Below are positions 1 through 64,000 of a stretch of DNA of 64,000 nt, one piece after another. Under the pieces are notes generated by a model. The model saw nothing but the letters and a program-made list of their open reading frames with translations. It did not search any database and was not told where the DNA came from. The position numbers and the translations under genes were made by a program. Every line of letters starts with the position of its first letter. Within the stretch, counting starts at the first letter, position 1. This stretch comes from Geopsychrobacter electrodiphilus DSM 16401 (lineage in GTDB: Bacteria; Desulfobacterota; Desulfuromonadia; Desulfuromonadales; Geopsychrobacteraceae), in NCBI RefSeq assembly GCF_000384395.1, contig NZ_ARWE01000001.1, positions 1 to 64,000 on the forward strand. Direction: 5' to 3'.

Positions 1-303
1 CGGAGTCGGAGTCGGAACCGGTACTGGGGTCGGAGTCGGAGTCGGCACTGGCACTGGAGTCGGAGGAGTGGTCACCGCATCATCATCCTCATCATCATTA
101 CTACGTTGATGCCGATTGTATCGGTGGGACGTTTGGTTATGACTGTCGCCTTGATCACTCCGGCTGTAGCGTGAAGAACGGTCGTGTGAAGAACTGTCAT
201 GGCCATCATGGCCATCGTACGCAAAACTGACTGCAAGCAGACAGGGAACAAGCAACGCGGCCATCCCTAAAACGGCAATAACTTTTTTGAATTCACGTAA
301 CAT
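1..303 (-). CDS. Secreted proline/threonine-linker protein, partial (C-terminus off window)
   Basis: Open for 101 codons from an ATG at 303 and still open at the left edge. GGAG lies about 10 nt upstream of the ATG. Residues 1-28 form a signal peptide (charged start, hydrophobic core, SFA end). Then come a His/Asp/Ser-rich stretch with DGHDGHD, an acidic patch (DDEDDD), and a Pro-Thr-Val linker of repeated PTP/PVP units that runs off the edge. Such linkers join exported domains to the cell surface. The functional domain is not in view, so no function is assigned. It is the only gene downstream of the three riboswitches, so its expression should follow a cyclic dinucleotide. Confidence 0.8.
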   Translation of the reverse strand, partial: MLREFKKVIAVLGMAALLVPCLLAVSFAYDGHDGHDSSSHDRSSRYSRSDQGDSHNQTSHRYNRHQRSNDDEDDDAVTTPPTPVPVPTPTPTPVPVPTPTP

Positions 304-345
304 TAAATTAATCTCCATTATTGATTAAGTAATTTAGTTCCAATG

Positions 346-391
346 TTTGACACAGGCCCTGTTTGACTCAGGTCCTGTTCGACAAAGATCC
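346..391. repeat. 16-bp tandem repeat in the leader
   Basis: Units TTTGACACAGGCCCTG and TTTGACTCAGGTCCTG lie head to tail, followed by a diverged partial third copy (TTCGACAAAGATCC). They lie between the last riboswitch terminator and the start codon of the secreted protein. Confidence 0.6.
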
Positions 392-469
392 TTCCTTGTA
401 ACTCCTAGACTTTCGGCGCGACAAACCTCCATTTCGCCTAAGGGTCTCGGTTTTTCCGTGTCCGGACAC

Positions 470-513
470 AAAAAAACCGGGACCGATTATCAGGAGATAC
501 TTCGGTAACCCGG
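470..513 (-). terminator. Intrinsic terminator of riboswitch unit A
   Basis: On the minus strand a CCGGGTTACCGA... / ...ATCGGTCCCGG hairpin is followed by seven T. Its 5' arm is the 3' end of aptamer A, so aptamer folding and termination should be mutually exclusive. Confidence 0.8.
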
Positions 514-572
514 CTGTCTCTGAGAGACCCTTGGCTTTCCGCCCCACCCTCGCGAGTGGTTTAGTATTGTCG
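503..572 (-). promoter_or_regulatory. GEMM-I riboswitch aptamer A (gene-proximal)
   Basis: Minus-strand RNA has the GEMM-I hallmarks: CTAAACCACTCGCGAGGGTGG stem-loop with the GNRA-like GCGA loop, then GGCGGAAAGCC, a second hairpin (GGGTCTCTCAGAGACAGCC) and the closing GGGTTACCGA. GEMM-I RNAs bind c-di-GMP, and a subset in Geobacter-like bacteria binds 3',3'-cGAMP. Which ligand applies here cannot be read by eye. The terminator overlap predicts an ON switch. Confidence 0.85.
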
Positions 573-602
573 TGTATCGTCAAAAATAGACGATGAGGGC
601 AC

Positions 603-648
603 AAAAAAACCGGCTCATCGAATATCTAACGATATTTCGGTGAGCCGG
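603..648 (-). terminator. Intrinsic terminator of riboswitch unit B
   Basis: Near-perfect hairpin (arms about 17 nt, GTTA loop) ending CCGG and followed by seven T on the minus strand. It shares sequence with the 3' end of aptamer B. Confidence 0.85.
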
Positions 649-708
649 CTGTCTCGGTGAGACCCTGTGGCTTTCTGCCCCATCCTCGCGGATGGTTTAG
701 TATTATCG
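638..708 (-). promoter_or_regulatory. GEMM-I riboswitch aptamer B (middle copy)
   Basis: Same architecture as copy A: AAACCATCCGCGAGGATGG stem-loop, GGCAGAAAGCC junction, GGGTCTCACCGAGACAGCC hairpin and closing CACCGAA. The first stem carries paired changes relative to copy A (CCATCC/GGATGG against CCACTC/GGGTGG), which supports a conserved RNA fold. Confidence 0.85.
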
Positions 709-738
709 TAATCGTCAGGAACCAGGCGGTGTAGGCAC

Positions 739-784
739 AAAAAAACCGGCTCACCGAATATCTGGCGATATTTCGGCAACCCGG
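739..784 (-). terminator. Intrinsic terminator of riboswitch unit C
   Basis: CCGGGTTGCCGAAATATC pairs with GATATTCGGTGAGCCGG around a GCCA loop, then seven T follow on the minus strand. It overlaps the aptamer C 3' end. Confidence 0.85.
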
Positions 785-845
785 CTATCTCAGAGAGACC
801 CTATAGGTTTTCCGCCCCACCCTTGCGAGTGGTTTAGTATTGTCG
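772..845 (-). promoter_or_regulatory. GEMM-I riboswitch aptamer C (promoter-proximal)
   Basis: First of the three copies to be transcribed. AAACCACTCGCAAGGGTGG loop, GGCGGAAAACC junction, GGGTCTCTCTGAGATAGCC hairpin and closing GGGTTGCCGA match the GEMM-I layout. RNA polymerase must pass all three switches to reach the gene. Confidence 0.85.
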
Positions 846-872
846 TTTATCTTCCCCGCTAAATTTTGTAGG

Positions 873-901
873 ACCATAAATTGAGGCAGGATTCATGTCA
901 A
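873..901 (-). promoter_or_regulatory. Sigma-70 promoter of the riboswitch transcript
   Basis: Minus strand: a perfect TTGACA (896-901), a 17-nt spacer and TATGGT (873-878). Transcription would begin just before aptamer C. Confidence 0.8.
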
Positions 902-1330
902 CAGTTTTTTTTGAATAAAAAGAATAAACTGGATAACTTGCTAAAATCACAAGAATAAAAAAACAAACCTGCAATTTATACAGTAATTAACTGCCAATAG
1001 TCGTTTTTACAATGATTAATAGCTCGACAACTAATAATTTATACTTATATAAAAGCTTAAGAACTTAAATAATAAAGCACGTTAAATATGTTGTTTTTTG
1101 TATTAGATGAATCTATCGCAGTGGGAAAATGGCGCGAGGCCTTTGTCCTGACCCTCCGAGGTAATGGTCGCCCTGCTTTAGTAGCGCCAGATTCCATGCA
1201 ATTTGGCTGAGAGGACAAGATCTCATCGATCATAAATTGCGGGGCTATTAAGATTTCGCTCTCAGCTGCGATAAGAAGGGCAGCACCCCTGAAGCGGGAA
1301 GCAAGGCCGGGGAGGAACAATGATCGACTC
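902..1330. other. Intergenic, no gene recognised
   Basis: AT-rich DNA from 902 to about 1,080, then a stretch that is open on the minus strand (1057-1320). That stretch has no recognisable domain and no ribosome binding site, and looks like decayed coding sequence. Confidence 0.4.
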
Positions 1331-1882
1331 CTATGTCAGGCCTCTGATAATTTCTTCTGTCGCATCGATTTTAGCGTAAGGGGCAGAAAGGGCGGCCATA
1401 AAAGAGGCGTGAACCTCTGATGCCTTTATGGTTTTCCCTTTAAAAAGCAGATCCCTTGTCGCACACGCATCCTCGGCAACGACACAGTTAAAACCAAGAT
1501 CAAACGCCGCTCTGGTTGTTGCATCGATACACATGTGGCTCATCGCGCCGCAGATGATCAGGTTCTTAATTTTCTTATCTTTTAATATTTCCAGCAGGGA
1601 GGTCTCTCGAAAACTGTTGGGGTAGTTTTTCACCACTACCTTTTCTCCGGCTTGTGGTGCAACGATTTTATTTATTTCAGCCCCATGTGTTTCTGGTATG
1701 AAAAAGGTGGCGCCTGGTCGGGCTGAAATGTGCTGAATGTGAATGATTGGCAAATTTCCCCTTCTGAATTTATGCAAAAGCAACTGCGCATTTGCCGCTG
1801 CCTTTGCAGTACCGACAAGCTCCATAGTACCGCCGGGGAAATAGTCATTTTGCAGATCAACCAGGATGAGACAATCATTCAT
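1331..1882 (-). CDS. Isochorismatase-family cysteine hydrolase
   Basis: 183 residues, a full-length single-domain member of the isochorismatase/nicotinamidase superfamily. The family triad is visible: Asp9 in VDLQNDYF, Lys85 in VVVKNYPNSF and Cys118 in GAMSHMCIDATTRA. These enzymes hydrolyse amide, ether or enol-ether bonds; the substrate cannot be told here. GGAAGGA lies upstream of the ATG. It sits beyond the last clear attC, in the decayed distal part of the integron, and may be an old cassette. Confidence 0.85.
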   Translation of the reverse strand: MNDCLILVDLQNDYFPGGTMELVGTAKAAANAQLLLHKFRRGNLPIIHIQHISARPGATFFIPETHGAEINKIVAPQAGEKVVVKNYPNSFRETSLLEILKDKKIKNLIICGAMSHMCIDATTRAAFDLGFNCVVAEDACATRDLLFKGKTIKASEVHASFMAALSAPYAKIDATEEIIRGLT

Positions 1883-2230
1883 TTTTACTCATTCCTTCCG
1901 TCAGGATCAGGTCTTAAAATGTCAGGGATTGCAAATTATTCGGAAAAGCCACCCTTGGGACAAGCGCGCGTAGGGTCAGGAATTATTTTCCCTCTGGTTT
2001 AATGCCTTTCGCGCTTCGTTCACGACACGGTGAACGTCAGGGAGGCATCACCTGCCCTCGGGATGTTTTGTTGAGCACTGGCAGGCACCCTTTTGTTTTT
2101 CTGCAACGATCCTTTCGAGAGCTGACGATTGACCGTTGTTACGAACGACATCGTGGCAAATGTCACTTTCAGTGTAATTGAAGCAGTAGCAAATTTTCTT
2201 GTGCATATTGATTCTCTTGAAAGGTGTTGA
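1883..2230. other. Intergenic, no gene recognised
   Basis: About 350 bp with no convincing reading frame, structured RNA or repeat. It is bounded on the right by a half attC-like sequence. Confidence 0.4.
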
Positions 2231-2287
2231 TTTTATTTCACGAAAGCACCCGGCCTTTTTCTTGCCGCTTGATTATGTGTTTAATGT
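2222..2287 (-). repeat. Half attC-like remnant
   Basis: Holds the right half of the array consensus (GAAAGCACCCGGC, then CCGCTTGATTATGTGTTTAATG), but no left half is visible. It is probably an eroded cassette junction. Confidence 0.45.
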
Positions 2288-2637
2288 GCCTCTAACAATT
2301 CTATTATTTCGTTAAAAACTACTTCCAGGCTCATATTTGATTTTTCAAAATAAATATTTCTGTCATTTTTACTGTTTTTGCTTTTGTTATATAAATTGAT
2401 AAGGGTTTTTTGGGTCCATTTCTTTTTTATTGCAAGAGGTGATACGATTAATGGTTCGACGTTTAGAAACCAGCCTTCAACTTTTGAATCTATGGTTGAA
2501 TAAATGTGATTTGGCTTAAGTTTGAAATTTTTCAATTGATTTTCAAAATCATCCAATGAAACAGCAACGATCAATTCGCCTTCAATGTCACAGATGATCG
2601 GAAATATTGGTTTTCTGAATAAGCATTGCATTGTCAT
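2281..2637 (-). CDS. Hypothetical protein
   Basis: 118 residues, AT-rich, lying between two attC-like remnants, so probably an old cassette. Lys/Asn-rich in the second half (KKKWTQKTL, NKSKNSKNDRN), with no signal peptide or clear membrane span. Family not recognised. Confidence 0.55.
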   Translation of the reverse strand: MTMQCLFRKPIFPIICDIEGELIVAVSLDDFENQLKNFKLKPNHIYSTIDSKVEGWFLNVEPLIVSPLAIKKKWTQKTLINLYNKSKNSKNDRNIYFEKSNMSLEVVFNEIIELLEAH

Positions 2638-2651
2638 ATTTTTATTTCTTA

Positions 2652-2745
2652 CCCCTGACGGGCGTGATAAACAGCGGGGACGCGACCTGAGACAGCTCCC
2701 GGAATGGAGAGTGCCCAGCTATTATTCGTCCGCTGGAACTGCTGT
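2652..2745 (-). repeat. Degenerate attC-like site
   Basis: Left arm GGCGTGATAAACAGCGGGG-ACGCGACC and right part GTGCCCAGCTATTATTCGTCCGC resemble the array attC sites (GTGATAAGCGGTGGCGACGCGA and CACCCAGC...CGTCCGC). The core ends have lost the TAAC/GTTA bases. Confidence 0.55.
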
Positions 2746-2843
2746 TTCGGTGATACTTGGTTCCATTTTTGCGAATAACGATTGCTTCAGACGCATTTTT
2801 TAGGCGAATGCAAAGTGGTAAACACATGCTGCACGCTTTTTTG

Positions 2844-3254
2844 TTATGGAAAGCCATTACATCTTGATGCATTTATTCCATCCTCATACCATGGGGATTT
2901 GTCAGCCCAGAAGATGTTCTTATCCGGTCGAATATTCGGGTCACAGTCAAGAGAGCCAGCAGGGATAAAAAGTGTCTTACCGCTTTCATTGAGAAATGGC
3001 AGGCGGGAACCACATTCATTGCAAAACACATTTGTGAAAGACCTGCCTCCAGGATAGTCAAAGCGTTTTATATTTTCATTTCCTGAAATCCACTTTATTT
3101 CAACTGGTTTAGCTAATATATTTGACGCAAAAGAAGAACCTGTTAACTTTCGACATTGCTCACAATGGCAAAAATAAAAATTATTTAGTTCCGTTGATAT
3201 TGTATATTTCACTCTGCCACACAAGCAGCTTCCGTTGAGTTTCGTTTCATCCAT
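2844..3254 (-). CDS. GFA/CENP-V domain zinc protein
   Basis: 136 residues, typical length for the glutathione-dependent formaldehyde-activating (GFA) fold. Zinc-ligand cysteines are visible in order: GSCLCGRVKY near residue 10, FCHCEQCRKLTGS near 30, and FCNECGSRLPF near 80. The fold binds one or two structural/catalytic zinc ions. Many members have no proven formaldehyde role, so the reaction is left open. It lies directly downstream of the methyltransferase (24-bp gap), possibly on the same transcript. Confidence 0.85.
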   Translation of the reverse strand: MDETKLNGSCLCGRVKYTISTELNNFYFCHCEQCRKLTGSSFASNILAKPVEIKWISGNENIKRFDYPGGRSFTNVFCNECGSRLPFLNESGKTLFIPAGSLDCDPNIRPDKNIFWADKSPWYEDGINASRCNGFP

Positions 3255-3277
3255 TTTTAGCCCCTTTATTTTCTGTG

Positions 3278-3859
3278 TTATGTGTAGATAGCCCTTTTTC
3301 CGACAACCAAAAAATGCTTTTGTAATTCACTATAAATAGCTACATCTTTAAATCCGGCATTGATCATTTGTTGCTTAACATTTTCGGGCAAACATCTGAT
3401 TTTTGTAGGCGGCCCCTCAGGCATATCTTCCTTTTTCCAATCGGCAATAAAGATTTTTCCATCTGGTTTCAAGATCCTGTAGGCTTCTTCAACTGACAAT
3501 GAAGGGTTCTCTAATTCATGATGAAGGTTAATCATAAACACCAGGTCTGCAATTCCGTCTTCAAGTGGCACAGTATACTCTTCAGCCTTTACGGGAATAA
3601 TAGCGGGATACTTCGAAGACACATTTTCCTTCATCCAGTTGATCATTACTTCGGATAGGTCACAAGCATATATGGTCGAAGGTTTAAATTTTTGAAGAAA
3701 CGCAATACTGAAAAATGCTGTTCCAGCACCTATTTCAACAAAGATATCTGGTTTCTCCAGATGCAATTTTTCCCAAATATAATCAGGAGGAATATCTATC
3801 AACCTCTGGGGATCATTCAATTTGTGTAATTTTTTGGGATCAAATTTCTTTTCAATCAT
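3278..3859 (-). CDS. Class I SAM-dependent methyltransferase
   Basis: 193 residues from the ATG reading MIEKKFDPKK; the longer open frame starts at 3892 but lacks a better ribosome site. Motif I is VEIGAGTAFFSIAF (SAM binding), an acidic residue follows in YACDLSEVM, and DLVFMINLHHELENP plus LKPDGKIFIADWKKED match motifs IV-VI of UbiE/Methyltransf_11-like enzymes. The substrate is unknown. It probably forms a two-gene unit with the GFA protein. Confidence 0.85.
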   Translation of the reverse strand: MIEKKFDPKKLHKLNDPQRLIDIPPDYIWEKLHLEKPDIFVEIGAGTAFFSIAFLQKFKPSTIYACDLSEVMINWMKENVSSKYPAIIPVKAEEYTVPLEDGIADLVFMINLHHELENPSLSVEEAYRILKPDGKIFIADWKKEDMPEGPPTKIRCLPENVKQQMINAGFKDVAIYSELQKHFLVVGKRAIYT

Positions 3860-3879
3860 TGGTAAGACCTTTCTTACAG

Positions 3880-4240
3880 TCAACACAGCCAAGCAGCCAG
3901 GGCGTCGATCCCAGCCCCGGGCTCTCTAAGAACCGTGCGTGCGACTTTCACCGCCCACGGCTCAAGCCCTCGCTAAAGTCGTTTTGCGATCCGTTCGTAA
4001 TGTTTCCAACCTTGGACAGCGCCACTATGCGTTACCCTGACAAACTTGTTGCATCAAAGAGCAGCTGGACAGAAACCGGAAGTATTCCGACCAGGCCAAC
4101 CTCCCGTTTCGACATTAAATCGCTTGCGAGCTTTTTACAACCAGGGGATGTAGCGCTGGCGGGTTTTGGCGAATTTAAATAAGAACGCCTGCTTATGGCA
4201 GCGATGTGTGATGTGCCAAACGTAGCCCGGTACAAAATAG
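3880..4240 (-). other. Possible group II intron scrap
   Basis: The minus strand holds GAGCCGTGGGCGGTGAAAG then TCGCACGCACGGTTCTTAGAG (3905-3965). This kind of hairpin is often seen beside the maturase gene of bacterial group II introns. No maturase frame remains. The rest of the 3860-4417 interval has no recognisable gene. Confidence 0.35.
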
Positions 4241-4417
4241 CGATTTGCTCTCGGCAGGAGATCTCCCCTCCATCCCGCCAACCTTTTACGATGAAATTAT
4301 AAGTCTATTTTGACCCTTGAAAAATGAGCTATAAGCCGTTTTGAGGGTGACATGTTGTACGTACAGCTTGTTATTTACGGAGTTAGATTGGTCCGACCTC
4401 AACCGCCCAACTCAGTC

Positions 4418-5728
4418 CTAATCCAATGATGTGGCTCGCTGAGTTTCTGACGAAGCAGCGGCCTCCGCGAACCTGGCGGCGTCTTGAACGGCCGTTAAGT
4501 CCTCCGCCAAATGCAGCGCACTCCGCGCACGCTTCAGTGCCAGCCGCCCGTGATATTCGGCGGCATCTCGCATTTCCGCATCGCCGTTTGATGCGAGAGA
4601 ATGAAGCGCCTTCTGTAGCCGCACTGACACCTCGACCACGCCAGCGCCGTCACGGGCGATCGCCGTGAAAGCGTCATCGAACATGTCCCGCACCGAGATT
4701 TCCGGCACTTCTACGCGGTCGAACTTCAGCGTACGTTTTTCTTCAGCGAGCTCAGACTTACTCCACAAAACAAGGAGCCGTAGCAGTGTCCCGATGATAT
4801 CTATTGCCGTACCGGGATCATTGACGGCGGGCGACAAGGCGCGACCCGCGATTTCCGACAGCACCACTAAACCAAATCGTGGGTCGTCGTCGAAAAGACG
4901 ATCGCCTCCAATATGGAACGAATCGACGACGCACTTGCAGTCAATCTCGGTCTGATCGTCTGGGCGGGTGCTGACGAACGCCAGTGCCCGGCCGGGGGCG
5001 GCAAACGTGCCCGGCAGAGCCGCGACTACCACCCGCACCTGGGCTTCCTCCGCCCACGTCTGGAGCGCGGCGATGTCGATGTGTTGCACGTAACCCACGC
5101 TCGTCGCGAACACTGCTCGTCCGTGCGGCTGGGACCGCGCCGGCAAACCGCGAAGGGTTGGTGCCTCCCGCCGCCGTTTCAGGGCCCTGGCGGTCGCCTG
5201 TTCAACCTTGTCGATCGTCGATCCCATGCGTCCGAGGCGGGCGATGCGGTCAACCCAGCGGACAAAAGTGATGATGACCGTGCCGAAAACGATCAACGTC
5301 TGGACGAAGAGGATAAAGAGGCCTGCCGTCTCGAAGTAGCCGTTCTTCGCCGCCGTGAGTGATACGATGCTGAAAATGAATGCACCAACAAAGGTAGAAA
5401 GGGCGTTCTGTGATACGTCGTCGGCTACGACCAAAGTGAATGACCGCGGAGTTGCCGTGCTGCCTGCCGAGGCGTAGGCCGACACCATGGCCGTCACCGA
5501 AAAGGTCGCAATTACCAGCATGCTGGCAGCCATGGTGGACAGCAGAGTCTCGATGGAGTCCGCTGAAATCACAGGCGCGAACTGCGCTAACGTAGTACCA
5601 TCAGCGAGTTTTGCGACGAACGCTGCCACGATTGATACTAGGCAGACTGCCAATGGCTTCACCCAGAGCCGATCGCGAAGCCGATTGAGGAGAAACCTGA
5701 CGCGGTCCGCCGAAACGATTGAGGCCAT
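4418..5728 (-). CDS. DUF2254 family membrane protein
   Basis: 436 residues. Several N-terminal membrane spans lie between about residues 22-42, 60-85, 108-130 and 137-160. A soluble domain follows, with YVQHIDIAALQTWAEE and LSPAVNDPGTAIDIIGTL, which is characteristic of DUF2254. Function unknown. The gene is much more GC-rich than the cassette genes around it, so it likely entered from a different source. No attC flanks it. Confidence 0.8.
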   Translation of the reverse strand: MASIVSADRVRFLLNRLRDRLWVKPLAVCLVSIVAAFVAKLADGTTLAQFAPVISADSIETLLSTMAASMLVIATFSVTAMVSAYASAGSTATPRSFTLVVADDVSQNALSTFVGAFIFSIVSLTAAKNGYFETAGLFILFVQTLIVFGTVIITFVRWVDRIARLGRMGSTIDKVEQATARALKRRREAPTLRGLPARSQPHGRAVFATSVGYVQHIDIAALQTWAEEAQVRVVVAALPGTFAAPGRALAFVSTRPDDQTEIDCKCVVDSFHIGGDRLFDDDPRFGLVVLSEIAGRALSPAVNDPGTAIDIIGTLLRLLVLWSKSELAEEKRTLKFDRVEVPEISVRDMFDDAFTAIARDGAGVVEVSVRLQKALHSLASNGDAEMRDAAEYHGRLALKRARSALHLAEDLTAVQDAARFAEAAASSETQRATSLD

Positions 5729-6274
5729 CTCAGTCTCCTTTGCGCCGTCTAGCGAGGCTGTAAACGTGATTTAGATGCCGCTCTCTACGCCAGGAATTAA
5801 TCTTATCACCAGAACGATCACCTGCTACCGGCACCTTGCCTGAGCGGTACGCGGTCCACCACATTCAGAAGCGGGAATTCAGCGATCCTTTACGGGCTTT
5901 TTCCTTTTAGGCCATTCCAAATTGATGAATCTTGGTTAGATTTTGTCGCATGTTCATCAACTGCTACTGCTCGTTGCCCTTTTTCTTGCCACGCCGACTA
6001 AAGCGCTTTATGCCGATGGGATCATTGATATGACCTAAAACCGGTTCAACGAAGTGTGGGGCCGGGGTCGGACCAAACAAACATCCCATTTTTCAAAAAT
6101 AAATATCCCATAATTGCAGGTTGTCGGGGGATAGGTCTATTTTCGACCTTTAACACAGCCCCTTAATTTTATTCGACATCCCGCAGCACAGACGCGCCAT
6201 TGTTTTGAACAGGCTTGGGGCTGCGGCCTTAGAGGTTTATATGGGGCTTGTTTATGCCCAGGCTTTGAGAGTCT
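5729..6274. other. Intergenic with transposase remnant
   Basis: 545 bp without an intact gene. The middle holds the transposase fragment listed separately; the rest shows no recognisable feature. Confidence 0.4.
5908..6053 (-). pseudogene. Transposase C-terminal fragment
   Basis: The minus strand starts VEPVLGHINDPIGIKRFSRRG, then reaches a stop; after a frame break it reads LMNMRQNLTKIHQFGMA. This matches the C-terminal pattern of IS1182/IS5-like DDE transposases (VEPVFG...GFRRFLLRG...HNLLKL). Only the last 45 or so codons survive. It marks an old insertion in the distal array. Confidence 0.55.
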
Positions 6275-7138
6275 CTAAGCGAGAGTCAGTAATAAGATTG
6301 AGCAAACGGCCGCCGCAACTGCCGCAAACTTGCGCGGGGTAAAGCGTTCCATTCCAAGCGCTACCGACAAAATGAGAGCGAGGATAAAGCTCATATTGGC
6401 GATGGGGATAACCGTACTGGCCTGACCATGTTCGATGGCGAGCAGGAGAGAATTGACAATCAGAAAGACCAATACTCCGGAAATAAGCGAATAGGTCGCC
6501 TTGATGCGCGTCATCCGCAGACGTCCTTCTCGAAAAAATGCGTACCCTGCACCACCGACAACCCAGCTGAGCGCACCGAGAATCAGCATCGGTTGAAGGG
6601 ACGCTCCATTGAGCAGGCCAGCCTTAGAGGTTACCCCGTAAAGTGCCCGAAACAGGGAAGCCACCACCGCAAGGGTGAAATAGAGCAAAAATGTTCGCTG
6701 CGTGACCTGGTGGCTATGCCCGTCCCGCCGATAGAGTAGAAAAACCGCCAGGATTCCTGCTGCGATGCCAACCCCTTTATAGAGCCCCAGTGATTCATTA
6801 AGGAACAGCAACGCCAATACCACTACGCCCATGGTATTGAGCCGATAGATGGTTGAACCAAGACTGGCGTCGATATGCGTCAGACTCTCAAGCAGCAGCA
6901 GGTTGGATGCCGTCAGGAACAAACCTGCGATCAACCCGTAAACCAACGTCACGCTGGCAAAATGAAACTCGACTCCGCCAGCTAATGCAGTGGGCAGCTG
7001 CAAAATGACCCAGATCAGTCCGATCCCGAAGACATAGGCACCGCGTGAGCGATCCTTTGCCGCATATCGCTTAAACACAACATCATTCACCCCAGCGAAA
7101 ACAAGACTCAACAGTGCGTAAAGGATGGAAGATGGCAT
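6275..7138 (-). CDS. EamA/DMT family transporter
   Basis: About 287 residues from the ATG at 7138 (MPSSILYALLSLVFAG); the frame extends upstream but that part overlaps the acetyltransferase gene and is not membrane-like. About ten hydrophobic helices in two EamA repeats; the GLYKGVGIAAGILAVFLLYRR segment closes the first repeat. Drug/metabolite transporters of this fold move small organic molecules across the inner membrane; the substrate is unknown. No clear attC lies on its 3' side, so cassette status is uncertain. Confidence 0.85.
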   Translation of the reverse strand: MPSSILYALLSLVFAGVNDVVFKRYAAKDRSRGAYVFGIGLIWVILQLPTALAGGVEFHFASVTLVYGLIAGLFLTASNLLLLESLTHIDASLGSTIYRLNTMGVVVLALLFLNESLGLYKGVGIAAGILAVFLLYRRDGHSHQVTQRTFLLYFTLAVVASLFRALYGVTSKAGLLNGASLQPMLILGALSWVVGGAGYAFFREGRLRMTRIKATYSLISGVLVFLIVNSLLLAIEHGQASTVIPIANMSFILALILSVALGMERFTPRKFAAVAAAVCSILLLTLA

Positions 7139-7214
7139 GTCGTTACCGTTCGCGAGAGAGCAACCGTTATGCTGGCTGCTTCGGGAATTCTCAGGTCCTG
7201 TGCCGGAGGATATC

Positions 7215-7790
7215 CTATCCCCAGGCGTTTCTGATTTTAATCGCAGCCCATTCCGCTCGCAATAGACTATAAAAAACAGTGTCCCGTCGGCGACCATGAG
7301 TCATAAGCGTATGGCTTCTCAAGATCCCTTCTTCCACCATTCCGATTCGGGTCAATGCTCTCCTTGCGGGTGCATTCAGGACATCAGTTTTAAATTCAAC
7401 ACGTTCAACATCTAAATCTTCGAAACAGTGCTTAATCATTAAGTATTTCGCTTGATCGTTCAATCCCTGACCTAGGTATTCCTGGCCAAGCCAGGTCCAC
7501 CCGATCTCAATCCTTTGGTCACGACGTGAAATATTTCCGAAGCTTGTTGAACCCACAATCTTGCCTATTGACTTGTCGATAATTGAAAAGGCGAGCCTTG
7601 ATTGTTCCTCCAATTGCTTTAACGCCGAATTGATCCACTCATCGAGTTCATTCTCAAGCGATAAATCACTCGTAAAATACGTCCACATGGGCTCTTCTCT
7701 TGTTAACGCTTTGAATGAGGCTGCGTCTTCACGTGAAATTGGCCTTAACAGGACATCTTCCGCCTGGAGTATTCGATTGAAATCAATCAT
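7215..7790 (-). CDS. GNAT acetyltransferase, RimJ/RimL-like
   Basis: 191 residues from the ATG at 7790 (GAGG 8 nt upstream). Pattern of the Acetyltransf_3 family: LRPISREDAASFKAL at the start, FGNISRRDQRIEIGWTWLGQEYLGQGL for acetyl-CoA binding, then FKTDVLNAPARRALTRIGMVEEG. Probably acetylates a small molecule or a protein N-terminus. It is the most distal cassette with an attC on its 5' side; a 3' attC is not visible, only a lone GTTATGC. Confidence 0.85.
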   Translation of the reverse strand: MIDFNRILQAEDVLLRPISREDAASFKALTREEPMWTYFTSDLSLENELDEWINSALKQLEEQSRLAFSIIDKSIGKIVGSTSFGNISRRDQRIEIGWTWLGQEYLGQGLNDQAKYLMIKHCFEDLDVERVEFKTDVLNAPARRALTRIGMVEEGILRSHTLMTHGRRRDTVFYSLLRAEWAAIKIRNAWG

Positions 7791-7849
7791 CTGGGACCTC
7801 ACAAACGTCAGGTATTGAACAAATTATTTTCCTGGGACTTCTTGAAGCA

Positions 7850-7952
7850 CAATAGTGCGCGATAAGCGGCGGCGCTGCGAACTTACGAGACCCACTGAAT
7901 TCTTCGTGAACCGCACCTGATTACTCCATCCGCTTGATTATAAGTGTTATTT
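7850..7952 (-). repeat. attC site 28
   Basis: GATAAGCGGCGGCG...CATCCGCTTGATTATAA-GTTATTT. The left core is degenerate (AATAGTGC). The TTA of GTTATTT is the stop codon of the next gene. Confidence 0.75.
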
Positions 7953-8432
7953 GGCCTTTGCAAATGACCTGAGATCTTCGCCCGTTAAGCGATAAATAAC
8001 CCACTCCTTTTGAGCTTTTGCACCAATTTTTTCGTAAAATTTGATAGCAGGTTCATTCCAATCCAAAACGCACCATTCAAAACGGCCACAGTCATTTGCA
8101 ACCGCCAGCTGTGCCAAATGGTTCAGTAGAAATTTTCCGGCACCACAATTGCGGTGGTTTGGTGAAATGTAGAGATCTTCGAGATAAAGCCCGTTCTTTC
8201 CGAGCCAGGTAGAATAATTGTAAAAGTAGACCGCATAACCAATGGGTTTGTTGTGAAGAGAGCAAATGAGAGCTTTGGCAGTGGCGTTTTTTGAGAAGAG
8301 CGATTCAAGTATGCTTTCACGCGTGGCGAGAACCTGATGCTCTGCTTCTTCATACTTTGCCAGTTCGGCAATAAAATTCAGGATTAATTGAGCATCTTCG
8401 GGTCCGGCTTTTCTTACCGTAAAATTGTTCAT
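7947..8432 (-). CDS. GNAT acetyltransferase, diamine/SSAT-like
   Basis: 161 residues from MNNFTVRKAG; GGAGG sits 6 nt before this ATG. The GNAT core reads LYLEDLYISPNHRNCGAGKFLLNHLAQLA, followed by CGRFEWCVLDWNEPAIKFYEKIGA. The layout matches spermidine/spermine or thialysine N-acetyltransferases (SSAT2-like), where YEEAEHQV near the start is also typical. Its TAA stop lies inside the attC core. A cassette gene. Confidence 0.85.
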   Translation of the reverse strand: MNNFTVRKAGPEDAQLILNFIAELAKYEEAEHQVLATRESILESLFSKNATAKALICSLHNKPIGYAVYFYNYSTWLGKNGLYLEDLYISPNHRNCGAGKFLLNHLAQLAVANDCGRFEWCVLDWNEPAIKFYEKIGAKAQKEWVIYRLTGEDLRSFAKAK

Positions 8433-8451
8433 TGCTCCCTCCATTTTTGCC

Positions 8452-8566
8452 ATAAACCGGTTCGTGCCAGGCGGTGGCGACGCGAGGGTTGGGCCTGTTA
8501 CGGCAATTTGATTTTGCTTTTCAATTTAGCGTAGAAGTATTTTTCGTCCGGTTGCTTAAGTTGTCA
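8452..8566 (-). repeat. attC site 27
   Basis: CAGGCGGTGGCGACGCGA...TTCGTCCGGTTGCTTAA-GTTGTCA. Both cores are degenerate. Confidence 0.75.
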
Positions 8567-9143
8567 GCGTTTTTTCGGACTTTATTGCCACGATGAAACC
8601 ATAAATCACAAGGCACAGGGAACATAGCTGTTGAATTGAAAGTATTGGTTTGCTCTGAATGAACATCAGGGTTGCCATGCTTCCATTCATCAGCATGAAG
8701 AATAACCACCCATAAGATCGATTCATCGCCAGGAAGTAGCTCCCCAATAAAAAACCGATCATAACGCCAATCTCCAGCAATTGTGGAATTGAATTGAGAC
8801 CTCCGTTTTCAAACAAGCTGTATCCTACGCCCAGTGCAAGGGAAACGTAGGTTACCGCTTTAGCAAACAGATCCAAACGTGAGGTGGAAACTTCCATTTT
8901 TTTGTAGACATTGTAAAGTCCCAATAACATTGAGGGGACGCCACCAACTTCAATTGAGGCAGCTATCCAATTCTGTTTTGAAACCAAAATAATTACCCAG
9001 GCGGGTACACCGAGGATATAGATTAACCACCCGGTCAATTTGAGTGACCTTTTTGACTTTTGGGGTCTGCCCTCTGCGCTGGCAAGCAAAATTTTATTGG
9101 CAAGGTAAAAGCCGCCACCCCAAATTTGAAGCAAAAGATTCAT
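8556..9143 (-). CDS. Multi-pass membrane protein
   Basis: 195 residues from the ATG at 9143; a longer open frame only adds translated attC. About six hydrophobic segments (LTGWLIYILGVPAWVIILV, SVEVGGVPSMLLGLYNVYKK-like pair, ALGVGYSLF, IGVMIGFLLGSYFLAM and two more). The pattern faintly recalls PnuC-type vitamin transporters but no diagnostic motif is certain. Encoded by a cassette. Function unknown. Confidence 0.65.
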   Translation of the reverse strand: MNLLLQIWGGGFYLANKILLASAEGRPQKSKRSLKLTGWLIYILGVPAWVIILVSKQNWIAASIEVGGVPSMLLGLYNVYKKMEVSTSRLDLFAKAVTYVSLALGVGYSLFENGGLNSIPQLLEIGVMIGFLLGSYFLAMNRSYGWLFFMLMNGSMATLMFIQSKPILSIQQLCSLCLVIYGFIVAIKSEKTLTT

Positions 9144-9159
9144 GAAGTTATCTCTGAAC

Positions 9160-9277
9160 GCTAACGGGTCGTGATAAGCGGCGGCGACGAGGGGCGGCGA
9201 CCTGCCAGCCAAATTTTAGATTTTGTTTTTTTAGAAGCACACCGCTATTTCCCGTGCGCTTGATTTGATGGTGGGGC
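9160..9277 (-). repeat. attC site 26
   Basis: GCTAACGGGTCGTGATAAGC...CCGTGCGCTTGATTTGAT-GTGGGGC. Left core intact, right core lost. Confidence 0.75.
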
Positions 9278-9586
9278 GTTTTTCTTTTCTTCATTTTTCT
9301 TGTGGGTGATATCCAAATACAAATTATAGCCAGACACGCCGCAAGGAAAGAGATACGCAAGAATGCCCACTGAGTCATTCTTGCCGAAAACGAAATAGAG
9401 CAGGCATAAAATGCTTCCAGCCATGCTGAGTATCCAGAATAGACGGGGAATCATTGGTCTGCCTGCTTTTTTGGATGCCCATAGCTGTAAAAACCAGCGA
9501 GAAGTGAAGAGGAAAACACCTGTATAACCGATGAGTTTCCAGGCTGTGACACGAATTCCTAAAAAGATTACAATTGTCTCGTTCAT
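9245..9586 (-). CDS. LAB_N (lipid A biosynthesis N-terminal) domain protein
   Basis: 113 residues with three membrane helices. GYTGVFLFTSRWFLQLWASKK, then RPMIPRLFWILSMAGSILCLLY and GILAYLFPCGVSGYNLYL match the LAB_N domain, found alone or fused to LpxB and in PgaG-like sugar-nucleotide flippases/associates. Stand-alone LAB_N proteins have no settled reaction. The last 10-15 residues are read from attC. Confidence 0.8.
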   Translation of the reverse strand: MNETIVIFLGIRVTAWKLIGYTGVFLFTSRWFLQLWASKKAGRPMIPRLFWILSMAGSILCLLYFVFGKNDSVGILAYLFPCGVSGYNLYLDITHKKNEEKKNAPPSNQAHGK

Positions 9587-9604
9587 ATTTACTCTTTCGC
9601 TTAA

Positions 9605-9716
9605 GCGCTAGTGATAAGGGGTGGCGACACGAACTTGCGTGACCACCCGCAATTTTAGATTTTGTTTTTCGGGGAGCACACGGCTATTTTACCTCTGCTT
9701 GATAATAGGGTTCGGT
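9605..9716 (-). repeat. attC site 25
   Basis: GCGCTAGTGATAAGGGGTGG...ACCTCTGCTTGATAATAG-GGTTCGG. Both cores diverged; the middle matches the array consensus. Confidence 0.75.
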
Positions 9717-9727
9717 TTGGGTCTTGT

Positions 9728-9994
9728 TTATTTGGTTTTTTTGCTCTTTTCTTTTAAATATTTCTTTTCCATAAAGTTCCAAGTCACATGTCCAAACAAA
9801 ACACCACCGATAGGAAAAACTACAATTGCAATTAAGAAATAGTTTAAAAAACGACTTCCTGATGTATATGACATCACCAGTGACCATAAAATTGCTGTTA
9901 ATACCCCCCAATTTAAAACACCGCTTATGAGAACAAATCTCTTTTTACCCTTACTCCGGGTTGCCTCCCAATTTTTAATTTGTTTTTTATTCAT
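9728..9994 (-). CDS. Small two-helix membrane protein
   Basis: 88 residues. A basic N-terminus (KKQIKNWEATRSKGKKR), helix 1 at about 20-44, helix 2 at about 50-70, and a Lys-rich tail (KKYLKEKSKKTK). Family not recognised; a cassette gene. Confidence 0.65.
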   Translation of the reverse strand: MNKKQIKNWEATRSKGKKRFVLISGVLNWGVLTAILWSLVMSYTSGSRFLNYFLIAIVVFPIGGVLFGHVTWNFMEKKYLKEKSKKTK

Positions 9995-10017
9995 TTATTA
10001 CCTCTTTAATTTTTTTA

Positions 10018-10128
10018 AAATAGCGGTAGTGATACCCGGTGGCGACGCGATCTGGGAGAACCCCCCAGATTTGCCTTTCGGGGGTAGCACTCAGCCATCC
10101 CCCCTCCGTTTGATTATATAAGTTATGT
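10018..10128 (-). repeat. attC site 24
   Basis: GGTAGTGATACCCGGTGGCG...CCCTCCGTTTGATTATATAA-GTTATGT. Right core intact. Confidence 0.8.
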
Positions 10129-10134
10129 GCCGTT

Positions 10135-10416
10135 TCAATACTTTCGTATAATTTCAGTAATTTGAACCTGATACGCCTTGTACCATTTGGATTTACCCAG
10201 CTCTTGTGCTTTTTGATGTTCCGGGTCGTTTTTCCATGCCTTTATTTGGTCCTGATTGTTCCAATATGATATCGCGATTTCCTGATTTCTTTCAGTCACG
10301 GCCCTGAATTCAACGCAGCCATATTTATTTATTGCCAGATCTCGCATACGAGAGGCCATTTCAAAATAGGCCTCATCGAGTCCTTTAATTTCTGCCCTAA
10401 ATATTACCGCGTACAT
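10135..10416 (-). CDS. ABM-domain monooxygenase-like protein
   Basis: 93 residues, a complete single ABM ferredoxin-like fold. FRAEIKGLDEAYFEMASRMR, GCVEFRAVTERNQEIAISYW and HQKAQELGKSKWYKAYQVQI fit the antibiotic biosynthesis monooxygenase family, in particular the small stress-type members close to YdhR/HmoA-like proteins. The substrate is unknown. A cassette gene. Confidence 0.85.
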   Translation of the reverse strand: MYAVIFRAEIKGLDEAYFEMASRMRDLAINKYGCVEFRAVTERNQEIAISYWNNQDQIKAWKNDPEHQKAQELGKSKWYKAYQVQITEIIRKY

Positions 10417-10441
10417 GTTTGAAGTTTATTCCTTTTTGAGG

Positions 10442-10562
10442 ACATAACGGTCTTGATAGGCGGTGGCGATGCGAATTTGCGTGACCCACCGCAATTTAGA
10501 TTTTGCTTTTCAAATTTAAACTGACGTATTTTCCGTCCGCGTTGATTTGATAAGGGTTCGGC
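10442..10562 (-). repeat. attC site 23
   Basis: ACATAACGGTCTTGATAGGC...CCGTCCGCGTTGATTTGATAAG-GGTTCGG. Left core intact, right core GTTCGGC. Confidence 0.8.
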
Positions 10563-10604
10563 GTCATTGTGACACAGGCCGAGTTGTTGTGTCTCAATGC
10601 GAAC

Positions 10605-11534
10605 CTACACTGCCGGCAAGGTCCGCCTGCGCCCAAGACCCCAGATACTAAACAAGAGCAGAAATCCACCGAACCACTGCCAGGCCCCCAGTTGCTCACC
10701 TAGAAAGAGGGCCGCCAGCAACACTGCGGTGAGTGGTTCGACCAGGGTGGCAACCGTCAATGCTGTTGGGGATAGCCGCGCGGCACCCCAACTGAAGGCG
10801 AGCAGCGCAAGTGCGGCAGTCACCACACCAAGGTAAAGGAACCAGGCTTGGGGTGGAACGCCGGTTGGCCAGTAAATAGGCCGGTACAGCGAGGAGAGGC
10901 CCATGACCAAAGCTGCAACGACAGTCAAGCACGTGGTTGCCTGCCCGGCACCGAGCCGGGTAGAAAGACGGCCGCTGATGAGCGCAAAACCTGCATAGAG
11001 CATTGCAGATCCGAGAGAATACGAGACGCCAATGATCAGTTCGTGTTGATCTGTAGTGCCCGCTCCAGCGTCATGTCGCGACACGATTAAGATCGTACCA
11101 GTCAAGGCGGCCGCTAACACAGCAAAAAGTTGAACGTTAAGTGTTTCCTGACCCCGAACAAGCGCGAAGACTGTCACAAGGACTGGCGGTAGGCATAAGG
11201 CGATCAATGTTGGAATTGCGGCTCCAATGTGTTCAATTCCAAGAAACCAGCACAGAACGTATCCGGCCATGGCAGTGCCGGCGGCGAGCACTGTCATTAT
11301 AAGAGGTCGCAGCTGTTGCCAATGAATACGTCTCCCGAATACCGCGAGCAGTATCACAGCACCAACAGCGAAGCGCCAGAATGAGATGTTCTCAGGCGTG
11401 AAACCATGTTTAGCGATGAGCACATTCACTACCACAGCACCAGTCCCCCAAAGGAAGCCCGCGGAACAGGCTGCACCGAGGGCAATGAACGATGGTGAAG
11501 ATGCTCGGTTAGAGCTGTTGGATGAATTGGGCAT
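10605..11534 (-). CDS. EamA family transporter
   Basis: 309 residues, ten predicted helices in two EamA repeats (first closes with LTGTILIVSRHDA, second with GAWQWFGGFLLLFSIWGL). The motif FLWGTGAVVVNVLIAKHGFTPENISFWRF at 30-58 is typical of RhaT/EamA exporters such as RarD- or YdcZ-like carriers. Probably exports small molecules. The gene is GC-richer than most cassettes. Second EamA protein in this array. Confidence 0.9.
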   Translation of the reverse strand: MPNSSNSSNRASSPSFIALGAACSAGFLWGTGAVVVNVLIAKHGFTPENISFWRFAVGAVILLAVFGRRIHWQQLRPLIMTVLAAGTAMAGYVLCWFLGIEHIGAAIPTLIALCLPPVLVTVFALVRGQETLNVQLFAVLAAALTGTILIVSRHDAGAGTTDQHELIIGVSYSLGSAMLYAGFALISGRLSTRLGAGQATTCLTVVAALVMGLSSLYRPIYWPTGVPPQAWFLYLGVVTAALALLAFSWGAARLSPTALTVATLVEPLTAVLLAALFLGEQLGAWQWFGGFLLLFSIWGLGRRRTLPAV

Positions 11535-11544
11535 GGCTTGTAAC

Positions 11545-11659
11545 GCCTTACGGTCGTGATTAAGTGGCGACGCGAACTTGTGTGACTTGGCGCAAGTTTG
11601 GATTTTGTATCTCTGGAAACACCCAGCCCCATTCCATCCGCTTGATTTGCTTGTTAGAT
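11545..11659 (-). repeat. attC site 22
   Basis: CCTTACGGTCGTGATTAAG-TGGCGACGCGAAC...CATCCGCTTGATTTGCTT-GTTAGAT. Left core CCTTAC, right core intact. Confidence 0.85.
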
Positions 11660-11663
11660 GCCT

Positions 11664-11963
11664 CTACAGCACCAATGCCAGTAAGATAGGGAGAACAACA
11701 ATTAAGGCAAGAGATGAGATTTGCCAGATGATCAATGCCTTTGTTCGCGCTTTGCCAAACTCCTGGCTGTGTGTCGCGTAAAACGCCTTGTAGAAATCTT
11801 CCATCTTCCCGGTTACTGACATGATGATCGTATCTTTAAAGCTGACATCGGCCACACCGCGAGTTCGCAGATACCGGCAAAAATAGAGAAGCAGCCCACC
11901 GTGGCAGCAGAACAGAAACATTAATACTGCCGCAAGACTCCACATTATTTGATCATTATTCAT
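11664..11963 (-). CDS. Small membrane protein
   Basis: 99 residues. Helix at about 7-30 (SLAAVLMFLFCCHGGLLLYFC), a soluble loop, and a C-terminal helix at about 78-97. Family not recognised. A cassette gene whose 5' neighbour junction is a truncated attC. Confidence 0.65.
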   Translation of the reverse strand: MNNDQIMWSLAAVLMFLFCCHGGLLLYFCRYLRTRGVADVSFKDTIIMSVTGKMEDFYKAFYATHSQEFGKARTKALIIWQISSLALIVVLPILLALVL

Positions 11964-12005
11964 GATTTAAGCTGCTATTCGTCCTCGTTGATTAAATTGT
12001 CATGC
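11961..12005 (-). repeat. attC site 21, truncated
   Basis: Only the right part remains: GCTGCTATTCGTCCTCGTTGATTAAATT-GTCATGC. A deletion has removed the left arm, so the two flanking cassettes are probably locked together. Confidence 0.6.
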
Positions 12006-12015
12006 ATTCCTGACA

Positions 12016-12417
12016 CTATCCCCAGCCCCTGAACTTCGCAGCGAGCCATGGCGCAAGTGCCGTAACTATAAGAACAACCGGCCAAATATTGCCTCCCTTG
12101 AACATGTACGCCTCCAGCAATGTCTGCCAGGATTTACCTTGCGCAAGGCCAAAAGAGAACTCGAACACAATGGTAAGAGCGAACCAGCCAAGGCCAATGC
12201 CTAAGAACTCAGCGGAACGACGAGCGCCCAGCCAGGGCAACGAAATATAGGCAATCACAAAGATGAGCGCCGACAAGAGCACACCACTCAGCATAAAGCT
12301 GGTTACCGTCCCGAGTTGTGGAATAAGGATCGTCTCCCGTAGCGTGCCGTTAAGTACGGCCAACATCAGAATGCCTGCCCATATAGCCAACGATTTAAGT
12401 GCAACCACCACGGGCAT
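12016..12417 (-). CDS. Four-helix membrane protein
   Basis: 133 residues with hydrophobic spans at about 5-22, 38-62, 70-90 and 112-128. RETILIPQLG in the first loop and a KSWQTLLEAYMFKGGNIWP segment before the last helix recur in small bacterial membrane proteins of unknown function. A cassette gene. Confidence 0.7.
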   Translation of the reverse strand: MPVVVALKSLAIWAGILMLAVLNGTLRETILIPQLGTVTSFMLSGVLLSALIFVIAYISLPWLGARRSAEFLGIGLGWFALTIVFEFSFGLAQGKSWQTLLEAYMFKGGNIWPVVLIVTALAPWLAAKFRGWG

Positions 12418-12434
12418 AGATCTTTCCTGAAACG

Positions 12435-12552
12435 CCTAACGGGAGTGATAAACGGCGGCGATGCGAAGATTCGGCCTCCCACCGCAATATTAGGTTTTGT
12501 TTTGGGGGGGAATACACCTGCCTATTCAGTCCGCTTGATTTGCTTGTTATCA
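12435..12552 (-). repeat. attC site 20
   Basis: CCTAACGGGAGTGATAAACGG...AGTCCGCTTGATTTGCTT-GTTATCA. Both cores intact. Confidence 0.9.
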
Positions 12553-12554
12553 GG

Positions 12555-13283
12555 TTATTTTTTCTTGTCCTTCACATACATACCACTATTATCTTTTTTA
12601 ATTTCTATTTCAAATAATTCACTAGCTCTTATGAGATCGCTAAGCTTTAAGTACCCATAGTTTACTGAAGAAAATGAGCTATTATTTGAAATATAACTAC
12701 CCACTTGGCCTAAATGTGACCAGCCATCGTCGCCTGCTGTTTGTTCTACTGCTGTTCTTAGAAGGGTTACAAGCTCGGTATCACCACGAAGTTCATTTCG
12801 TGATTTTTTTGATTTATTACTGCCATTGTTCTTTTTTTCATCCAAGGACTTAGCTAAATTTTCGGTATAAATAAACTGAGAGCAGGCATTAACAAAAGGA
12901 AGTGGGGTTTTCTTTTCTCCAAAACCGAATACGGTAAATCCACTTTCGAGTAAACGCATTACTAATGGAGTGAAATCGCTATCGCTGGTCATTAGTGCAA
13001 AGGCGTCAACAGTTTTACTGTACAGCAAGTCCATTGCATCAATAATCATTGCAGAGTCAGTAGCATTTTTTCCGGTGGTGTACGCAAATTGCTGAAGCGG
13101 GCGTATAGCATTTGGATGTAATTTTTCGATCCACCCGGACAGGTGTTCGCTCTTCCAGTCACCGTGTGCATGACGCACAGTGACTTTCCCATATTTTGCG
13201 ATTTCCTCTAGAACGCCTTCAATGGAGTTGTAGCTGACATTGTCGCAATCTATTAGCAATGCAATGCGTTGCGTATTATCCAT
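12555..13283 (-). CDS. NYN-domain nuclease with OST-HTH/LOTUS tail
   Basis: 242 residues from the ATG at 13283, which follows GGAGGAGGCG. The NYN (PIN-like) core has acidic residues in ALLIDCDNVSYNSIEGVL, NATDSAMIIDAMDLLY and ALMTSDSDFTPLVMRL, expected to bind metal for RNA cleavage. A linker rich in Lys/Asn/Ser follows, then a C-terminal OST-HTH/LOTUS-like RNA-binding domain (TELVTLLRTAVEQTAGDDGWSHL...NYGYLKLSDLIRAS). Similar LabA/DUF88 proteins are suspected RNA-processing or defence RNases; the role here is inference. A cassette gene. Confidence 0.85.
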   Translation of the reverse strand: MDNTQRIALLIDCDNVSYNSIEGVLEEIAKYGKVTVRHAHGDWKSEHLSGWIEKLHPNAIRPLQQFAYTTGKNATDSAMIIDAMDLLYSKTVDAFALMTSDSDFTPLVMRLLESGFTVFGFGEKKTPLPFVNACSQFIYTENLAKSLDEKKNNGSNKSKKSRNELRGDTELVTLLRTAVEQTAGDDGWSHLGQVGSYISNNSSFSSVNYGYLKLSDLIRASELFEIEIKKDNSGMYVKDKKK

Positions 13284-13308
13284 CGCCTCCTCCAATTCAT
13301 TCTTGCTT

Positions 13309-13425
13309 TTAATGGTTCGTGATAAGCGGCGGCGACGCGAAAATTCGACCACCATCGCAATTTTAGGTTTTACTTTTCAATTTTGCACAGACGCATTTTC
13401 CATCCGGTTGATTAAGGTGTTAGCT
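13309..13425 (-). repeat. attC site 19
   Basis: TTTAATGGTTCGTGATAAGC...CATCCGGTTGATTAAGGT-GTTAGCT. Left core degenerate (TAATGG). Confidence 0.85.
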
Positions 13426-13453
13426 GTCATTTCTTTTTTGATTATTTATTAAA

Positions 13454-14098
13454 CTATAGCGCCTGCTCTGTATTTTTTTGTTGGGTCGTGACCGGTTCGA
13501 AAAGCCTGATTGAAGCTCTTGGCAGGTCTTTTAGCGGTTGCCATTTCGTATCAAATGCCGATTCATCGACAATTTGCATTCGGTTGAGGGAGTCGAAGAC
13601 TCGCTCTCCTGTAAAGTCGATCACGGCATTCATCTTCCTTGAAGTTACATCTACTAGGAGGGTGCCGAGATAGTGTATTTTTCCTGATGCTGCAAACAGG
13701 CGATATCCAGGGTAGGTAAATCCATTTACCCGCCAATATTTACCCCTGTCGCGCATAAACATCGGTTGTCCGACCGGACCCATTCCGCCAAACAGCACAG
13801 CGATTTCATAGTCCCCTTCCGGGAGCATCCAAGAGAACGTACCGTTAGAGTCGACCTTGGGGGTTTCGTAATACTGGCCGTTTGTTACTCGAAACAAACG
13901 CATGAGGGGTCTGTTGAAAAGGTTGTATTTTAATACTTCCCCATCGACGACAAACTGAACTTTTCCAGTCACAACGCCCTTGTCGGTAGGTGAAACTTTG
14001 GTTGCATCAATAGATCGGATGGTTCCGACATTTAAGCTGCACCCCGTGAACAACAACAAAGTCAATGGTACACATAGAAGACTCTTAATAAATCTCAT
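13454..14098 (-). CDS. Lipoprotein of unknown function
   Basis: 214 residues from the ATG at 14098. Residues 1-19 form a lipoprotein signal ending in the lipobox LFTGC. The mature part contains a carboxypeptidase-regulatory-like beta segment (VTGKVQF... and GTFSWMLPEGDYEIAVLFGG) and ends with a charged tail. Likely anchored to the outer or inner membrane. Family not recognised. A cassette gene. Confidence 0.75.
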   Translation of the reverse strand: MRFIKSLLCVPLTLLLFTGCSLNVGTIRSIDATKVSPTDKGVVTGKVQFVVDGEVLKYNLFNRPLMRLFRVTNGQYYETPKVDSNGTFSWMLPEGDYEIAVLFGGMGPVGQPMFMRDRGKYWRVNGFTYPGYRLFAASGKIHYLGTLLVDVTSRKMNAVIDFTGERVFDSLNRMQIVDESAFDTKWQPLKDLPRASIRLFEPVTTQQKNTEQAL

Positions 14099-14116
14099 AC
14101 GGAATATCCATACGCA

Positions 14117-14232
14117 GCTAACGGTCGTGATAAGGGGCGGCAACGCGAACTTGCGTAACCACCCGCAATTTTAGATGTTGCTTTTTGGGAAGCGCACAGC
14201 TATTTTCCGTCCGCTTGATTGCATGGTTAGCC
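14117..14232 (-). repeat. attC site 18
   Basis: GCTAACGGTCGTGATAAGGGG...CGTCCGCTTGATTGCATG-GTTAGCC. Both cores intact. Confidence 0.9.
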
Positions 14233-14243
14233 CTCACACAAAT

Positions 14244-14852
14244 TTACCAATAATAGAACTGTAGTGTAGCAACCCCGTTTGGCGTGAACAGCCATGCAAA
14301 CGCTCCGCAATTCAACAATACTGTTACCCAAAATACAGAGCGAAATGATTGTTTCTTGGATTTGTGACGCAACTTTTGCTGGGCGATGAGGGCACCTGGC
14401 CAACCTCCTGCTAATGACAGTAGGTGTAGGGTACTTTCTTCAGCTCGCCACGCCCCATTCTTGGCGGCCGATTTATCTAATGCGTAAATGATAAAGGTTA
14501 GTAGGCTAAGAACCATGTATAGCCCGAGAATGTAAGGCGGAATTTTGGATGAGAGAACAGAGATTCCAACAACGATGAGAAATAAAACAGCAACAACGAT
14601 TGAAAGGGAACCGCTCTTCCGTTTTGTTTTCTCGGGGCGTCGATCACCAGGTAATGTGGCTTCTACAGCGCATGGTCTGCCTTGTTTGTCGGAAGAGAGT
14701 GCGTAAGTTACTATCTGACCAATCGCCGGACGTTGATTGCGGTTGCGGAATTCTTTGATATGAACAAAAATTCGTTTTCCGCCAGAAATAGGCGTAATAA
14801 ATCCAAATCCCTTTGCTTCATTCCAAGAAGTTATTTTTCCTTTAGTTCGCAT
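14244..14852 (-). CDS. Cold-shock domain / DUF1294 fusion
   Basis: 202 residues. Residues 1-70 are a cold-shock domain with RNP1-like KGFGFITP and RNP2-like IFVHIKEF, binding single-stranded nucleic acid. Residues 85-195 are membrane helices with the DUF1294 signature YALDKSAAKNGAWRAEESTLHLLSLAGGWPGALIAQ. The combination is known in gammaproteobacteria and integrons. It would hold a nucleic-acid binding head at the inner membrane. Role unknown. A cassette gene. Confidence 0.9.
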   Translation of the reverse strand: MRTKGKITSWNEAKGFGFITPISGGKRIFVHIKEFRNRNQRPAIGQIVTYALSSDKQGRPCAVEATLPGDRRPEKTKRKSGSLSIVVAVLFLIVVGISVLSSKIPPYILGLYMVLSLLTFIIYALDKSAAKNGAWRAEESTLHLLSLAGGWPGALIAQQKLRHKSKKQSFRSVFWVTVLLNCGAFAWLFTPNGVATLQFYYW

Positions 14853-14869
14853 GTTTTTTCTATTTCTGG

Positions 14870-14972
14870 GCTAACGGTGATAATAAGCGGCGGCGACGCG
14901 ACGGTTCGGCCCAGTAGCGGCCTATTCGGGAATCACACGTTTATTTCCGTCCGCTTGATGACGTGGTTAGAT
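14870..14972 (-). repeat. attC site 17
   Basis: GCTAACGGTGATAATAAGCGGCGG...CCGTCCGCTTGATGACGTG-GTTAGAT. Shorter loop than the consensus. Confidence 0.9.
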
Positions 14973-14979
14973 TTTGATC

Positions 14980-15213
14980 TTAATGTATAAAATTATTTAT
15001 CAATATAAATACAAACAATCCAAAAATTACTGAAAATATATAAAACACGAAACCGATAACTTTTGTTGCTTTTCCGGTAATTACCTTACTTCCTATCAGT
15101 ACCACCTCATTTTCTCTGAATGCTTTTCTTGCAGCATTAAAGCTACCGATTGAAGCCCAAGAAAATAGACCTATAAATAATATATATGGCAGCAGGAATA
15201 CTAAGACTGTCAT
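14980..15213 (-). CDS. Small two-helix membrane protein
   Basis: 77 residues. Helices at about 3-24 and 52-74 flank a short charged loop (NAARKAFRENEVVLIGSK). AT-rich and of unknown family; a cassette gene. Confidence 0.6.
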   Translation of the reverse strand: MTVLVFLLPYILFIGLFSWASIGSFNAARKAFRENEVVLIGSKVITGKATKVIGFVFYIFSVIFGLFVFILINNFIH

Positions 15214-15238
15214 AAGACCTACCTTCTTGATTTATAAA

Positions 15239-15356
15239 ATCTAACGGTTCATGATAACCGGCGGCGACGCGAAGTTCAGGTCACCACCGCAATTTGGATT
15301 TTGCTTTTCAATATACCGCAGACGTATTTTCCGTCCGGTTGATTGGGTTGTTATGC
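15239..15356 (-). repeat. attC site 16
   Basis: ATCTAACGGTTCATGATAACCGG...CGTCCGGTTGATTGGGTT-GTTATGC. ACCGG/CCGGT variant of the outer stem. Confidence 0.9.
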
Positions 15357-15368
15357 GTTTTTGACCAC

Positions 15369-15761
15369 TTACCTTATTTTGTAATACGAAAAGGCAATTT
15401 CCCCATTATGCCAACTTTCGTATTGATTTTGATCAATTTGGTAAACGTCATAGCACCGTTCTTTGCCTTCAAAGGAGGTCTTCCAGATTACGCATGTTTG
15501 ATCGTTTATGAATCGATGGGTTCCTGTGTCTATGCCTGATTTGATTCCATCGTTCCAGTAGAGTTCGCGAGTGCCGTTCTGAAATGCGACAACCATGAAA
15601 TTGAAACCAATGCCTGGTTCTTTGGACACACCAGCGAGGACTTCGTACCCTTGAATTCTTTTGGTAAGTTGCTCACCGGTTAATTTGATTTTTTCATCTG
15701 CTTCGGCGGTGACCACAGAAATTGACAAAACGGCCAACACAAATAGAATACAAAATTTCAT
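15369..15761 (-). CDS. Exported protein of unknown function
   Basis: 130 residues. Signal peptide at 1-20 (cleavage near VVTAEA). The mature part holds three cysteines (TCVIWK, ERCYDVY) and aromatic beta-rich sequence (YQIDQNQYESWHNGEIAFSYY). Likely periplasmic; family not recognised. A cassette gene. Confidence 0.7.
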   Translation of the reverse strand: MKFCILFVLAVLSISVVTAEADEKIKLTGEQLTKRIQGYEVLAGVSKEPGIGFNFMVVAFQNGTRELYWNDGIKSGIDTGTHRFINDQTCVIWKTSFEGKERCYDVYQIDQNQYESWHNGEIAFSYYKIR

Positions 15762-15804
15762 TTATCATCCCCCTTGGTTGGTATTCGATCTTTTAAATTT
15801 TTAC

Positions 15805-15921
15805 GCATAACGGTTCGCGATAAGCGGTGGCGACGTGAAGAAACGGCCTACTACCGCAATTTGATTTTGTTTTTCGGGAAGCGCCCAGCCCCATTCCATC
15901 CGCTTGATTTGCTGGTTAGCA
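15805..15921 (-). repeat. attC site 15
   Basis: GCATAACGGTTCGCGATAAGC...CATCCGCTTGATTTGCTG-GTTAGCA. Both cores intact; the right core supplies a stop codon. Confidence 0.9.
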
Positions 15922-16503
15922 CTCAATTTCTGCAAATAACTCATCAAGTAACGGATCCATAAAATCACGATAATAGTGATTGAATGCTTTTCCGGGAAGT
16001 TTGCCTCTATGTGTAAAGTTGGCTTCAGTGCTAAGCGGTACTGGGTACCGACCAATCCACTGAATACACACGGTTGAAAATGCCAATAACTCACGGGTGT
16101 CAGCATTTTCGTTTTGCTTGATAACACCGGCGACCTCAGCCAATTTTTCAAGATTATGTGTGTCGATTTGGGTATTACCGAGTTTTTTAATTTGTGCGCT
16201 GACAAATTCGCCAGTTCCATCAATAGTTGCAATTATTGATGTGGATTTTGGATCATTTTTTATAATGATGCCTTTCAATAAACATTCCGCGCATAATGAG
16301 TAAAAAAACTGACAATTTCGCAAAATGTTTACAGCGCTATCGAATTTATCTTCATCTTGTTTACGTGTTTCTTTGTCAATTGATTTCAGAAGCTCGGAAG
16401 TAAATATTTCCCATAAAGCATCAGCAGATTGACGAAGAGATTTCGCTTTTTTGCACCATGCTTTTGGGTCAGTTGCGGTATTGATAAATTCTTCAGTTTT
16501 CAT
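15916..16503 (-). CDS. Hypothetical protein, possibly HEPN-like
   Basis: 195 residues, all alpha by composition. FFYSLCAECLLKGIIIK and DTHNLEKLAEVAGV recall the helix pairs of HEPN-type proteins, but the Rx4-6H RNase motif is not evident, so this is only a fold guess. Its TAA stop lies in the attC core. The promoter side was cut from its neighbour by the IS1111 insertion 20 bp upstream. Confidence 0.6.
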   Translation of the reverse strand: MKTEEFINTATDPKAWCKKAKSLRQSADALWEIFTSELLKSIDKETRKQDEDKFDSAVNILRNCQFFYSLCAECLLKGIIIKNDPKSTSIIATIDGTGEFVSAQIKKLGNTQIDTHNLEKLAEVAGVIKQNENADTRELLAFSTVCIQWIGRYPVPLSTEANFTHRGKLPGKAFNHYYRDFMDPLLDELFAEIEC

Positions 16504-16642
16504 AATTTATTTCTGGATGCTAGACAATATGGTTCACACCTAAAGAAGTGACCTGTCTCCTTGTTAACGTGGATTGCGTGTCAGACACGTAGAGCCACAT
16601 GCTTAGCTATGCGCTTAAGCAACCTATCAAAGGAGACAGGTC

Positions 16643-17752
16643 ATGGAAAATTTTAGCACAGCTTTCGTCGGCTTGGACGTCCACAAAAATTCTATCGATA
16701 TCGCCATTGCCGAATTTGGTCGTACTGGCGAGGTTCGGCATTACGGTGCTGTCGGCGGCGATCTCGATGCTCTCGGCAAAGCGGTGCGCAAGCTGCGCTC
16801 GCGTCATTCCACTCTCCACTTTGCCTACGAAGCTGGCCCCTGTGGCTATGAGGTTTATCGCTACCTGCATGGACAAGGTCTCGACTGCGTGGTGATTGCC
16901 CCATCGCTGATTCCGAGGCGTCCCGGAGATCGTATCAAGACCGATCGTCGTGATGCCCTGCAACTTGCGCGTCTTCATCGCTCTGGGGAATTAACCCCGA
17001 TCTATGTGCCGCATCCTGAGGATGAAGCGATTCGCGACCTGGTTCGCTGTCGTGAGGATGCCCGGATTGCCCGGCATAAATCTCGCCAGCAGTTGAAAGC
17101 GCTGCTGTTGCGCAACGGTATCCGCTACGAGGGTAAGTCCTCCTGGATTCCGGCCCACCTGCGCTGGTTGTCTGAACTGCGTTTGCCGCAACCAGCCCAG
17201 CAGATCGCCTTCCAAGAGTATCTCGATGCCACGAGCAACGCTCAAGAGCGGGTCGAGCGACTAGAGAGACAGATCAGTGTCCAGATCGATTCCTGGCGGA
17301 TGAAACCGTTGATCGCTGCCTACCAGTCATTGCGCGGAGTGCAGTTGGTGGTGGCTGCTACCGTAGCTGCTGAATTGGGTGACCTGCGCCGCTTCGACAA
17401 TCCCCGCCAACTGTCGGCCTATGTCGGTCTGGTCCCGAGTGAGCATTCCAGCGGGGCCAGTACAAGACGTGGAGGCATCACCAAAACCGGCAACGTCCAT
17501 GTGCGTCGTATATTGGTCGAAGCCGCTTGGGCCTATCGCCTGCCGCCACGGGTGTCGCGCATCATCCGCTTGCGGCAGGAGAACCTGCCATCGGCGATCA
17601 ACGAGATTTCCTGGCAGGCGCAACTGCGTCTCTGTGGGCGTTATCGGCGGCTTATGGCGTCCGGCAAGTGCAAGCAACAAACGGTCACCGCCATTGCTCG
17701 TGAACTTTTGGGCTACCTCTGGGCCATCGCGAAGGAGGTCAGGGTCGGCTAA
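16643..17752 (+). CDS. IS1111-type DEDD transposase
   Basis: 369 residues, a normal length. The N-terminal RuvC-like DEDD domain has Asp12 (GLDVHKN), Glu63 (AYEAGPCG) and Asp101/Asp104 (IKTDRRDA). The C-terminal Transposase_20 domain has SLRGVQLVVAATVAAELGD, FDNPRQLSAYVGLVPSEHSSG and RRGGITKTGN with the expected catalytic serine. AAGGAGAC lies upstream of the ATG. These recombinases are directed to their target by an element-encoded RNA. Intact, so the element may still move. It runs opposite to the cassette genes. Confidence 0.95.
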   Translation: MENFSTAFVGLDVHKNSIDIAIAEFGRTGEVRHYGAVGGDLDALGKAVRKLRSRHSTLHFAYEAGPCGYEVYRYLHGQGLDCVVIAPSLIPRRPGDRIKTDRRDALQLARLHRSGELTPIYVPHPEDEAIRDLVRCREDARIARHKSRQQLKALLLRNGIRYEGKSSWIPAHLRWLSELRLPQPAQQIAFQEYLDATSNAQERVERLERQISVQIDSWRMKPLIAAYQSLRGVQLVVAATVAAELGDLRRFDNPRQLSAYVGLVPSEHSSGASTRRGGITKTGNVHVRRILVEAAWAYRLPPRVSRIIRLRQENLPSAINEISWQAQLRLCGRYRRLMASGKCKQQTVTAIARELLGYLWAIAKEVRVG

Positions 17753-18034
17753 GTAGTGTTATGACAACCTACATCCCCACTGGCATGGGGCGAGGTGCAG
17801 CCACGGTCAGGAGAACCCTCGGGAACCGTTATGGGCGCGACAGAAAAGGTCGAAATGCCCGATCCTAGAGTGAGGCAGCTCCGTGACGTAATACGGTCAG
17901 GTGGTAACCAACCCACGAATATCAGCAGGATCAACCGTCGCAAAGACGGCTCCACCTCGCTTCATGCCTTCGGGGATGTGCATAAAAGTAAAAGAGCAAA
18001 GCCAAGGGAGCAGTGTGCCTACTTGACAGATGTA
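17753..18034 (+). ncRNA. Candidate guide (bridge/seeker) RNA region of the IS
   Basis: 280 bp between the transposase stop and the right inverted repeat with no gene. In the IS1111 group the guide RNA lies on this 3' side. GAACCGTTATG at 17823-17833 shares eight bases (AACCGTTA) with the reverse complement of the attC target core and its flank. The RNA ends and fold are not resolved by eye. Confidence 0.5.
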
Positions 18035-18043
18035 AACCATATC

Positions 18044-18155
18044 AACGGTTTGAGATAAGCGGCGACGACGAACTGTTTACGCTAACACCACAATTTGATT
18101 TTGTTTTTCGTGAAGCACCCAGCTATTTTCCGTCCGCTTGATTTTCTGGTTAGCT
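18044..18155 (-). repeat. attC site 14, interrupted by the IS
   Basis: AACGGTTTGAGATAAGCGGCGACG...CGTCCGCTTGATTTTCTG-GTTAGCT. The outer GCTA of the left core lies 1.5 kb away at 16519-16522. Confidence 0.9.
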
Positions 18156-19058
18156 GCGGTTTTTATTATTGTTGTGCATTACTGAGAATGCTTCTTTGTT
18201 AATTCTTTTATTCTCAATAAGGGTTACAAGCCCAGCGAAATTGAAACCTGCAACAGGAGCTAGAAGTTGTCCTCTGAGTCCACCAATCAGCCCGTTTATG
18301 TAGCTGAAATTTGTTTCATACGCAGACTGAAATGCAAGACAATCTGTAACATTAACCGTAGCAATAAGATCTGGTAATAGATTTGGGTCGTTTTTTTCAA
18401 TGTAAGGAATGAATACCCACATTTTGTCGGTGGTAGCTGTAAAAGCATCAATTGCTAACTGAAGGCTTTTGGCTGCACCCCAGGTACTCATAAGAAACGA
18501 AATATGCTTGCTGGAGAGGCGGTGACAGTTGATTGATAATGCACTAAGCCTTTCTCGTGTTGATACAAATTTGGGAAGGTTCTCCATTATATGTTGAGCG
18601 TTAAATATTGTATTAGGAGTCTCCCCATTTTTTTGAATGTTATTTATTGAATCAATCACAGTCTCGATAAAAATATTTGTGTTTGTGAGAAGACCACATG
18701 CTTCTGCAAAAAATTCCTCAATTTCACCAGCAGCCGATATTTTTATTTGAGCATTTAACTGTTGTTTCCAGTTTGCTGTTGCTGTGTGAAACGCAAATAA
18801 AAATCCAAGAATAGTTAATAATGATGATGTTATAGCTATTTTATAATCGGTTGAAATATTGGCCAGCCAATCTATCAGTTCTTGTGGCGTAAACGGAGTT
18901 ACTACACTATTTGAAAAAAGAAAAAAGTATATTGATGCAGACAATATGAGGACACCAATGAGGGTTGAGGTAAGAAACCTCCAGAAGTAACCTGAGATGA
19001 CCAATACATAGAAAAGCCTGGTGGACAACCATGGTGGTATTTTAAATATAAGGTGCAA
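18150..19058 (-). CDS. Two-helix membrane protein with cytoplasmic domain
   Basis: 302 residues from a TTG at 19058, chosen because AGGAG lies 7 nt upstream; the longer frame to 19136 is translated attC. Helices at about 18-48 and 75-95 are followed by a long helical soluble region (about 100-300) without a known motif. The TAA stop is in the attC core. The two-helix plus cytosolic layout is also seen in membrane effectors, but no effector family is recognised. Confidence 0.65.
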   Translation of the reverse strand: MHLIFKIPPWLSTRLFYVLVISGYFWRFLTSTLIGVLILSASIYFFLFSNSVVTPFTPQELIDWLANISTDYKIAITSSLLTILGFLFAFHTATANWKQQLNAQIKISAAGEIEEFFAEACGLLTNTNIFIETVIDSINNIQKNGETPNTIFNAQHIMENLPKFVSTRERLSALSINCHRLSSKHISFLMSTWGAAKSLQLAIDAFTATTDKMWVFIPYIEKNDPNLLPDLIATVNVTDCLAFQSAYETNFSYINGLIGGLRGQLLAPVAGFNFAGLVTLIENKRINKEAFSVMHNNNKNRS

Positions 19059-19083
19059 TTCAGGGCTCCTAAATTTTTGGGCA

Positions 19084-19202
19084 GCTAACGGTTCGTGATA
19101 ACCGGCGGCGGCGTGAAGGTTCGGCCCCCACCGCAATTTTAGATTTTTCTTTTTTGGCCAAAAACAGACGTGTTTTCCGTCCGGTTGATTAGTTTGTTAG
19201 GT
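19084..19202 (-). repeat. attC site 13
   Basis: GCTAACGGTTCGTGATAACCGG...CGTCCGGTTGATTAGTTT-GTTAGGT. ACCGG/CCGGT stem variant. Confidence 0.9.
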
Positions 19203-19857
19203 TAATTTTGTTTGTTGCCTCAACCAGGGCTATTTGTAATACGCCTCCCAATTGGCATAATAACCTGTCAAATTCGCCGCACAGTTTTAGAATTTCAACT
19301 GGCTGTAAATTGAAGACTATTCTCAGTTGCTCATCTAGTTCGTTGTGACGATGGGCTGAGCATACAATTCTTATGTCTTTAAGTTGATGGTGATTTTCTT
19401 TTTTGAACTTATTTATTTCTTTTATTACTGGGTTTATTTCTTCCAATATTTGTTCTTCTGGAAACATCTTGAGAACCGATTCCCGAAATTCTTTATTTAT
19501 TATTTTGGGCAGATCCTGTGATGCTTCATAGAGAATTACAGCTGCATGGCGTGCGTAAAATCTTTTTTGCCACATGTCGGGTTCGAACATGAGTTTTTCG
19601 CCAATGATTGCAAGGTCGAAAGAGCAAACATTTATATACCCAGATACGTTCCAAATTTTTTCTACGTCTGGGAGGGAAAGTTTCTCAGCTGTTTCTCGTC
19701 CACTCGCGATTACTTGGAGAGTTTTTTCAAGAGTTTCAAGTTTCCCCTTCCAGTCTTTCTTTAGCTTAGCTGCGTTTTGGTTGATTAGAGCATAAAGTTC
19801 ATCTGCTTCGGTTGAATCAGGTCCGTATATTTTTTTCAGATCGAGCTTAATCGTCAT
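19189..19857 (-). CDS. Hypothetical helical protein
   Basis: 222 residues, soluble and helix-rich with many Lys/Glu. KLKKDWKGKLETLEKTLQ near residue 32 may form a coiled coil. HRHNELDEQLRIVFNLQPVEIL near 168 has no family match. The last codons read through the attC core and stop within the attC. A cassette gene. Confidence 0.6.
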   Translation of the reverse strand: MTIKLDLKKIYGPDSTEADELYALINQNAAKLKKDWKGKLETLEKTLQVIASGRETAEKLSLPDVEKIWNVSGYINVCSFDLAIIGEKLMFEPDMWQKRFYARHAAVILYEASQDLPKIINKEFRESVLKMFPEEQILEEINPVIKEINKFKKENHHQLKDIRIVCSAHRHNELDEQLRIVFNLQPVEILKLCGEFDRLLCQLGGVLQIALVEATNKINLTN

Positions 19858-19870
19858 TTTATTTTATAAA

Positions 19871-19972
19871 CCTAACGGTTGAAATAAGCGGTGGTGACGT
19901 GCCCTGTGTGACCCACAGAGCTATTCGTGAACCGCACATGTATTTTCCATCCGCTTGATTGGATGGTTAGCA
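19871..19972 (-). repeat. attC site 12
   Basis: CCTAACGGTTGAAATAAGCGGTGG...CATCCGCTTGATTGGATG-GTTAGCA. Short-loop variant. Confidence 0.9.
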
Positions 19973-20406
19973 GGCTTTTTAGAATTACGCTGCCACTTCA
20001 TAAGTGTATAAATTTTCACAATTTCTGAAATGAGGAATAGAAGGATCGCGGCAACAGGCGGCAGAAAATCTAAACGGCCCAGGATGACGAATGCGAAATA
20101 AATTGATGGTGTAACCATGACTACGCGAAATGGTGTTTGGCAATAAGCCATCCAAGCACCACTGGGTTTTCTTAAAACAAGCAGGATGCCTGAGAGCGGT
20201 ATTGAGATGAAAAGGGCTAGACTTATGAAAGTAATTGCGGCAAATGACCACGAGCCGCCTAGAGTGTTCTCTATGTTTATCAATGCTTCTATCAAATTGG
20301 TGTAATAAGGAATTCCACCTTTCAAAGTAGAAGAAACTGCGTATATGACAAAAAATGTCAAATCGCAAACACCCCAAAAAACAACTGTTTTTTCAATTGG
20401 TTTCAT
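19921..20406 (-). CDS. Four-helix membrane protein
   Basis: 161 residues with helices at about 9-27, 50-80, 93-110 and 114-135. A GILLVLRKPSGAWMAYCQTPFRVV loop is shared with small bacterial inner-membrane proteins of unknown function. The last 15 residues (NHPIKRMENTCAVHE) are encoded by the attC, an acquired tail. A cassette gene. Confidence 0.65.
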   Translation of the reverse strand: MKPIEKTVVFWGVCDLTFFVIYAVSSTLKGGIPYYTNLIEALINIENTLGGSWSFAAITFISLALFISIPLSGILLVLRKPSGAWMAYCQTPFRVVMVTPSIYFAFVILGRLDFLPPVAAILLFLISEIVKIYTLMKWQRNSKKPANHPIKRMENTCAVHE

Positions 20407-20419
20407 TCAAGTTTTGCCT

Positions 20420-20534
20420 GCTAACGGTTCGCGATAAGCGGTGGCGACGCGAGGTGATGGCCTAACACCGCAATTTGATTTTATTTGTGGGGAGCACCTA
20501 GCCCCATTCCATCCGCTTGATTTGCTTGTTAGAT
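20420..20534 (-). repeat. attC site 11
   Basis: GCTAACGGTTCGCGATAAGC...CATCCGCTTGATTTGCTT-GTTAGAT. Both cores intact. Confidence 0.9.
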
Positions 20535-20816
20535 CGCTCTTTTGTTTGCTTTTGCCCAGTCAGCGTGCAATTGAAAAAAGAGTCCAACCACCACCAAGGA
20601 TACGAATACAACCGCAGAAAAAACATATAGATTTATGCCTTTTGGCAGGTTGTAAATAAAAACCGCAAATAAACAGATATCGATCAGTTGTAGAAAAAAG
20701 AAAAAGCCCCATTTGCCGTCAGGGTTCCTCTGAACTGCAGACCCTCCTGTGCCACCGAAGGCTCGCTTCAGTTCGAAGAAATATTTTTCTTTGAATGTAT
20801 TTGGTTCAATATCCAT
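20529..20816 (-). CDS. Small two-helix membrane protein
   Basis: 95 residues from MDIEPNTFKEK; the upstream extension of the frame is translated attC. Charged N-terminal segment, helices at about 38-57 and 62-82, and a basic tail. The TAA stop lies in the attC core. Family not recognised. Confidence 0.65.
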   Translation of the reverse strand: MDIEPNTFKEKYFFELKRAFGGTGGSAVQRNPDGKWGFFFFLQLIDICLFAVFIYNLPKGINLYVFSAVVFVSLVVVGLFFQLHADWAKANKRAI

Positions 20817-20822
20817 TTGGCG

Positions 20823-20939
20823 ATCTAACGGTTTGAGATAAGCGGTGGCGACGCGAAGGTTCAGCCTACTACCGCAATTTGGTTTTGTTTTTTGGGAAGC
20901 ACCCAGCCCCATTCCATCCGCTTGATCAGCTTGTTATAC
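20823..20939 (-). repeat. attC site 10
   Basis: ATCTAACGGTTTGAGATAAGC...CATCCGCTTGATCAGCTT-GTTATAC. Both cores intact. Confidence 0.9.
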
Positions 20940-20943
20940 GTAA

Positions 20944-21675
20944 TTATTTCAAACCAAGTCGTTCAAACTCTTGGTTTACAAATTCAATTTTAAAACCAAT
21001 GCCAATACCTGAATTGGCATTAGCTTCGATAACCTGTGACATTGCCCCAAACCCTTGAGCCATCATGTTTGCGAACCCACCAAAATCGATACCCATGATT
21101 TGAACAGAGCCACGATTCGCTATGCCTGCACATTGCTGAGAAAGTTGAGATACTTGCAGTCCTAACTGCTGGAGTGATTGCCCGCCAAGAAAACGCCGCT
21201 GTGTCACAATACCAATAATTCCGCCGGTATTAACGTCTACGATGGGTCCGCCAGAGTTGCCACCATTTACAGAACCATCTATATAGAAAGCATGATCGTT
21301 AACAGGCCCAGAAATAATTGCTTCATGAACTAATAAGTCATGTATGCCATGAGGAAACCCTGCAAAGGCTATTCGTTCACCACGACTTGTTGATTGATTT
21401 GGTTTCGGAAGCAATACATTACGACCAGCAGGTAAGGGACCCCGGATCTCCAAAATAGCAAAGTCATACTGACTTTTATCGGAGTGGCTCAGAAGTTTAG
21501 TTTGAAATTGTTGCCCACCTTCAGTTACGGCAATAATTGGTTGGCCTGCAACTAAATGTGCCTCAATAACATGATGGTTAGTAATAACGATGGCATCACT
21601 TCGGAAACTAAAGCCACTTCCTGAGCTTTGACCACATACTATTCTAAAGATTGAATCTGCAAGTCTTTGGTGCAT
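20944..21675 (-). CDS. Trypsin-like serine protease
   Basis: 243 residues from MHQRLADSIF. The chymotrypsin-fold triad is present: His in IVITNHHVIEA (about 34), Asp in QYDFAILEI (about 71) and Ser in GSVNGGNSGGPIVD (about 143). GSGFSF precedes the His as in DegP/HtrA proteases, but there is no PDZ domain. No signal peptide is seen, so it probably acts in the cytoplasm. Such trypsin-like proteins occur both in quality control and in phage-defence modules. A cassette gene. Confidence 0.85.
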   Translation of the reverse strand: MHQRLADSIFRIVCGQSSGSGFSFRSDAIVITNHHVIEAHLVAGQPIIAVTEGGQQFQTKLLSHSDKSQYDFAILEIRGPLPAGRNVLLPKPNQSTSRGERIAFAGFPHGIHDLLVHEAIISGPVNDHAFYIDGSVNGGNSGGPIVDVNTGGIIGIVTQRRFLGGQSLQQLGLQVSQLSQQCAGIANRGSVQIMGIDFGGFANMMAQGFGAMSQVIEANANSGIGIGFKIEFVNQEFERLGLK

Positions 21676-21692
21676 ATCAATTCCTTTTCTAC

Positions 21693-21807
21693 GTATAACG
21701 ATCGTGATAAGCGGCGGCGACAAAATTGTTCGACTTACTACCGCAATTTGATTTTGTTTTCGGACAGCACCAAGCTATTTTCCGTCCGCTTGATTGCATT
21801 GTTATGC
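21693..21807 (-). repeat. attC site 9
   Basis: GTATAACGATCGTGATAAGC...CGTCCGCTTGATTGCATT-GTTATGC. Lacks part of the GACGCGA segment (reads GACAAAA). Confidence 0.9.
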
Positions 21808-21811
21808 ATGG

Positions 21812-22381
21812 TTATTGTTTAGTTAGATGCCAACCTGACTGATGAGGGCACTCATAAATTTCTAAATGTATTCCCTTTTGTCTCATTATTATTTTAGCTC
21901 TGTTCTTTGCGCCATCTTTGGATAAATAAAGTTCTTTAGAATTCCCCTTACTGTCGGCACAATATTTACATGTTACGCTCGGAGTATGATTTGATTTTGG
22001 ACTCAAATGAAAGTTACCGCATTGTTCACATTTATAAGGAACCTGTTCACCGTATGAAAGGCTCAGTTCTATCGCTGCGTCCTCTGCATGCATTAAATTA
22101 GAGTAAGAGACCCTCTTTTTACCAGTTTGCTTATTAATGCAATTGTCCCGGTTTTCTTCCCAAGTTTTTAGTTTTTTATAAATTGATTTATGATCTCTAT
22201 TTTTATTGAAATATTCTTCGTGTCTGTCTAATATTGAGAATTCATCATCATTTGGGTTTTCAAAATCTACAAATTCCTGTTCTTCTATTATTTTAAGCGC
22301 AACGGGAATTAACTCGTTGAGTCTTTGCCCATTCTTGATTAGCTCAAAAACCTCGTCGCTAGCCATACCTCTATATCTCAT
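21812..22381 (-). CDS. Hypothetical zinc-ribbon protein
   Basis: 189 residues. Helical N-terminal part, then a zinc-ribbon-like region: CEQCGNFHLSP near 121 and CKYC near 140. YECPHQSGWHLTKQ closes the protein and is typical of small zinc-binding cassette proteins. Possible nucleic-acid binding; function unknown. A cassette gene. Confidence 0.65.
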   Translation of the reverse strand: MRYRGMASDEVFELIKNGQRLNELIPVALKIIEEQEFVDFENPNDDEFSILDRHEEYFNKNRDHKSIYKKLKTWEENRDNCINKQTGKKRVSYSNLMHAEDAAIELSLSYGEQVPYKCEQCGNFHLSPKSNHTPSVTCKYCADSKGNSKELYLSKDGAKNRAKIIMRQKGIHLEIYECPHQSGWHLTKQ

Positions 22382-22407
22382 AATTTTGTCCTGTAATTAT
22401 TGTTGAT

Positions 22408-22524
22408 GCATAACGGTTTGAGATAAGCGGTGGCGACGCGAAGAAACGACCTACTACCGCAATTTGATTTTGTTTTTCGGGAAGCACCCAACTATTTTCC
22501 ATCCGCTTCATTTTCTTGTTAGGC
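22408..22524 (-). repeat. attC site 8
   Basis: GCATAACGGTTTGAGATAAGC...CATCCGCTTCATTTTCTT-GTTAGGC. Both cores intact. Confidence 0.9.
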
Positions 22525-22531
22525 AGCCTTT

Positions 22532-23284
22532 TTAAACATTAGATAGAATGCCAATATTTGGTTTCAGGGTAAGGCCTAGCTCTCGTGCAATTGCCCAGTA
22601 AAGGGCGGTGTCAGCTGCAACAATTGGGCGTTGGATCTTGGCTTCTAGTTCAGAAATAATGCCGAGAGTTCTAGCTCCTGCTCCTGTTACTACAATTGCT
22701 TCCGCGCTGGAAGCAGCCCCAGCAGAAAAAGTGATCGAATTGCTTGTCAGTTCATTTGTCATGGACCAGCCAAAATCTTCTATTTTTGTTTCTGGGCCAG
22801 CAACTCCTTGGTCTGAAAGCGACGAAACATGCACCACGTCAAAACCACACAGATTCATAAAATATGAGAAGCCGTCACGCCAAATATTGTCGTAATACGT
22901 ACAATTTACAGCTACCTTACTTACGCCTAGCGCCCTTAGAGCGTCAACCATGGCTAAGCTAGTCATGAGGGCAGGGATTTCAGCAGCATTTATTATTGAC
23001 TCATTTCTGTAACGTGCCTCTGCTTCTGACTGAACACAAGCCCAAGCAAATGGGCTACCAACCTGAGCAATGAGGTCGCAACCAATGGCCTTTATACTTC
23101 TTGCACATAAATTGAGTTCATTCTGAGTGTTTGCAATAGTCTCCAGCCGATAGTCAAATTCTGGAAGAAGAAGAGGTGCTTGCTGAGTTAGCACACATTC
23201 TTCAACCACTGTGGGGAACTCGGAAGGTGCCGGATCAAACCAAGCTGGTGGGCTAATAAAACCAATTTTTGGTTTGCTGTTCAT
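22532..23284 (-). CDS. Asp/Glu racemase-fold protein lacking both cysteines
   Basis: 250 residues, full length for the maleate isomerase/arylmalonate decarboxylase branch. KIGFISPPAWFDPAPSEFP at the start and RPIVAADTALYWAIARELGL at the end fit the family. The two catalytic Cys positions read LIAQVGSPFAW and IVVTGAGARTLG, with Gly instead of Cys in both. Other cysteines exist but not at those sites. It may have another chemistry or be a binding protein. A cassette gene. Confidence 0.8.
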   Translation of the reverse strand: MNSKPKIGFISPPAWFDPAPSEFPTVVEECVLTQQAPLLLPEFDYRLETIANTQNELNLCARSIKAIGCDLIAQVGSPFAWACVQSEAEARYRNESIINAAEIPALMTSLAMVDALRALGVSKVAVNCTYYDNIWRDGFSYFMNLCGFDVVHVSSLSDQGVAGPETKIEDFGWSMTNELTSNSITFSAGAASSAEAIVVTGAGARTLGIISELEAKIQRPIVAADTALYWAIARELGLTLKPNIGILSNV

Positions 23285-23294
23285 ATTTCAGATG

Positions 23295-23410
23295 CCTAAC
23301 GGTCGTGATAAGCGGTGGCGACGCGAACTTGCGTGACCTACCGAAATTTTAGGCTTTGTTTTTCGGGGAGCACCCCGCCATTTTCCATCCGCTTGATTGC
23401 CTGGTTGTAT
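23295..23410 (-). repeat. attC site 7
   Basis: CCTAACGGTCGTGATAAGC...CATCCGCTTGATTGCCTG-GTTGTAT. The right core GTTGTAT is the exact complement of the left core ATACAAC of site 6. Confidence 0.9.
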
Positions 23411-23586
23411 TGCTGTTTCTACAGCGACGATCTGATTCAATTCTGACAGGATTGGGTTGAATACTTTTGATGCCTTTGACTGAAATTGCCTCTATTCAGC
23501 GTTTCAATTCGACACCTCAAATTCAGTCGGGCATATTCTGCTTCGGCAACCACTTCTGCTTGTTGATGCCTTTAATTCATTTTGCA
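23411..23586. other. ORF-less cassette
   Basis: About 176 bp between two complete attC sites with no reading frame of note on either strand. It holds repeated TTGATGCCTTT/TTTGATGCCTTTG words. It may carry a promoter, a small RNA or a tiny peptide. Confidence 0.6.
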
Positions 23587-23703
23587 ATACAACGGTTCAT
23601 GATAAGCGGTGGCGACGCGAACTTGCGTGACTTACCGCAATTTTAGATTTTGTTTTCGAGGAGCACCCAGCCCCATTCCATCCGCTTGATTTTTTTGTTA
23701 GGG
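23587..23703 (-). repeat. attC site 6
   Basis: ATACAACGGTTCATGATAAGC...CATCCGCTTGATTTTTTT-GTTAGGG. Left core ATACAAC pairs with the GTTGTAT of site 7. Confidence 0.9.
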
Positions 23704-24456
23704 ATTTTTTAGTAGTTGGTCACTTTGAAAAAGAAGAATTAATTCTTCATAACTCAATGGTTCTTCGCTGGCTACATTTTCATGGTAATTTCTAAGCCAA
23801 GCACTCTTCTCCTTCAGTCGAGCGTCTGTCTCTGCCGCAATCTCTAAATTGATGACAGTTTGATTGTGCTTTGAAAAATATTTTGCAGAGCCTTCATCTT
23901 CATATATTATTTGATCCATTCCTTTTAGATAGTCTATGAAATATTCTCCATCTTTGTCTTGCGATACAAACCTTCTGTGATGATGCAGCCAAGAATCTTT
24001 ATGTTCAGTATCTTTGAATATGTCCTTGTCGATAATAATTCTGGATGTTTTAGCTATTTTAGACTCTATATCGTAAGCACGATTGAGGGCCGGCCCAAAA
24101 AGAGTGTTTTTTTCCGCGTAGATTTCACCACAAGTCAAAGCGCCGCGTACGAGGACCCCTTGCTCTGCGAGACTGCCTTGTGCATACGCCAGCAGGAAAA
24201 CTTCTGTACTCAGATCCCCTTCCCTTAAAAATAAGTCCGAGTCAGGGTCAACAAAGCGAGCACGTACTATTGAATCAGAAAACATCAAAACTCTTAAATC
24301 GCCAGGATTTGTTGTGTCTCCAAAACCACCAAGCTTATCTTTCGTGTGATAGTGGAATTTGGACAAAGATTCATAGACTTCCTCTGGGGGTGACTTATGG
24401 ACTAACTGGCGAAATCCCAATATGTCTAGAAATGTGAAAATTGCTTTTTTATACAT
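23698..24456 (-). CDS. Class III nucleotide cyclase-like protein
   Basis: 252 residues from MYKKAIFTFLDILGF; the upstream part of the frame is attC. Cyclase pattern in order: Asp11 in FLDILGF, Asp61 in LMFSDSIVRARF (candidate metal ligands), then VLVRGALTCGEIYAE and LFGPALNRAYDIESK, which parallel the VRIGIHTGEV and GDAVNLAARLES of adenylate/guanylate cyclases. Proteins of this shape include the Pycsar pyrimidine cyclases of phage defence. No partner effector is adjacent in the same cassette. The TAA stop is in the attC core. Confidence 0.7.
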   Translation of the reverse strand: MYKKAIFTFLDILGFRQLVHKSPPEEVYESLSKFHYHTKDKLGGFGDTTNPGDLRVLMFSDSIVRARFVDPDSDLFLREGDLSTEVFLLAYAQGSLAEQGVLVRGALTCGEIYAEKNTLFGPALNRAYDIESKIAKTSRIIIDKDIFKDTEHKDSWLHHHRRFVSQDKDGEYFIDYLKGMDQIIYEDEGSAKYFSKHNQTVINLEIAAETDARLKEKSAWLRNYHENVASEEPLSYEELILLFQSDQLLKNP

Positions 24457-24460
24457 GGTC

Positions 24461-24577
24461 CCTAACGGTTCATGATAACCGGCGGCGGCGAAATGCTCGA
24501 ACACCACCGCAATTTCAGATTTTGCTTTTCAATTTAGTGCAGACGTATTTTCCGTCCGGTTGATTGGTTTGTTAGGT
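24461..24577 (-). repeat. attC site 5
   Basis: CCTAACGGTTCATGATAACCGG...CGTCCGGTTGATTGGTTT-GTTAGGT. ACCGG/CCGGT variant. Confidence 0.9.
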
Positions 24578-24593
24578 GCATTTATTCGTTTGC

Positions 24594-25280
24594 TTAACGC
24601 CGAGCGTTTCTTCTTTCTTTTGCAAGTTCAATTCGTTTTTGTTCTGTATAAATTCGTTCAAGGAGAACAAAGGTGAAATCAAGGATGTCGGCAGCGTCTT
24701 CTTCGCCTAAAGTGCCATCGTGTGCACCGTCGTTTCCATTGTCTTTTATGCATGTTGATAGTTCGCGAAGAGCCTCAGGGAGTAGCCCATTGTCAAAAAG
24801 CCAGGGCAGCCTCAAGCCAAGATTTCTTCTGGTGCTTCGATTCAGGCCTTCAACTTCTTCTACGGGGAGCATGTCTTTTGTTGCAAGGTCTATACAGAGC
24901 CTAAACATTGTTGCTGCTGCATTGTGGCAGGCGATTGCCATGCATGCTGCTCCCTCTCGGAAAGCTGCTTCAATTTGTTTAGGAAGGTGTTCTGGTGGCT
25001 GTTCTGCGGCAATGTCTTTGAGGGATATGTGGCCTTCAATTTTGACAATTTGATTGACTGCCCTACTGTAGCTTGAAAGACCATTTTTGATTTCCACCTT
25101 ATCGTTTATGTCTCTTTGGCTTAAGACGAAAATAGTAGACCTGTTGCAGGCCCGACATACACAAAAAGCTTCAAACCAGTATTGCCATTTATATTTGACG
25201 TATAGAGGAATGTCTGTGAGCAGGTCAAAGGTAATTTCTTTGGCTTTGCACCGGGGACAAGTAGCTACTATTTCTGACAC
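24594..25280 (-). CDS. DUF4145 protein with N-terminal zinc ribbon
   Basis: 228 residues. An N-terminal zinc ribbon uses CPRC (8-11) and CRAC (about 42-45). DUF4145 follows: EAAFREGAACMAIACHNAAATMFRLCIDLATKDML and LSTCIKDNGNDGAHDG. DUF4145 belongs to the HEPN-like helical group and also occurs at the C-terminus of some restriction enzymes. As a stand-alone protein its role is unknown; a defence link is inference. A cassette gene. Confidence 0.8.
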   Translation of the reverse strand: MSEIVATCPRCKAKEITFDLLTDIPLYVKYKWQYWFEAFCVCRACNRSTIFVLSQRDINDKVEIKNGLSSYSRAVNQIVKIEGHISLKDIAAEQPPEHLPKQIEAAFREGAACMAIACHNAAATMFRLCIDLATKDMLPVEEVEGLNRSTRRNLGLRLPWLFDNGLLPEALRELSTCIKDNGNDGAHDGTLGEEDAADILDFTFVLLERIYTEQKRIELAKERRNARR

Positions 25281-25304
25281 GAAACACCCTCCTTTGATTT
25301 TGCA

Positions 25305-25420
25305 CCTAACGGTCGTGATAAGCGGTGGCGACGCGAACTTGCGTGACCTACCGACATTTTAGATTTTGTTTTTCGGGAAGCACCCAGCCCCATTCCATCC
25401 GCTTGATTGCATGGTTAGCT
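25305..25420 (-). repeat. attC site 4
   Basis: CCTAACGGTCGTGATAAGC...CATCCGCTTGATTGCATG-GTTAGCT. Both cores intact. Confidence 0.9.
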
Positions 25421-26062
25421 CTTTTTGAATATTGGTTTATTGAAATAGTCAGCAATGGAACTTCGACCCTCAATCACTGATTTGCAAATTGATTCCATTT
25501 CCTTGATTACCGTTTCTACGCGTGGATTGATTGGGTCTTCCTCCACTGAATTTGCCCAGAAAATGGCCTCTTGTTCTTCTACTCTCTTTTGATGGGCTGC
25601 CCGTTTCTCTGCAGTTATGAAGTGTTCTGTTGCCCACCACCTTGATAAATGTCGAGCTGAGTTCATAATTTCGTTGGTGATCTGCCTTAGGTCTTCAAAT
25701 GGTTTTGCTTCATCTCTTCCAATTTGTGCCATAAATCTGTAACGCAAGGCATGTATTTTATTGAAAAGTTCTTGATATTGCTTATATCTGTAAAAAACTA
25801 CGTTGGCATTTTTCCTGGCTTCCCAAGATGCCTTAGATTCCTTAGGCCCTTGTTCTATTTCTTCCTTTTCACTTGGGTATGAAAAAGGGTGCCTTAGGTA
25901 GGTAATGGCATCAGAAGCCTCATAAAAAGATGCCAAGGTATCTTCGGCTAACTCAATTTTTCTTTTCTCCATATGCTCTTTACGCCAAGCATTGATCCCA
26001 GATATAGCAACCCAAATACCTATGAGAATAGAAATGCTATGGAGTGCATCAGACCAATTCAT
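25415..26062 (-). CDS. Membrane-anchored helical protein
   Basis: 215 residues. One N-terminal membrane helix (about 5-25, LHSISILIGIWVAISGI) and a long charged cytoplasmic helical domain with AWRKEHMEKRKIELAEDTLASFYEAS. The type is common in Vibrio-like integrons; function unknown. The TAA stop is in the attC core. Confidence 0.7.
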   Translation of the reverse strand: MNWSDALHSISILIGIWVAISGINAWRKEHMEKRKIELAEDTLASFYEASDAITYLRHPFSYPSEKEEIEQGPKESKASWEARKNANVVFYRYKQYQELFNKIHALRYRFMAQIGRDEAKPFEDLRQITNEIMNSARHLSRWWATEHFITAEKRAAHQKRVEEQEAIFWANSVEEDPINPRVETVIKEMESICKSVIEGRSSIADYFNKPIFKKS

Positions 26063-26079
26063 GATGATTCTTTCTGAGA

Positions 26080-26182
26080 GCTAACGGTTGTGATAAGCGG
26101 TGGCAACGCGAACTTGCGTGTACCACTAAATTATTCGTAAACAACAACGCTATATTCCATCCGCTTCATTATATGGTTAGCA
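26080..26182 (-). repeat. attC site 3
   Basis: GCTAACGGTTGTGATAAGC...CATCCGCTTCATTATATG-GTTAGCA. Short-loop variant, close relative of site 2. Confidence 0.9.
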
Positions 26183-26189
26183 ATATTCT

Positions 26190-26603
26190 TTAGTTCAGAC
26201 GTAATTTGACCGCGTTTGTTTTCATTTCTTTCATTGGCTTTTCAAGTGCTTTTTTGCACCTTGGGATTGCCATGTAGCTTTCGAAATCAACACCTTTTTC
26301 GTACTGCTTAAATGTATTGTCTTTTGCAATTTCATTCATGGTGCAAAAGCACATAGTTGTTGCCAAATTATCCATGACTGGGGTTATGGCAACCATTTCA
26401 TTTTTCAATTTTTCCAGATCTTGTTTTGCTTCAATTCCTTTTTTTTCATAAGCCTTAACTTGTGGATAAACAATCGACTCGCGACAATTTTCTACAGACT
26501 TATAGAAATTCATGTAATCCCAACCGCTTTTATATTCTGCAGAGTATGAAATTGAGAAGAAGGAACAAATCAATAGAACTACTAAAGCTGAAATCCTGAT
26601 CAC
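26190..26603 (-). CDS. Exported protein of unknown function
   Basis: 137 residues. Signal peptide at 1-22 (LVVLLICSFFSISYSA). Four mature cysteines (ENCRES, TMCFCTM, PRCKKA) suggest disulfides in the periplasm. Its attC belongs to the same short-loop type as the next cassette. Family not recognised. Confidence 0.7.
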   Translation of the reverse strand: MIRISALVVLLICSFFSISYSAEYKSGWDYMNFYKSVENCRESIVYPQVKAYEKKGIEAKQDLEKLKNEMVAITPVMDNLATTMCFCTMNEIAKDNTFKQYEKGVDFESYMAIPRCKKALEKPMKEMKTNAVKLRLN

Positions 26604-26630
26604 TTTTGTTCTCCTAAGTTAATTTAAAAT

Positions 26631-26733
26631 GCTAACGGTAGTGATAAGCGGTGGCGACGCGAACTTGCGTGTACCACTGAATTATTCGTGAACAGCAAAG
26701 ATATATTCCATCCGCTTCATTATATGGTTAGCT
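26631..26733 (-). repeat. attC site 2
   Basis: GCTAACGGTAGTGATAAGC...CATCCGCTTCATTATATG-GTTAGCT. Differs from site 3 at few positions; the two cassettes may have been gained together. Confidence 0.9.
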
Positions 26734-26743
26734 GTTTTTATAC

Positions 26744-26968
26744 CTACTTACTTAGACATTTCTGGCAAATATAGTTCTTTGATGGTTTCTTAAATAAAAT
26801 ATAAATACTTAGGCAAACAACGAAGGTAAAGCCAACAACAGAAGGTTCATAAACGCCAGTTATAAAGATCAAAATGAGGGGTGCGATTGTTAATGTTGCC
26901 CACGCAATATTTTCATTTTTGATTTTCTCTTCCTGATGACCACATCTGGTGCAATTGATTTTTGCCAT
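26744..26968 (-). CDS. Zinc-ribbon membrane protein
   Basis: 74 residues. N-terminal CTRC (6-9) and C-terminal CQKC (about 69-72) could form one split zinc ribbon around two helices (about 22-38 and 44-60). A small cassette protein, family not recognised. Confidence 0.65.
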   Translation of the reverse strand: MAKINCTRCGHQEEKIKNENIAWATLTIAPLILIFITGVYEPSVVGFTFVVCLSIYILFKKPSKNYICQKCLSK

Positions 26969-26983
26969 TATTCATTCTCGACA

Positions 26984-27100
26984 GCTAACGGTACATGATA
27001 ACCGGCGGCGACGCGAACTTGCGTGACCTACCGCAATTTGGTTTTGCTTTTCAATTTAAAGCAGACGTATTTTCCGTCCGCGTTGATTTAGTTGTTATGT
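26984..27100 (-). repeat. attC site 1 (integrase-proximal)
   Basis: GCTAACGGTACATGATAACCGG...CGTCCGCGTTGATTTAGTT-GTTATGT. Left is the ACCGG type while right is CCGCG, so its outer stem is imperfect. Confidence 0.9.
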
Positions 27101-27553
27101 TGCATTTGTATTTTTTATTAGCTCTAGGATGTGCCACAAACAGTACGCTATCCCACCAGCTACTAACGTTCGAAGCTGCAAATGTCCGCACTTGCCAGCT
27201 TCGTCTGAATGTAACTTCTCTGCATTACTTACGATCTTTATTGCTTCTGCTTTTTCTATAGAATTGTTCGGTTGGTCAGGGTGAGTTCCATTTTCTAACT
27301 GAATTAGGCCAATACTTGAGTACAGTGTCATCGTGGTCCGTTGTCTATTTCTGCAACCGAACCAAAAGCTTAGACCCCAAAGAAACACCGCAATTCCGAC
27401 GACGCTCATTGACCATGACAATTTCATGCCTGTAGTCGTTTTTATTGCGAATGCGATGGCTGCTGCGGAAACGGCAAGAAGGAAATAAGTGTATTTATGC
27501 TGTTCTTCTCTATGTCGTCTCTTCACTTCTAGTAATTCTTCACGTCTGTCCAT
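27095..27553 (-). CDS. Membrane protein in first cassette position
   Basis: 152 residues. A basic N-terminus (MDRREELLEVKRRHREEQHK) is followed by helices at about 22-41 and 47-65, then a soluble part, and a possible third helix near the end (VAGGIAYCLWHIL). It is the last cassette gained at attI and so the best placed for expression from an integron promoter. Function unknown. Confidence 0.7.
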   Translation of the reverse strand: MDRREELLEVKRRHREEQHKYTYFLLAVSAAAIAFAIKTTTGMKLSWSMSVVGIAVFLWGLSFWFGCRNRQRTTMTLYSSIGLIQLENGTHPDQPNNSIEKAEAIKIVSNAEKLHSDEAGKCGHLQLRTLVAGGIAYCLWHILELIKNTNAT

Positions 27554-27568
27554 ATTTTCTTTCTTGAA

Positions 27569-27620
27569 ACATAACAGGGATTAGGCGGTTACCAGAATAT
27601 CGAATATACGGTAACCGGAT
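27569..27620 (-). other. attI recombination site region
   Basis: The GTTATGT core (minus strand, 27569-27575) joins the first cassette. Next to it lies an inverted repeat CGGTTACC (27586-27593) / GGTAACCG (27610-27617) with 16 bp between, a plausible integrase-binding pair. Confidence 0.65.
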
Positions 27621-27637
27621 ATCGGTTGAAAATCTCA

Positions 27638-27670
27638 ATAAATACAGTATCTTATTTTTACTGTATTTAT
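27638..27670. promoter_or_regulatory. 12-bp inverted repeat before intI
   Basis: ATAAATACAGTA and its exact complement TACTGTATTTAT are spaced by 9 bp and end 27 bp before the intI start. It looks like an operator for a dimeric repressor; the ACTGT/ACAGT halves invite a LexA test. Confidence 0.6.
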
Positions 27671-27697
27671 AACCACATTTTACACTTGGAGGGGGGC

Positions 27698-29181
27698 ATG
27701 TCGACATCTGTGGGGGATATCATCCTCAACGCTCAATTCTGGCAGTCATACGAAAACTGTCTCATCAAAAACGGTATCAAATCTCAACATATTCGCTGGT
27801 ACGTTAACTGGTGCCAGCAGTTTGTCAAATTCATCGGCAAGCGCCCTTTGCTGGAGTGTCAGCCTGAACATGTTTCCGCCTTTTTGGATAATTTGCGTTT
27901 GAACTCTGCGGTTCTGGATTGGCAGTACTCTCAGGCCCGGGTAGCTCTGTGGCATCTGTTTCGTGATCATCTTAAAATTTCCTGGGCTGATGATACGGTC
28001 GTTCCGCAATCTGCTGTGACGATTAAAGGGGTTGAGCTGAGCTCGCCTTTGTCGGAGAGCCACCAGGCGACACTGGATAAATTGCGTAGCACCTTGATTG
28101 GGCGGCAGTATGCCAAACGCACCCAAGTTGCTTATCTGGATTGGGCCACCAGGTTTTTGCGGCATTATTCGCAGCGCAAAATTATTGATCTGGATGCAAT
28201 TTCGGTTAAAGCCTATCTGACCTATCTGGCCGAAGAGCATAAGGTCGCGGTTAATACCCAGAAGCAGGCCCTGAATGCGTTGGTCTTTCTTTTTCAGCAA
28301 GCGGAAGGGCGTGAACTGGGCGACTTTTCAGATTTTTCTCGTGCTAAAAAACCGATCAAGGTTCCGGTTGTGCTTTCCCGTGCCGAGATGTCTGCTCTGT
28401 TAGGGCGGCTGGAACCCCCCTTTTCGCTGCTGGGCGGACTGCTCTACGGCTCGGGGTTGCGTCTGCTTGAAGCGGTTCGTCTGCGGATCAAGGATGTTGA
28501 TTTTGCTAATAACCAGCTGGTTGTGCGTGACGGCAAGGGGCGTAAGGATCGGGTCACGGTGCTGCCGGCGATGTGTCTTGATCCCTTGAAAAATCAGATT
28601 GCCGAGGCGCGGCGCATTCATACCAACGACCTCAAGCGCGGCTACGGCGAGGTGTGGTTGCCCTCAGCCTTGCGCAAGAAGTATCCGGGCGCGGGTACGG
28701 ACTGGCGTTGGCAGTATATCTTTGTGGCGACCAGAGTCAGCGTTGACCCGGAAAATGGCTTGATCCGGCGCCATCATTTTGATGCGTCTGCGGTGCAGCG
28801 TGCCATCAAACTTGCGGCGCGGCAATGCGGATTAAGCAAACCTGTCACCCCGCATACCCTGCGTCATTCCTTCGCAACCCATCTAGTAGGAGGCTATCGG
28901 ACTATCCGTGAATCGACTGCAAAATCAGCTGATCGGCCCAGATTCCCGACAAATTTCGACAAATAGCCCTGCTATTCGCTCTCAATTTCTCGAAAATCTG
29001 GTCTCGAACATCCGCTTTTTCGTTTCGATCCAGATAGTCAGACAGACTCCTCGGAAGCGGTTCGGATATCCGCACGGTGCAGGAGTTACTCGGGCACAGC
29101 GACGTGTCAACAACCATGATTTATACCCATGTGCTGAACCGTCCGGGGTTGGCAGTGACAAGTCCGATCGATAAATTGTAA
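27698..29181 (+). pseudogene. intI: Integron integrase, interrupted
   Basis: Starts at ATG 27698 after GGAGGGGGG. Tyrosine recombinase: a SAM-like core-binding domain appears twice (about residues 10-90 and 120-215), making the protein about 100 residues longer than IntI1. Catalytic Arg is in YGSGLRLLEA; the IntI-specific insert is RGYGEVWLPSALRKKYPGAG; HTLRHSFATH follows. The frame then enters a 164-bp insertion and stops at 28966. Downstream sequence resumes at [30 protein letters not shown] with the catalytic Tyr. The broken product lacks that Tyr and cannot cut attC or attI. Confidence 0.9.
28888..29051. mobile_element. MITE-like insertion in intI
   Basis: 164 bp, no gene. Imperfect terminal inverted repeats: AGGAGGCTATCGGACTATC at the left and, in reverse complement, AGGAGTCTGTCTGACTATC at the right (16 of 19 match). 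Internal segments CAGATTCCCGACAAAT and ATTTCTCGAAAATCTG also pair. Exact removal joins CAT CTA GT to C GGA AGC and restores the integrase frame. No clear target duplication. Confidence 0.8.
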
Positions 29182-29190
29182 AAGAACATG

Positions 29191-29204
29191 GTGAGGCGTG
29201 AGGG
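29191..29204. repeat. GTGAGGC heptamers, short
   Basis: Two copies (GTGAGGCGTGAGGG), the same unit as the array at 34700. Confidence 0.5.
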
Positions 29205-29237
29205 TTGGGCGGGGGAGTTTACCCCCTTGATGAAACA

Positions 29238-29284
29238 TAAAAAGCCGTCGGGGTGATTGTTGCAATCACTGGAACGGCTTAGAT
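29238..29284. terminator. Candidate terminator after intI
   Basis: AAGCCGT...GTGATTG / CAATCAC...ACGGCTT hairpin preceded by AAAAA on the plus strand. No long T run on the plus side, so it may act for minus-strand transcripts. Confidence 0.5.
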
Positions 29285-29407
29285 TGATATCATGTGGTTT
29301 TCCCCCTTGGAAGTACCCGTTTATAGCAAATTCTGTGGTATCTCTCTAGCTTTATTCTCATTAGGGGGTGAAAATTGTCGAGAGCGCGCGAGTTGGGAAG
29401 GGAATCT

Positions 29408-29881
29408 ATGAACTACTGGTTGATGAAGTCGGAGCCCGAGGCGTTCAGTATTGATGATCTGGCGCAGCGCCCTGAGCAGACCGAGCACTGGGACGGGGTG
29501 CGTAACTATCAGGCGCGCAACATGATGCGCGATGAGATGAGGCTGGGGGATCAGGTCTTGTTTTATCATTCCAACTGCAAGCCGCCGGGGATCGTCGGCA
29601 TCGCGCAGGTGCTGCGTGAGGGCTATCCCGATTTCACGGCGTTTGATCCGCGCGACAAGCATTTCGATGAAAAGAGCGATCCGCAACAGCCGCGCTGGTT
29701 CATGGTCGATGTGCAGCTGGTGCGCAAGCTTAAGCGCCTGATCAGCCTGGAGGAATTGAGGCTGCATGAACAACTGGAAGGGATGAAAATCCTGCAGCGC
29801 GGCAACCGCTTGTCGATCACGCCGGTGAGCAGAGCGCATTGGGAATTTATTCTGGGGCTGGAGGGCGAGAATTCTGTCTGA
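29408..29881 (+). CDS. EVE domain protein
   Basis: 157 residues from the ATG at 29408 (GGGAAGGGA upstream), giving MNYWLMKSEPEAFSIDDL. The full EVE/thymocyte-nuclear-protein-1 pattern follows: WDGVRNYQARNMMRDEM, VLFYHSNCKPPGIVGIAQV and PRWFMVDVQLVRKLKR. EVE folds bind modified bases in DNA or RNA. It marks the return to conserved chromosomal genes right of the integron. Convergent with arfB. Confidence 0.9.
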   Translation: MNYWLMKSEPEAFSIDDLAQRPEQTEHWDGVRNYQARNMMRDEMRLGDQVLFYHSNCKPPGIVGIAQVLREGYPDFTAFDPRDKHFDEKSDPQQPRWFMVDVQLVRKLKRLISLEELRLHEQLEGMKILQRGNRLSITPVSRAHWEFILGLEGENSV

Positions 29882-29903
29882 CAGGCTTCTAAGGAGGCCG
29901 GGG

Positions 29904-30293
29904 TTAGAAGTCGATCTTGCCGCGCAGGGTCTTGGTCTGGCCATGCTTGGTCTTGCTGTCGAGGCGCCGGGTGCGGGCGCCCTTGCCGGGTTTGGTCGGG
30001 CGGCGTTTTTTGGGAACATGGCTCACTTTTTTGATCATCTCTTCTAGGCGCAACAGGGCATCGGCGCGGTTTTTCTCGAAACTGCGGTAATTTTGGGCCT
30101 TGATCACCACCACCCCGTCGCCGGTCACGCGCCGGTCATTCAACTGCAGCAGCCGCTGCTTGATCTCATCTTTTAGTGAAGACGCAGGGATGTCGAAGAA
30201 CAGGGTCACCGCGCTGGAGACCTTGTTGACGTTCTGACCACCTGCACCCTGGGCGCGGATGGCGACAATGCGGATTTCATTTTCGGGGATCAT
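29904..30293 (-). CDS. arfB: Peptidyl-tRNA hydrolase ArfB
   Basis: 129 residues from MIPENEIRIVAIRAQ. The release-factor GGQ motif is in AQGAGGQNVNKVSSAV, and the Lys/Arg-rich tail (KKRRPTKPGKGARTRRLDSKTKHG) fits the mRNA channel. ArfB releases peptides from stalled ribosomes. A longer frame from a TTG at 30317 adds eight residues without a better ribosome site. Confidence 0.9.
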   Translation of the reverse strand: MIPENEIRIVAIRAQGAGGQNVNKVSSAVTLFFDIPASSLKDEIKQRLLQLNDRRVTGDGVVVIKAQNYRSFEKNRADALLRLEEMIKKVSHVPKKRRPTKPGKGARTRRLDSKTKHGQTKTLRGKIDF

Positions 30294-30651
30294 GCTGTTA
30301 TCACCAGAACTTTCCAAATCTTATCTCACCCCAGGGCCGCGAAGTCGCAGCGCGAAAGCACTCAACTGACTCGCCCTTTGGAGAGAGCAGACGAAAAGAG
30401 CGTTCTCCGCGTCTTTGCGCCTTACGTTGACCAAACTATAGCCCAGTTTCAGGCAAAAGCCCATTTCTCTCCCCGCCCGGCACAGAATCCAACCCGACAT
30501 CTTGACCTTCAACCAATTGATATCACGGGAATTAACGCAGACATCTGCCCCAATTTCACCCGATGTCTAATGCTTTGAGCAAAAACTCCGAGTAGGCTGT
30601 GAATCACAGGCAAACGAAGAAAGTACCTTACTCGAACAGCAGGAGGAACAT
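30294..30651. other. Intergenic, no gene recognised
   Basis: About 360 bp. Contains CTTTGCGCCTTACG-like words of a type dispersed in such genomes, and no convincing gene. Confidence 0.4.
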
Positions 30652-31071
30652 ATGCGCAACTTACTCTTTTTACTGATTCTGGTTTCCATCGGGCTGACAA
30701 CTCCGGCACTGGCAGACGGTCGACGTGGCGATCGCCAGCACAATGAGCAGCGGGTCGAGCACAATGCCCGGGAATACGCCCGGCATGATCGCGGCACACG
30801 GCATGGTCAATTTCAGCAGCGGATGAACCATCTGCGTCGGGATCTGCGTCAAGAACGCCGGGTCAATCGCCGCCTTGTGCGCCGGGTCGTGCGCCGGGAC
30901 CTGCGGCAAGAACGCCGGGTCAATCGCCGCCTTGAGCGCCGGGTCGTGCGCCGTGAACTGCGGCATGAGCGCCATGACTGGCGTCGTCCTCTGCCTGTTG
31001 TGACCTATCATCAGGCTTACCGGCCGCGGATTTTTTCCAACCTGGTAGTCCGGATCCCGCTGTTCTGGTAA
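30652..31071 (+). CDS. Exported arginine-rich repeat protein
   Basis: 139 residues after a strong AGGAGGAAC site. Signal peptide at 1-19 (LLFLLILVSIGLTTPALA). The mature part is very basic: 19-residue units LRQERRVNRRLVRRVVRRD and LRQERRVNRRLERRVVRRE lie in tandem (57-bp DNA repeats at about 30842-30955). A hydrophobic end (NLVVRIPLFW) may anchor or aggregate it. Family not recognised; it could bind polyanions such as LPS or extracellular DNA. Confidence 0.75.
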   Translation: MRNLLFLLILVSIGLTTPALADGRRGDRQHNEQRVEHNAREYARHDRGTRHGQFQQRMNHLRRDLRQERRVNRRLVRRVVRRDLRQERRVNRRLERRVVRRELRHERHDWRRPLPVVTYHQAYRPRIFSNLVVRIPLFW

Positions 31072-31097
31072 ACTGAAACTATCAAAGTTGTTGTTGC

Positions 31098-31130
31098 TAT
31101 GGGCCGTCTCTGTCGAGGCGGCCCTTCTTG
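31098..31130 (+). terminator. Rho-independent terminator
   Basis: GGGCCGTCTC-TGTC-GAGGCGGCCC hairpin followed by TTCTT, ending the repeat protein gene. Confidence 0.75.
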
Positions 31131-31233
31131 ATCATTGGAAGAAAATTAATGCGCAAGGAGACCCGACAGACCCCCAATTGCCGTTATACTTAAAGGCGAA
31201 CCAATGGAAATCTTGCCTGCTCTGGAGGTGACC

Positions 31234-33306
31234 ATGGCACAGAAAACCAAACGTAAAGATGATGGCTCCCTGGCGTTCCATCTGCAGTCCGTGAAAGACG
31301 GGTCGCGCAGATATGAGAACGTTTTTCAGTCTGTGGCCCGCATGATTCTGGCCGACGAAATCAAGAAGGTGGTGGTCAACGGCCGCACCACCTACGATTT
31401 TATGCTGTTTCGACAGGGCGCCAAGCATGCGATCGGCATGTTTGATGAGCTGAACAGCTTCGTCAGTTTCGTCAAGGACGCGGCCGAAGGCGGCAGCTCC
31501 AAGGAGATGGCCTTCGTGCTGGTCGGTGAGCCGGGGAACGGCAAGACCTTCTTTGTCGAGTATCTCTGCAGCTGTTACCGTCATTTTTTGAGTCAGGACG
31601 GCAATCGCAAGTACAGCTTCCGTTTCACCGGTCTTGAGAACATCGGGACTTATGGCAAAATCGACAAGGTCGAATCCCAGACCTATGAAGACCCGATGAT
31701 TCTGGCGATGAATCTGGGGGAAACCGTTGAAGAGAGCCGCAAGCTGCTGGTTGATCAGTTCGGCTTCAAGGGGCCGGATCTCGACAAGCTGTGGGAGAAC
31801 TACCGACCCTTAGGCGCCTGCAGCAGCTACATCCTCAACGACCTGCGCGGTTTCCACGCGGGCAATCTGACCAACCTGCTCAAGACGATTCAGATCTTTC
31901 CGGTGCCGCTCTCCGAAACCCTCGGCACCGTGACCGGCAAGTATGCGGCCAAGGACAAGATCACCTCAAGCGCCGTCGATTTGCTCGGGGAGGAATCGAT
32001 CCAGCGGCTCCTGCATATCAGCGACACCAACAACCCCTACCGCTTCGACCTGCGCCGCGGCGCCCTGGCGCGGGTGGCCGGGGGCGGCATCCACTTCTCC
32101 GATGAAATCTACAAGAACAAGAAAGATCTGGTGCAGGTCTATCTGGGGGTGATCCAGAACCGCATGATCGAGATCGACGGCTACAAGTGGCCCATCGACA
32201 CTCTGATTATCGCGACCAGCAACAATTCAGAGTTCAATCGCTTCCTCTCCGAGAAAGAGGAGGCGCCGATCATCGACCGCTGCCGGGTCTGCTATGTGTC
32301 GCACAACACCAACTACCGGCTGCAGGCGCAGCTGACCGATTATGCTATCGGCAGCGAGGCCAAAACCACCCTCACCCACCAGCTGCTGCATCAGGACCCG
32401 AACCTCAACTACGCCGCCTCGGTCGCCGCGGTGCTGACCCGCCTGGCGCGCTCGGAGAAGCTGACCCCGATCGAGACCATGAAGCTCGCCGCCGGTGAGG
32501 TGGCGGGGGAGAAGAGCATCAAGACCCTCTCCGAAGTGATCGACACCCTCAACCAGGAAGCCGATATCACCAAGCGTTTCGGCCAGAAAGGGATGGGGCA
32601 GCGCAACCTGGGGCGGGCGATTCAGCTGCTGGTCGAGAGCAGCGAGACCAACGAGGGGCAGTGCATGTTCGCCTGCGATATCTTCGGCACCCTCGAGCGG
32701 GTGGTGCTCGATTATGTCACCGACGCCAACGACCGCGCCAAGTACCAGGAGGATATCAAGCTGGCGCGCAGTCTGTACCGCGAGCGGGTGATGACCGAGA
32801 TGTTCAACGCCTACATGGACGAACCGCAGGCGATCCGCAAGGACGTGATGAACTACGTCAACATGATCATCGGCATCGACGCTGAAAACCTCGGCCCCGA
32901 CAAGATGTGGAAGTATCGTGATCCGCAGACGGGTGAACTCAAGGCGCTCAAGATCGATCAGCGCTTTATCCAGAGCGTCGAGGAGCGGCTCGGCCTGAAG
33001 ACCGAAGAGCAGCGTGAAACCTTCCGCACCTCGGTGCGGAAAATCTACGGCCAGAAGATCTCCCTCGATGCCGAGTACGACTTTATGGACAACTTTGAAC
33101 TGGTGAAGGCGGTCACCGATGTGCGCCTCAAGAGCGATATCGCCGGCGCCGGCTCGCTGGTCGGCGCGCTGGCCAACCGCACCAACGAGGAGAACCAGAA
33201 ACTCTACGACCGCATGATCGAGACCATGCTCGGCCAGCTCGGCTACTGTCGCACCTGCGCGCAGAAGACGATCGAGTATTTCTGCACCCAGGAGGATGAA
33301 AGTTAA
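31234..33306 (+). CDS. prkA: PrkA serine protein kinase / AAA+ protein
   Basis: 690 residues from the ATG at 31234 (GGAGGTGACC before it). The AAA+ half has Walker A GEPGNGKTF near residue 98, a Walker-B-like GGGIHFSDEIYKNKK and TLIIATSNNSEFNR as sensor 1. The C-terminal half carries the PrkA kinase-type domain. PrkA proteins act with YeaH and SpoVR in starvation and stress responses in many proteobacteria. First gene of a four-gene operon; the next starts 32 bp later. Confidence 0.95.
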   Translation: MAQKTKRKDDGSLAFHLQSVKDGSRRYENVFQSVARMILADEIKKVVVNGRTTYDFMLFRQGAKHAIGMFDELNSFVSFVKDAAEGGSSKEMAFVLVGEPGNGKTFFVEYLCSCYRHFLSQDGNRKYSFRFTGLENIGTYGKIDKVESQTYEDPMILAMNLGETVEESRKLLVDQFGFKGPDLDKLWENYRPLGACSSYILNDLRGFHAGNLTNLLKTIQIFPVPLSETLGTVTGKYAAKDKITSSAVDLLGEESIQRLLHISDTNNPYRFDLRRGALARVAGGGIHFSDEIYKNKKDLVQVYLGVIQNRMIEIDGYKWPIDTLIIATSNNSEFNRFLSEKEEAPIIDRCRVCYVSHNTNYRLQAQLTDYAIGSEAKTTLTHQLLHQDPNLNYAASVAAVLTRLARSEKLTPIETMKLAAGEVAGEKSIKTLSEVIDTLNQEADITKRFGQKGMGQRNLGRAIQLLVESSETNEGQCMFACDIFGTLERVVLDYVTDANDRAKYQEDIKLARSLYRERVMTEMFNAYMDEPQAIRKDVMNYVNMIIGIDAENLGPDKMWKYRDPQTGELKALKIDQRFIQSVEERLGLKTEEQRETFRTSVRKIYGQKISLDAEYDFMDNFELVKAVTDVRLKSDIAGAGSLVGALANRTNEENQKLYDRMIETMLGQLGYCRTCAQKTIEYFCTQEDES

Positions 33307-33337
33307 ATTCCGTCCCTGATTCAATCCGGGAGGATTT

Positions 33338-34699
33338 ATGACGCGTAAGGAACTCTATCAACGTCTGAAGGCCGCGGGTCTTACGGCGCGGCAAGAGCAG
33401 ATTATCGCTGCCGAGATGGAGGATTATGCCAGCCACGAGCCGCCTCCAGCCCGGACCAGCCCCGTCCCCTTGAACGACCTCTACAGCCTGAATGATCTGG
33501 GCTGCCTGCAGAATCTGACCCTCAACCTCACCACCTTTAACCTGCGCACCCTCGACCAGCTGCTTGAACGCGACAAGCTGCGCGAAGTCGATGGCTTTCC
33601 GCGCAAGATCCGCATCGGGCGCATGGTGCGTCCGGGGCGCAGCGCCGATGGCAAGGTCGTGGTGGTACCGACCACCGTTGAGGAGAAGTTCATCCACGAT
33701 AACCGCTTCAACCAGCAGCAGGAGGGGGAAGGGAGCGGCGGGGGCAGCGGTGCGGGGGAAGAGGGCGAGGTGATCGGCGAGCAGCCGGTGCGGCCGCAGG
33801 GAGAAGGGGAAGGAAGCGGGGCCGGCAAGGGGAAGGGGGCCGACCATGAAATGGAGTCGAGCGCCTATGATCTGGGCCGAATCCTGACCGAAAAATTTCA
33901 ACTGCCGAATCTGAAGGATAAGGGCAAAAAACGCTCCCTGACCCGCTACACCTATGATCTGACCGATAAGAACCGTGGCTTCGGCCAGGTGCTCGATAAA
34001 AAGGCCACCCTCAAACAGGTGCTGCAGACCAACATCGGGCTCGGCAATCTTGACACGAGCGGTGAGATCGACACCACCCGACTGCTGATCGCTCCGCGCG
34101 ACAAGGTTTACCGCATCCTCTCGCGCGAAAAGGATTATGAATCACAGGCGCTGGTCTTCTTTGTGCGCGACTATTCCGGGTCGATGGCCGGTAAAGCGAC
34201 CGAGCTGATCGTGACCCAGCATGTGCTGATCTACAGCTGGCTGCTCTACCAGTACTCCGGCCAGGTCGAGACCCGTTTTATCCTGCATGACACCGAGGCC
34301 AAGGAGGTTGAGAATTTTCACACTTATTACAATTCACGCGTCGCCGGGGGTACCCAGGTGGCCGCCGCCTACCGGATGGTCAATGAACTGGTCCAGCAGG
34401 ATTCCCTCGATCGCGATTACAACATCTATATTTTTCATGGCACAGACGGCGACGACTGGGATCGCGAGGGGCGCGATACCCTGCCCGAGCTGAAGAAAAT
34501 GCTCGGTTACGCCTCACGCGTCGGGATCACCATCGCCGAGCATTCGTACGGTGCGAGCGGCAACACCGAAGTTCAGACCTACCTGAAAAAATCAGGTCTG
34601 CTTGAACAGGCTCACGACATGCTGCGAGTCGATAACATGGCGGAAGATGAGGGTGAAGATCGGATTATCGAAGGGATTCGTCGCTTGATATCTGAGTAG
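33338..34699 (+). CDS. yeaH: YeaH/DUF444 von Willebrand-type protein
   Basis: 453 residues, the normal DUF444 length. A glycine-rich, acidic linker (about 130-170) is followed by LTRYTYDLTDKNRGFGQVLDKK and a vWA-like domain with the MIDAS DYSGSM (near 278) and THDTE-like HDTEAKEVENFH. It is the usual partner of PrkA and SpoVR. A heptamer repeat array separates it from spoVR. Confidence 0.9.
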   Translation: MTRKELYQRLKAAGLTARQEQIIAAEMEDYASHEPPPARTSPVPLNDLYSLNDLGCLQNLTLNLTTFNLRTLDQLLERDKLREVDGFPRKIRIGRMVRPGRSADGKVVVVPTTVEEKFIHDNRFNQQQEGEGSGGGSGAGEEGEVIGEQPVRPQGEGEGSGAGKGKGADHEMESSAYDLGRILTEKFQLPNLKDKGKKRSLTRYTYDLTDKNRGFGQVLDKKATLKQVLQTNIGLGNLDTSGEIDTTRLLIAPRDKVYRILSREKDYESQALVFFVRDYSGSMAGKATELIVTQHVLIYSWLLYQYSGQVETRFILHDTEAKEVENFHTYYNSRVAGGTQVAAAYRMVNELVQQDSLDRDYNIYIFHGTDGDDWDREGRDTLPELKKMLGYASRVGITIAEHSYGASGNTEVQTYLKKSGLLEQAHDMLRVDNMAEDEGEDRIIEGIRRLISE

Positions 34700-34852
34700 G
34701 CGTGAGGTGTGAGGTGTGAGGTGTGAGGCGTGAGGTGCGAGGTGCGAGGTGCGAGGTGCGAGGCGCGAGGCGTGAGGCGTGAGGCGTGAGGCGTGAGGCG
34801 TGAGGCGTGAGGTTTATACCGAACTTGGAACGTGGAACATCGAACTTGGAAC
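34700..34852. repeat. Heptanucleotide tandem array
   Basis: About 16 units of GTGAGGY/GCGAGGY from 34700 to 34812, then a second type, (GAACTTG)GAAC words, to 34852. It fills the yeaH-spoVR gap inside an operon. Units are of two kinds (GTGAGGT/C and GCGAGGT/C) arranged in blocks, as expected from slippage. Confidence 0.85.
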
Positions 34853-34863
34853 GGGGTTAAACA

Positions 34864-36474
34864 ATGGAGCTGATCAGCCAGCAAACCAAAAAAATCATGG
34901 AAGGATGCAAGGTGCGTGCGCGCGAGGCGGGCCTGCAGTTTGAGGATGAGACCCTCGAATATGTGGTGACCAATCGCGATATGCTCGAGCTGATGCCGAA
35001 AAACATGATTCCGACCCTTTATGACTACTGGGTGCACGATGTCGAGGTGCTGCGCGAGAAGGGGAAATACGAACTCTACCCCGGCAACCCCTATGAAACA
35101 GTCATCAACACCCGGCCGGCGATCTCTTTTTATAATGACAACAACCCCGACTGGCTCAACGTGATGATCTTTTATCATGTGCTGGCGCATATCGATTTTT
35201 TTCAGAACAACCTCTACTTCCGGCATACCTGGGATTACGACCTGGCGGGGCAGGCGCTGGCCGACAAACGCCTGATCGCAAGGCTGCGCAGCGAACACGG
35301 GCGCTGGGTCGACTACGTTATCGAGTTTGCGCGCGGCATCGACAATCTGGTCGGCTATCATGCCGAGCTCTCCAGGCTGCACCGCGCAACCGAGGGTTGC
35401 AGCAGGCGGCTCGATTACTTCTTTGACGTCTTTCTGCAGCAGGTGCGCCCGGTTTCGACCAGCGAATATGTTAACCAGATAGAAGCCTATAACCAGGCCT
35501 GTCGTGATGCCGGCAAGCTGGGGGAACAGAACTTCTTTTCCAACGTCGTGCGGACCTTCCCCGAATTTGAAGCGGCCTTCGACAGGCATGAAAACGACAA
35601 GGTGGTGACGAGTCCTGACCTGCTGCAGTTTCTGATCGATCATTCTCCGATGCTGGCCAAAGAGGAGAATCTCTGGATGAAGTCGGTGTTGCAGATCGTG
35701 CGTTCGACCTCGATCTACTTTCAGCCGCAGATCCGTACCAAGATCATGAACGAAGGCTGGGCCAGTTACTGGCATGAAACCCTCTTTCTGCAGGATGATC
35801 GGATCAGCGGCAACGAAATCGCCTTCGCGCGGGTCAACGCCGGGGTGACGGCGATGCCGCGCGTCGGACTGAACCCTTACGCGCTGGGGATGAGGCTGTT
35901 CTATTTCATCGAAGAAGCGGCCGATCGCGGTTGCTATCATTATGCCTATCGACGGCTGAAAAACATGGAGCAGAAGCGTCGGTTTGATCGCAAGACGGGC
36001 AGCGGCCGCGACACCCTCTTTGAGGTGCGTGAGAACTTCTGTGACTTCACCTTCATCAACAGCTTCGTCGATCAGGATTTTATCGACCACAATCGGTTGT
36101 TTGTGGCCGGGCGGCGGCTGGATGAACAACGCATGGTCTGGCAGTATTACGTTAAAAGTCGCCACGCCGACGATTATCGCCAGATGCTCTTCGACAGCCT
36201 TTACCATCCGCCTGAAATCAAACTTGCCGCCGAAAAAGCCAAGGACGGTGAGCTCTACCTGAATCACGTTATTGAGGGGAAACCGCTGGTGCAGGAGTAT
36301 ATCGCCAACACCATGCTCGGCATCGAATACCTCTGGGGCGGTCCGGTCTGCCTGGAAACCAGCGAGGCCGAAGTGAAAGCCGGGGATGGTCAGGATGAAC
36401 CCCCGCAGACCCTCAGCTGGAAAAGGGTGTGTTACCGCATGGCCGAGCGTCACCTGGAGCGTACAGTTCTCTGA
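34864..36474 (+). CDS. spoVR: SpoVR family protein
   Basis: 536 residues, full length. MLELMPKNMIPTLYDYWVHD, YELYPGNPYETVINTRPAISFYND, and NEGWASYWHETLFLQDD are family hallmarks. Its biochemical role is not settled; in non-sporulating bacteria it follows PrkA-YeaH in stress operons. The next gene starts 17 bp after its stop. Confidence 0.95.
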   Translation: MELISQQTKKIMEGCKVRAREAGLQFEDETLEYVVTNRDMLELMPKNMIPTLYDYWVHDVEVLREKGKYELYPGNPYETVINTRPAISFYNDNNPDWLNVMIFYHVLAHIDFFQNNLYFRHTWDYDLAGQALADKRLIARLRSEHGRWVDYVIEFARGIDNLVGYHAELSRLHRATEGCSRRLDYFFDVFLQQVRPVSTSEYVNQIEAYNQACRDAGKLGEQNFFSNVVRTFPEFEAAFDRHENDKVVTSPDLLQFLIDHSPMLAKEENLWMKSVLQIVRSTSIYFQPQIRTKIMNEGWASYWHETLFLQDDRISGNEIAFARVNAGVTAMPRVGLNPYALGMRLFYFIEEAADRGCYHYAYRRLKNMEQKRRFDRKTGSGRDTLFEVRENFCDFTFINSFVDQDFIDHNRLFVAGRRLDEQRMVWQYYVKSRHADDYRQMLFDSLYHPPEIKLAAEKAKDGELYLNHVIEGKPLVQEYIANTMLGIEYLWGGPVCLETSEAEVKAGDGQDEPPQTLSWKRVCYRMAERHLERTVL

Positions 36475-36490
36475 GCAGAATTGAGGGCCC

Positions 36491-38779
36491 ATGAACAATA
36501 TAAAATCAGCACTCAGTCATTTTTCGCGCCAGCAGGGGCGCCAGGTCCGCAGTGGCCCACTCGACTTCGCGGCCTTCCTGCAGAAGGTGAGCGATGATCC
36601 GGAAAAGGGGATTCGTAATATCTTTCAGGTGTTTCATGACATGGTGGAACACCTGGTCGGCGCGCCGGTGGATGAATATGCCGGGGATCCGGAATCGATC
36701 AACTATGTCTATCATGACACCACTCGCCTGTTTGTCGAAGGCGCCGACTCCCCCTTCTTCGCCGATCGTCTCTTCTCCAACCGCCTGATACAGCTGGCCG
36801 AAAACTTTCGCCACGGCTCTCTGCAGAATAAGATCTATATCTTTAGCGGTCCCCACGGCAGCGGCAAGAGCACCTTTCTGGATAACCTGCTGGCCAAGCT
36901 TGAAGAGTACGCTAATTCGGCAGAAGGCTGCACCTTTGAGGCGCTCTGGCGGCTCGATCGCAGATTGCTCGGGACCTTCAGCGAGCAGGACAGCGGTATG
37001 TTTCTCAACCGTCTGGCCGGTCTGCTCGATGAATATGAATTTAAGCAGAGCGAGCTGATCGACGCCCAGCAGTTGATGCAGGGGGTCGATGAATATATTG
37101 AGATCCCCTGCCCCAGCCATGACAGTCCGCTGCTGATGATCCCCAAGGAGTACCGTCGCGAATTTATCGACGATCTGTTCAAGAATGATCAGGCCAAGTG
37201 GAAGCTCTTCACCGAAAAGCAGTATGACTGGTTGTTCAATGAGCAACCCTGCACCATCTGCAGCTCTCTTTATCAGGCGTTGCTCGAACGGCTGAAATCG
37301 CCGGTCAAGGCGCTCGAAATGCTCTTCGCGCGGCCCTATCATTTTAATCGCCGGCTGGGGGAAGGGATCAGCGTTTACAACCCCGGCGATCGCATCCTCA
37401 AGGAGAACGTCCTCGACAACAGCATGTTGCAGAACCGAATGAACCTTATGCTGCGCGACAGTAATCTGGTGCGCTATCTGTATTCCAATTTTGCCAAGAC
37501 CAACAACGGGGTCTACGCCCTGATGGATATCAAGGGACACAACGTCGAGCGCTTGCACGAACTGCACAACATCATCAGCGAGGGGGTGCACAAGGTTGAA
37601 TATATCGAGGAGCACGTTAATTCGCTGTTCCTGGCCTTGATGAACCCCGAAGATCGAGCGCGCCTGGATGAAATCCCGTCGCTGATCGATCGGGTCGAGC
37701 TGATCAATATCCCCTATGTGCTCGATCTGCGCACCGAGGTCGAGATCTATCGCAACGCCTTTGGCCGTCATATCGACGCGAGTTTCCTGCCGCGTGTCAT
37801 GCATAATTTTGCGCGGATTATTATTTCGACGCGTCTGGCCAAAGAGTCGCCGGCGATGCTGGAATGGATCGGTTCTGTCGATAAGTACCAGCGTTACTGT
37901 GATGATCATCTCCATCTGCTGAAAATGGAAATCTATACCGGCAATATTCCCGAATGGTTGAATGAGGATGACCGCAAAAAACTGACCGCCAGGCGGCGGC
38001 GGCAGATTATTGCCGAGTCGGAGAGCGAAGGGGTCAGCGGTTTTTCAGGGCGGGATTCGATCCGTATCTTCCGCGAACTCTATAGCAGTCTGGCGCGCGA
38101 AAACTCACTGATCGATATGAAGAGCCTGTGCCGCTTCTTCGAGAGCCGGCCTGAATGGCAGGCACTTATCCCCGAAGGGTTTATCGATTCTCTCTGTCGC
38201 ATGTACAACTACACCATCATGCAGGAGGTGAAGGAGGCGCTCTACTACTACAACGAAGAGCAGATCGAAAAAGAGATTAAAAATTATCTGTTCGCGATCA
38301 ATTTCGAAGCGGGCACCCAGGTGACATCCCCCTACACTGGTGACAAACTGCTGGTCGGCGATGAGCTCTTTGGCGCCCTGGAGCGCCGCCTTGTCAGTCC
38401 GGCTGCCGATCTTGCGACCCGCCTGCAGTTCCGCAAGGCCACTCAGAAACTGTATGCTTCCCAGGCGTTGACTCAGGAGCTGATCCTGGCCGGCAAGGCC
38501 TTGGAAGAGACCGAGCTTTATCACAGCCTGCATGAGCGCTATGTCCATTATCTCAAGGAGAAAGTTCTTGATCCGCTGCTTAAAAATGAAAACTTCCGCC
38601 GCGCGATCAAGGATTTTGAAGGAGAGAATTTCCGCACCTACGATCGCAAGGTGCGTGATGATGTGACCTTCCTGATAAACAACCTGTGCGAGCGCTTCAA
38701 ATATACCGGGCTGGGGGCGCGCGAGGTCGCGCTTTACCTCATCGACAACAGGATTTCGGAGGAGTTTGCCGAGGAATAA
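36491..38779 (+). CDS. Second PrkA-like protein
   Basis: 762 residues. A PrkA paralogue: Walker A GPHGSGKSTF near residue 119, ALMDIKGHNVERLHEL, and a C-terminal kinase-like region (LPRVMHNFARIIISTRLAKESPAMLEWI). It is longer and much diverged from the first PrkA, with an inserted zinc-ribbon-like EQPCTICSSL near 253. It closes the operon and may phosphorylate or regulate the same system. Confidence 0.85.
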   Translation: MNNIKSALSHFSRQQGRQVRSGPLDFAAFLQKVSDDPEKGIRNIFQVFHDMVEHLVGAPVDEYAGDPESINYVYHDTTRLFVEGADSPFFADRLFSNRLIQLAENFRHGSLQNKIYIFSGPHGSGKSTFLDNLLAKLEEYANSAEGCTFEALWRLDRRLLGTFSEQDSGMFLNRLAGLLDEYEFKQSELIDAQQLMQGVDEYIEIPCPSHDSPLLMIPKEYRREFIDDLFKNDQAKWKLFTEKQYDWLFNEQPCTICSSLYQALLERLKSPVKALEMLFARPYHFNRRLGEGISVYNPGDRILKENVLDNSMLQNRMNLMLRDSNLVRYLYSNFAKTNNGVYALMDIKGHNVERLHELHNIISEGVHKVEYIEEHVNSLFLALMNPEDRARLDEIPSLIDRVELINIPYVLDLRTEVEIYRNAFGRHIDASFLPRVMHNFARIIISTRLAKESPAMLEWIGSVDKYQRYCDDHLHLLKMEIYTGNIPEWLNEDDRKKLTARRRRQIIAESESEGVSGFSGRDSIRIFRELYSSLARENSLIDMKSLCRFFESRPEWQALIPEGFIDSLCRMYNYTIMQEVKEALYYYNEEQIEKEIKNYLFAINFEAGTQVTSPYTGDKLLVGDELFGALERRLVSPAADLATRLQFRKATQKLYASQALTQELILAGKALEETELYHSLHERYVHYLKEKVLDPLLKNENFRRAIKDFEGENFRTYDRKVRDDVTFLINNLCERFKYTGLGAREVALYLIDNRISEEFAEE

Positions 38780-38796
38780 TCCGGGCCTGGGCAAAA

Positions 38797-38836
38797 AAAA
38801 AGAGCCGGTGAAAAGTTCACCGGCTCCGTTATTTTC
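38797..38836. terminator. Bidirectional terminator
   Basis: AGAGCCGGTGAA-AAG-TTCACCGGCTC with an A run on the left and TTATTTT on the right, between the convergent prkA2 and rnfE. Confidence 0.85.
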
Positions 38837-38850
38837 GCGCAATAAGCAGT

Positions 38851-39474
38851 TCAGCCGCAGTGACTCTCCACCGGTTTCTTCTTCCCTTTATTGCGTCCCA
38901 GACGACTGATTAACGCCAGCAGCAGGCCGAGGGTGATAAAGGCGCCGGGGGGCATGATCATCAGTAAAATCGGTTTGTAGGAGGCGCCGAGCAGGTGGAC
39001 GCCGAGGATCGCGCCGGAGCCGAAGAATTCACGCACCGAGCCGAGAATAAACAGGCCGAGGGTGAAGCCGAGTCCCATCCCCAGGCCATCGGCCAGGGAG
39101 GCGGTGACCGGGTTCTTCGAGGCGAAGGCCTCCGCGCGGCCAAGAATCAGGCAGTTGACCACGATCAGGGGAATAAAGATGCCGAGGGCCTGGTAGAGAT
39201 CGAAGAACCAGGCCTCCATACACAGCTGCACCACGGTCACGAACGAAGCAATAAGGACCACAAAGGCGGGGATTCTCACCTCGGCCGGAATCAGCTTACG
39301 CAGCAGGGCGACGGCGAAGTTCGAGCAGACCAGCACGAAGGTGGTGGCAAGCCCCATGCCCAGGGCATTTTCGGCGCTGGTGGTGACCGCCAGGGTCGGA
39401 CACATGCCGAGCAGCAGTTTGAAGACCGCGTTCTCCTGCCACAGGCCTTTGGTGAACGTTCGTATCAGGCTCAT
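38851..39474 (-). CDS. rnfE: Rnf complex subunit E
   Basis: 207 residues, six membrane helices. SLIRTFTKGLWQENAVFKLLLGMCPTLAVTTSAENALGMG is the family start; VNCLILGRAEAFASKNP and GSVREFFGSG follow. Part of the Rnf ferredoxin:NAD+ oxidoreductase, an ion-pumping inner-membrane complex. Last gene of rnfABCDGE; it overlaps rnfG by 4 bp. Confidence 0.95.
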   Translation of the reverse strand: MSLIRTFTKGLWQENAVFKLLLGMCPTLAVTTSAENALGMGLATTFVLVCSNFAVALLRKLIPAEVRIPAFVVLIASFVTVVQLCMEAWFFDLYQALGIFIPLIVVNCLILGRAEAFASKNPVTASLADGLGMGLGFTLGLFILGSVREFFGSGAILGVHLLGASYKPILLMIMPPGAFITLGLLLALISRLGRNKGKKKPVESHCG

Positions 39475-40076
39475 TGTGTTCCTCCCTGGGTGGCCAGCAC
39501 TGCCGCCTTGTGGGCGCGGTAAAATTCAAGCCCGGCCTTGACGGCCTTGACGACGGCGCGAGGTGAGATCGTCGCCCCGGTGATCTGGTCAAACTGACCG
39601 CCGTCCTTCTTGACCCGCCAGTCGGCATTCTTCAGACTTTTCCCCTTGAACTGATTTTTGAAAGCCGGTTCCACAATCCGCGCGCCCAGTCCCGGGGTCT
39701 CGGAATGATTCAGGATTTCGATCCCGTTGAGGCTGTCCTGCGGGTTGAGTCCGACCATAATTTCGATATTACCGCTGTAGCCATCCGTTGCGATCACTTT
39801 AAACGCGGTGCCGGTCAATTCACCGTTCTTGCGGCCACGGTAGAAGGTCAGCAGCACCGGTTTGCCCTTTTTGTTGACCCCATTCTGCAGGCTGACACTG
39901 TCGGTGTCGGGGCTGTTATCGTAGGCCGGCAGCACGGCACTTATGGCCTTGAGCATCTGGATGCGGCGCTGCTCCTTGATCGGTTCGCGGGTGACACTTT
40001 CAACCTGCGAAAGGATCAACGCCGCAATCGATGCGATCAGGGTCAGGGCCAGGATGAGGCGGATGGTATCTTTCAT
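39471..40076 (-). CDS. rnfG: Rnf complex subunit G
   Basis: 201 residues. One N-terminal helix, then the periplasmic FMN-binding domain with ETPGLGARI and the flavinylation motif TGATISP, where Thr carries covalent FMN. Carries electrons across the outer face of the Rnf complex. 4-bp gap to rnfD. Confidence 0.95.
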   Translation of the reverse strand: MKDTIRLILALTLIASIAALILSQVESVTREPIKEQRRIQMLKAISAVLPAYDNSPDTDSVSLQNGVNKKGKPVLLTFYRGRKNGELTGTAFKVIATDGYSGNIEIMVGLNPQDSLNGIEILNHSETPGLGARIVEPAFKNQFKGKSLKNADWRVKKDGGQFDQITGATISPRAVVKAVKAGLEFYRAHKAAVLATQGGTQ

Positions 40077-40080
40077 ATCT

Positions 40081-41073
40081 TCAACCCTTGACGGCTTCGA
40101 GCTGGCCGTAGATCTTCGGACGGCAGAAGCGATCGATAAGAGGAGTCGCAGCGTTCATCAGCAGAATGGCGAAGGAGACCCCCTCAGGGTAGCCGCCGAA
40201 GAGCCGGATCAACACCGTCAGCAGGCCGCAGCCGCAGCCGAAGATCAGCATCCCTTTGTCGGTCACCGGGGACGTGACCATATCGGTGGCCATGAAGAAG
40301 GCGCCGAGCAACAGGCCGCCGGTCAGCAGATGAAAGAGGGGGTTCGGGTATTTCTCGGGCGAGATCGCCCAGAAGACGCCGCCGATGACCAGCACCGTGC
40401 CGATGAACGACACCGGGATATGCCAGCTGATAACCTTTTTCCAGAGCAGATAGAGGCCGCCCAAAATCAGCGCCAGCGCTGAAACTTCCCCCAGACTGCC
40501 GGCCATATTGCCGGAGAGATAGTCGAGAAAGCCGCTGTGTGCGAGCGCCGGCAGCTTGCCGGTCAGCATCACCGCGGTCTTCATTTCACCGAGGGGGGTG
40601 GCGGAGGTTACCGCGTCGAGGGTGGTACTTAAGGGGGCCGGTGCGGTCCAGCTGGTCATCTGCACCGGAAAGGAGATCAGCAGCACTACCCGGGCGACCA
40701 GCGCCGGGTTGAAGGGGTTATGTCCCAGCCCGCCGTAGACCTGCTTACCTATGAGAATCGCCACCGCCGCACCGAACAGGGCCATCCACCAGGGGGCAGA
40801 GGCCGGCAGGTTGAGCGCGAGCAGGATACCGGTCAGCGCCGCCGAGCCGTCGACCAGGGTCAAGGCACGCCCCTGCATTTTACAGCTGAGCGCTTCGGCG
40901 GCCAGGCAGCCGATGGTGCACAGCAGCAGCACCAGCAGTGCGGCGAGGCCGAAGAAGTAGAGAGAGGCTATGCAGGCGGGGAGCAGGGCGTAGATCACCT
41001 TGCGCATCACCTTGTCGGTGGTTTCGCCGCTATGGATATGGGGCGACGAGGAGAGATAGAGCTGATTTTCCAC
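40081..41073 (-). CDS. rnfD: Rnf complex subunit D
   Basis: 330 residues from a GTG at 41073, one base past the rnfC stop; this gives MENQLYLSSSPHIHSGETTDKVM, the normal RnfD start. The much longer open frame to 41313 only overlaps rnfC. Membrane protein with the covalent-FMN motif TSATPLGEMK and GHNPFNPALVARV, plus a late ATDMVTSPVTDKG. Confidence 0.9.
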   Translation of the reverse strand: MENQLYLSSSPHIHSGETTDKVMRKVIYALLPACIASLYFFGLAALLVLLLCTIGCLAAEALSCKMQGRALTLVDGSAALTGILLALNLPASAPWWMALFGAAVAILIGKQVYGGLGHNPFNPALVARVVLLISFPVQMTSWTAPAPLSTTLDAVTSATPLGEMKTAVMLTGKLPALAHSGFLDYLSGNMAGSLGEVSALALILGGLYLLWKKVISWHIPVSFIGTVLVIGGVFWAISPEKYPNPLFHLLTGGLLLGAFFMATDMVTSPVTDKGMLIFGCGCGLLTVLIRLFGGYPEGVSFAILLMNAATPLIDRFCRPKIYGQLEAVKG

Positions 41074-41074
41074 G

Positions 41075-42406
41075 TCAGAGTGTCCTTTTTTTCGCCATGA
41101 TGGCGGCTTTGGCATAACGGATCGACTGGACCAGCGGCAGGGTCGCCGGGCAGATGTAAGTACAGCAGCCGCATTCGATGCAATCGAGGGCATGATAGTC
41201 GGCGGCTTCATCAAACAGATCAAGCCGGGCGTAACCAGCGATGGTGGTCGGCTGCAGATGGATGGGGCAGACGCCGATGCAGCGGCCGCAGCGGATACAG
41301 GGGCCGGACTCAAGGCGCGGCAGATCCTGTTTGCGGAAGATCAGCAGCCCCGAGGTGCCGCGGATCGCCGGGGTCTCAAGCGACAGCTGGGTCTGGCCCA
41401 TCATCGGTCCGCCCATGATGATCTTGGCCGGCTCGCCGTTTAACCCGCCGCATTGATCGACCAGAAACTGCAGCGGCGTGCCGACGCGCACCAGCAGATT
41501 CTTCGGCTCATTGATTGCGGGGCCGGTGATACTGACCACCCGTTCGACCAGCGGCCTCCCGAGGCGGATCGCGTCGCTGATCGCGGCGCAGGTGCCGACA
41601 TTCTGGACCACCACGCCGACCTCCATCGGCAGGGTGCCCGAAGGCACCTGGCGGCCGGTAATAGCATCGATCAGCTGCTTTTCGGCGCCCTGCGGATACT
41701 TGACCTTCAGCGCCTGCACCTCGATGTTGCGCGGGGCGGCGGCCCTGGTCATGGTCTCGATGGCATCCGGCTTGTTCGCCTCGATGCCGATCACGGCGCG
41801 CTTGATGCCGAGCACCTTGAGCAGGATCTCGACCCCGTCCAGAATACGCTCGGTGTCCTCGAGCATCATCCGGTGATCGGCGGTGAGGTAGGGTTCGCAT
41901 TCGACGCCGTTCAGGATCAGGGTGTCGATCTGTTTCTCCGGCGGCGGCGAGAGCTTGACATGGGTCGGAAAGGTCGCCCCGCCCATGCCGACGACACCGG
42001 CTGCTTGAATGCGACGTTTTAATTCTTCGATATCCAGGGTCGCCGGGTCAGCGCCGACCAGGCTTTCATCCCAGGCGTCTGCGCCGTCCGGCTTGATCAC
42101 AATCGCCGGCAGCGCCTTCCCCATGGGGTGCAGGCGCGGTTCAACCGCGATCACTTCGCCGGAGGTGGACGCATGGATCGGCACCGAGACAAAGCCCTTG
42201 GCATTGGCGATCAGTGTCCCCTTTTTGACCAGGGCGCCAACCTCGACACAGGCTTCGGCGGGCGCGCCGATGTGCTGGGCCAGCGGAATGATCAGCTCTG
42301 CCGGGAGCGGGCAGAGCTCAATCGCCTTGTGCGCCGAGTAGTGCTTGCCGTCCGGCGGATGGAGCCCGCCTTTAAAAGTTTTCAGGTTCATTGCTTGAGT
42401 ACTCAT
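41075..42406 (-). CDS. rnfC: Rnf complex subunit C
   Basis: 443 residues. TFKGGLHPPDGKHYS start, NADH/FMN-binding GVVGMGGATFPTHVK, VECEPYLTADHR, and two 4Fe-4S motifs near the end (CIRCGRCIGVCP and CIECGCCTYICP). The NAD+-reactive cytoplasmic subunit of Rnf. No long Ala-rich C-terminal extension of the E. coli type. Confidence 0.95.
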   Translation of the reverse strand: MSTQAMNLKTFKGGLHPPDGKHYSAHKAIELCPLPAELIIPLAQHIGAPAEACVEVGALVKKGTLIANAKGFVSVPIHASTSGEVIAVEPRLHPMGKALPAIVIKPDGADAWDESLVGADPATLDIEELKRRIQAAGVVGMGGATFPTHVKLSPPPEKQIDTLILNGVECEPYLTADHRMMLEDTERILDGVEILLKVLGIKRAVIGIEANKPDAIETMTRAAAPRNIEVQALKVKYPQGAEKQLIDAITGRQVPSGTLPMEVGVVVQNVGTCAAISDAIRLGRPLVERVVSITGPAINEPKNLLVRVGTPLQFLVDQCGGLNGEPAKIIMGGPMMGQTQLSLETPAIRGTSGLLIFRKQDLPRLESGPCIRCGRCIGVCPIHLQPTTIAGYARLDLFDEAADYHALDCIECGCCTYICPATLPLVQSIRYAKAAIMAKKRTL

Positions 42407-42411
42407 GGTGG

Positions 42412-43263
42412 TTAAGCCGCCTCCTCCGGAGTTTTAGCCGGTGCGTTCGGGGCGATGAAGCTGCTCCCTTCGGGGTAACCGGTGGAGAAATCACGGATAC
42501 ATTTGGTCGGACATTTTGCCACGGCCGCCAGCACATCACCGTCGGCGGCGTAGTCAACGCGGGCGAGGAAGTTTTCAATCTGGTAGACCTCGGGAGCGGT
42601 CTTCTTGCAGATCTGGCAGGCGATACACCCGACCTGACAGTATTTCCGCACCTGCGCGCCCTTGTCGGTACTGTTGCACAAGACGTGGGTCGTGGCGCTG
42701 GCCGGGGTCATCTTGATCACCTGGCGCGGACAGGTCGCGACGCACTTCTGGCAGCCGGTACACTTGTCGCGGTCGATGATTGCCAGCCCTTGTGAGGTGA
42801 TTTCGATCGCATCGAAGGGGCAGGCGCGCATGCAGGAGCCTAAGCCGAGGCAGCCGGCGGGGCAGGTTTTCGGGCCATCGGCGATCTTTTGTGCGGCGTT
42901 ACAATCTTCAAGACCGAGATATCGATATTTCAGGCTGGCCTTGAGGTTGTCCCCCTGGCAACAGACCACGGCCAGCTGCGGGTTGGCAGAGACCGCCTCG
43001 ACGCCCATGATATGGGCGATTTTTTCGATTGTTTCGGCACCGCCGGGGCTGCACAGATTGGGCGGCATGGTGCCGGCGACGATCGCTTTGGCGTAGCCGC
43101 CGCAACCGGGTTGCCCGCAGGCACCGCAGTTGGCACCGGGCAGCACTTCGAGAATCGCCAGTTCGCGCGGATCGACCTCAACCGCAAATTTTTTGGCGGC
43201 GATACCGAGGGCAACAGCAGCGAACAGACCGATACCGCCGAGGGTTAAGATTGAGGCAAGCAT
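42412..43263 (-). CDS. rnfB: Rnf complex subunit B
   Basis: 283 residues from the ATG at 43263 (GGGAGAAAC before it). One N-terminal helix, the Fe-S cluster motif CGACGQPGCGGYAKAI, then two ferredoxin motifs (CLGLGSCMRACP and CTGCQKCVATCP) and a further Cys set (CIACQICKKT...KCPTKC). Takes electrons from ferredoxin. The extra cluster set makes it longer than the gammaproteobacterial RnfB. Confidence 0.95.
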   Translation of the reverse strand: MLASILTLGGIGLFAAVALGIAAKKFAVEVDPRELAILEVLPGANCGACGQPGCGGYAKAIVAGTMPPNLCSPGGAETIEKIAHIMGVEAVSANPQLAVVCCQGDNLKASLKYRYLGLEDCNAAQKIADGPKTCPAGCLGLGSCMRACPFDAIEITSQGLAIIDRDKCTGCQKCVATCPRQVIKMTPASATTHVLCNSTDKGAQVRKYCQVGCIACQICKKTAPEVYQIENFLARVDYAADGDVLAAVAKCPTKCIRDFSTGYPEGSSFIAPNAPAKTPEEAA

Positions 43264-43329
43264 GTGTTTCTCCCTGCAAAACAAGATGCCGGTTCCGCGA
43301 GTAAGGCGGAGAGACCGTTATCGAGAGGT

Positions 43330-43917
43330 TTAACCTTTGACGAGGCCAGCGAAGCCCATAAATGCGAGGGACAACAGTCCGGCGGTTACCAGGGCAATCG
43401 CCGTCCCGCGAAAGCTCTGTGGAACCGGTGAAAGATCGATCCGCTCGCGCAGGCCGGCGAAGAGGACCATGGCCAGCGTAAAGCCGATGCCGGCGCTCAT
43501 TGAGAAGACCACCGCCTGCAGAAAGGTGTAGTCCTTTTGAATGTTGAGTACCGCGACACCGAGGACTGCACAGTTGGTCGTGATCAGCGGCAGGAAGATG
43601 CCGAGGGACTGGTAGAGCACCGGGCTGGTCTTCTGGATGACCATTTCGACCAGCTGAACCAGGGCAGCAATGACCAGAATAAAGGCGATGGTCTGTAGAT
43701 ATTCGATGCCGAAGGGGATCAAAATGAAATATTGCAGGAACCAGGTCACCACCGAGGCAACCGTCATGACGAAGATAACCGCCATCCCCATGCCGAGAGC
43801 GGTTTCGACCTTCTTGGAGACCCCGAGAAAAGGGCAAATCCCCAGAAAGCGCGCCAGAACGAAGTTGTTGACGAAGACCGCACTGACGAGAATGACTAAC
43901 AGTTCAAGCATGGGCAA
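43330..43917 (-). CDS. rnfA: Rnf complex subunit A
   Basis: 195 residues, six helices; [32 protein letters not shown] and [12 protein letters not shown] are conserved. First gene of rnfABCDGE. It and RnfE share a duplicated fold that lines the ion path. Confidence 0.95.
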
Positions 43918-44030
43918 CTCCCGGACGTCTATTCTGAATGGTATAAGACCAGTTGTTGTAGGATAGCGGGGGTCTTTTTGTCAAATGTTTTGTTTTTCGC
44001 ACGGATAGGTGTTAATTGCGCGAAAGAGGT

Positions 44031-44075
44031 GAAAAAAAGAGGGACCGGCGCAGCTGCGGCGGTCCCTCTTTTCAG
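44031..44075. terminator. Bidirectional terminator
   Basis: AAAAAAAGAGGGACCGGCG hairpin with GGCGGTCCCTCTTTT on the other arm, between the SCP2 gene and rnfA. Confidence 0.85.
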
Positions 44076-44383
44076 GCATTTTTGCCGAAGGCGATGAGCA
44101 AGGTTCTGAGCGCCTCAGGGTTGTTGGAGCGGATCGCCCCGGAGAGAAAATCCTTAACCCCCGGTCGGTAGCCCTCGTTCCAGATTCGCTCAAAAAATTC
44201 GGTACTTGTCTTGCACACGCAATCGGCCGAGTCGGTGGTTTTCCCCTCTTCGACCCGACAGTTCTGTGCGTCAATGAAAACGGTCTTTTTGCACTCGTCG
44301 ATGGAGAAATAGTAGCTGATGCTTTTGTCGATCTTGCCGAGCTGAAAAGATTGGGGCATCTCTTTGAAGATTGCGTCGATCAT
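44072..44383 (-). CDS. SCP2 sterol-carrier-domain protein
   Basis: 103 residues. ISYYFSIDECKKTVFID, DCVCKTSTEFFERIWNEGYRPGVKDFLSGAI and NNPEALRTLLIAFGKNA fit the SCP2 lipid-binding family, whose small members are common in Geobacter-type bacteria. The ligand is unknown. Located next to etfBA, so a link with acyl-CoA metabolism is possible. Confidence 0.8.
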   Translation of the reverse strand: MIDAIFKEMPQSFQLGKIDKSISYYFSIDECKKTVFIDAQNCRVEEGKTTDSADCVCKTSTEFFERIWNEGYRPGVKDFLSGAIRSNNPEALRTLLIAFGKNA

Positions 44384-44631
44384 TGGGGCCTCTTTCCTGG
44401 TTGAAAATTACTTATTCACGGTTAAATACCTGACGAACTGCAAAATCATCTCTCGCTCGTTCGCTGGCCCTCACTAACCAGAAGCAGGCGCCTCGAGGCG
44501 AGTGGCAAAGCCACAAAGGTGCAAAGAAAATCTTTTTCAAGGTTTGGTTTAAACCAAGACCAACGTTTTGGTTTTTAGTTTTGACCTTGCCCTTCTCTGC
44601 GGCTTTGCATGAGGCGCTTTTGATCCTGCTT
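44384..44631. other. Intergenic, no gene recognised
   Basis: About 250 bp. Holds a GGTTTGGTTTAAACCAAGACC palindrome-like stretch at 44541-44560 and GGCGCCTCGAGGCG at 44488, but no gene. Confidence 0.4.
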
Positions 44632-45543
44632 TCAGCCCGCCAGTTTTGCAGTCAAGGCCGGCGCAAATTGTTTGATATCGGCCACCACCAGTACGTCGGC
44701 GACTTCGCCGATGGGGGCGTCCTTGTCGGTGTTGATCGCGAGGATGAACTCCGATTTCTTCATCCCGGCCAGATGCTGGATCGCGCCCGAGATGCCGCAG
44801 GCCACATAGAGCTTGGGCGAGACCACCTGGCCGGTGGTGCCGACCTGCCGGTCATGGGGTGCCCAGCCGGCGTCGACCACCGGGCGACTGGCGCCGTATT
44901 CGCCGCCCAAGGCTTCGGCCAGCGCCTGAATCATGGCGACGTTCTCCGGTTTGCCGACTCCGCGTCCGGCGCTGACGATGATCTCGGCCTTGCCCAGATC
45001 GACCTGTCCCGCTTCGGCCTGCTCGTATCCCAGGAATTCGCTCTGCGCCGGGGTGCTGGTGGTCAGCTTCTCCACCTGGGGAGCGCCGCTCTGTTCAGCC
45101 GGCATGAACGCTCCGGCCTGCAGGGTGATGACACTCTTGCCGGTGGCGGCCTTCACCGTGCGCCGCAGCTTGGCGTTGCAGGCCGGGAGCAGATAGCCAT
45201 CCCCCTTGATCTCCACCACCTCGGAGAGTTGCGCCGCGCCCAGCGCCAAGGCCACCCGCGGTGCCAGATCCCAGCCGCTGCTCGAATGAAGAAAGACCAC
45301 CGTATCGGCGTTGGCTTTATCAACCGCATCCAGAATCAGCTGCTTGTGCAGCGCCGGGTTGTATTCCCCGACTGTGGCGACATCGGCCAGATAAAGCTTG
45401 GCGTTCACCTGGGGCAGGGCGGCTTCCGTCCCGACCAGGAACAGCTCGAACTCACAGCCGAGTTTCTGGGCGAAGCCGACCAGCTCGTAGGTCGGCTCCA
45501 GCAGTTTTCCTTCTCTATATTCTCCAACCAGTAATGCTTTCAT
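44632..45543 (-). CDS. etfA: Electron transfer flavoprotein alpha subunit
   Basis: 303 residues. N-terminal ETF fold and C-terminal FAD domain with SAGRGVGKPEN, GASRPVVDAGWAPHDRQVGTTGQVVSPKLYVACGISGAIQHLAGM and INTDKDAPIGEVADVLVVAD. Forms the FAD-binding half of ETF, taking electrons from acyl-CoA dehydrogenases. No N-terminal ferredoxin domain. Follows etfB by 15 bp. Confidence 0.95.
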   Translation of the reverse strand: MKALLVGEYREGKLLEPTYELVGFAQKLGCEFELFLVGTEAALPQVNAKLYLADVATVGEYNPALHKQLILDAVDKANADTVVFLHSSSGWDLAPRVALALGAAQLSEVVEIKGDGYLLPACNAKLRRTVKAATGKSVITLQAGAFMPAEQSGAPQVEKLTTSTPAQSEFLGYEQAEAGQVDLGKAEIIVSAGRGVGKPENVAMIQALAEALGGEYGASRPVVDAGWAPHDRQVGTTGQVVSPKLYVACGISGAIQHLAGMKKSEFILAINTDKDAPIGEVADVLVVADIKQFAPALTAKLAG

Positions 45544-45558
45544 GGTTCACTCCTGTAT

Positions 45559-46329
45559 TTATAAAACGGATGTCTTCTCTTTCAGGATCCCGATCACCTT
45601 GTCGACCAGCTCGCCGATCTCCCCTTCGAGGACCAGGGCTGAACCCTTCTTCTCCGGGTACGCGAGGGCGAGGGTCGTAAGGCGGGCTTCATCCTTCAGC
45701 AGCTCGCCAATCGGAATCTCGAGCAGCTCCTTCTTCTTCGCCTTCATGATGTTCGGCAGGGTCGGGTAACGCGGGGTGTTGAGGCCCAGCTGGCAGGTCA
45801 CCAGCGCCGGGGTACTCGCCTTGACCGCCGCTCTTAAGCCGCCTTCGAGTTCACGCCGCACCGTTATGCTGCCGTCGGTGTATTCAAATTCGACTGCGGT
45901 GGTCAGGACCGGAATTCCGAGCAGTTCGGCAACCAGCACCCCGACCTGACCGCTGCCGCGATCCTGCGACTGCATGCCGGTGAAGATGACGTCGAAGCTT
46001 TTGTCTTTGGCGAAGGCGGCGATGCTGCTGGCGATCTGGAAAGAATCTTTCTCGGCCGCCGCCGGATCGACAATATTCACCGCCCGCTCGCAGCCCATGG
46101 CCAGCGCCTTCTTGAGCGCCTCCTTGACCCGCGCCGGACCGATACTGAGCACCGTCAGATCGGCATCGCCGAGCTGCTCCTTGAGCTTGACCGCCTGCTC
46201 GACGGCGAACTCGTCATACTCGTTGATGCGCCAGGCGAGATCGCTCTCTTCGAACCAGGTGCCGCTGGCGGCGACCTTGAAGCGTGATTCCATGTCGGGA
46301 ACCTGTTTGATACAGACCAGAATGTTCAT
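45559..46329 (-). CDS. etfB: Electron transfer flavoprotein beta subunit
   Basis: 256 residues. MNILVCIKQVPDMES start, INEYDEFAVEQAVKLKE, VIFTGMQSQDRGSGQVGVLVAELLG and RRELEGGLRAAVKASTPALVT match EtfB, which binds AMP or FAD. Transcribed before etfA from a candidate promoter at 46625-46653. Confidence 0.95.
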   Translation of the reverse strand: MNILVCIKQVPDMESRFKVAASGTWFEESDLAWRINEYDEFAVEQAVKLKEQLGDADLTVLSIGPARVKEALKKALAMGCERAVNIVDPAAAEKDSFQIASSIAAFAKDKSFDVIFTGMQSQDRGSGQVGVLVAELLGIPVLTTAVEFEYTDGSITVRRELEGGLRAAVKASTPALVTCQLGLNTPRYPTLPNIMKAKKKELLEIPIGELLKDEARLTTLALAYPEKKGSALVLEGEIGELVDKVIGILKEKTSVL

Positions 46330-46354
46330 TCCTTGACCTCCTGTTTAAAGTCTT

Positions 46355-46485
46355 TTTTTTTCACCACGGAGAACATGGAGGACACCGAGAAAACCCATCT
46401 TTTTGGTTTTATCCAAGAGCCTTGCCTGTGTGTTGACCTTCCTCTGTGTTCTCTGTGGCCTCCGTGGTGAAGCTTGTCTTTTAAA
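46355..46485. repeat. Large imperfect palindromic repeat
   Basis: TTCACCACGGAGAACATGG at 46359 and its complement-like GTTCTCTGTGGCCTCCGTG-GTGAA (46449-46473) flank about 70 bp. This CACCACGGAG...CTCCGTGGTG type is a dispersed repeat in several environmental genomes. Confidence 0.6.
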
Positions 46486-46624
46486 GGTTATCCCTAAATT
46501 CGCTCGGCCAGAATCTCTAGCAGGTCGAGCGGTTTCAGTTGTTCATCGAGATCGGCACCTTGGGAGGTCCTCAATGAGGCTCTCGGTGGTCTACTTGCGA
46601 AGGGAAGTTGCCGATATCGTTTAT

Positions 46625-46653
46625 CTTATATTTTTATATTACGTAAAGGTCAA
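46625..46653 (-). promoter_or_regulatory. Candidate etfBA promoter with palindrome
   Basis: Minus strand TTGACC (46648-46653), 17-nt spacer, TATAAG (46625-46630). The -35 lies in the palindrome AAGGTCAACCTT (46647-46658), a possible binding site for the divergent MerR protein. Confidence 0.55.
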
Positions 46654-46786
46654 CCTTAAATATAACAGCAGTATATAATCTTTCTTTTTATGAGAGGATA
46701 GCTTAGCATAGGAGAATAAACAGTTCTGGCCTGATTGCCTATCCGGTTCTGACAAATCGAGGCTAACTAACGTAAAGGGAAGATAT

Positions 46787-47197
46787 ATGACGGCTTTACC
46801 GGAACATCCGATAGCGATTGGCGAGGTTGCACGGCGGCTGGGCATAACCACTCGTACCATCCGTTATTATGAAGAGATCGGTCTGATGGGCCCACCTGAA
46901 AGGGTTGGGGGGGGGACCCGGATGTATGATCGTGCCGAGATTTTACGGCTCAAGTTTATTCTGAAGCTCAAAGAATTGGGGATCAGCCTCAAGGAGATGC
47001 AGATTATCGCCGAATATTTTGACGTTAATGATCAAAACTTCGGTACCCTGACGCCTCATCTGGTTGAGCTCCTTGATGGTCACATCGGCAAGGTCGACGA
47101 AAAGATCGCCAATCTTGCCTCGCTGCGGCGTGAAATTGTCGATTACCGCAGCCGCATCGTCGATATCCTGCAGGGAAAGGTGCCACCTGTCCGCTGA
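46787..47197 (+). CDS. MerR family regulator
   Basis: 136 residues. N-terminal HTH IGEVARRLGITTRTIRYYEEIGLMGPPERVGGGTRMYDRAEILRLKFILKLKELGISL, then a coiled-coil dimerisation helix. No cysteine cluster for metals. MerR proteins of this type control fatty-acid/acyl-CoA genes; etfBA is divergent. TATAAT at 46674-46679 could be its -10. Confidence 0.85.
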   Translation: MTALPEHPIAIGEVARRLGITTRTIRYYEEIGLMGPPERVGGGTRMYDRAEILRLKFILKLKELGISLKEMQIIAEYFDVNDQNFGTLTPHLVELLDGHIGKVDEKIANLASLRREIVDYRSRIVDILQGKVPPVR

Positions 47198-47258
47198 AAT
47201 GGCGTTGCAAAAACGTTCACTCAGCGGTGTTGCCACAGTCGCTAGAGAATAGGCATGC

Positions 47259-47281
47259 CCTTACCCCTCACCCCTCACCTG
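47259..47281. repeat. CCCCTCA heptamers, short
   Basis: TTACCCCTCACCCCTCACC: on the minus strand GTGAGGG units, like the array at 34700. Confidence 0.5.
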
Positions 47282-47332
47282 AGTTTTGCCGGGCGAATCT
47301 TTTGCTATCAGTCATTAAAGAAGAGGATGTCG

Positions 47333-47719
47333 ATGAAAATCTCAACTGAAATTGAAGTGCGTTTTGCTGACCTCGACGCTTACGGGCATGTTAACAACGC
47401 GATCTTTTTCACTTACCTGGAAACGGCACGGGTTAAACTCTTTCGGCAACGCTTTGCCGAACAGATGAAAAACGGCCTGCTTTTTCTGGTGGTCGAAGCC
47501 AGCTGTCGCTACCGGCTGCCGATCGAGCTGAATGATCGGGTACTGATTGATATCGAGACTGAAGCCCTCGGGCGGAGCAGTTTTACATTCTCTTACCTGA
47601 TCCACAACGGTGACGGCAAAGAGTTTGCCACCGCCCGCACAGTGATGGTCTGCTATGACGCAAAAAAGGCGAAGACGATTTCATTGCCCGTTGATTTTCG
47701 TGCGGCACTTGAGGGCTAG
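47333..47719 (+). CDS. Acyl-CoA thioesterase, 4HBT/YbgC-like
   Basis: 128 residues from MKISTEIEVRF (GAGG 6 nt before). The hot-dog fold pattern is RFADLDAYGHVNNAIFFTYLETARVKLF, with the catalytic Asp in DAYGHVNN. Probably hydrolyses acyl-CoA. It lies after the MerR gene with a 135-bp gap, possibly in the same regulon. Confidence 0.9.
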   Translation: MKISTEIEVRFADLDAYGHVNNAIFFTYLETARVKLFRQRFAEQMKNGLLFLVVEASCRYRLPIELNDRVLIDIETEALGRSSFTFSYLIHNGDGKEFATARTVMVCYDAKKAKTISLPVDFRAALEG

Positions 47720-47722
47720 GTC

Positions 47723-48706
47723 TTAGCGACTAATCCGGTCAGCCAGGGTGCCGACGGCGATGGCGAAGGCGTTGGACCGGTTCCATTTACGCAACACCCT
47801 GAAATTGTCATAGACCAGATAAGCCGGACCTTTGTCCCCGTCCGGCAGAATCAGCGAGGCTTCAAGTTGCGGCGTACTGAAGGCCTTGCCATCAGGGCGC
47901 ATAACGCCGAGAGAGTGCCAGCGCTCGACGGTCTGCCGCGTGTCGAGACCGGCCAGGGAAGCGTCGAAATCGGGAGGAAGGGTCACAGCTTCTCCCCAGC
48001 CCTGTTCAGGTTGCCAGCCGGCTTGGGCCAGATAATTCGCAGTTGAGGCAAAGACATCGGGCACCGAACCCCAGATATTGATGTGCTTGTCACCATCGGC
48101 ATCGACCGCGTGCTTAAGAAATGCCGAGGGCATAAACTGACATTGGCCCATAGCCCCGGCCCAGGAGCCCTTCATCCGCTTCAGCCGGATATGCCTTGCA
48201 TCCAGAATCCGCAGCGCGTTCAGCAATTCCCCGCGAAAATAGTCCGCACGCCGGCCGTCATGCGCCAAAGTCGCCAGCGCTTCAATGACCGAGAAACTTC
48301 CGCTGTGGCGGCCGTAGCCGGTTTCGATCCCCCAGAGTGCGAGGATAAAGCTCCGCTGCACCTGGTACCTGTCTTCCACTCGCCCCAGCCATGTCGGGTA
48401 GCGGCGCAGCATGACTTTGCCGGCTGCCACTCTTTTCGAATTCACCCGGGCAGCAAGGTATTCCTGAGTGGATTGTTTAAATTCTGGCTGGTTGCGGTCG
48501 AGTTCAAGCACCCGCGGCAGTGGATTCTTAATCCCTTTCAGAGCTCGATCAAGGGTTTTCTTTGTAATCCCGGCGGCCAGCGCTTCATTGCGCAGGTCCT
48601 GCAGCCAGGGACCGAAATCCTGGGGTACGGCCTGTGCTTGAGAAGAATTCAATCCCGGGATAAAAATGATCATTGAGATGAGCAACAATCTGACGAATTG
48701 AGTCAT
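47723..48706 (-). CDS. Lytic murein transglycosylase B-like
   Basis: 327 residues. Signal peptide at 1-27. The SLT_2 catalytic Glu is in LALWGIETGYGRHSGSF; MKGSWAGAMGQCQFMPSAFLKHAVDADGD is diagnostic for MltB. No peptidoglycan-binding domain and no clear lipobox. Cuts glycan strands in the periplasm, leaving 1,6-anhydro ends. Convergent with the thioesterase gene, 3 bp apart. Confidence 0.9.
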   Translation of the reverse strand: MTQFVRLLLISMIIFIPGLNSSQAQAVPQDFGPWLQDLRNEALAAGITKKTLDRALKGIKNPLPRVLELDRNQPEFKQSTQEYLAARVNSKRVAAGKVMLRRYPTWLGRVEDRYQVQRSFILALWGIETGYGRHSGSFSVIEALATLAHDGRRADYFRGELLNALRILDARHIRLKRMKGSWAGAMGQCQFMPSAFLKHAVDADGDKHINIWGSVPDVFASTANYLAQAGWQPEQGWGEAVTLPPDFDASLAGLDTRQTVERWHSLGVMRPDGKAFSTPQLEASLILPDGDKGPAYLVYDNFRVLRKWNRSNAFAIAVGTLADRISR

Positions 48707-49089
48707 CGAAAATCCTTAGGGGATGGCATATGACAGAAGCCTTCTGGCTTAATGTAGAGTTTATCAGAAGGACGAAATGGACGTGAGTAAACAGCGGATA
48801 ACTTTGATTTTTAAATTAAATAAAACAATGATTTATAATCTGAAAAATATTTTTATAAAACTTTCTTATCAAATGGTAAAAAATAAAATGAATAATATTG
48901 GTATGTTAAATGTTTTTATGATGAAAATATGCCAGAATCTGAAGATAAATTCTTCTCCAATTGTTGTCAGGATTAAAGAAAAAAATAAATTTATGTAACT
49001 TTTTTGTTTGATAAGAAACAGGGTTTGGTCCAATATCGATTCTGCGAGGGGGCCCACTGTGGGGGAGGAAAGGTTTTCTTTAGACAAAG
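48707..49089. other. AT-rich intergenic
   Basis: About 380 bp, very AT-rich at 48780-49000. The frames there are low-complexity and lack ribosome sites. Probably the promoter region of the HD-GYP gene or foreign DNA. Confidence 0.4.
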
Positions 49090-50700
49090 ATGAGCGTCCA
49101 CTCCCTGATCCGTCGATTTTTACAGGCTGCCGATTCTCTTCGCCGTATTGCAAATTTACGCAGGGCTTGTGGCGCGTTGTCGGCCCTTTTCCGGCAACGT
49201 TTTTTGCGCCTCGGCAACAGACTGAGTTTATTGATTATCGGGCTGGTCATTCTTCTGACAACCGGTATCTCGATGTTTGTGGTTTCCATCATGGATGATG
49301 TATTACTCCAATCCATGATCAGGCAGGGAACGACCAGCCTCTATGCTATCTCCGGGGCTGCCAGGCAAAGTCTGGTAACTCGGGACTTATCGGCGCTGGG
49401 AAATCTCGTTCCTCAGGCAGAAATGGCTCAGAATGACCTTGCCTATGTTGCTATCATCGACCAGGGACATCGGGTGATTGCGCACAGCGACCCTGGCCTG
49501 GTCGGTTCCCTCCTCCCCCGAAAAATCGGAAGTTTAATCGATACCGAGGGGGCCTTAACGGTCAATCGAGTGAGTCGCCAGACGAATGACTACTATGAAT
49601 TCACCTTGCCGTGGCAGCTTGCCGGTCAGCAGAAAGGTGAAATACTGATCGGACTTAGCCCTCGGTCGCTGTTGCTGGCGCGCAAAATCGCGCACCAGCG
49701 GATTTTATTTGTCGCAGGGTTGGCAATTTTTTTGGGGGTGGCTGCGGCACTTTATTTGACCCGTCTCTTTGTGCGGCCGATTAGCCGCTTGACCGACGGC
49801 GTTGAACAACTCAAAGCCGGGAGCTACAAGGTTTGGGTGCCAATTGTCAGGCCCGATGAACTTGGCAAACTGACGGAAAGTTTTAACGGCATGGCCGCCG
49901 AACTGGCGATCCAGCGCCAACGACTGAATGCCTCAGCGCAGGAGCTGGAAGAATCCTACCACGATATTGTTCAGATCTTGGCTGGTGCTCTGGACGCGCG
50001 GGATAATTACACCTACGGCCATTCAACCCGGGTCGCGCAACTGGCGGTGATTCTGGGTAAAGAGCTGAAGCTCAACGATGCGCGCCTTAAAGACCTCGAA
50101 ATTTCGTGCCTGTTACATGACATCGGTAAGATTTGCATTCCTGACAATATCCTGAATAAGACCGATCAGCTTAACTTTCAAGAACATTTCCTGATCCAAC
50201 AACACCCCTTACATGGAGTCGCACTTCTCGAGCTCTCAGCATCCCTTAGCCGGTATATCCCTGCCGTTCGTTATCATCATGAGTGGTACAACGGCAAGGG
50301 CTACCCTGAGGGATTATGCGGAGATGAGATCCCCCTTGAAGCACAAATCCTGGCCCTTGCCGATGCCTACGACGCCATGACAACGTCTCGGCCCTATCGG
50401 CAGGGGCGTTCCGCCTCTGCCGCCTTAAGGGCAATTCAACAATTTAGTGGTGTGCAGTTTGCCCCTGATTTGGCAGAAAAATTCATCAGGGCTTTGCAAA
50501 ACCAGAGACTGGAAACGCGTGATGCCGTAGATGAAATATTCACAACGTCCAAACAAAAACGTACTGAGACCTGCGTCCCAGTGGAACAAAGAAGGCTGAA
50601 AAGCTTCAAGCTGTGCCCGGTTCTGCAGCATCAAAATAACCCTGTCTCCTTGAGTGTGCGCCGTGTCACGTCTTTCTCACGGCAAGGAGATACTGCCTAG
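49090..50700 (+). CDS. Membrane HD-GYP phosphodiesterase with HAMP
   Basis: 536 residues. Helix at about 46-68, periplasmic sensor to about 200, second helix, HAMP (FVRPISRLTDGVEQLKAGSYKV) and HD-GYP domain with LLHDIGKICIPDNILNK, YHHEWYNGKGYPEG and ALADAYDAMTTSRPYR. All metal and substrate motifs are intact. HD-GYP enzymes degrade c-di-GMP or, in some, 3',3'-cGAMP, the same ligands that GEMM-I riboswitches sense. The C-terminal 60 residues have no known domain. Confidence 0.9.
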   Translation: MSVHSLIRRFLQAADSLRRIANLRRACGALSALFRQRFLRLGNRLSLLIIGLVILLTTGISMFVVSIMDDVLLQSMIRQGTTSLYAISGAARQSLVTRDLSALGNLVPQAEMAQNDLAYVAIIDQGHRVIAHSDPGLVGSLLPRKIGSLIDTEGALTVNRVSRQTNDYYEFTLPWQLAGQQKGEILIGLSPRSLLLARKIAHQRILFVAGLAIFLGVAAALYLTRLFVRPISRLTDGVEQLKAGSYKVWVPIVRPDELGKLTESFNGMAAELAIQRQRLNASAQELEESYHDIVQILAGALDARDNYTYGHSTRVAQLAVILGKELKLNDARLKDLEISCLLHDIGKICIPDNILNKTDQLNFQEHFLIQQHPLHGVALLELSASLSRYIPAVRYHHEWYNGKGYPEGLCGDEIPLEAQILALADAYDAMTTSRPYRQGRSASAALRAIQQFSGVQFAPDLAEKFIRALQNQRLETRDAVDEIFTTSKQKRTETCVPVEQRRLKSFKLCPVLQHQNNPVSLSVRRVTSFSRQGDTA

Positions 50701-50726
50701 ATACGTGCTTTGTGCTTTCGGTGTAA

Positions 50727-50761
50727 AAAGAGCCGATCCTCGGGGATCGGCTCTTTTTTAG
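50727..50761. terminator. Bidirectional terminator
   Basis: AAAAAGAGCCGATCC-TCGG-GGATCGGCTCTTTTTT between the HD-GYP gene and nifU. Confidence 0.9.
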
Positions 50762-50802
50762 TCAAGATCGAAAAAGTTTCGGTGGGATACCCGTTATGAT
50801 GA

Positions 50803-51771
50803 TTAAACCACCACGCCGCGAATTTTATCACTCAAATTCTTCTGCAGGGTCTGTTCGACAAAGGTCAGGGTGCCGGCGACGCTACCAGCGCAGCCTTTGC
50901 ATGACCCCTGATAGCGGACGTGGACGTTGACGATGCCGTTCTCGCCGGGCTGGACATCTTCGAGTTCGATGCCACCGCCATCGTGCGCCAAAGCCGGACG
51001 GATATGTTCGTCGAGCACCGCTTCGATCGCCTTGATCTGTTTGACGACTGACAGCTTGTCGAAATCAGCGGACATCGTTTTGTCGGGGTTGCGTTCGTGA
51101 TCCATTTCGGCGCGAACCCGGGCGAGAATGTCGACCAGGTAGTGGTCGCGCTTTTCATGGCCGCCGGGCTGGATGCAGGATTTGCAGAAAGCACCGGCCT
51201 TGGTGTAGTCGGAAATATCCTCAACCGTCTTCAGATCGTTGATGCGGATGGCGTCTTCAACCGTCTGTAGCGAAACCCGCGCACACTCACAGACAATGTC
51301 GGGCTCGGCCAGAGTCGAAATATCGACGTTGCGGTAGATTGAGGTCGCGCGCTTGATCACCTCGTAGGCCATGACGCTGCAGTGCATCTTTTGGGGTGGC
51401 ACGGCGGCGACATCGACTTCATCCCGCAGGGCGTGTTCAACGTCAAGGTTGGTCATTTTAGCCGCCTCGTCGACGGTTTTGCCGACGCACATTTCGGCCA
51501 TCATGTCGGTGGCAGCGATCGCGGTGCCACAGCCGAATGATTTGAAGGTCGCCTTTTTGATGACATGGGTCTTGGGGTCAACGATCCAGAAGAGGCGCAC
51601 CGTATCACCACAGGATTCGGCACCTTCGTTGGCGATGACCAGCTTGCCGCCCATCTCCTTGGCGTTAGCTTCCGTCAGCTCCCCGAAGTTTAGCGGGTTG
51701 TTCATGCGGTCGGCTACTTTTTTGGAATACTGTTCCCAGAGTTCGCCGCCGATCAGATCTGCTTTTGCCAT
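50803..51771 (-). CDS. nifU: NifU Fe-S scaffold
   Basis: 322 residues in three parts: IscU-like domain (SFGCGTAIAATDM, KMHCSVMAYEVI), central [2Fe-2S] domain (CECARVSLQTVEDAI...CKSC) and C-terminal Nfu domain (GSCKGCAGSVAGTLTFVEQTL). Assembles Fe-S clusters with NifS, which is 41 bp upstream. With no nif genes in view it likely serves general Fe-S needs. Confidence 0.95.
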   Translation of the reverse strand: MAKADLIGGELWEQYSKKVADRMNNPLNFGELTEANAKEMGGKLVIANEGAESCGDTVRLFWIVDPKTHVIKKATFKSFGCGTAIAATDMMAEMCVGKTVDEAAKMTNLDVEHALRDEVDVAAVPPQKMHCSVMAYEVIKRATSIYRNVDISTLAEPDIVCECARVSLQTVEDAIRINDLKTVEDISDYTKAGAFCKSCIQPGGHEKRDHYLVDILARVRAEMDHERNPDKTMSADFDKLSVVKQIKAIEAVLDEHIRPALAHDGGGIELEDVQPGENGIVNVHVRYQGSCKGCAGSVAGTLTFVEQTLQKNLSDKIRGVVV

Positions 51772-51812
51772 GGTTCTTCTCCTCTTATGCGTTCAATTCG
51801 AATCGTTTACAG

Positions 51813-53033
<1,221 letters not shown>

Positions 53034-53205
53034 TTAGTTGCTGAGAAAAAACCTATGTTTTTGTTGAGCGAAATCAGCTGAATCGCGATTGGTTGTTTCT
53101 AGATTAAACCGGAAAATGCGGCAGGTCAATAAATCCGACAAAAATAGTCTGATATTTTTTTATGCCGGGAGGGTTATGCCGGGCGGTGGGCTGGATGACC
53201 GGTGC

Positions 53206-53574
53206 TCAGACGCGCTCAGCAAGATAAGCCCGGATCGCCTGATGCAAGGCATCTGCCGCCAGGTTGGAGCAGTCCATTTTATCGGCGGGCAGGCCGTCTA
53301 GGGCAGTCGCAACATCGTCTTTACTGATCAGCAGCGCTTCGTCGAGGGTTTTGCCGATCGCCATTTCGGTCAGGATCGACGAGGTCGCAATCGCCGCTGC
53401 GCAGCCGAAGGTCTTGAAGCGGATCCGGGTGATGGTTTTGTTCTCAATCTTCAAAAAAAGACGCAGCATGTCGCCATCGGCCGGGTTGCCGATCTCGCCG
53501 ATGGCATCAGCCTGCGGCAGATCGCCGACGTTTCGCGGATGAAGAAAATGATCCATGACCTTATCGCTGTACAT
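53206..53574 (-). CDS. Small IscU/NifU-N protein
   Basis: 122 residues from MYSDKVMDHFLHPRNVGD. IscU ligand positions: Asp/Gly in GNPADGDM, FKTFGCAAAIATSS, and KMDCSNLAADALH. The ATG lies inside the end of the FdhD-MobA-MobB gene (14-bp overlap), so it is likely translated by coupling. A dedicated Fe-S or sulfur scaffold for the formate dehydrogenase unit is inferred from this position. Confidence 0.9.
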   Translation of the reverse strand: MYSDKVMDHFLHPRNVGDLPQADAIGEIGNPADGDMLRLFLKIENKTITRIRFKTFGCAAAIATSSILTEMAIGKTLDEALLISKDDVATALDGLPADKMDCSNLAADALHQAIRAYLAERV

Positions 53575-55522
53575 TCGCAGGCACCTTGGTTTCAGAGGTT
53601 GACAAGACCGTTGAGATGATGAAATCAACGATGGTCGCCGGGTCGTTCAGGTCGAGCAGCGGGACCTCAAGTTCAAGCGGTTGATCGCTGGCTACCGCCA
53701 TCAGGCTGGGATCCGTCTGTTCCCCAATACAGATATACGCTTCACTGTGTGCGGGTCGGTGAACCTCGATTTTGGGTAAGCCGCTGAGCTTGAACCCTTC
53801 GATCAGGACCAGATCGACATCGCTGAAGTAGCTGGTGAGCAGCTCATCCAGCTCGGGGGTTTGATCCTGTTGCTTGACCAGCGCCAGTTTCGCCTGTGAG
53901 CTGATCAGCATGGTATCAGCTCCGGCAGCAGTTAGACGGTAGCTGTCTTTGCCCGGATGGTCAATCTCGAAACGATGGGCATCATGCTTTACGACCCCGA
54001 CGCGGAAGCCGCGTGCTTTGAAGATGGCGATCACCTTTTCGAGCAGGGTGGTCTTGCCGGTGCCCGATCTGGCGATGAACGAGATGGCCGGAACCGGCAG
54101 CTTTCGCGGGTGCGAAGAGGCCGGAGTTCCGGGCAGCGGCTTTGTCTGATGACGCGAGGGGCTGGTTTCACGCAGGCTGAAATAATCCTGTGGCGTGTTG
54201 ATGTTGTGGAATGAGCGCCCTTCGGTATCGAATTTTTTGCAGGCTTCGGCGCAGAGTTCGGTGACGCGAAGCGCCGGGAAAAAATCGGTGATCCGTCGAC
54301 CATTATTTTGCAGCAGGGTTTCGATAGCGGTGAGGCAGCTCTTGCGGTAACAGCTGTGCAATGGCTCCAGGCCGGAATCGGTGCGCGGGATATGGACGTC
54401 GGCCTGACCAATCTCAGCGCACAGATGACGGATCAGTTCGGGCTGCAAAAACGGCATATCGCAGGCGACGACAAAAATCTGCGGTTGGCTGGCGTGCTGA
54501 AGCCCGGAGTGAATGCCGGCCAGGGCGCCCTGGCCGCGGTAGAGGTCCGGCACCTTGCGACAGGGGATGTCGGCGTAGAGCTCCGGTGAGTTGGTGACGA
54601 TCAGGACCTCTTCGAAGAGGCTCGCCATCAGTTGATAGCTGCGCTCGATAAAACGTTCCCCCGCCAGTGCGAGTAAGGATTTATCGCTCCCCATGCGCCG
54701 GCTTTCGCCGCCCGCCAGAATGACGCCGCTGGTGTGGGGTATAAGCCACGCGGCATTCGGCAGGGCCAGCTGCGCCGGATGGGTGTAGACCTCGAAGGTT
54801 TCGCCACGCAGATAGCCGATCAGGGTGATCCCCGCCTGGCGTGCCAGACGAACCGCCGCTTCGGTCGGGGAGGTGCGCGAGGCGATCAGGCCGATGCCGA
54901 GGCGCGCGGACTTGGCGACCATTTCCGTCGAGATGCGTCCGGAACTGACCAGCATGCAGCCGTGCAGATCGAGTCCCCTGAACAGCGCTTCGCCGGCGAT
55001 CCGGTCAAGGGTGTTATGCCGACCGAGATCCTCGGCGTGCAGCAGCAGGCCCGAGGCGTTGCCGACCGCGGCCGAATGCAGCCCGCCGTGCCGCCCGTAC
55101 AGTTCGGCCCGCCGCGCCAGCTGGCGCATCAGGGCGAGGACCGCTTCTGCGGGATAGGCTTCTGGTTGCGGCTGGCGAGCTGCGCCGCGGAGTTCGAGAT
55201 CAAAACTGATGCCGGTTCCACAGCCGGAGGTCAGGGTCGGGCGCAGGCCTTGCGGGGTTTCTCCCCGGATCTCGACCCGTGCCGCGCCCTGCTCAGTGCA
55301 GACGCCGAGGCAGCGGATATCCTCAAGGGTGTCGATCATCCCCTGCAGCTTAAGAAAGCCGATCACCAGAAAGTTCAGCTGGTGCGGTGATGCGATCAGG
55401 GTCGCCAGCGGGCGCTCATTAACCGTCAGATGCAGCGGATATTCGGCGACCAGAGGGCGCACCGTCGGTTGCAATTCACCCCCCTGGTAGCGGTGGATGG
55501 GTAATGGGAACTGAGCGCTCAT
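53561..55522 (-). CDS. FdhD-MobA-MobB fusion protein
   Basis: 653 residues, three enzymes in one chain. 1-260: FdhD, sulfur carrier for the Mo site (TSGCGTGISF, SAAVGNASGLLLHAEDLGRHNTLDRIAGEA, GRISTEMVAKSARLG). 262-455: MobA, which adds GMP to molybdopterin (VILAGGESRRMGSDKSLLALAG, VACDMPFLQPELI). 475-645: MobB GTP-binding (SFIARSGTGKTTLLEKVI, VLIEGFKLSGLPKIEVHR). A Pro/Ser linker joins the last two. All three act on the bis-MGD cofactor of formate dehydrogenase, encoded upstream in the same operon. GGAGAAGACGC precedes the ATG. Confidence 0.95.
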   Translation of the reverse strand: MSAQFPLPIHRYQGGELQPTVRPLVAEYPLHLTVNERPLATLIASPHQLNFLVIGFLKLQGMIDTLEDIRCLGVCTEQGAARVEIRGETPQGLRPTLTSGCGTGISFDLELRGAARQPQPEAYPAEAVLALMRQLARRAELYGRHGGLHSAAVGNASGLLLHAEDLGRHNTLDRIAGEALFRGLDLHGCMLVSSGRISTEMVAKSARLGIGLIASRTSPTEAAVRLARQAGITLIGYLRGETFEVYTHPAQLALPNAAWLIPHTSGVILAGGESRRMGSDKSLLALAGERFIERSYQLMASLFEEVLIVTNSPELYADIPCRKVPDLYRGQGALAGIHSGLQHASQPQIFVVACDMPFLQPELIRHLCAEIGQADVHIPRTDSGLEPLHSCYRKSCLTAIETLLQNNGRRITDFFPALRVTELCAEACKKFDTEGRSFHNINTPQDYFSLRETSPSRHQTKPLPGTPASSHPRKLPVPAISFIARSGTGKTTLLEKVIAIFKARGFRVGVVKHDAHRFEIDHPGKDSYRLTAAGADTMLISSQAKLALVKQQDQTPELDELLTSYFSDVDLVLIEGFKLSGLPKIEVHRPAHSEAYICIGEQTDPSLMAVASDQPLELEVPLLDLNDPATIVDFIISTVLSTSETKVPANVQR

Positions 55523-55534
55523 GCGTCTTCTCCT

Positions 55535-56386
55535 TCAGGCGTCCAGAGTCTCTTTCTTGCCCCTGCTGAAACCTTCCCTGGCTGCGAGCAGATCCAGATG
55601 CAGGGTCGCAACATCTTCGATTTCGAGGGGGAGATCCGCTCCCTTTTCGCGGCTGTCGACGACCTTGAGATAGCCGCTGCACTTGCGGCAGATATCCACC
55701 CGGTAGCCCGGCTCGCCTTCTGTGGTGAAGTACCCGAGGCTGTCGTGCTCGGTGTTGCCACAGTGGGTGCAGGTCATGCGGTGAAAACCCCAGCTGTTGC
55801 CGCACTGGCCGCACTGCAGCTTCTTCTTTCCCTCTTCGCCGCTCAGTTCGGCGATGGCCGGGAGTCCGCCGCAAACCGGGCAGTAGCCATGATCCCAGTG
55901 CTGAATCTCAGATTTAAGCCCCTGCTCCACGCAGCGTTGCAGGCCGGCGCCCAGGGCGGTGGCGAGCACGTATTCGAGGAGCGCGGGTTGGATGCCGACA
56001 GCCGTTGCCGTGCTGCTGATCGGTTCGCGATCGCGCTCGAAGACGGCGCTCAGTAGAGGGCACAGCTCAAGTTTGCCGGCCTCAAACGCATCCTGCAGGA
56101 GTTTCAGCTCGGTTTGCCCCTGTTGACCGTGCTGGTGAAGGATCTGTAGCAGCTGGGCAAAAAATTTCTCAGCTGCCGCTGCGTCGAACCTCAGCATTTC
56201 GCTGCTGATGAGCGGAAACCCCTGCTGCTGGCGCGGTCCGGCCGCGGCGAGATCGACCTCGGCCTGCAAAAAGGGATCGGCGTCTGCGAACAGCTGATAA
56301 AGGGCGGTATAAAATCGGCACACTTCAGTCAGGGCCGGTTTCGCAGCGGCCAGAGCGTTGAGTCGTTGCAGGCGTTTATTCAGCAT
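55535..56386 (-). CDS. fdhE: Formate dehydrogenase accessory protein FdhE
   Basis: 283 residues. Rubredoxin-like Cys pairs in YCPVCGGLPAIAELS, QCGQCGNSWGFHRMTCTHCGN and CRKCSGYLKVVD. FdhE helps to deliver or repair the Mo centre of respiratory formate dehydrogenases. 12 bp upstream of the fusion gene; GGAGACAAGATA precedes the ATG. Confidence 0.9.
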   Translation of the reverse strand: MLNKRLQRLNALAAAKPALTEVCRFYTALYQLFADADPFLQAEVDLAAAGPRQQQGFPLISSEMLRFDAAAAEKFFAQLLQILHQHGQQGQTELKLLQDAFEAGKLELCPLLSAVFERDREPISSTATAVGIQPALLEYVLATALGAGLQRCVEQGLKSEIQHWDHGYCPVCGGLPAIAELSGEEGKKKLQCGQCGNSWGFHRMTCTHCGNTEHDSLGYFTTEGEPGYRVDICRKCSGYLKVVDSREKGADLPLEIEDVATLHLDLLAAREGFSRGKKETLDA

Positions 56387-56440
56387 TATCTTGTCTCCTG
56401 TAGGAAAACCAAAAGGCTTCGGTTTAAGTTTAAACGTTGT

Positions 56441-57532
56441 TCAGTCACCCGGCAGTCGCGGCCGGTGGATTTCGGGGACTGTCCCCGAGAGGCTTTCAAG
56501 AAACGCGACCAGCGCGGCCTGTTCTGTCGCATTGAAATTCCGGCGCGACAGCAGCGGACTTTTACCCGGGCCTTCACCACCTCCCTGGCTGAGAAAAGAG
56601 ATCACCTCGGCCAGGGTTTTGAATCTGCCGTTGTGCATGTAGGGGCCGGTCTGGGCGACCTGGCGCAGTGGCGGGGTACGAAAGGCACCCATCTCGGCGC
56701 GGATTTTGGTCAGGCGGTAACGACCGGGGTCGCTGTCCTGCATCGGCAGCCCCTGATCAGCCAGCATATAGCGCCGAGTACTGCGGTGTTGCGGGTCTTT
56801 AAGCAGGGTATCGCTGTCGGCGACACCGAGGTTGTAAAATTTCTGGTCGCTCAACAGCGGTCCGGCATGGCATTGACTGCAGCCGCCGCGCGACCCGAAG
56901 AAAATCTTCAGGCCCTCACGGGCTTGTGCGTCCAGCGCGCTCTTTTCGCCGGCCAGATAGCGGTCGAAGGGGCTGTCGCTCACGGTCAGGGTCTGCTCGA
57001 ATGCGGCCAGCGCCGCCAGAATCAGCTCAGGGGTGATCTCCGCGCCGAAGCTGTCCCGGAAGGCAGCCTGATATTCCGGGATTTCGGCCAGCTTGGCACT
57101 GATGAACGCCAGGTTGCTATTCATCTCAAAGGGGGATTCGATCGGCCCCCTGGCCTGATGCACCAGGCTGTCGCTGCGGCCATCCCAGAAAAAACTCTGC
57201 AGATACGCGGCATTAAGCAGGGTCTGGGTGTTGCGCCAGTGTTTGTTGGTCGGGTAGGCTCCTGAGATATCGCGACCGTCGCCGAACGCCTGGTCGGGGA
57301 TATGGCAAACCGCGCAACTCATGGTGCCATCGCCTGAGAGGCGCCGATCGAAAAAGAGCATCTGGCCCAGCGCGATGCGCTGACTGCTCTGCCGCAGAAT
57401 CGGCTGCAGCTGGGCAACCGGGGCCGCCAGCGCCTGTGGTATGCCGCTGATATTTGCCGCCAGCAGCAGGAGGCACAGGCAGAATACGGTTGAATTCAGG
57501 TGCAGATAGCGCATGAAGAAAGTTCGACTCAC
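56441..57532 (-). CDS. Di-haem cytochrome c peroxidase family protein
   Basis: 363 residues from a GTG that overlaps the previous stop (GTGA). An ATG 7 codons later is also possible. Signal peptide to about residue 37 (ISGIPQALA). Two haem sites: CAVCH (IPDQAFGDGR follows) and CSQCH. NTQTLLNAAYLQSFFWDGRSDSL and GAFRTPPLRQVAQTGPYMHNG fit the CcpA/MauG group. Reduces peroxide in the periplasm, possibly protecting the Sec enzyme. Confidence 0.9.
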   Translation of the reverse strand: MSRTFFMRYLHLNSTVFCLCLLLLAANISGIPQALAAPVAQLQPILRQSSQRIALGQMLFFDRRLSGDGTMSCAVCHIPDQAFGDGRDISGAYPTNKHWRNTQTLLNAAYLQSFFWDGRSDSLVHQARGPIESPFEMNSNLAFISAKLAEIPEYQAAFRDSFGAEITPELILAALAAFEQTLTVSDSPFDRYLAGEKSALDAQAREGLKIFFGSRGGCSQCHAGPLLSDQKFYNLGVADSDTLLKDPQHRSTRRYMLADQGLPMQDSDPGRYRLTKIRAEMGAFRTPPLRQVAQTGPYMHNGRFKTLAEVISFLSQGGGEGPGKSPLLSRRNFNATEQAALVAFLESLSGTVPEIHRPRLPGD

Positions 57533-58116
57533 TGTTTTACCGCCGCCTTGAGCGCCTGATCGATCAGGTCGCGAAACATTTCAATCGGTCGCTCACCTAC
57601 CAGCACCCGCCCGTTGATGACGAATGTCGGGGTCTGAAAAAAATCAAGTTTACGCGCCAGGGCAAAATCTGCCTCGACCCGCGGCAGGTAGGTTTTATTG
57701 TCGAGTTCACGCTGAAAGCGTGGCACATCAAGTCCCAGTTCGCGCGCATAGCCGAGCAGGCTGTCGCGGTCAAGCTGCTTGCGTTTCAGCATCAGGTCAT
57801 GCATCTCCCAGAACTTTCCCTGTGCCCGCGCCGCCTCGGACGCCTGGGCCGCTAAAGATGAATAATCCCGGTAACGATAAGGGTAATGTTTAATCACCAG
57901 TCTGAGTTTGCCTGAGTACTCTTTCATCAGTTGCTGGACGATCGGACCGATCGCCTGACAGTGGGGTCACTGAAAGTCGATGAATTCGACCATCACCACC
58001 GGCGCATCAGCCGCGCCTAACGAGGGGGCATCACCGAGTGGCACCTCGACGAGCCCGGCGGCCAGGGCCGGCAGGCTGAAGGTGAACAACAGGAACAGGC
58101 AGATCAGTGATTTCAT
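57529..58116 (-). CDS. Selenocysteine DsbA-like thioredoxin-fold protein
   Basis: 195 residues if UGA at 57969-57967 is read as Sec. Signal peptide at 1-20 (CLFLLFTFSLPALAAG), GAGGAG before the ATG at 58116. The frame gives APVVMVEFIDFQ-U-P-H-C-QAIGPIVQQLMKEY, so Sec50 replaces the first Cys of the DsbA C-P-H-C. The C-terminal part has cis-Pro TPTFVINGRVLVG. A hairpin GGCGATCG-GTC-CGATCGTC begins 11 nt after the UGA, the place and shape of a bacterial SECIS. Periplasmic thiol oxidoreductase, inside an operon with another selenoprotein. Confidence 0.85.
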
Positions 58117-58193
58117 CGGCAGAGCTCCTCAGGTGCGGGTCGAGATGATGTCAAGCTGCGCCCGGCAATCGCGGTTGCCGGGCACAGCTTTGC

Positions 58194-58811
58194 TTAACCT
58201 TTGACAACTTTCTGATACCACTTGCTGGCGTGTTTTCTGGCCCAGCCCTTGGTGACTCGTCCCCAGAGCATCCCTTCGAGGGTGCCCGGGTTACCGACGG
58301 TGGCGAGGTAGATATGGACGACCATGCCGACCATGAAGAGGGTGAAGAAGAGCCCGTGCAGCATCAGAGCAAACTGGGTCAGTTCGCGGAGGTAAGCAGT
58401 GGGGTCCCAGATGATCAAACCGGTCGCCCCCATCACCAGGGTTGCCACTCCGGAAAAAATCCCGAACAGCTTTTGTCCGGCGTTGAATTTTCCTTGTGGT
58501 ATTTCCTGGCGCTTGCGCGACAGATAACCCCCAACCTTGACGATCCAGCGGCGGTCATCGGCATCGAAGCGGCAGGTCTCCGCGGCATGCCTCAGAAAAA
58601 GCAGGATAGAGAAGATGAAGAATACGATCCCGGCCCATTTGTGGACCATGATCCCCTGCTGCGGATTGCCGAACAGGCTGAAATAGTTGAAAAAGGTATG
58701 GGCAAAGAGCCCCAATCCGGAGAGCAGCAACAGGAAAAAGGAGATGGCGACGACCCAGTGTAAAATGCGGTCGGTGGTGTTAAAACGATCGACGTAGTTA
58801 CCCATGATCAT
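58194..58811 (-). CDS. Formate dehydrogenase cytochrome b subunit
   Basis: 205 residues, four helices, as in FdnI/FdoI. RFNTTDRILHWVVAISFFLLLLSGL, MVHKWAGIVFFIFSILLFLRHA and FALMLHGLFFTLFMVGMVVHIYLATVG hold the His ligands for two b haems. Passes electrons to quinone. Overlaps fdhB by 4 bp. Confidence 0.9.
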   Translation of the reverse strand: MIMGNYVDRFNTTDRILHWVVAISFFLLLLSGLGLFAHTFFNYFSLFGNPQQGIMVHKWAGIVFFIFSILLFLRHAAETCRFDADDRRWIVKVGGYLSRKRQEIPQGKFNAGQKLFGIFSGVATLVMGATGLIIWDPTAYLRELTQFALMLHGLFFTLFMVGMVVHIYLATVGNPGTLEGMLWGRVTKGWARKHASKWYQKVVKG

Positions 58812-59581
58812 TCACCTCCCTTGCTGTGTTGATCATCATCTGTGTCTTCGATCCGCTTCGGCCCGACGGTCACATAATGCAGTGCCGCGACGCCGATGGC
58901 GCCCCAGAAGCCCAGAATACCCAGGGGCTTGACCACATCCTTCCAGAAGAAGATCGAGGCTGGAATGGCCGGGTTCTTCGGCAGACGATAGGTGCCCGGC
59001 TCGTCGTCGAGTACATACATGACCCCGAGACCACCGAGGTCATTTTCGCCGTACAGTTTTTTCCCGGCGGCCTTGGCGTCGCTGATCAGTCGATCACGAT
59101 CCCCGAACTGCAGGGTGCCGGTCGGGCAGCCCTTGACGCAGGCGGGCGTGAGACCGTTCTGCACCCGGTCGATGCAGGCGTGGCACTTGGTGACCTTCTT
59201 TTTTGCATCATAGCGCGGCACGTCGAAGGGGCAGCCGTTTACGCAGTAATGGCACTCGATGCATTTATCCTGATTATAGGCTACCAGTCCTTCTTTGGTG
59301 TGATAGAGAGCCCCGGCCGAAGGGCAGACCTTGACGCAGCCCGCATCGGCGCAGTGCATACAGCGTCGGTTGATGAACAGCCAGCGCATATCATTGTTCT
59401 GATCCTGTTCGATGAAGTGGATCTGGTTGTAAAGCTGTGGGGTCAGATCGGGGGGGTTCTCATAGCTCCCCCGGTTGACCGTCGCTTCGGCATCCAGCTT
59501 GTTCCACTGTTTACAAGAGACCTGACAGCTGCGGCAGGCCGTACAAAGGGTCGTATCGATCAGAAATGCTTTCCGTTTCAT
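58808..59581 (-). CDS. fdhB: Formate dehydrogenase Fe-S subunit
   Basis: 257 residues. Four 4Fe-4S sets: CTACRSCQVSCKQWN, CMHCADAGCVKVCPSAG, CIECHYCVNGCPFDV and CHACIDRVQ...CVKGCP. A C-terminal helix (GILGFWGAIGVAALHYV) anchors it. Links FdhA to the cytochrome. 7 bp after fdhA. Confidence 0.95.
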   Translation of the reverse strand: MKRKAFLIDTTLCTACRSCQVSCKQWNKLDAEATVNRGSYENPPDLTPQLYNQIHFIEQDQNNDMRWLFINRRCMHCADAGCVKVCPSAGALYHTKEGLVAYNQDKCIECHYCVNGCPFDVPRYDAKKKVTKCHACIDRVQNGLTPACVKGCPTGTLQFGDRDRLISDAKAAGKKLYGENDLGGLGVMYVLDDEPGTYRLPKNPAIPASIFFWKDVVKPLGILGFWGAIGVAALHYVTVGPKRIEDTDDDQHSKGGE

Positions 59582-59588
59582 AGCGTTA

Positions 59589-62500
59589 TCACCCCTTCAG
59601 CTTTTCGACGTTGACCATGAACGCCTTGGTTTCAGGGATCATGGTGTTGGCATCACCCGCTGTAGGAGTCAGCAGGTTGGCACTGTCGCCAACGTTTGGC
59701 GTGGTCCAGCCATAGCACCAGGGGAGGCCGACCTGATGGATGGTCGTTCCCTGGACCTTGAAGGGGCGGAAGCGTTTGGTGACAACCGCCACCGCTTCCA
59801 CGCTGCCGCGACCTGAGCTGACCTTGACCACTTCACCCTGAGCGATGCCACGATCTTTCGCCAGTTCGGGGCTCATTTCGACAAACATGCGCGGCTGCAG
59901 CTCGAGCAGCCAAGGGGTGTTGCGGGTCATGACCCCGGTCTGCCAGTGCTCTGTCACCCGATAGGTGGTGGCGACGAACGGATAGCGCTGGTCACAGGAG
60001 TAGTAGATATCTTCAGGCAGCTTCTCCTCACCTTCGTAGAAGAGCTTCATCGCCGGGTTGTTCTTGGTGCCGGAGAGTGGGTTCTTTTCGATCGGGCATT
60101 CCAGTGGTTCGTAGTGCTCGGGGAAGGGCCCCTCCTTCATACCGGCAGCGAAGATCGAAGCGACGCCGTCGGGGAGCATGATGAACGATTTCTTGGTGCC
60201 GGGCTGGGAGAGTGGTTTCCAGCCACCATCGGGGACGTCCCCCTTCCAGCCGCTGCCGGTCCACCAGATGACCGGTTTCTTCTTGTCCCAGGGGGCGCCG
60301 TTGGCGTCAACTGAGGCGCGGTTGTAGAGGATGCGGCGGTTGACCGGCCAGCACCAGGACCATTCAGGGTAGAGGCCGATGCCGCTCGGATCTTTATGGC
60401 TGCGGCGCGCCATGTTGTTCCCTTTTTCGGTGTAGCTGTTGCAATAGAGCCAGTTGCCCGACGAGGTTGAGCCGTCATCCTGCAAGAAGGCGAAGGAGGG
60501 GACCAGATCCCCTTTCTTGTAGAGTTTCCCCTTGATCTCCTTGTCTTCCAGGAAGTAGCCGTTGATCTCCTTGGCGACGGCGTGGATATCGAGCTTGCTG
60601 ATCTGGCCATCGTAAAGTTTGAAGCCGTAGTTCCAGGAGAGCTTCATGATCGGATCGGGAAACGCCCCGCCTTGCTCAGCGTAGAGTTTGCGTACCCGGT
60701 GGTGCAGTTCGCTCATAACTTCGGAGTCATGACGTGTTTTGCCGAGCGGCTCCACCGCCTTGTAGCGCCACTGAGCCCAGCGGCCCGAGTTGGTGACACT
60801 CCCCTCTTTTTCAAAGGAGGCCGCCATCGGTAAAAAGAAGACCTCGGTGTCGATCTGACCCGGGTCCATCTTGGGACCCTTCCAGAAGGAGGCGGTTTCG
60901 TTGTCGAACAGGTTGGCGGTGACCATCCAGTCGAGTTTGGAGAGGGCATCGCGCACCTTATTGGCGTTACTCCCCGAACAGGCCGGGTTCTGTCCCCAGG
61001 CGAAGAAGCCCTTGATATTGCCGCGCTGCATCTTATCGAAGAGCATCAGCCAGCTGGCGTTCTGGCCGTCATCCAGCTTCGGCAGCAGTTGATAGCCGAA
61101 CTCATCCACTGCGGTCAGCTTGGTATCGAAATGGGCGCGCAGCAGTGAAGTGATGTACTTGCCGCGGTTCCCCCACCAGTTGGCGCTCAAGGGGTCGTTG
61201 GTGGTCGGGGTGGTCTTTTCGATGTAGGTGGCCAGATCCTTGAGGCTGGCCTTGGGGGTCGGCAGGTAGCCGGGCAAAATATGGAAGAGCAGGCAGTGGT
61301 CGGTCGAGCCCTGCACGTTCGACTCGCCGCGCAGCGCGTTAACGCCGCCGCCGGCCACACCGATATTGCCGAGCAGCAGCTGAATGATCGCCATGGTGCG
61401 AATGTTCTGGGTTCCGACCGTGTGCTGGGTCCAGCCCATGGCATACATGATGGTCGCCGACTTGCCGGGCGTGCCGGAGGCGCCGTAGATCTGGTAGACC
61501 TCTTTCAGCTTGTCGAGCGGAGTGCCGGTGATGTCAGACACCACTTCGGGGGTGTAGCGCTCAAATTGCTTTTTGAGCAGCTGGAAGACGCAGTTCGGAT
61601 CCTGCATGGTCTGGTCACTCTTCGGTATCCCTGCTTCATCGCGCTGGAAGCTCCAGGTTGACTTGTCGTAGCCGCGTTTTTCGAGATTGTAGCCCGAGAA
61701 CAGACCATCCAGATCGCCCGGCATCTGGAAGCGCGGATCGACGAGGAAGGTCGCATTGGTATGCAGCTGCAGGTATTCCTTGTGCGACAGGTCGTTGTCG
61801 AGGATGTACTTGATCATCCCGCCTAAAAAAGCGATATCGGTGCCGCTGCGCAGTGGGGCGTAAACATCAGCCCGGGCGCTGGTCCGGGTAAAGCGCGGGT
61901 CGACACTCAGAAGCTTTGCGCCGTGTGCCTTGGCTTCGAGGACATAACGGAAGGAGATCGGGTGGTTCTCAGCAGCATTTGAGCCCATGATCAGGACAAC
62001 ATCCGAGTTGCGGATATCGATCCAGTGGTTGGTCATTGCACCGCGTCCGAAAGTGGCCGCCAAACTGGCAACCGTGGCGGAGTGTCATATTCGCGCCTGG
62101 TGTTCGATATAGACCAGACCCCAGCTGCGCAACATCTTCTGCAGCAGGTAGCATTCTTCGTTGTCGAGGGCCGCGCTGCCGACCGAAGCGATGGCGTCGG
62201 TGCGGTTGACGACCTGTCCCTTGGCGTTCTGCTCCATGAAAGAGGCGTCACGCGTAGCCTTGATGCGGTCCGCCACCTGATCGAGGGCCCAGTCCCAGGA
62301 GACGGTCTTCCATTCTTTTGAGCCCTTGGCGCGGTACATCGGCTCGGTGATCCGTTTCGGGTTGTCGCGCAGTTGGAAGACCGAGGCGCCCTTGCTGCAC
62401 AGGGTGCCGAGGTTGATCGGGTGATCCGGGTCCCCCTCTGTGTTGATCACTTCCCCGCTGCGCGAATGAATGATTATACCGCAACCGACGGCACAGTAAG

Positions 62501-62651
62501 GGCAAATGGTGGTGGTCTCCTTGGCGTATTGAATCGCCAGGGGACCGGCCGCTGCGGCTTCGGCTTCAGCAGCTGACAGGCCAATGCCGAGGATTGACCC
62601 CGCCACAGCAGACCCGGAAAGCTTGAAAAAGCCACGTCTGTTTAGATGCAT
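59589..62651 (-). CDS. fdhA: Formate dehydrogenase catalytic subunit (selenoprotein)
   Basis: 1020 residues with the UGA at 62087-62085 read as Sec189; without this it splits into two frames. Tat signal NRRGFFKLSG at the start. 4Fe-4S motif CPYCAVGCGIII, then GTLCSKGASVFQL. Around the UGA it reads YIEHQARI-U-HSATVASL, exactly the FdnG-type site. A stem CCGCCA...TGGCGG lies right after the UGA, like known fdh SECIS. Bis-MGD binding in IMGSNAAENHPISF and the C-terminal molydopterin-dinucleotide domain. Oxidises formate to CO2 in the periplasm. First gene of the operon. Confidence 0.95.
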
Positions 62652-62962
62652 CTGATAAACCTCCTTTGCCTAGGGAAACGACTCGTAGCGCCCGTATGGA
62701 GAGACATGAAATTTACAGGATCATCGCGGCACAGCCGCACAACAACACATGAGCTAAGCGCAATTTATATACCAGCGTTTTGATTTGAGAATTTATCTTT
62801 AATTAACGGCAGGTTAGCTCCAAGTATCTGTAATATCCATATTTTTGATACGCCTTTTGTTGTATACATCCTTCCCTTACGCTATGTTTGTTGGGTAGAA
62901 AGTATCCATGGTGGTTGGTCTTGGGTTTCGTTTTAAAACAGCGCATCAGCGCCTTCAACGAA
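62652..62962. other. Divergent promoter region
   Basis: 310 bp between fdhA (minus) and the response regulator (plus). I see no clear -24/-12 (GGCAC/TTGC) pair by eye and no RNA structure. Confidence 0.4.
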
Positions 62963-64000
62963 ATGGATTTCATGGACGGACGTATATATATCTGCGATGA
63001 CGAAGTCGGCATGCTGCGATATCTCAAAAAAATGCTGACAAGCTGGGGCGCCGAGGTGGTGACCTTTGAAAACCCCTTGAGCCTGCTCGAGAGTCTGAAG
63101 AACACTGCGACCGGGGTAGATCTGCTGCTGCTCGACATCAAGATGGCCGAACTCGACGGACTGGAGACGCTAACGCGCGTACATGGCTTGCGTCCTGAAC
63201 TGCCGGTGGTGATGATGACCGGGCACGGCAGCATTGAATCTGCGGTTGAGGCGATGAAGCTGGGGGCGCGCAACTATCTTACCAAACCTTTCCCGCAGGA
63301 GCAGCTGCGCGCGGTGGTCGAACAGGCGCTGCAGCGCGAGAAGTTGCTGGCCGAAAATCGCAGTCTCAAGCAACAGCTGCAACAGCAGAATCAGACCGAC
63401 CAGATCGTTTTCAAGAGCGCGGCCTTTGCCGAGGTCTATGATCTGGCGATGCGCGTGACCGGGGTCGATTCGCCGCTGTTGATTCTTGGCGAGAGCGGCT
63501 CGGGCAAAGAGTTGATCGCACGCGCGGTGCATTTTCACAGCCCGCGCAGTCAGGCACCGTTTTTGGCGATCAACTGTGCGGCGTTGACCGAAACCCTGCT
63601 TGAGAGTCAGCTGTTCGGGCATATGAAGGGTGCCTTTACCGGGGCGCAGCAGAGTCATAAAGGTCTGCTCGCAGCGGCTGAGAACGGCAGTTTGTTCCTG
63701 GATGAAGTCGGGGAGTTAAGTCCGGCCTTGCAGGCCAAGCTGCTGCGCGTGCTGCAGCAGGGGGAATATCTGCCGGTCGGGTCAACCCGGCCTCAGCAGG
63801 CGAATGTGCGCTTTATCGCCGCGACCAATAAAAACCTTGAACAGGAGGTCGCTGCCGGGCGCTTTCGCGAAGACCTGTTTTACCGCCTCAATGTCATCTG
63901 CCTTGAGCTTCCTTCTTTGCGTCAGCGCCCGGAAGATATCGAACCGCTGATTGAACATTTCCTCGACAAAATGGCCGCCCGCCTCGGCCAACCGCGCAAA
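62963..64000 (+). CDS. Sigma-54-dependent response regulator, partial
   Basis: Open through the right edge (346 codons visible). [18 protein letters not shown] starts a receiver domain: acidic pair DDE, phospho-Asp in [13 protein letters not shown], Thr in VVMMTGHGS and Lys in YLTKPF. A linker coiled coil ([19 protein letters not shown]) leads to the AAA+ domain with Walker [15 protein letters not shown], and Walker [12 protein letters not shown]. Start may also be the ATG at 62972. NtrC-like; likely controls the divergent formate dehydrogenase operon. The C-terminal HTH is outside the window. Confidence 0.95.

Follow-up and report, generated by a model that had tools for sequence, protein, structure and literature searches.

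What does a cell stand to gain from placing three complete riboswitches of one class, one behind the other, ahead of a single gene? The question is raised by the first nine hundred nucleotides of the window, by which we mean the whole 64,000-nucleotide stretch analysed here, positions 1 to 64,000 of contig NZ_ARWE01000001.1 from Geopsychrobacter electrodiphilus DSM 16401. A preliminary description of this DNA had proposed three complete GEMM-I aptamers behind a single promoter, each fused to its own intrinsic terminator and all preceding one secreted protein. We consider it quite likely that the locus holds three GEMM-Ib ON switches in series on one transcript before a PgcA-like cytochrome gene.

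Architecture of the array

A covariance search confirmed the three aptamers: all minus-strand copies exceed the RF01051 gathering score of 35 bits, at 46.0-52.8 bits (Table 1), and are thus members of GEMM-I, with one non-standard model pair in each of the three alignments. The proposed fusion of aptamer and terminator is likewise found in every unit, where the 3' end of the aptamer doubles as the 5' arm of a hairpin that is followed by seven U residues. These terminator calls rest on folding of fragments spanning the stems and on inspection, because a simple terminator scan listed, among the three, only part of terminator 1 (768-751). Candidate P1 helices can be drawn in unit 1 (GAUA/UAUC), unit 2 (CGAU/AUCG) and unit 3 (GAUAC/GUAUC); P1 is short, and in single-segment folds the drawn helix appears only in unit 3, with unit 2 adopting a shifted helix (ACGAUA/UAUCGU) and unit 1 folding without P1. 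By manual count, a 4-bp P1 lying 13 nt upstream of the core is possible in 49 of 58 units from arrays of the class, mostly as GAUA/UAUC and in G143 as GGUA/UACC. As the P1 flank and the terminator share the same 3' segment of the aptamer, the ligand-bound aptamer and the terminator would be mutually exclusive.

The single promoter of the preliminary description corresponds to one promoter-like site, TTGACA-17-TATGGT, the sole one on the minus strand within 470-910, and from this one site we infer a single transcript. Promoter-like sites occur at a chance-level number across 4 kb (7 observed, 7.4 expected), and the best score at the internal units of the window is 6.5. In the arrays examined from the class (14 of 26 entries), the best site upstream of the first unit scores 8.5-11; 13 of these 14 arrays have TTGACA or TTGACT as the -35 element before the first unit, and in 13 the -10 element ends 30-41 nt before the first aptamer core, the distance in G010 being 19 nt. 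Internal units of the same arrays score 5.5-8.5 or have no site, G043 reaching 8.5 at both units.

Table 1. Features of the array and its surroundings (window coordinates)
Feature	Position	Strand	Details
PgcA-like monohaem cytochrome c gene, 5' part	1..303	-	crosses contig end into G000:C1:4241437-4241730
SD-like GGAGG	426..430	-	after hairpin H, ~120 nt upstream of the gene
Hairpin H	443..484	-	formed by downstream sequence with the 3' arm and U-tract of terminator 3; loop CCGG; dG -24.5
Terminator 3	470..513	-	hairpin 513-477, 7-U tract 476-470; fragment fold dG -17.5
GEMM-I aptamer unit 3 (A20 type)	501..575	-	RF01051, 52.8 bits (cmscan)
Terminator 2	603..648	-	hairpin 648-610, 7-U tract 609-603; fragment fold dG -22.9
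GEMM-I aptamer unit 2 (A20 type)	636..711	-	RF01051, 46.0 bits (cmscan)
Terminator 1	739..784	-	hairpin 784-746, 7-U tract 745-739; fragment fold dG -23.8
GEMM-I aptamer unit 1 (A20 type)	772..848	-	RF01051, 46.4 bits (cmscan)
Promoter-like site TTGACA-17-TATGGT	873..901	-	10/12 consensus match

The controlled gene

The secreted protein expected downstream can now be specified as a PgcA-like cytochrome c. Joined across the contig end, the open reading frame yields a 198-aa protein in which an export signal (by eye) is accompanied by Pro-Thr/Pro-Val repeats and a single CSGCH haem motif; it so combines the features by which we recognise PgcA-like proteins (export signal, Pro-Thr/Pro-Ala-type repeats, CXXCH); its match to Pfam Cytochrome_CBB3, at 28.2 bits, lies barely above the cut-off of 27. 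The signal region contains one Cys (LLVPC), which presumably does not fit the usual lipobox. The following gene encodes an outer-membrane efflux protein that also carries a SPOR domain (Pfam), and the same order of array, linker cytochrome and efflux-like gene (by eye) is found in G043 and G135, but there with a doublet array. PgcA is described as an extracellular cytochrome that aids Geobacter sulfurreducens in the respiration of iron oxides, and its homologues as having PTx or PAx repeats and a variable number of haems, one in G. metallireducens (PMC5732950). G. sulfurreducens PgcA is described with a lipid attachment domain and with three haem motifs (PMC6456294, PMC5732950), whereas the window protein has a single haem motif. 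The window cytochrome probably has a role in extracellular electron transfer.

The ligand

All three window copies carry A at the pocket position aligned with G11 in the Rfam model, a residue that we take to be G20 of Vc2, and this A is the signature of GEMM-Ib. Because this A20 is present in every copy, the likely ligand of all three units is cyclic AMP-GMP (3',3'-cGAMP). Work on Geobacter reports that A20G in the Gmet_0970 GEMM-Ib switch shifts selectivity from cGAMP to c-di-GMP, the wild-type A20 reading cGAMP, that the pgcA switch is cGAMP-specific with a selectivity of about 1200-fold, and that deletion of gacA lowers the genes behind GEMM-Ib switches (PMC6456294). The host itself encodes a predicted Hypr-type GGDEF protein that could make the ligand: in L037 a GGDEF motif is combined with Ser at the Hypr position, the only such case among 23 inspected of 26 GGDEF domains. 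Among solved structures its best relative is 6d9m (E 2.3e-48), a diguanylate cyclase that is listed as an endolysin fusion and that we assume to be the Geobacter Hypr domain.

It is rather improbable that the three copies sense c-di-GMP instead, or both dinucleotides. Such a reading could appeal to the Rfam family name, c-di-GMP-I, and to the fact that RF01051 is the listed match of the copies, as well as to the company they keep. At least 15 RF01051 copies are present in the genome (150 of 316 candidates scored), and by-eye typing of 15 gave nine of the G20 type and six of the A20 type, namely the triple, a doublet (2869655/2869794) and a single unit (2561272). Moreover, a natural A-variant aptamer from Desulfobacca is described as having gained affinity for cAMP-GMP with that for c-di-GMP perhaps only slightly reduced (PMC9481103). 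Against this stand the A20 in all three window copies, the Hypr-type GGDEF in the genome and the strong selectivity reported for the pgcA switch, and the A20-type arrays of relatives, which often precede linker cytochromes.

Expected effect of three units in series

With cyclic AMP-GMP as the likely ligand, the array may work as follows. A single transcript would begin near 870 on the minus strand and then meet three cyclic AMP-GMP ON switches, in each of which the 3' end of the aptamer would pair either with its 5' flank (P1, ligand-bound) or with the 3' arm of the terminator (ligand-free). Without ligand, most polymerases would be halted at each terminator, so that the leak is multiplied three times, and with ligand, read-through of all three units would yield the mRNA of the secreted PgcA-like cytochrome c. 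The pilM cGAMP switch is described as an ON switch whose aptamer and terminator are mutually exclusive (PMC9262584).

The preliminary description had expected such a series to act like an AND gate or to suppress leak strongly, and had pointed to the steeper dose responses of tandem pairs in other riboswitch classes. A Boolean AND gate, which takes two different inputs, is ruled out by the same A20 pocket, and hence one likely ligand, in all copies; one ligand acting in series would make the array pseudo-cooperative. This term has been used for same-ligand series in a survey of tandem riboswitches (PMC9481103), which lists c-di-GMP-I doublets and triplets in numbers of 347 and 12, respectively. 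By sequence the window array appears to fit the term, with several complete switches for the same ligand, each with its own platform, on one transcript. To gauge steepness and leak, we treated the series as the product of equal, independent units with a leak of 0.05-0.3 and a maximum of 0.8-0.9. With three units, a leak of 0.1 falls to 0.001 and a maximum of 0.8 to 0.51, and the apparent Hill coefficient is only 1.11-1.24. Strong steepening is therefore unsupported by this simple model, in which leak suppression, at the cost of maximum output, would be the main effect.

A trend matching the product model is seen in published data on an array from Bacillus thuringiensis tested in E. coli, where single, double and triple constructs are reported to give 74, 25 and 8.4% output at low c-di-GMP and 90, 46 and 29% at raised c-di-GMP, equivalent to 1.2-, 1.8- and 3.4-fold induction (PMC4759541). 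As a counterpoint, even the triple was induced only 3.4-fold according to these data.

Relation to known systems

Triple c-di-GMP-I arrays are already known, and the window array is not unprecedented. Its closest described counterpart in layout, Bc3-5 of B. thuringiensis, likewise has three GEMM-I units, each with a terminator, acting as ON switches before one operon, and is reported to be more stringent than one or two units (PMC4759541). However, Bc3-5 is described there as a c-di-GMP switch of very similar copies ahead of cspABCDE, whereas the window units are of the A20 type, share 72-81% identity and precede a cytochrome gene in an unrelated bacterium. The window array also shares its architecture class with the 12 surveyed c-di-GMP-I triplets (PMC9481103), some of which may be of the A20 type and one of which may be this very locus. 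In ligand type and target the nearest systems are those of G. sulfurreducens: the omcAHG switch (GSU2885) is described as a tandem GEMM-Ib, likewise of the cGAMP type and before cytochrome genes, but with two units rather than three (PMC6456294), and the pgcA (GSU1761) switch GSUR3008 turns on a cytochrome with Pro-Thr repeats in response to cGAMP, as proposed here for the window array, but is described as one riboswitch against the three seen here (PMC6456294, PMC5732950). With one, two or three cGAMP-type switches preceding genes of one kind, these loci form a natural series in which the reason for stacking, leak control versus steepness, can be tested.

Related arrays and the origin of the triples

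Patterns that fix letters and spacing, and whose counts are lower bounds, found a strict two-unit array in at least 5 of 136 genomes of the order and at least 23 of 277 of the class. The triple pattern matched six of the 277 class genomes, and three of these (the window, G156 and G216) hold up when letters and context are inspected; the matches in G177, G180 and G238 were rejected as letters without GEMM-I stems. A contig scan for triples returned two records, corresponding to G156 and G216, and possibly left out the window's own record. All three real triples precede linker monohaem cytochromes, those of G156 and G216 with Pro-Thr/Pro-Ala linkers, although the G216 protein is longer and of another build. 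At L072 (G199), a third A20-type unit lies 227 nt past a doublet and may represent a wider-spaced triple. Contiguous c-di-GMP riboswitches are reported to be enriched in Thermodesulfobacteriota (PMC12452182).

As the preliminary description held, the window copies are not fresh duplicates: pairwise identity among them is 72-81%, whereas unit 1 reaches 92% with a unit found elsewhere in the genome. In a tree of the units, which is weak on such short sequences, the window copies are not sisters, whereas units 2 and 3 of G156 (support 0.90) and units 1 and 2 of G216 (0.93) are; this suggests that the three triples arose separately, and those of G156 and G216 look like local duplications. The window copies also differ at paired positions with pairing kept (C-G to U-A in P2; A-U, G-C or G-U in P3), as had been stated, and these compensated stems make the added claim that selection maintains the copies plausible but unproved.

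The repeats might instead be evolutionary slack, the product of tandem duplication without functional gain in which one unit does the work. The sister units within the G156 and G216 triples, the degenerate U-tract in one of three units of each (unit 1 in G156, unit 2 in G216) and the variable number of units among relatives would all suit such slack, but the window retains 7-U tracts, A20 and compensated stems in all three units despite their divergence, and all three triples, seemingly formed separately, precede the same kind of cytochrome gene. We therefore regard slack as very unlikely and favour a working series of three. Two further loci bear observations of their own: at L056 (G156), a second PgcA-like cytochrome ORF of 196 aa follows the first behind the triple, and L087 (G256) holds two A20 doublets, each with its own PgcA-like paralogue, and then a further unit, within ~2.4 kb.

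A hairpin beyond the last terminator

Terminator 3 of the window has a 3' arm and U-tract that are complementary to the sequence downstream and can fold with it into a hairpin (H); no such complementarity follows units 1 and 2. None of 200 shuffles was as stable (z -4.3), and z ranged from -2.2 to -6.6 over the six loci folded. An H-like arrangement with loop CCGG or CUGG occurs at ten last units in nine genomes; the sequence after H includes AAGGAGG in eight of these ten loci and GGAGG in the remaining two, lying well before the ORF. No conserved ORF that could encode a leader peptide follows the SD-like site among the loci compared. In a fold test with a threshold of 13 or more bridging pairs, PgcA-type last units qualified in 10 of 15 cases against 4 of 42 for other units, one unit being skipped (Fisher p ~5e-5, run with 41 other units); the grouping was set post hoc, G201 being classed by its N-terminus because the contig ends, and per-unit shuffles were often not clearly beaten. 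Only 1 of 12 non-PgcA last units reached the threshold. H is not universal, being absent or different at G135, G216 and G233.

A covariance model (R1) built from the ten H loci, the window included, matches the window at 486-421 with 63 bits, a score to which this locus itself contributed. At E <=0.01, R1 matches at least 25 of 277 genomes (19 candidates scored per genome). Of the 21 new places, 18 were read and 17 had enough upstream sequence; 16 of the 17 have an A20-type core 75-87 nt upstream, the other being the second place at L103, after an RF01051 match, and RF01051 scores above its cut-off upstream at 16 of the 17, a link to GEMM-I that is partly built in because the model includes the terminator arm. 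By eye, 10 of the 17 fold into the H shape. No Rfam family exceeded its gathering score at H in the 9 + 17 loci scanned. Some R1 loci precede genes other than cytochromes (by eye), encoding outer-membrane/SPOR-like proteins of the G157 type or regulator-like proteins (G163, G164, G168). L103 (G200) has two GEMM-I units 235 nt apart with an R1 match after each.

Judged from these alignments, H is a well-supported candidate for a conserved, possibly new RNA pairing. We consider it somewhat unlikely that H instead serves as a palindromic DNA site for a regulator, or results by chance from a U-tract next to purine-rich sequence. H is indeed palindromic, which is why R1 has matches on both strands at several loci, and 3'-side shuffles that preserve composition often pair similarly, 18 of 200 doing so in the window and 104 of 200 in G202. 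In the alignment of the ten loci, however, 4 of 15 pairs vary in both strands, the covariation score is reached by 3 of 500 shuffles, and slid controls pair far less. U-G also replaces U-A at several levels in these loci, and R1 finds nothing, even at E <=1, at the genome's 12 further GEMM-I copies.

If H forms in RNA, what might it do? At equilibrium without ligand, terminator 3 of the window holds its 3' arm with probability 0.94 against 0.03 for H, and H beats the terminator in 4 of 10 loci, the terminator winning in the other six. Once polymerase has read through, the U-tract of terminator 3 and its 3' arm could re-pair as H in the RNA, a fold that can coexist with P1 but excludes the terminator. 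Our tentative and still doubtful proposal is that H prevents the read-through transcript from folding into the terminator and protects the U-tract. STAB-SD stabilisers are a known kind of element. A further possible, likewise doubtful reading is a three-state platform in which the arm is shared by terminator and H and followed by the non-coding SD-like AAGGAGG, which would lock the ON fold, stabilise the RNA from its 5' side and couple ligand sensing to the stability of PgcA-type cytochrome mRNA. A limited literature search found no description of either a triple cGAMP array or H. Should H work in RNA, it would add a layer to a well-studied riboswitch class, with the terminator arm being re-used after read-through.

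Other elements in the genome

The A20 doublet at G000:C1:2869655-2869870 (L008, L009, L054), whose units are 94% identical, has no R1 match and precedes an 845-aa protein that is lipoprotein-like and gives several matches to cytochrome c. The single A20 switch (G000:C1:2561272-2561348; L014) is followed by an 80-aa ORF and then an ice-binding-like protein (PF11999). For five other copies (L001, L003, L004, L005), cmscan lists c-di-GMP-I-GGC (RF03167) rather than RF01051. Finally, the minus strand of the window at 3839-3965 contains a Group II intron match (44.2 bits, cut-off 40), which adjoins and partly overlaps a methyltransferase-like ORF at 3278-3892.
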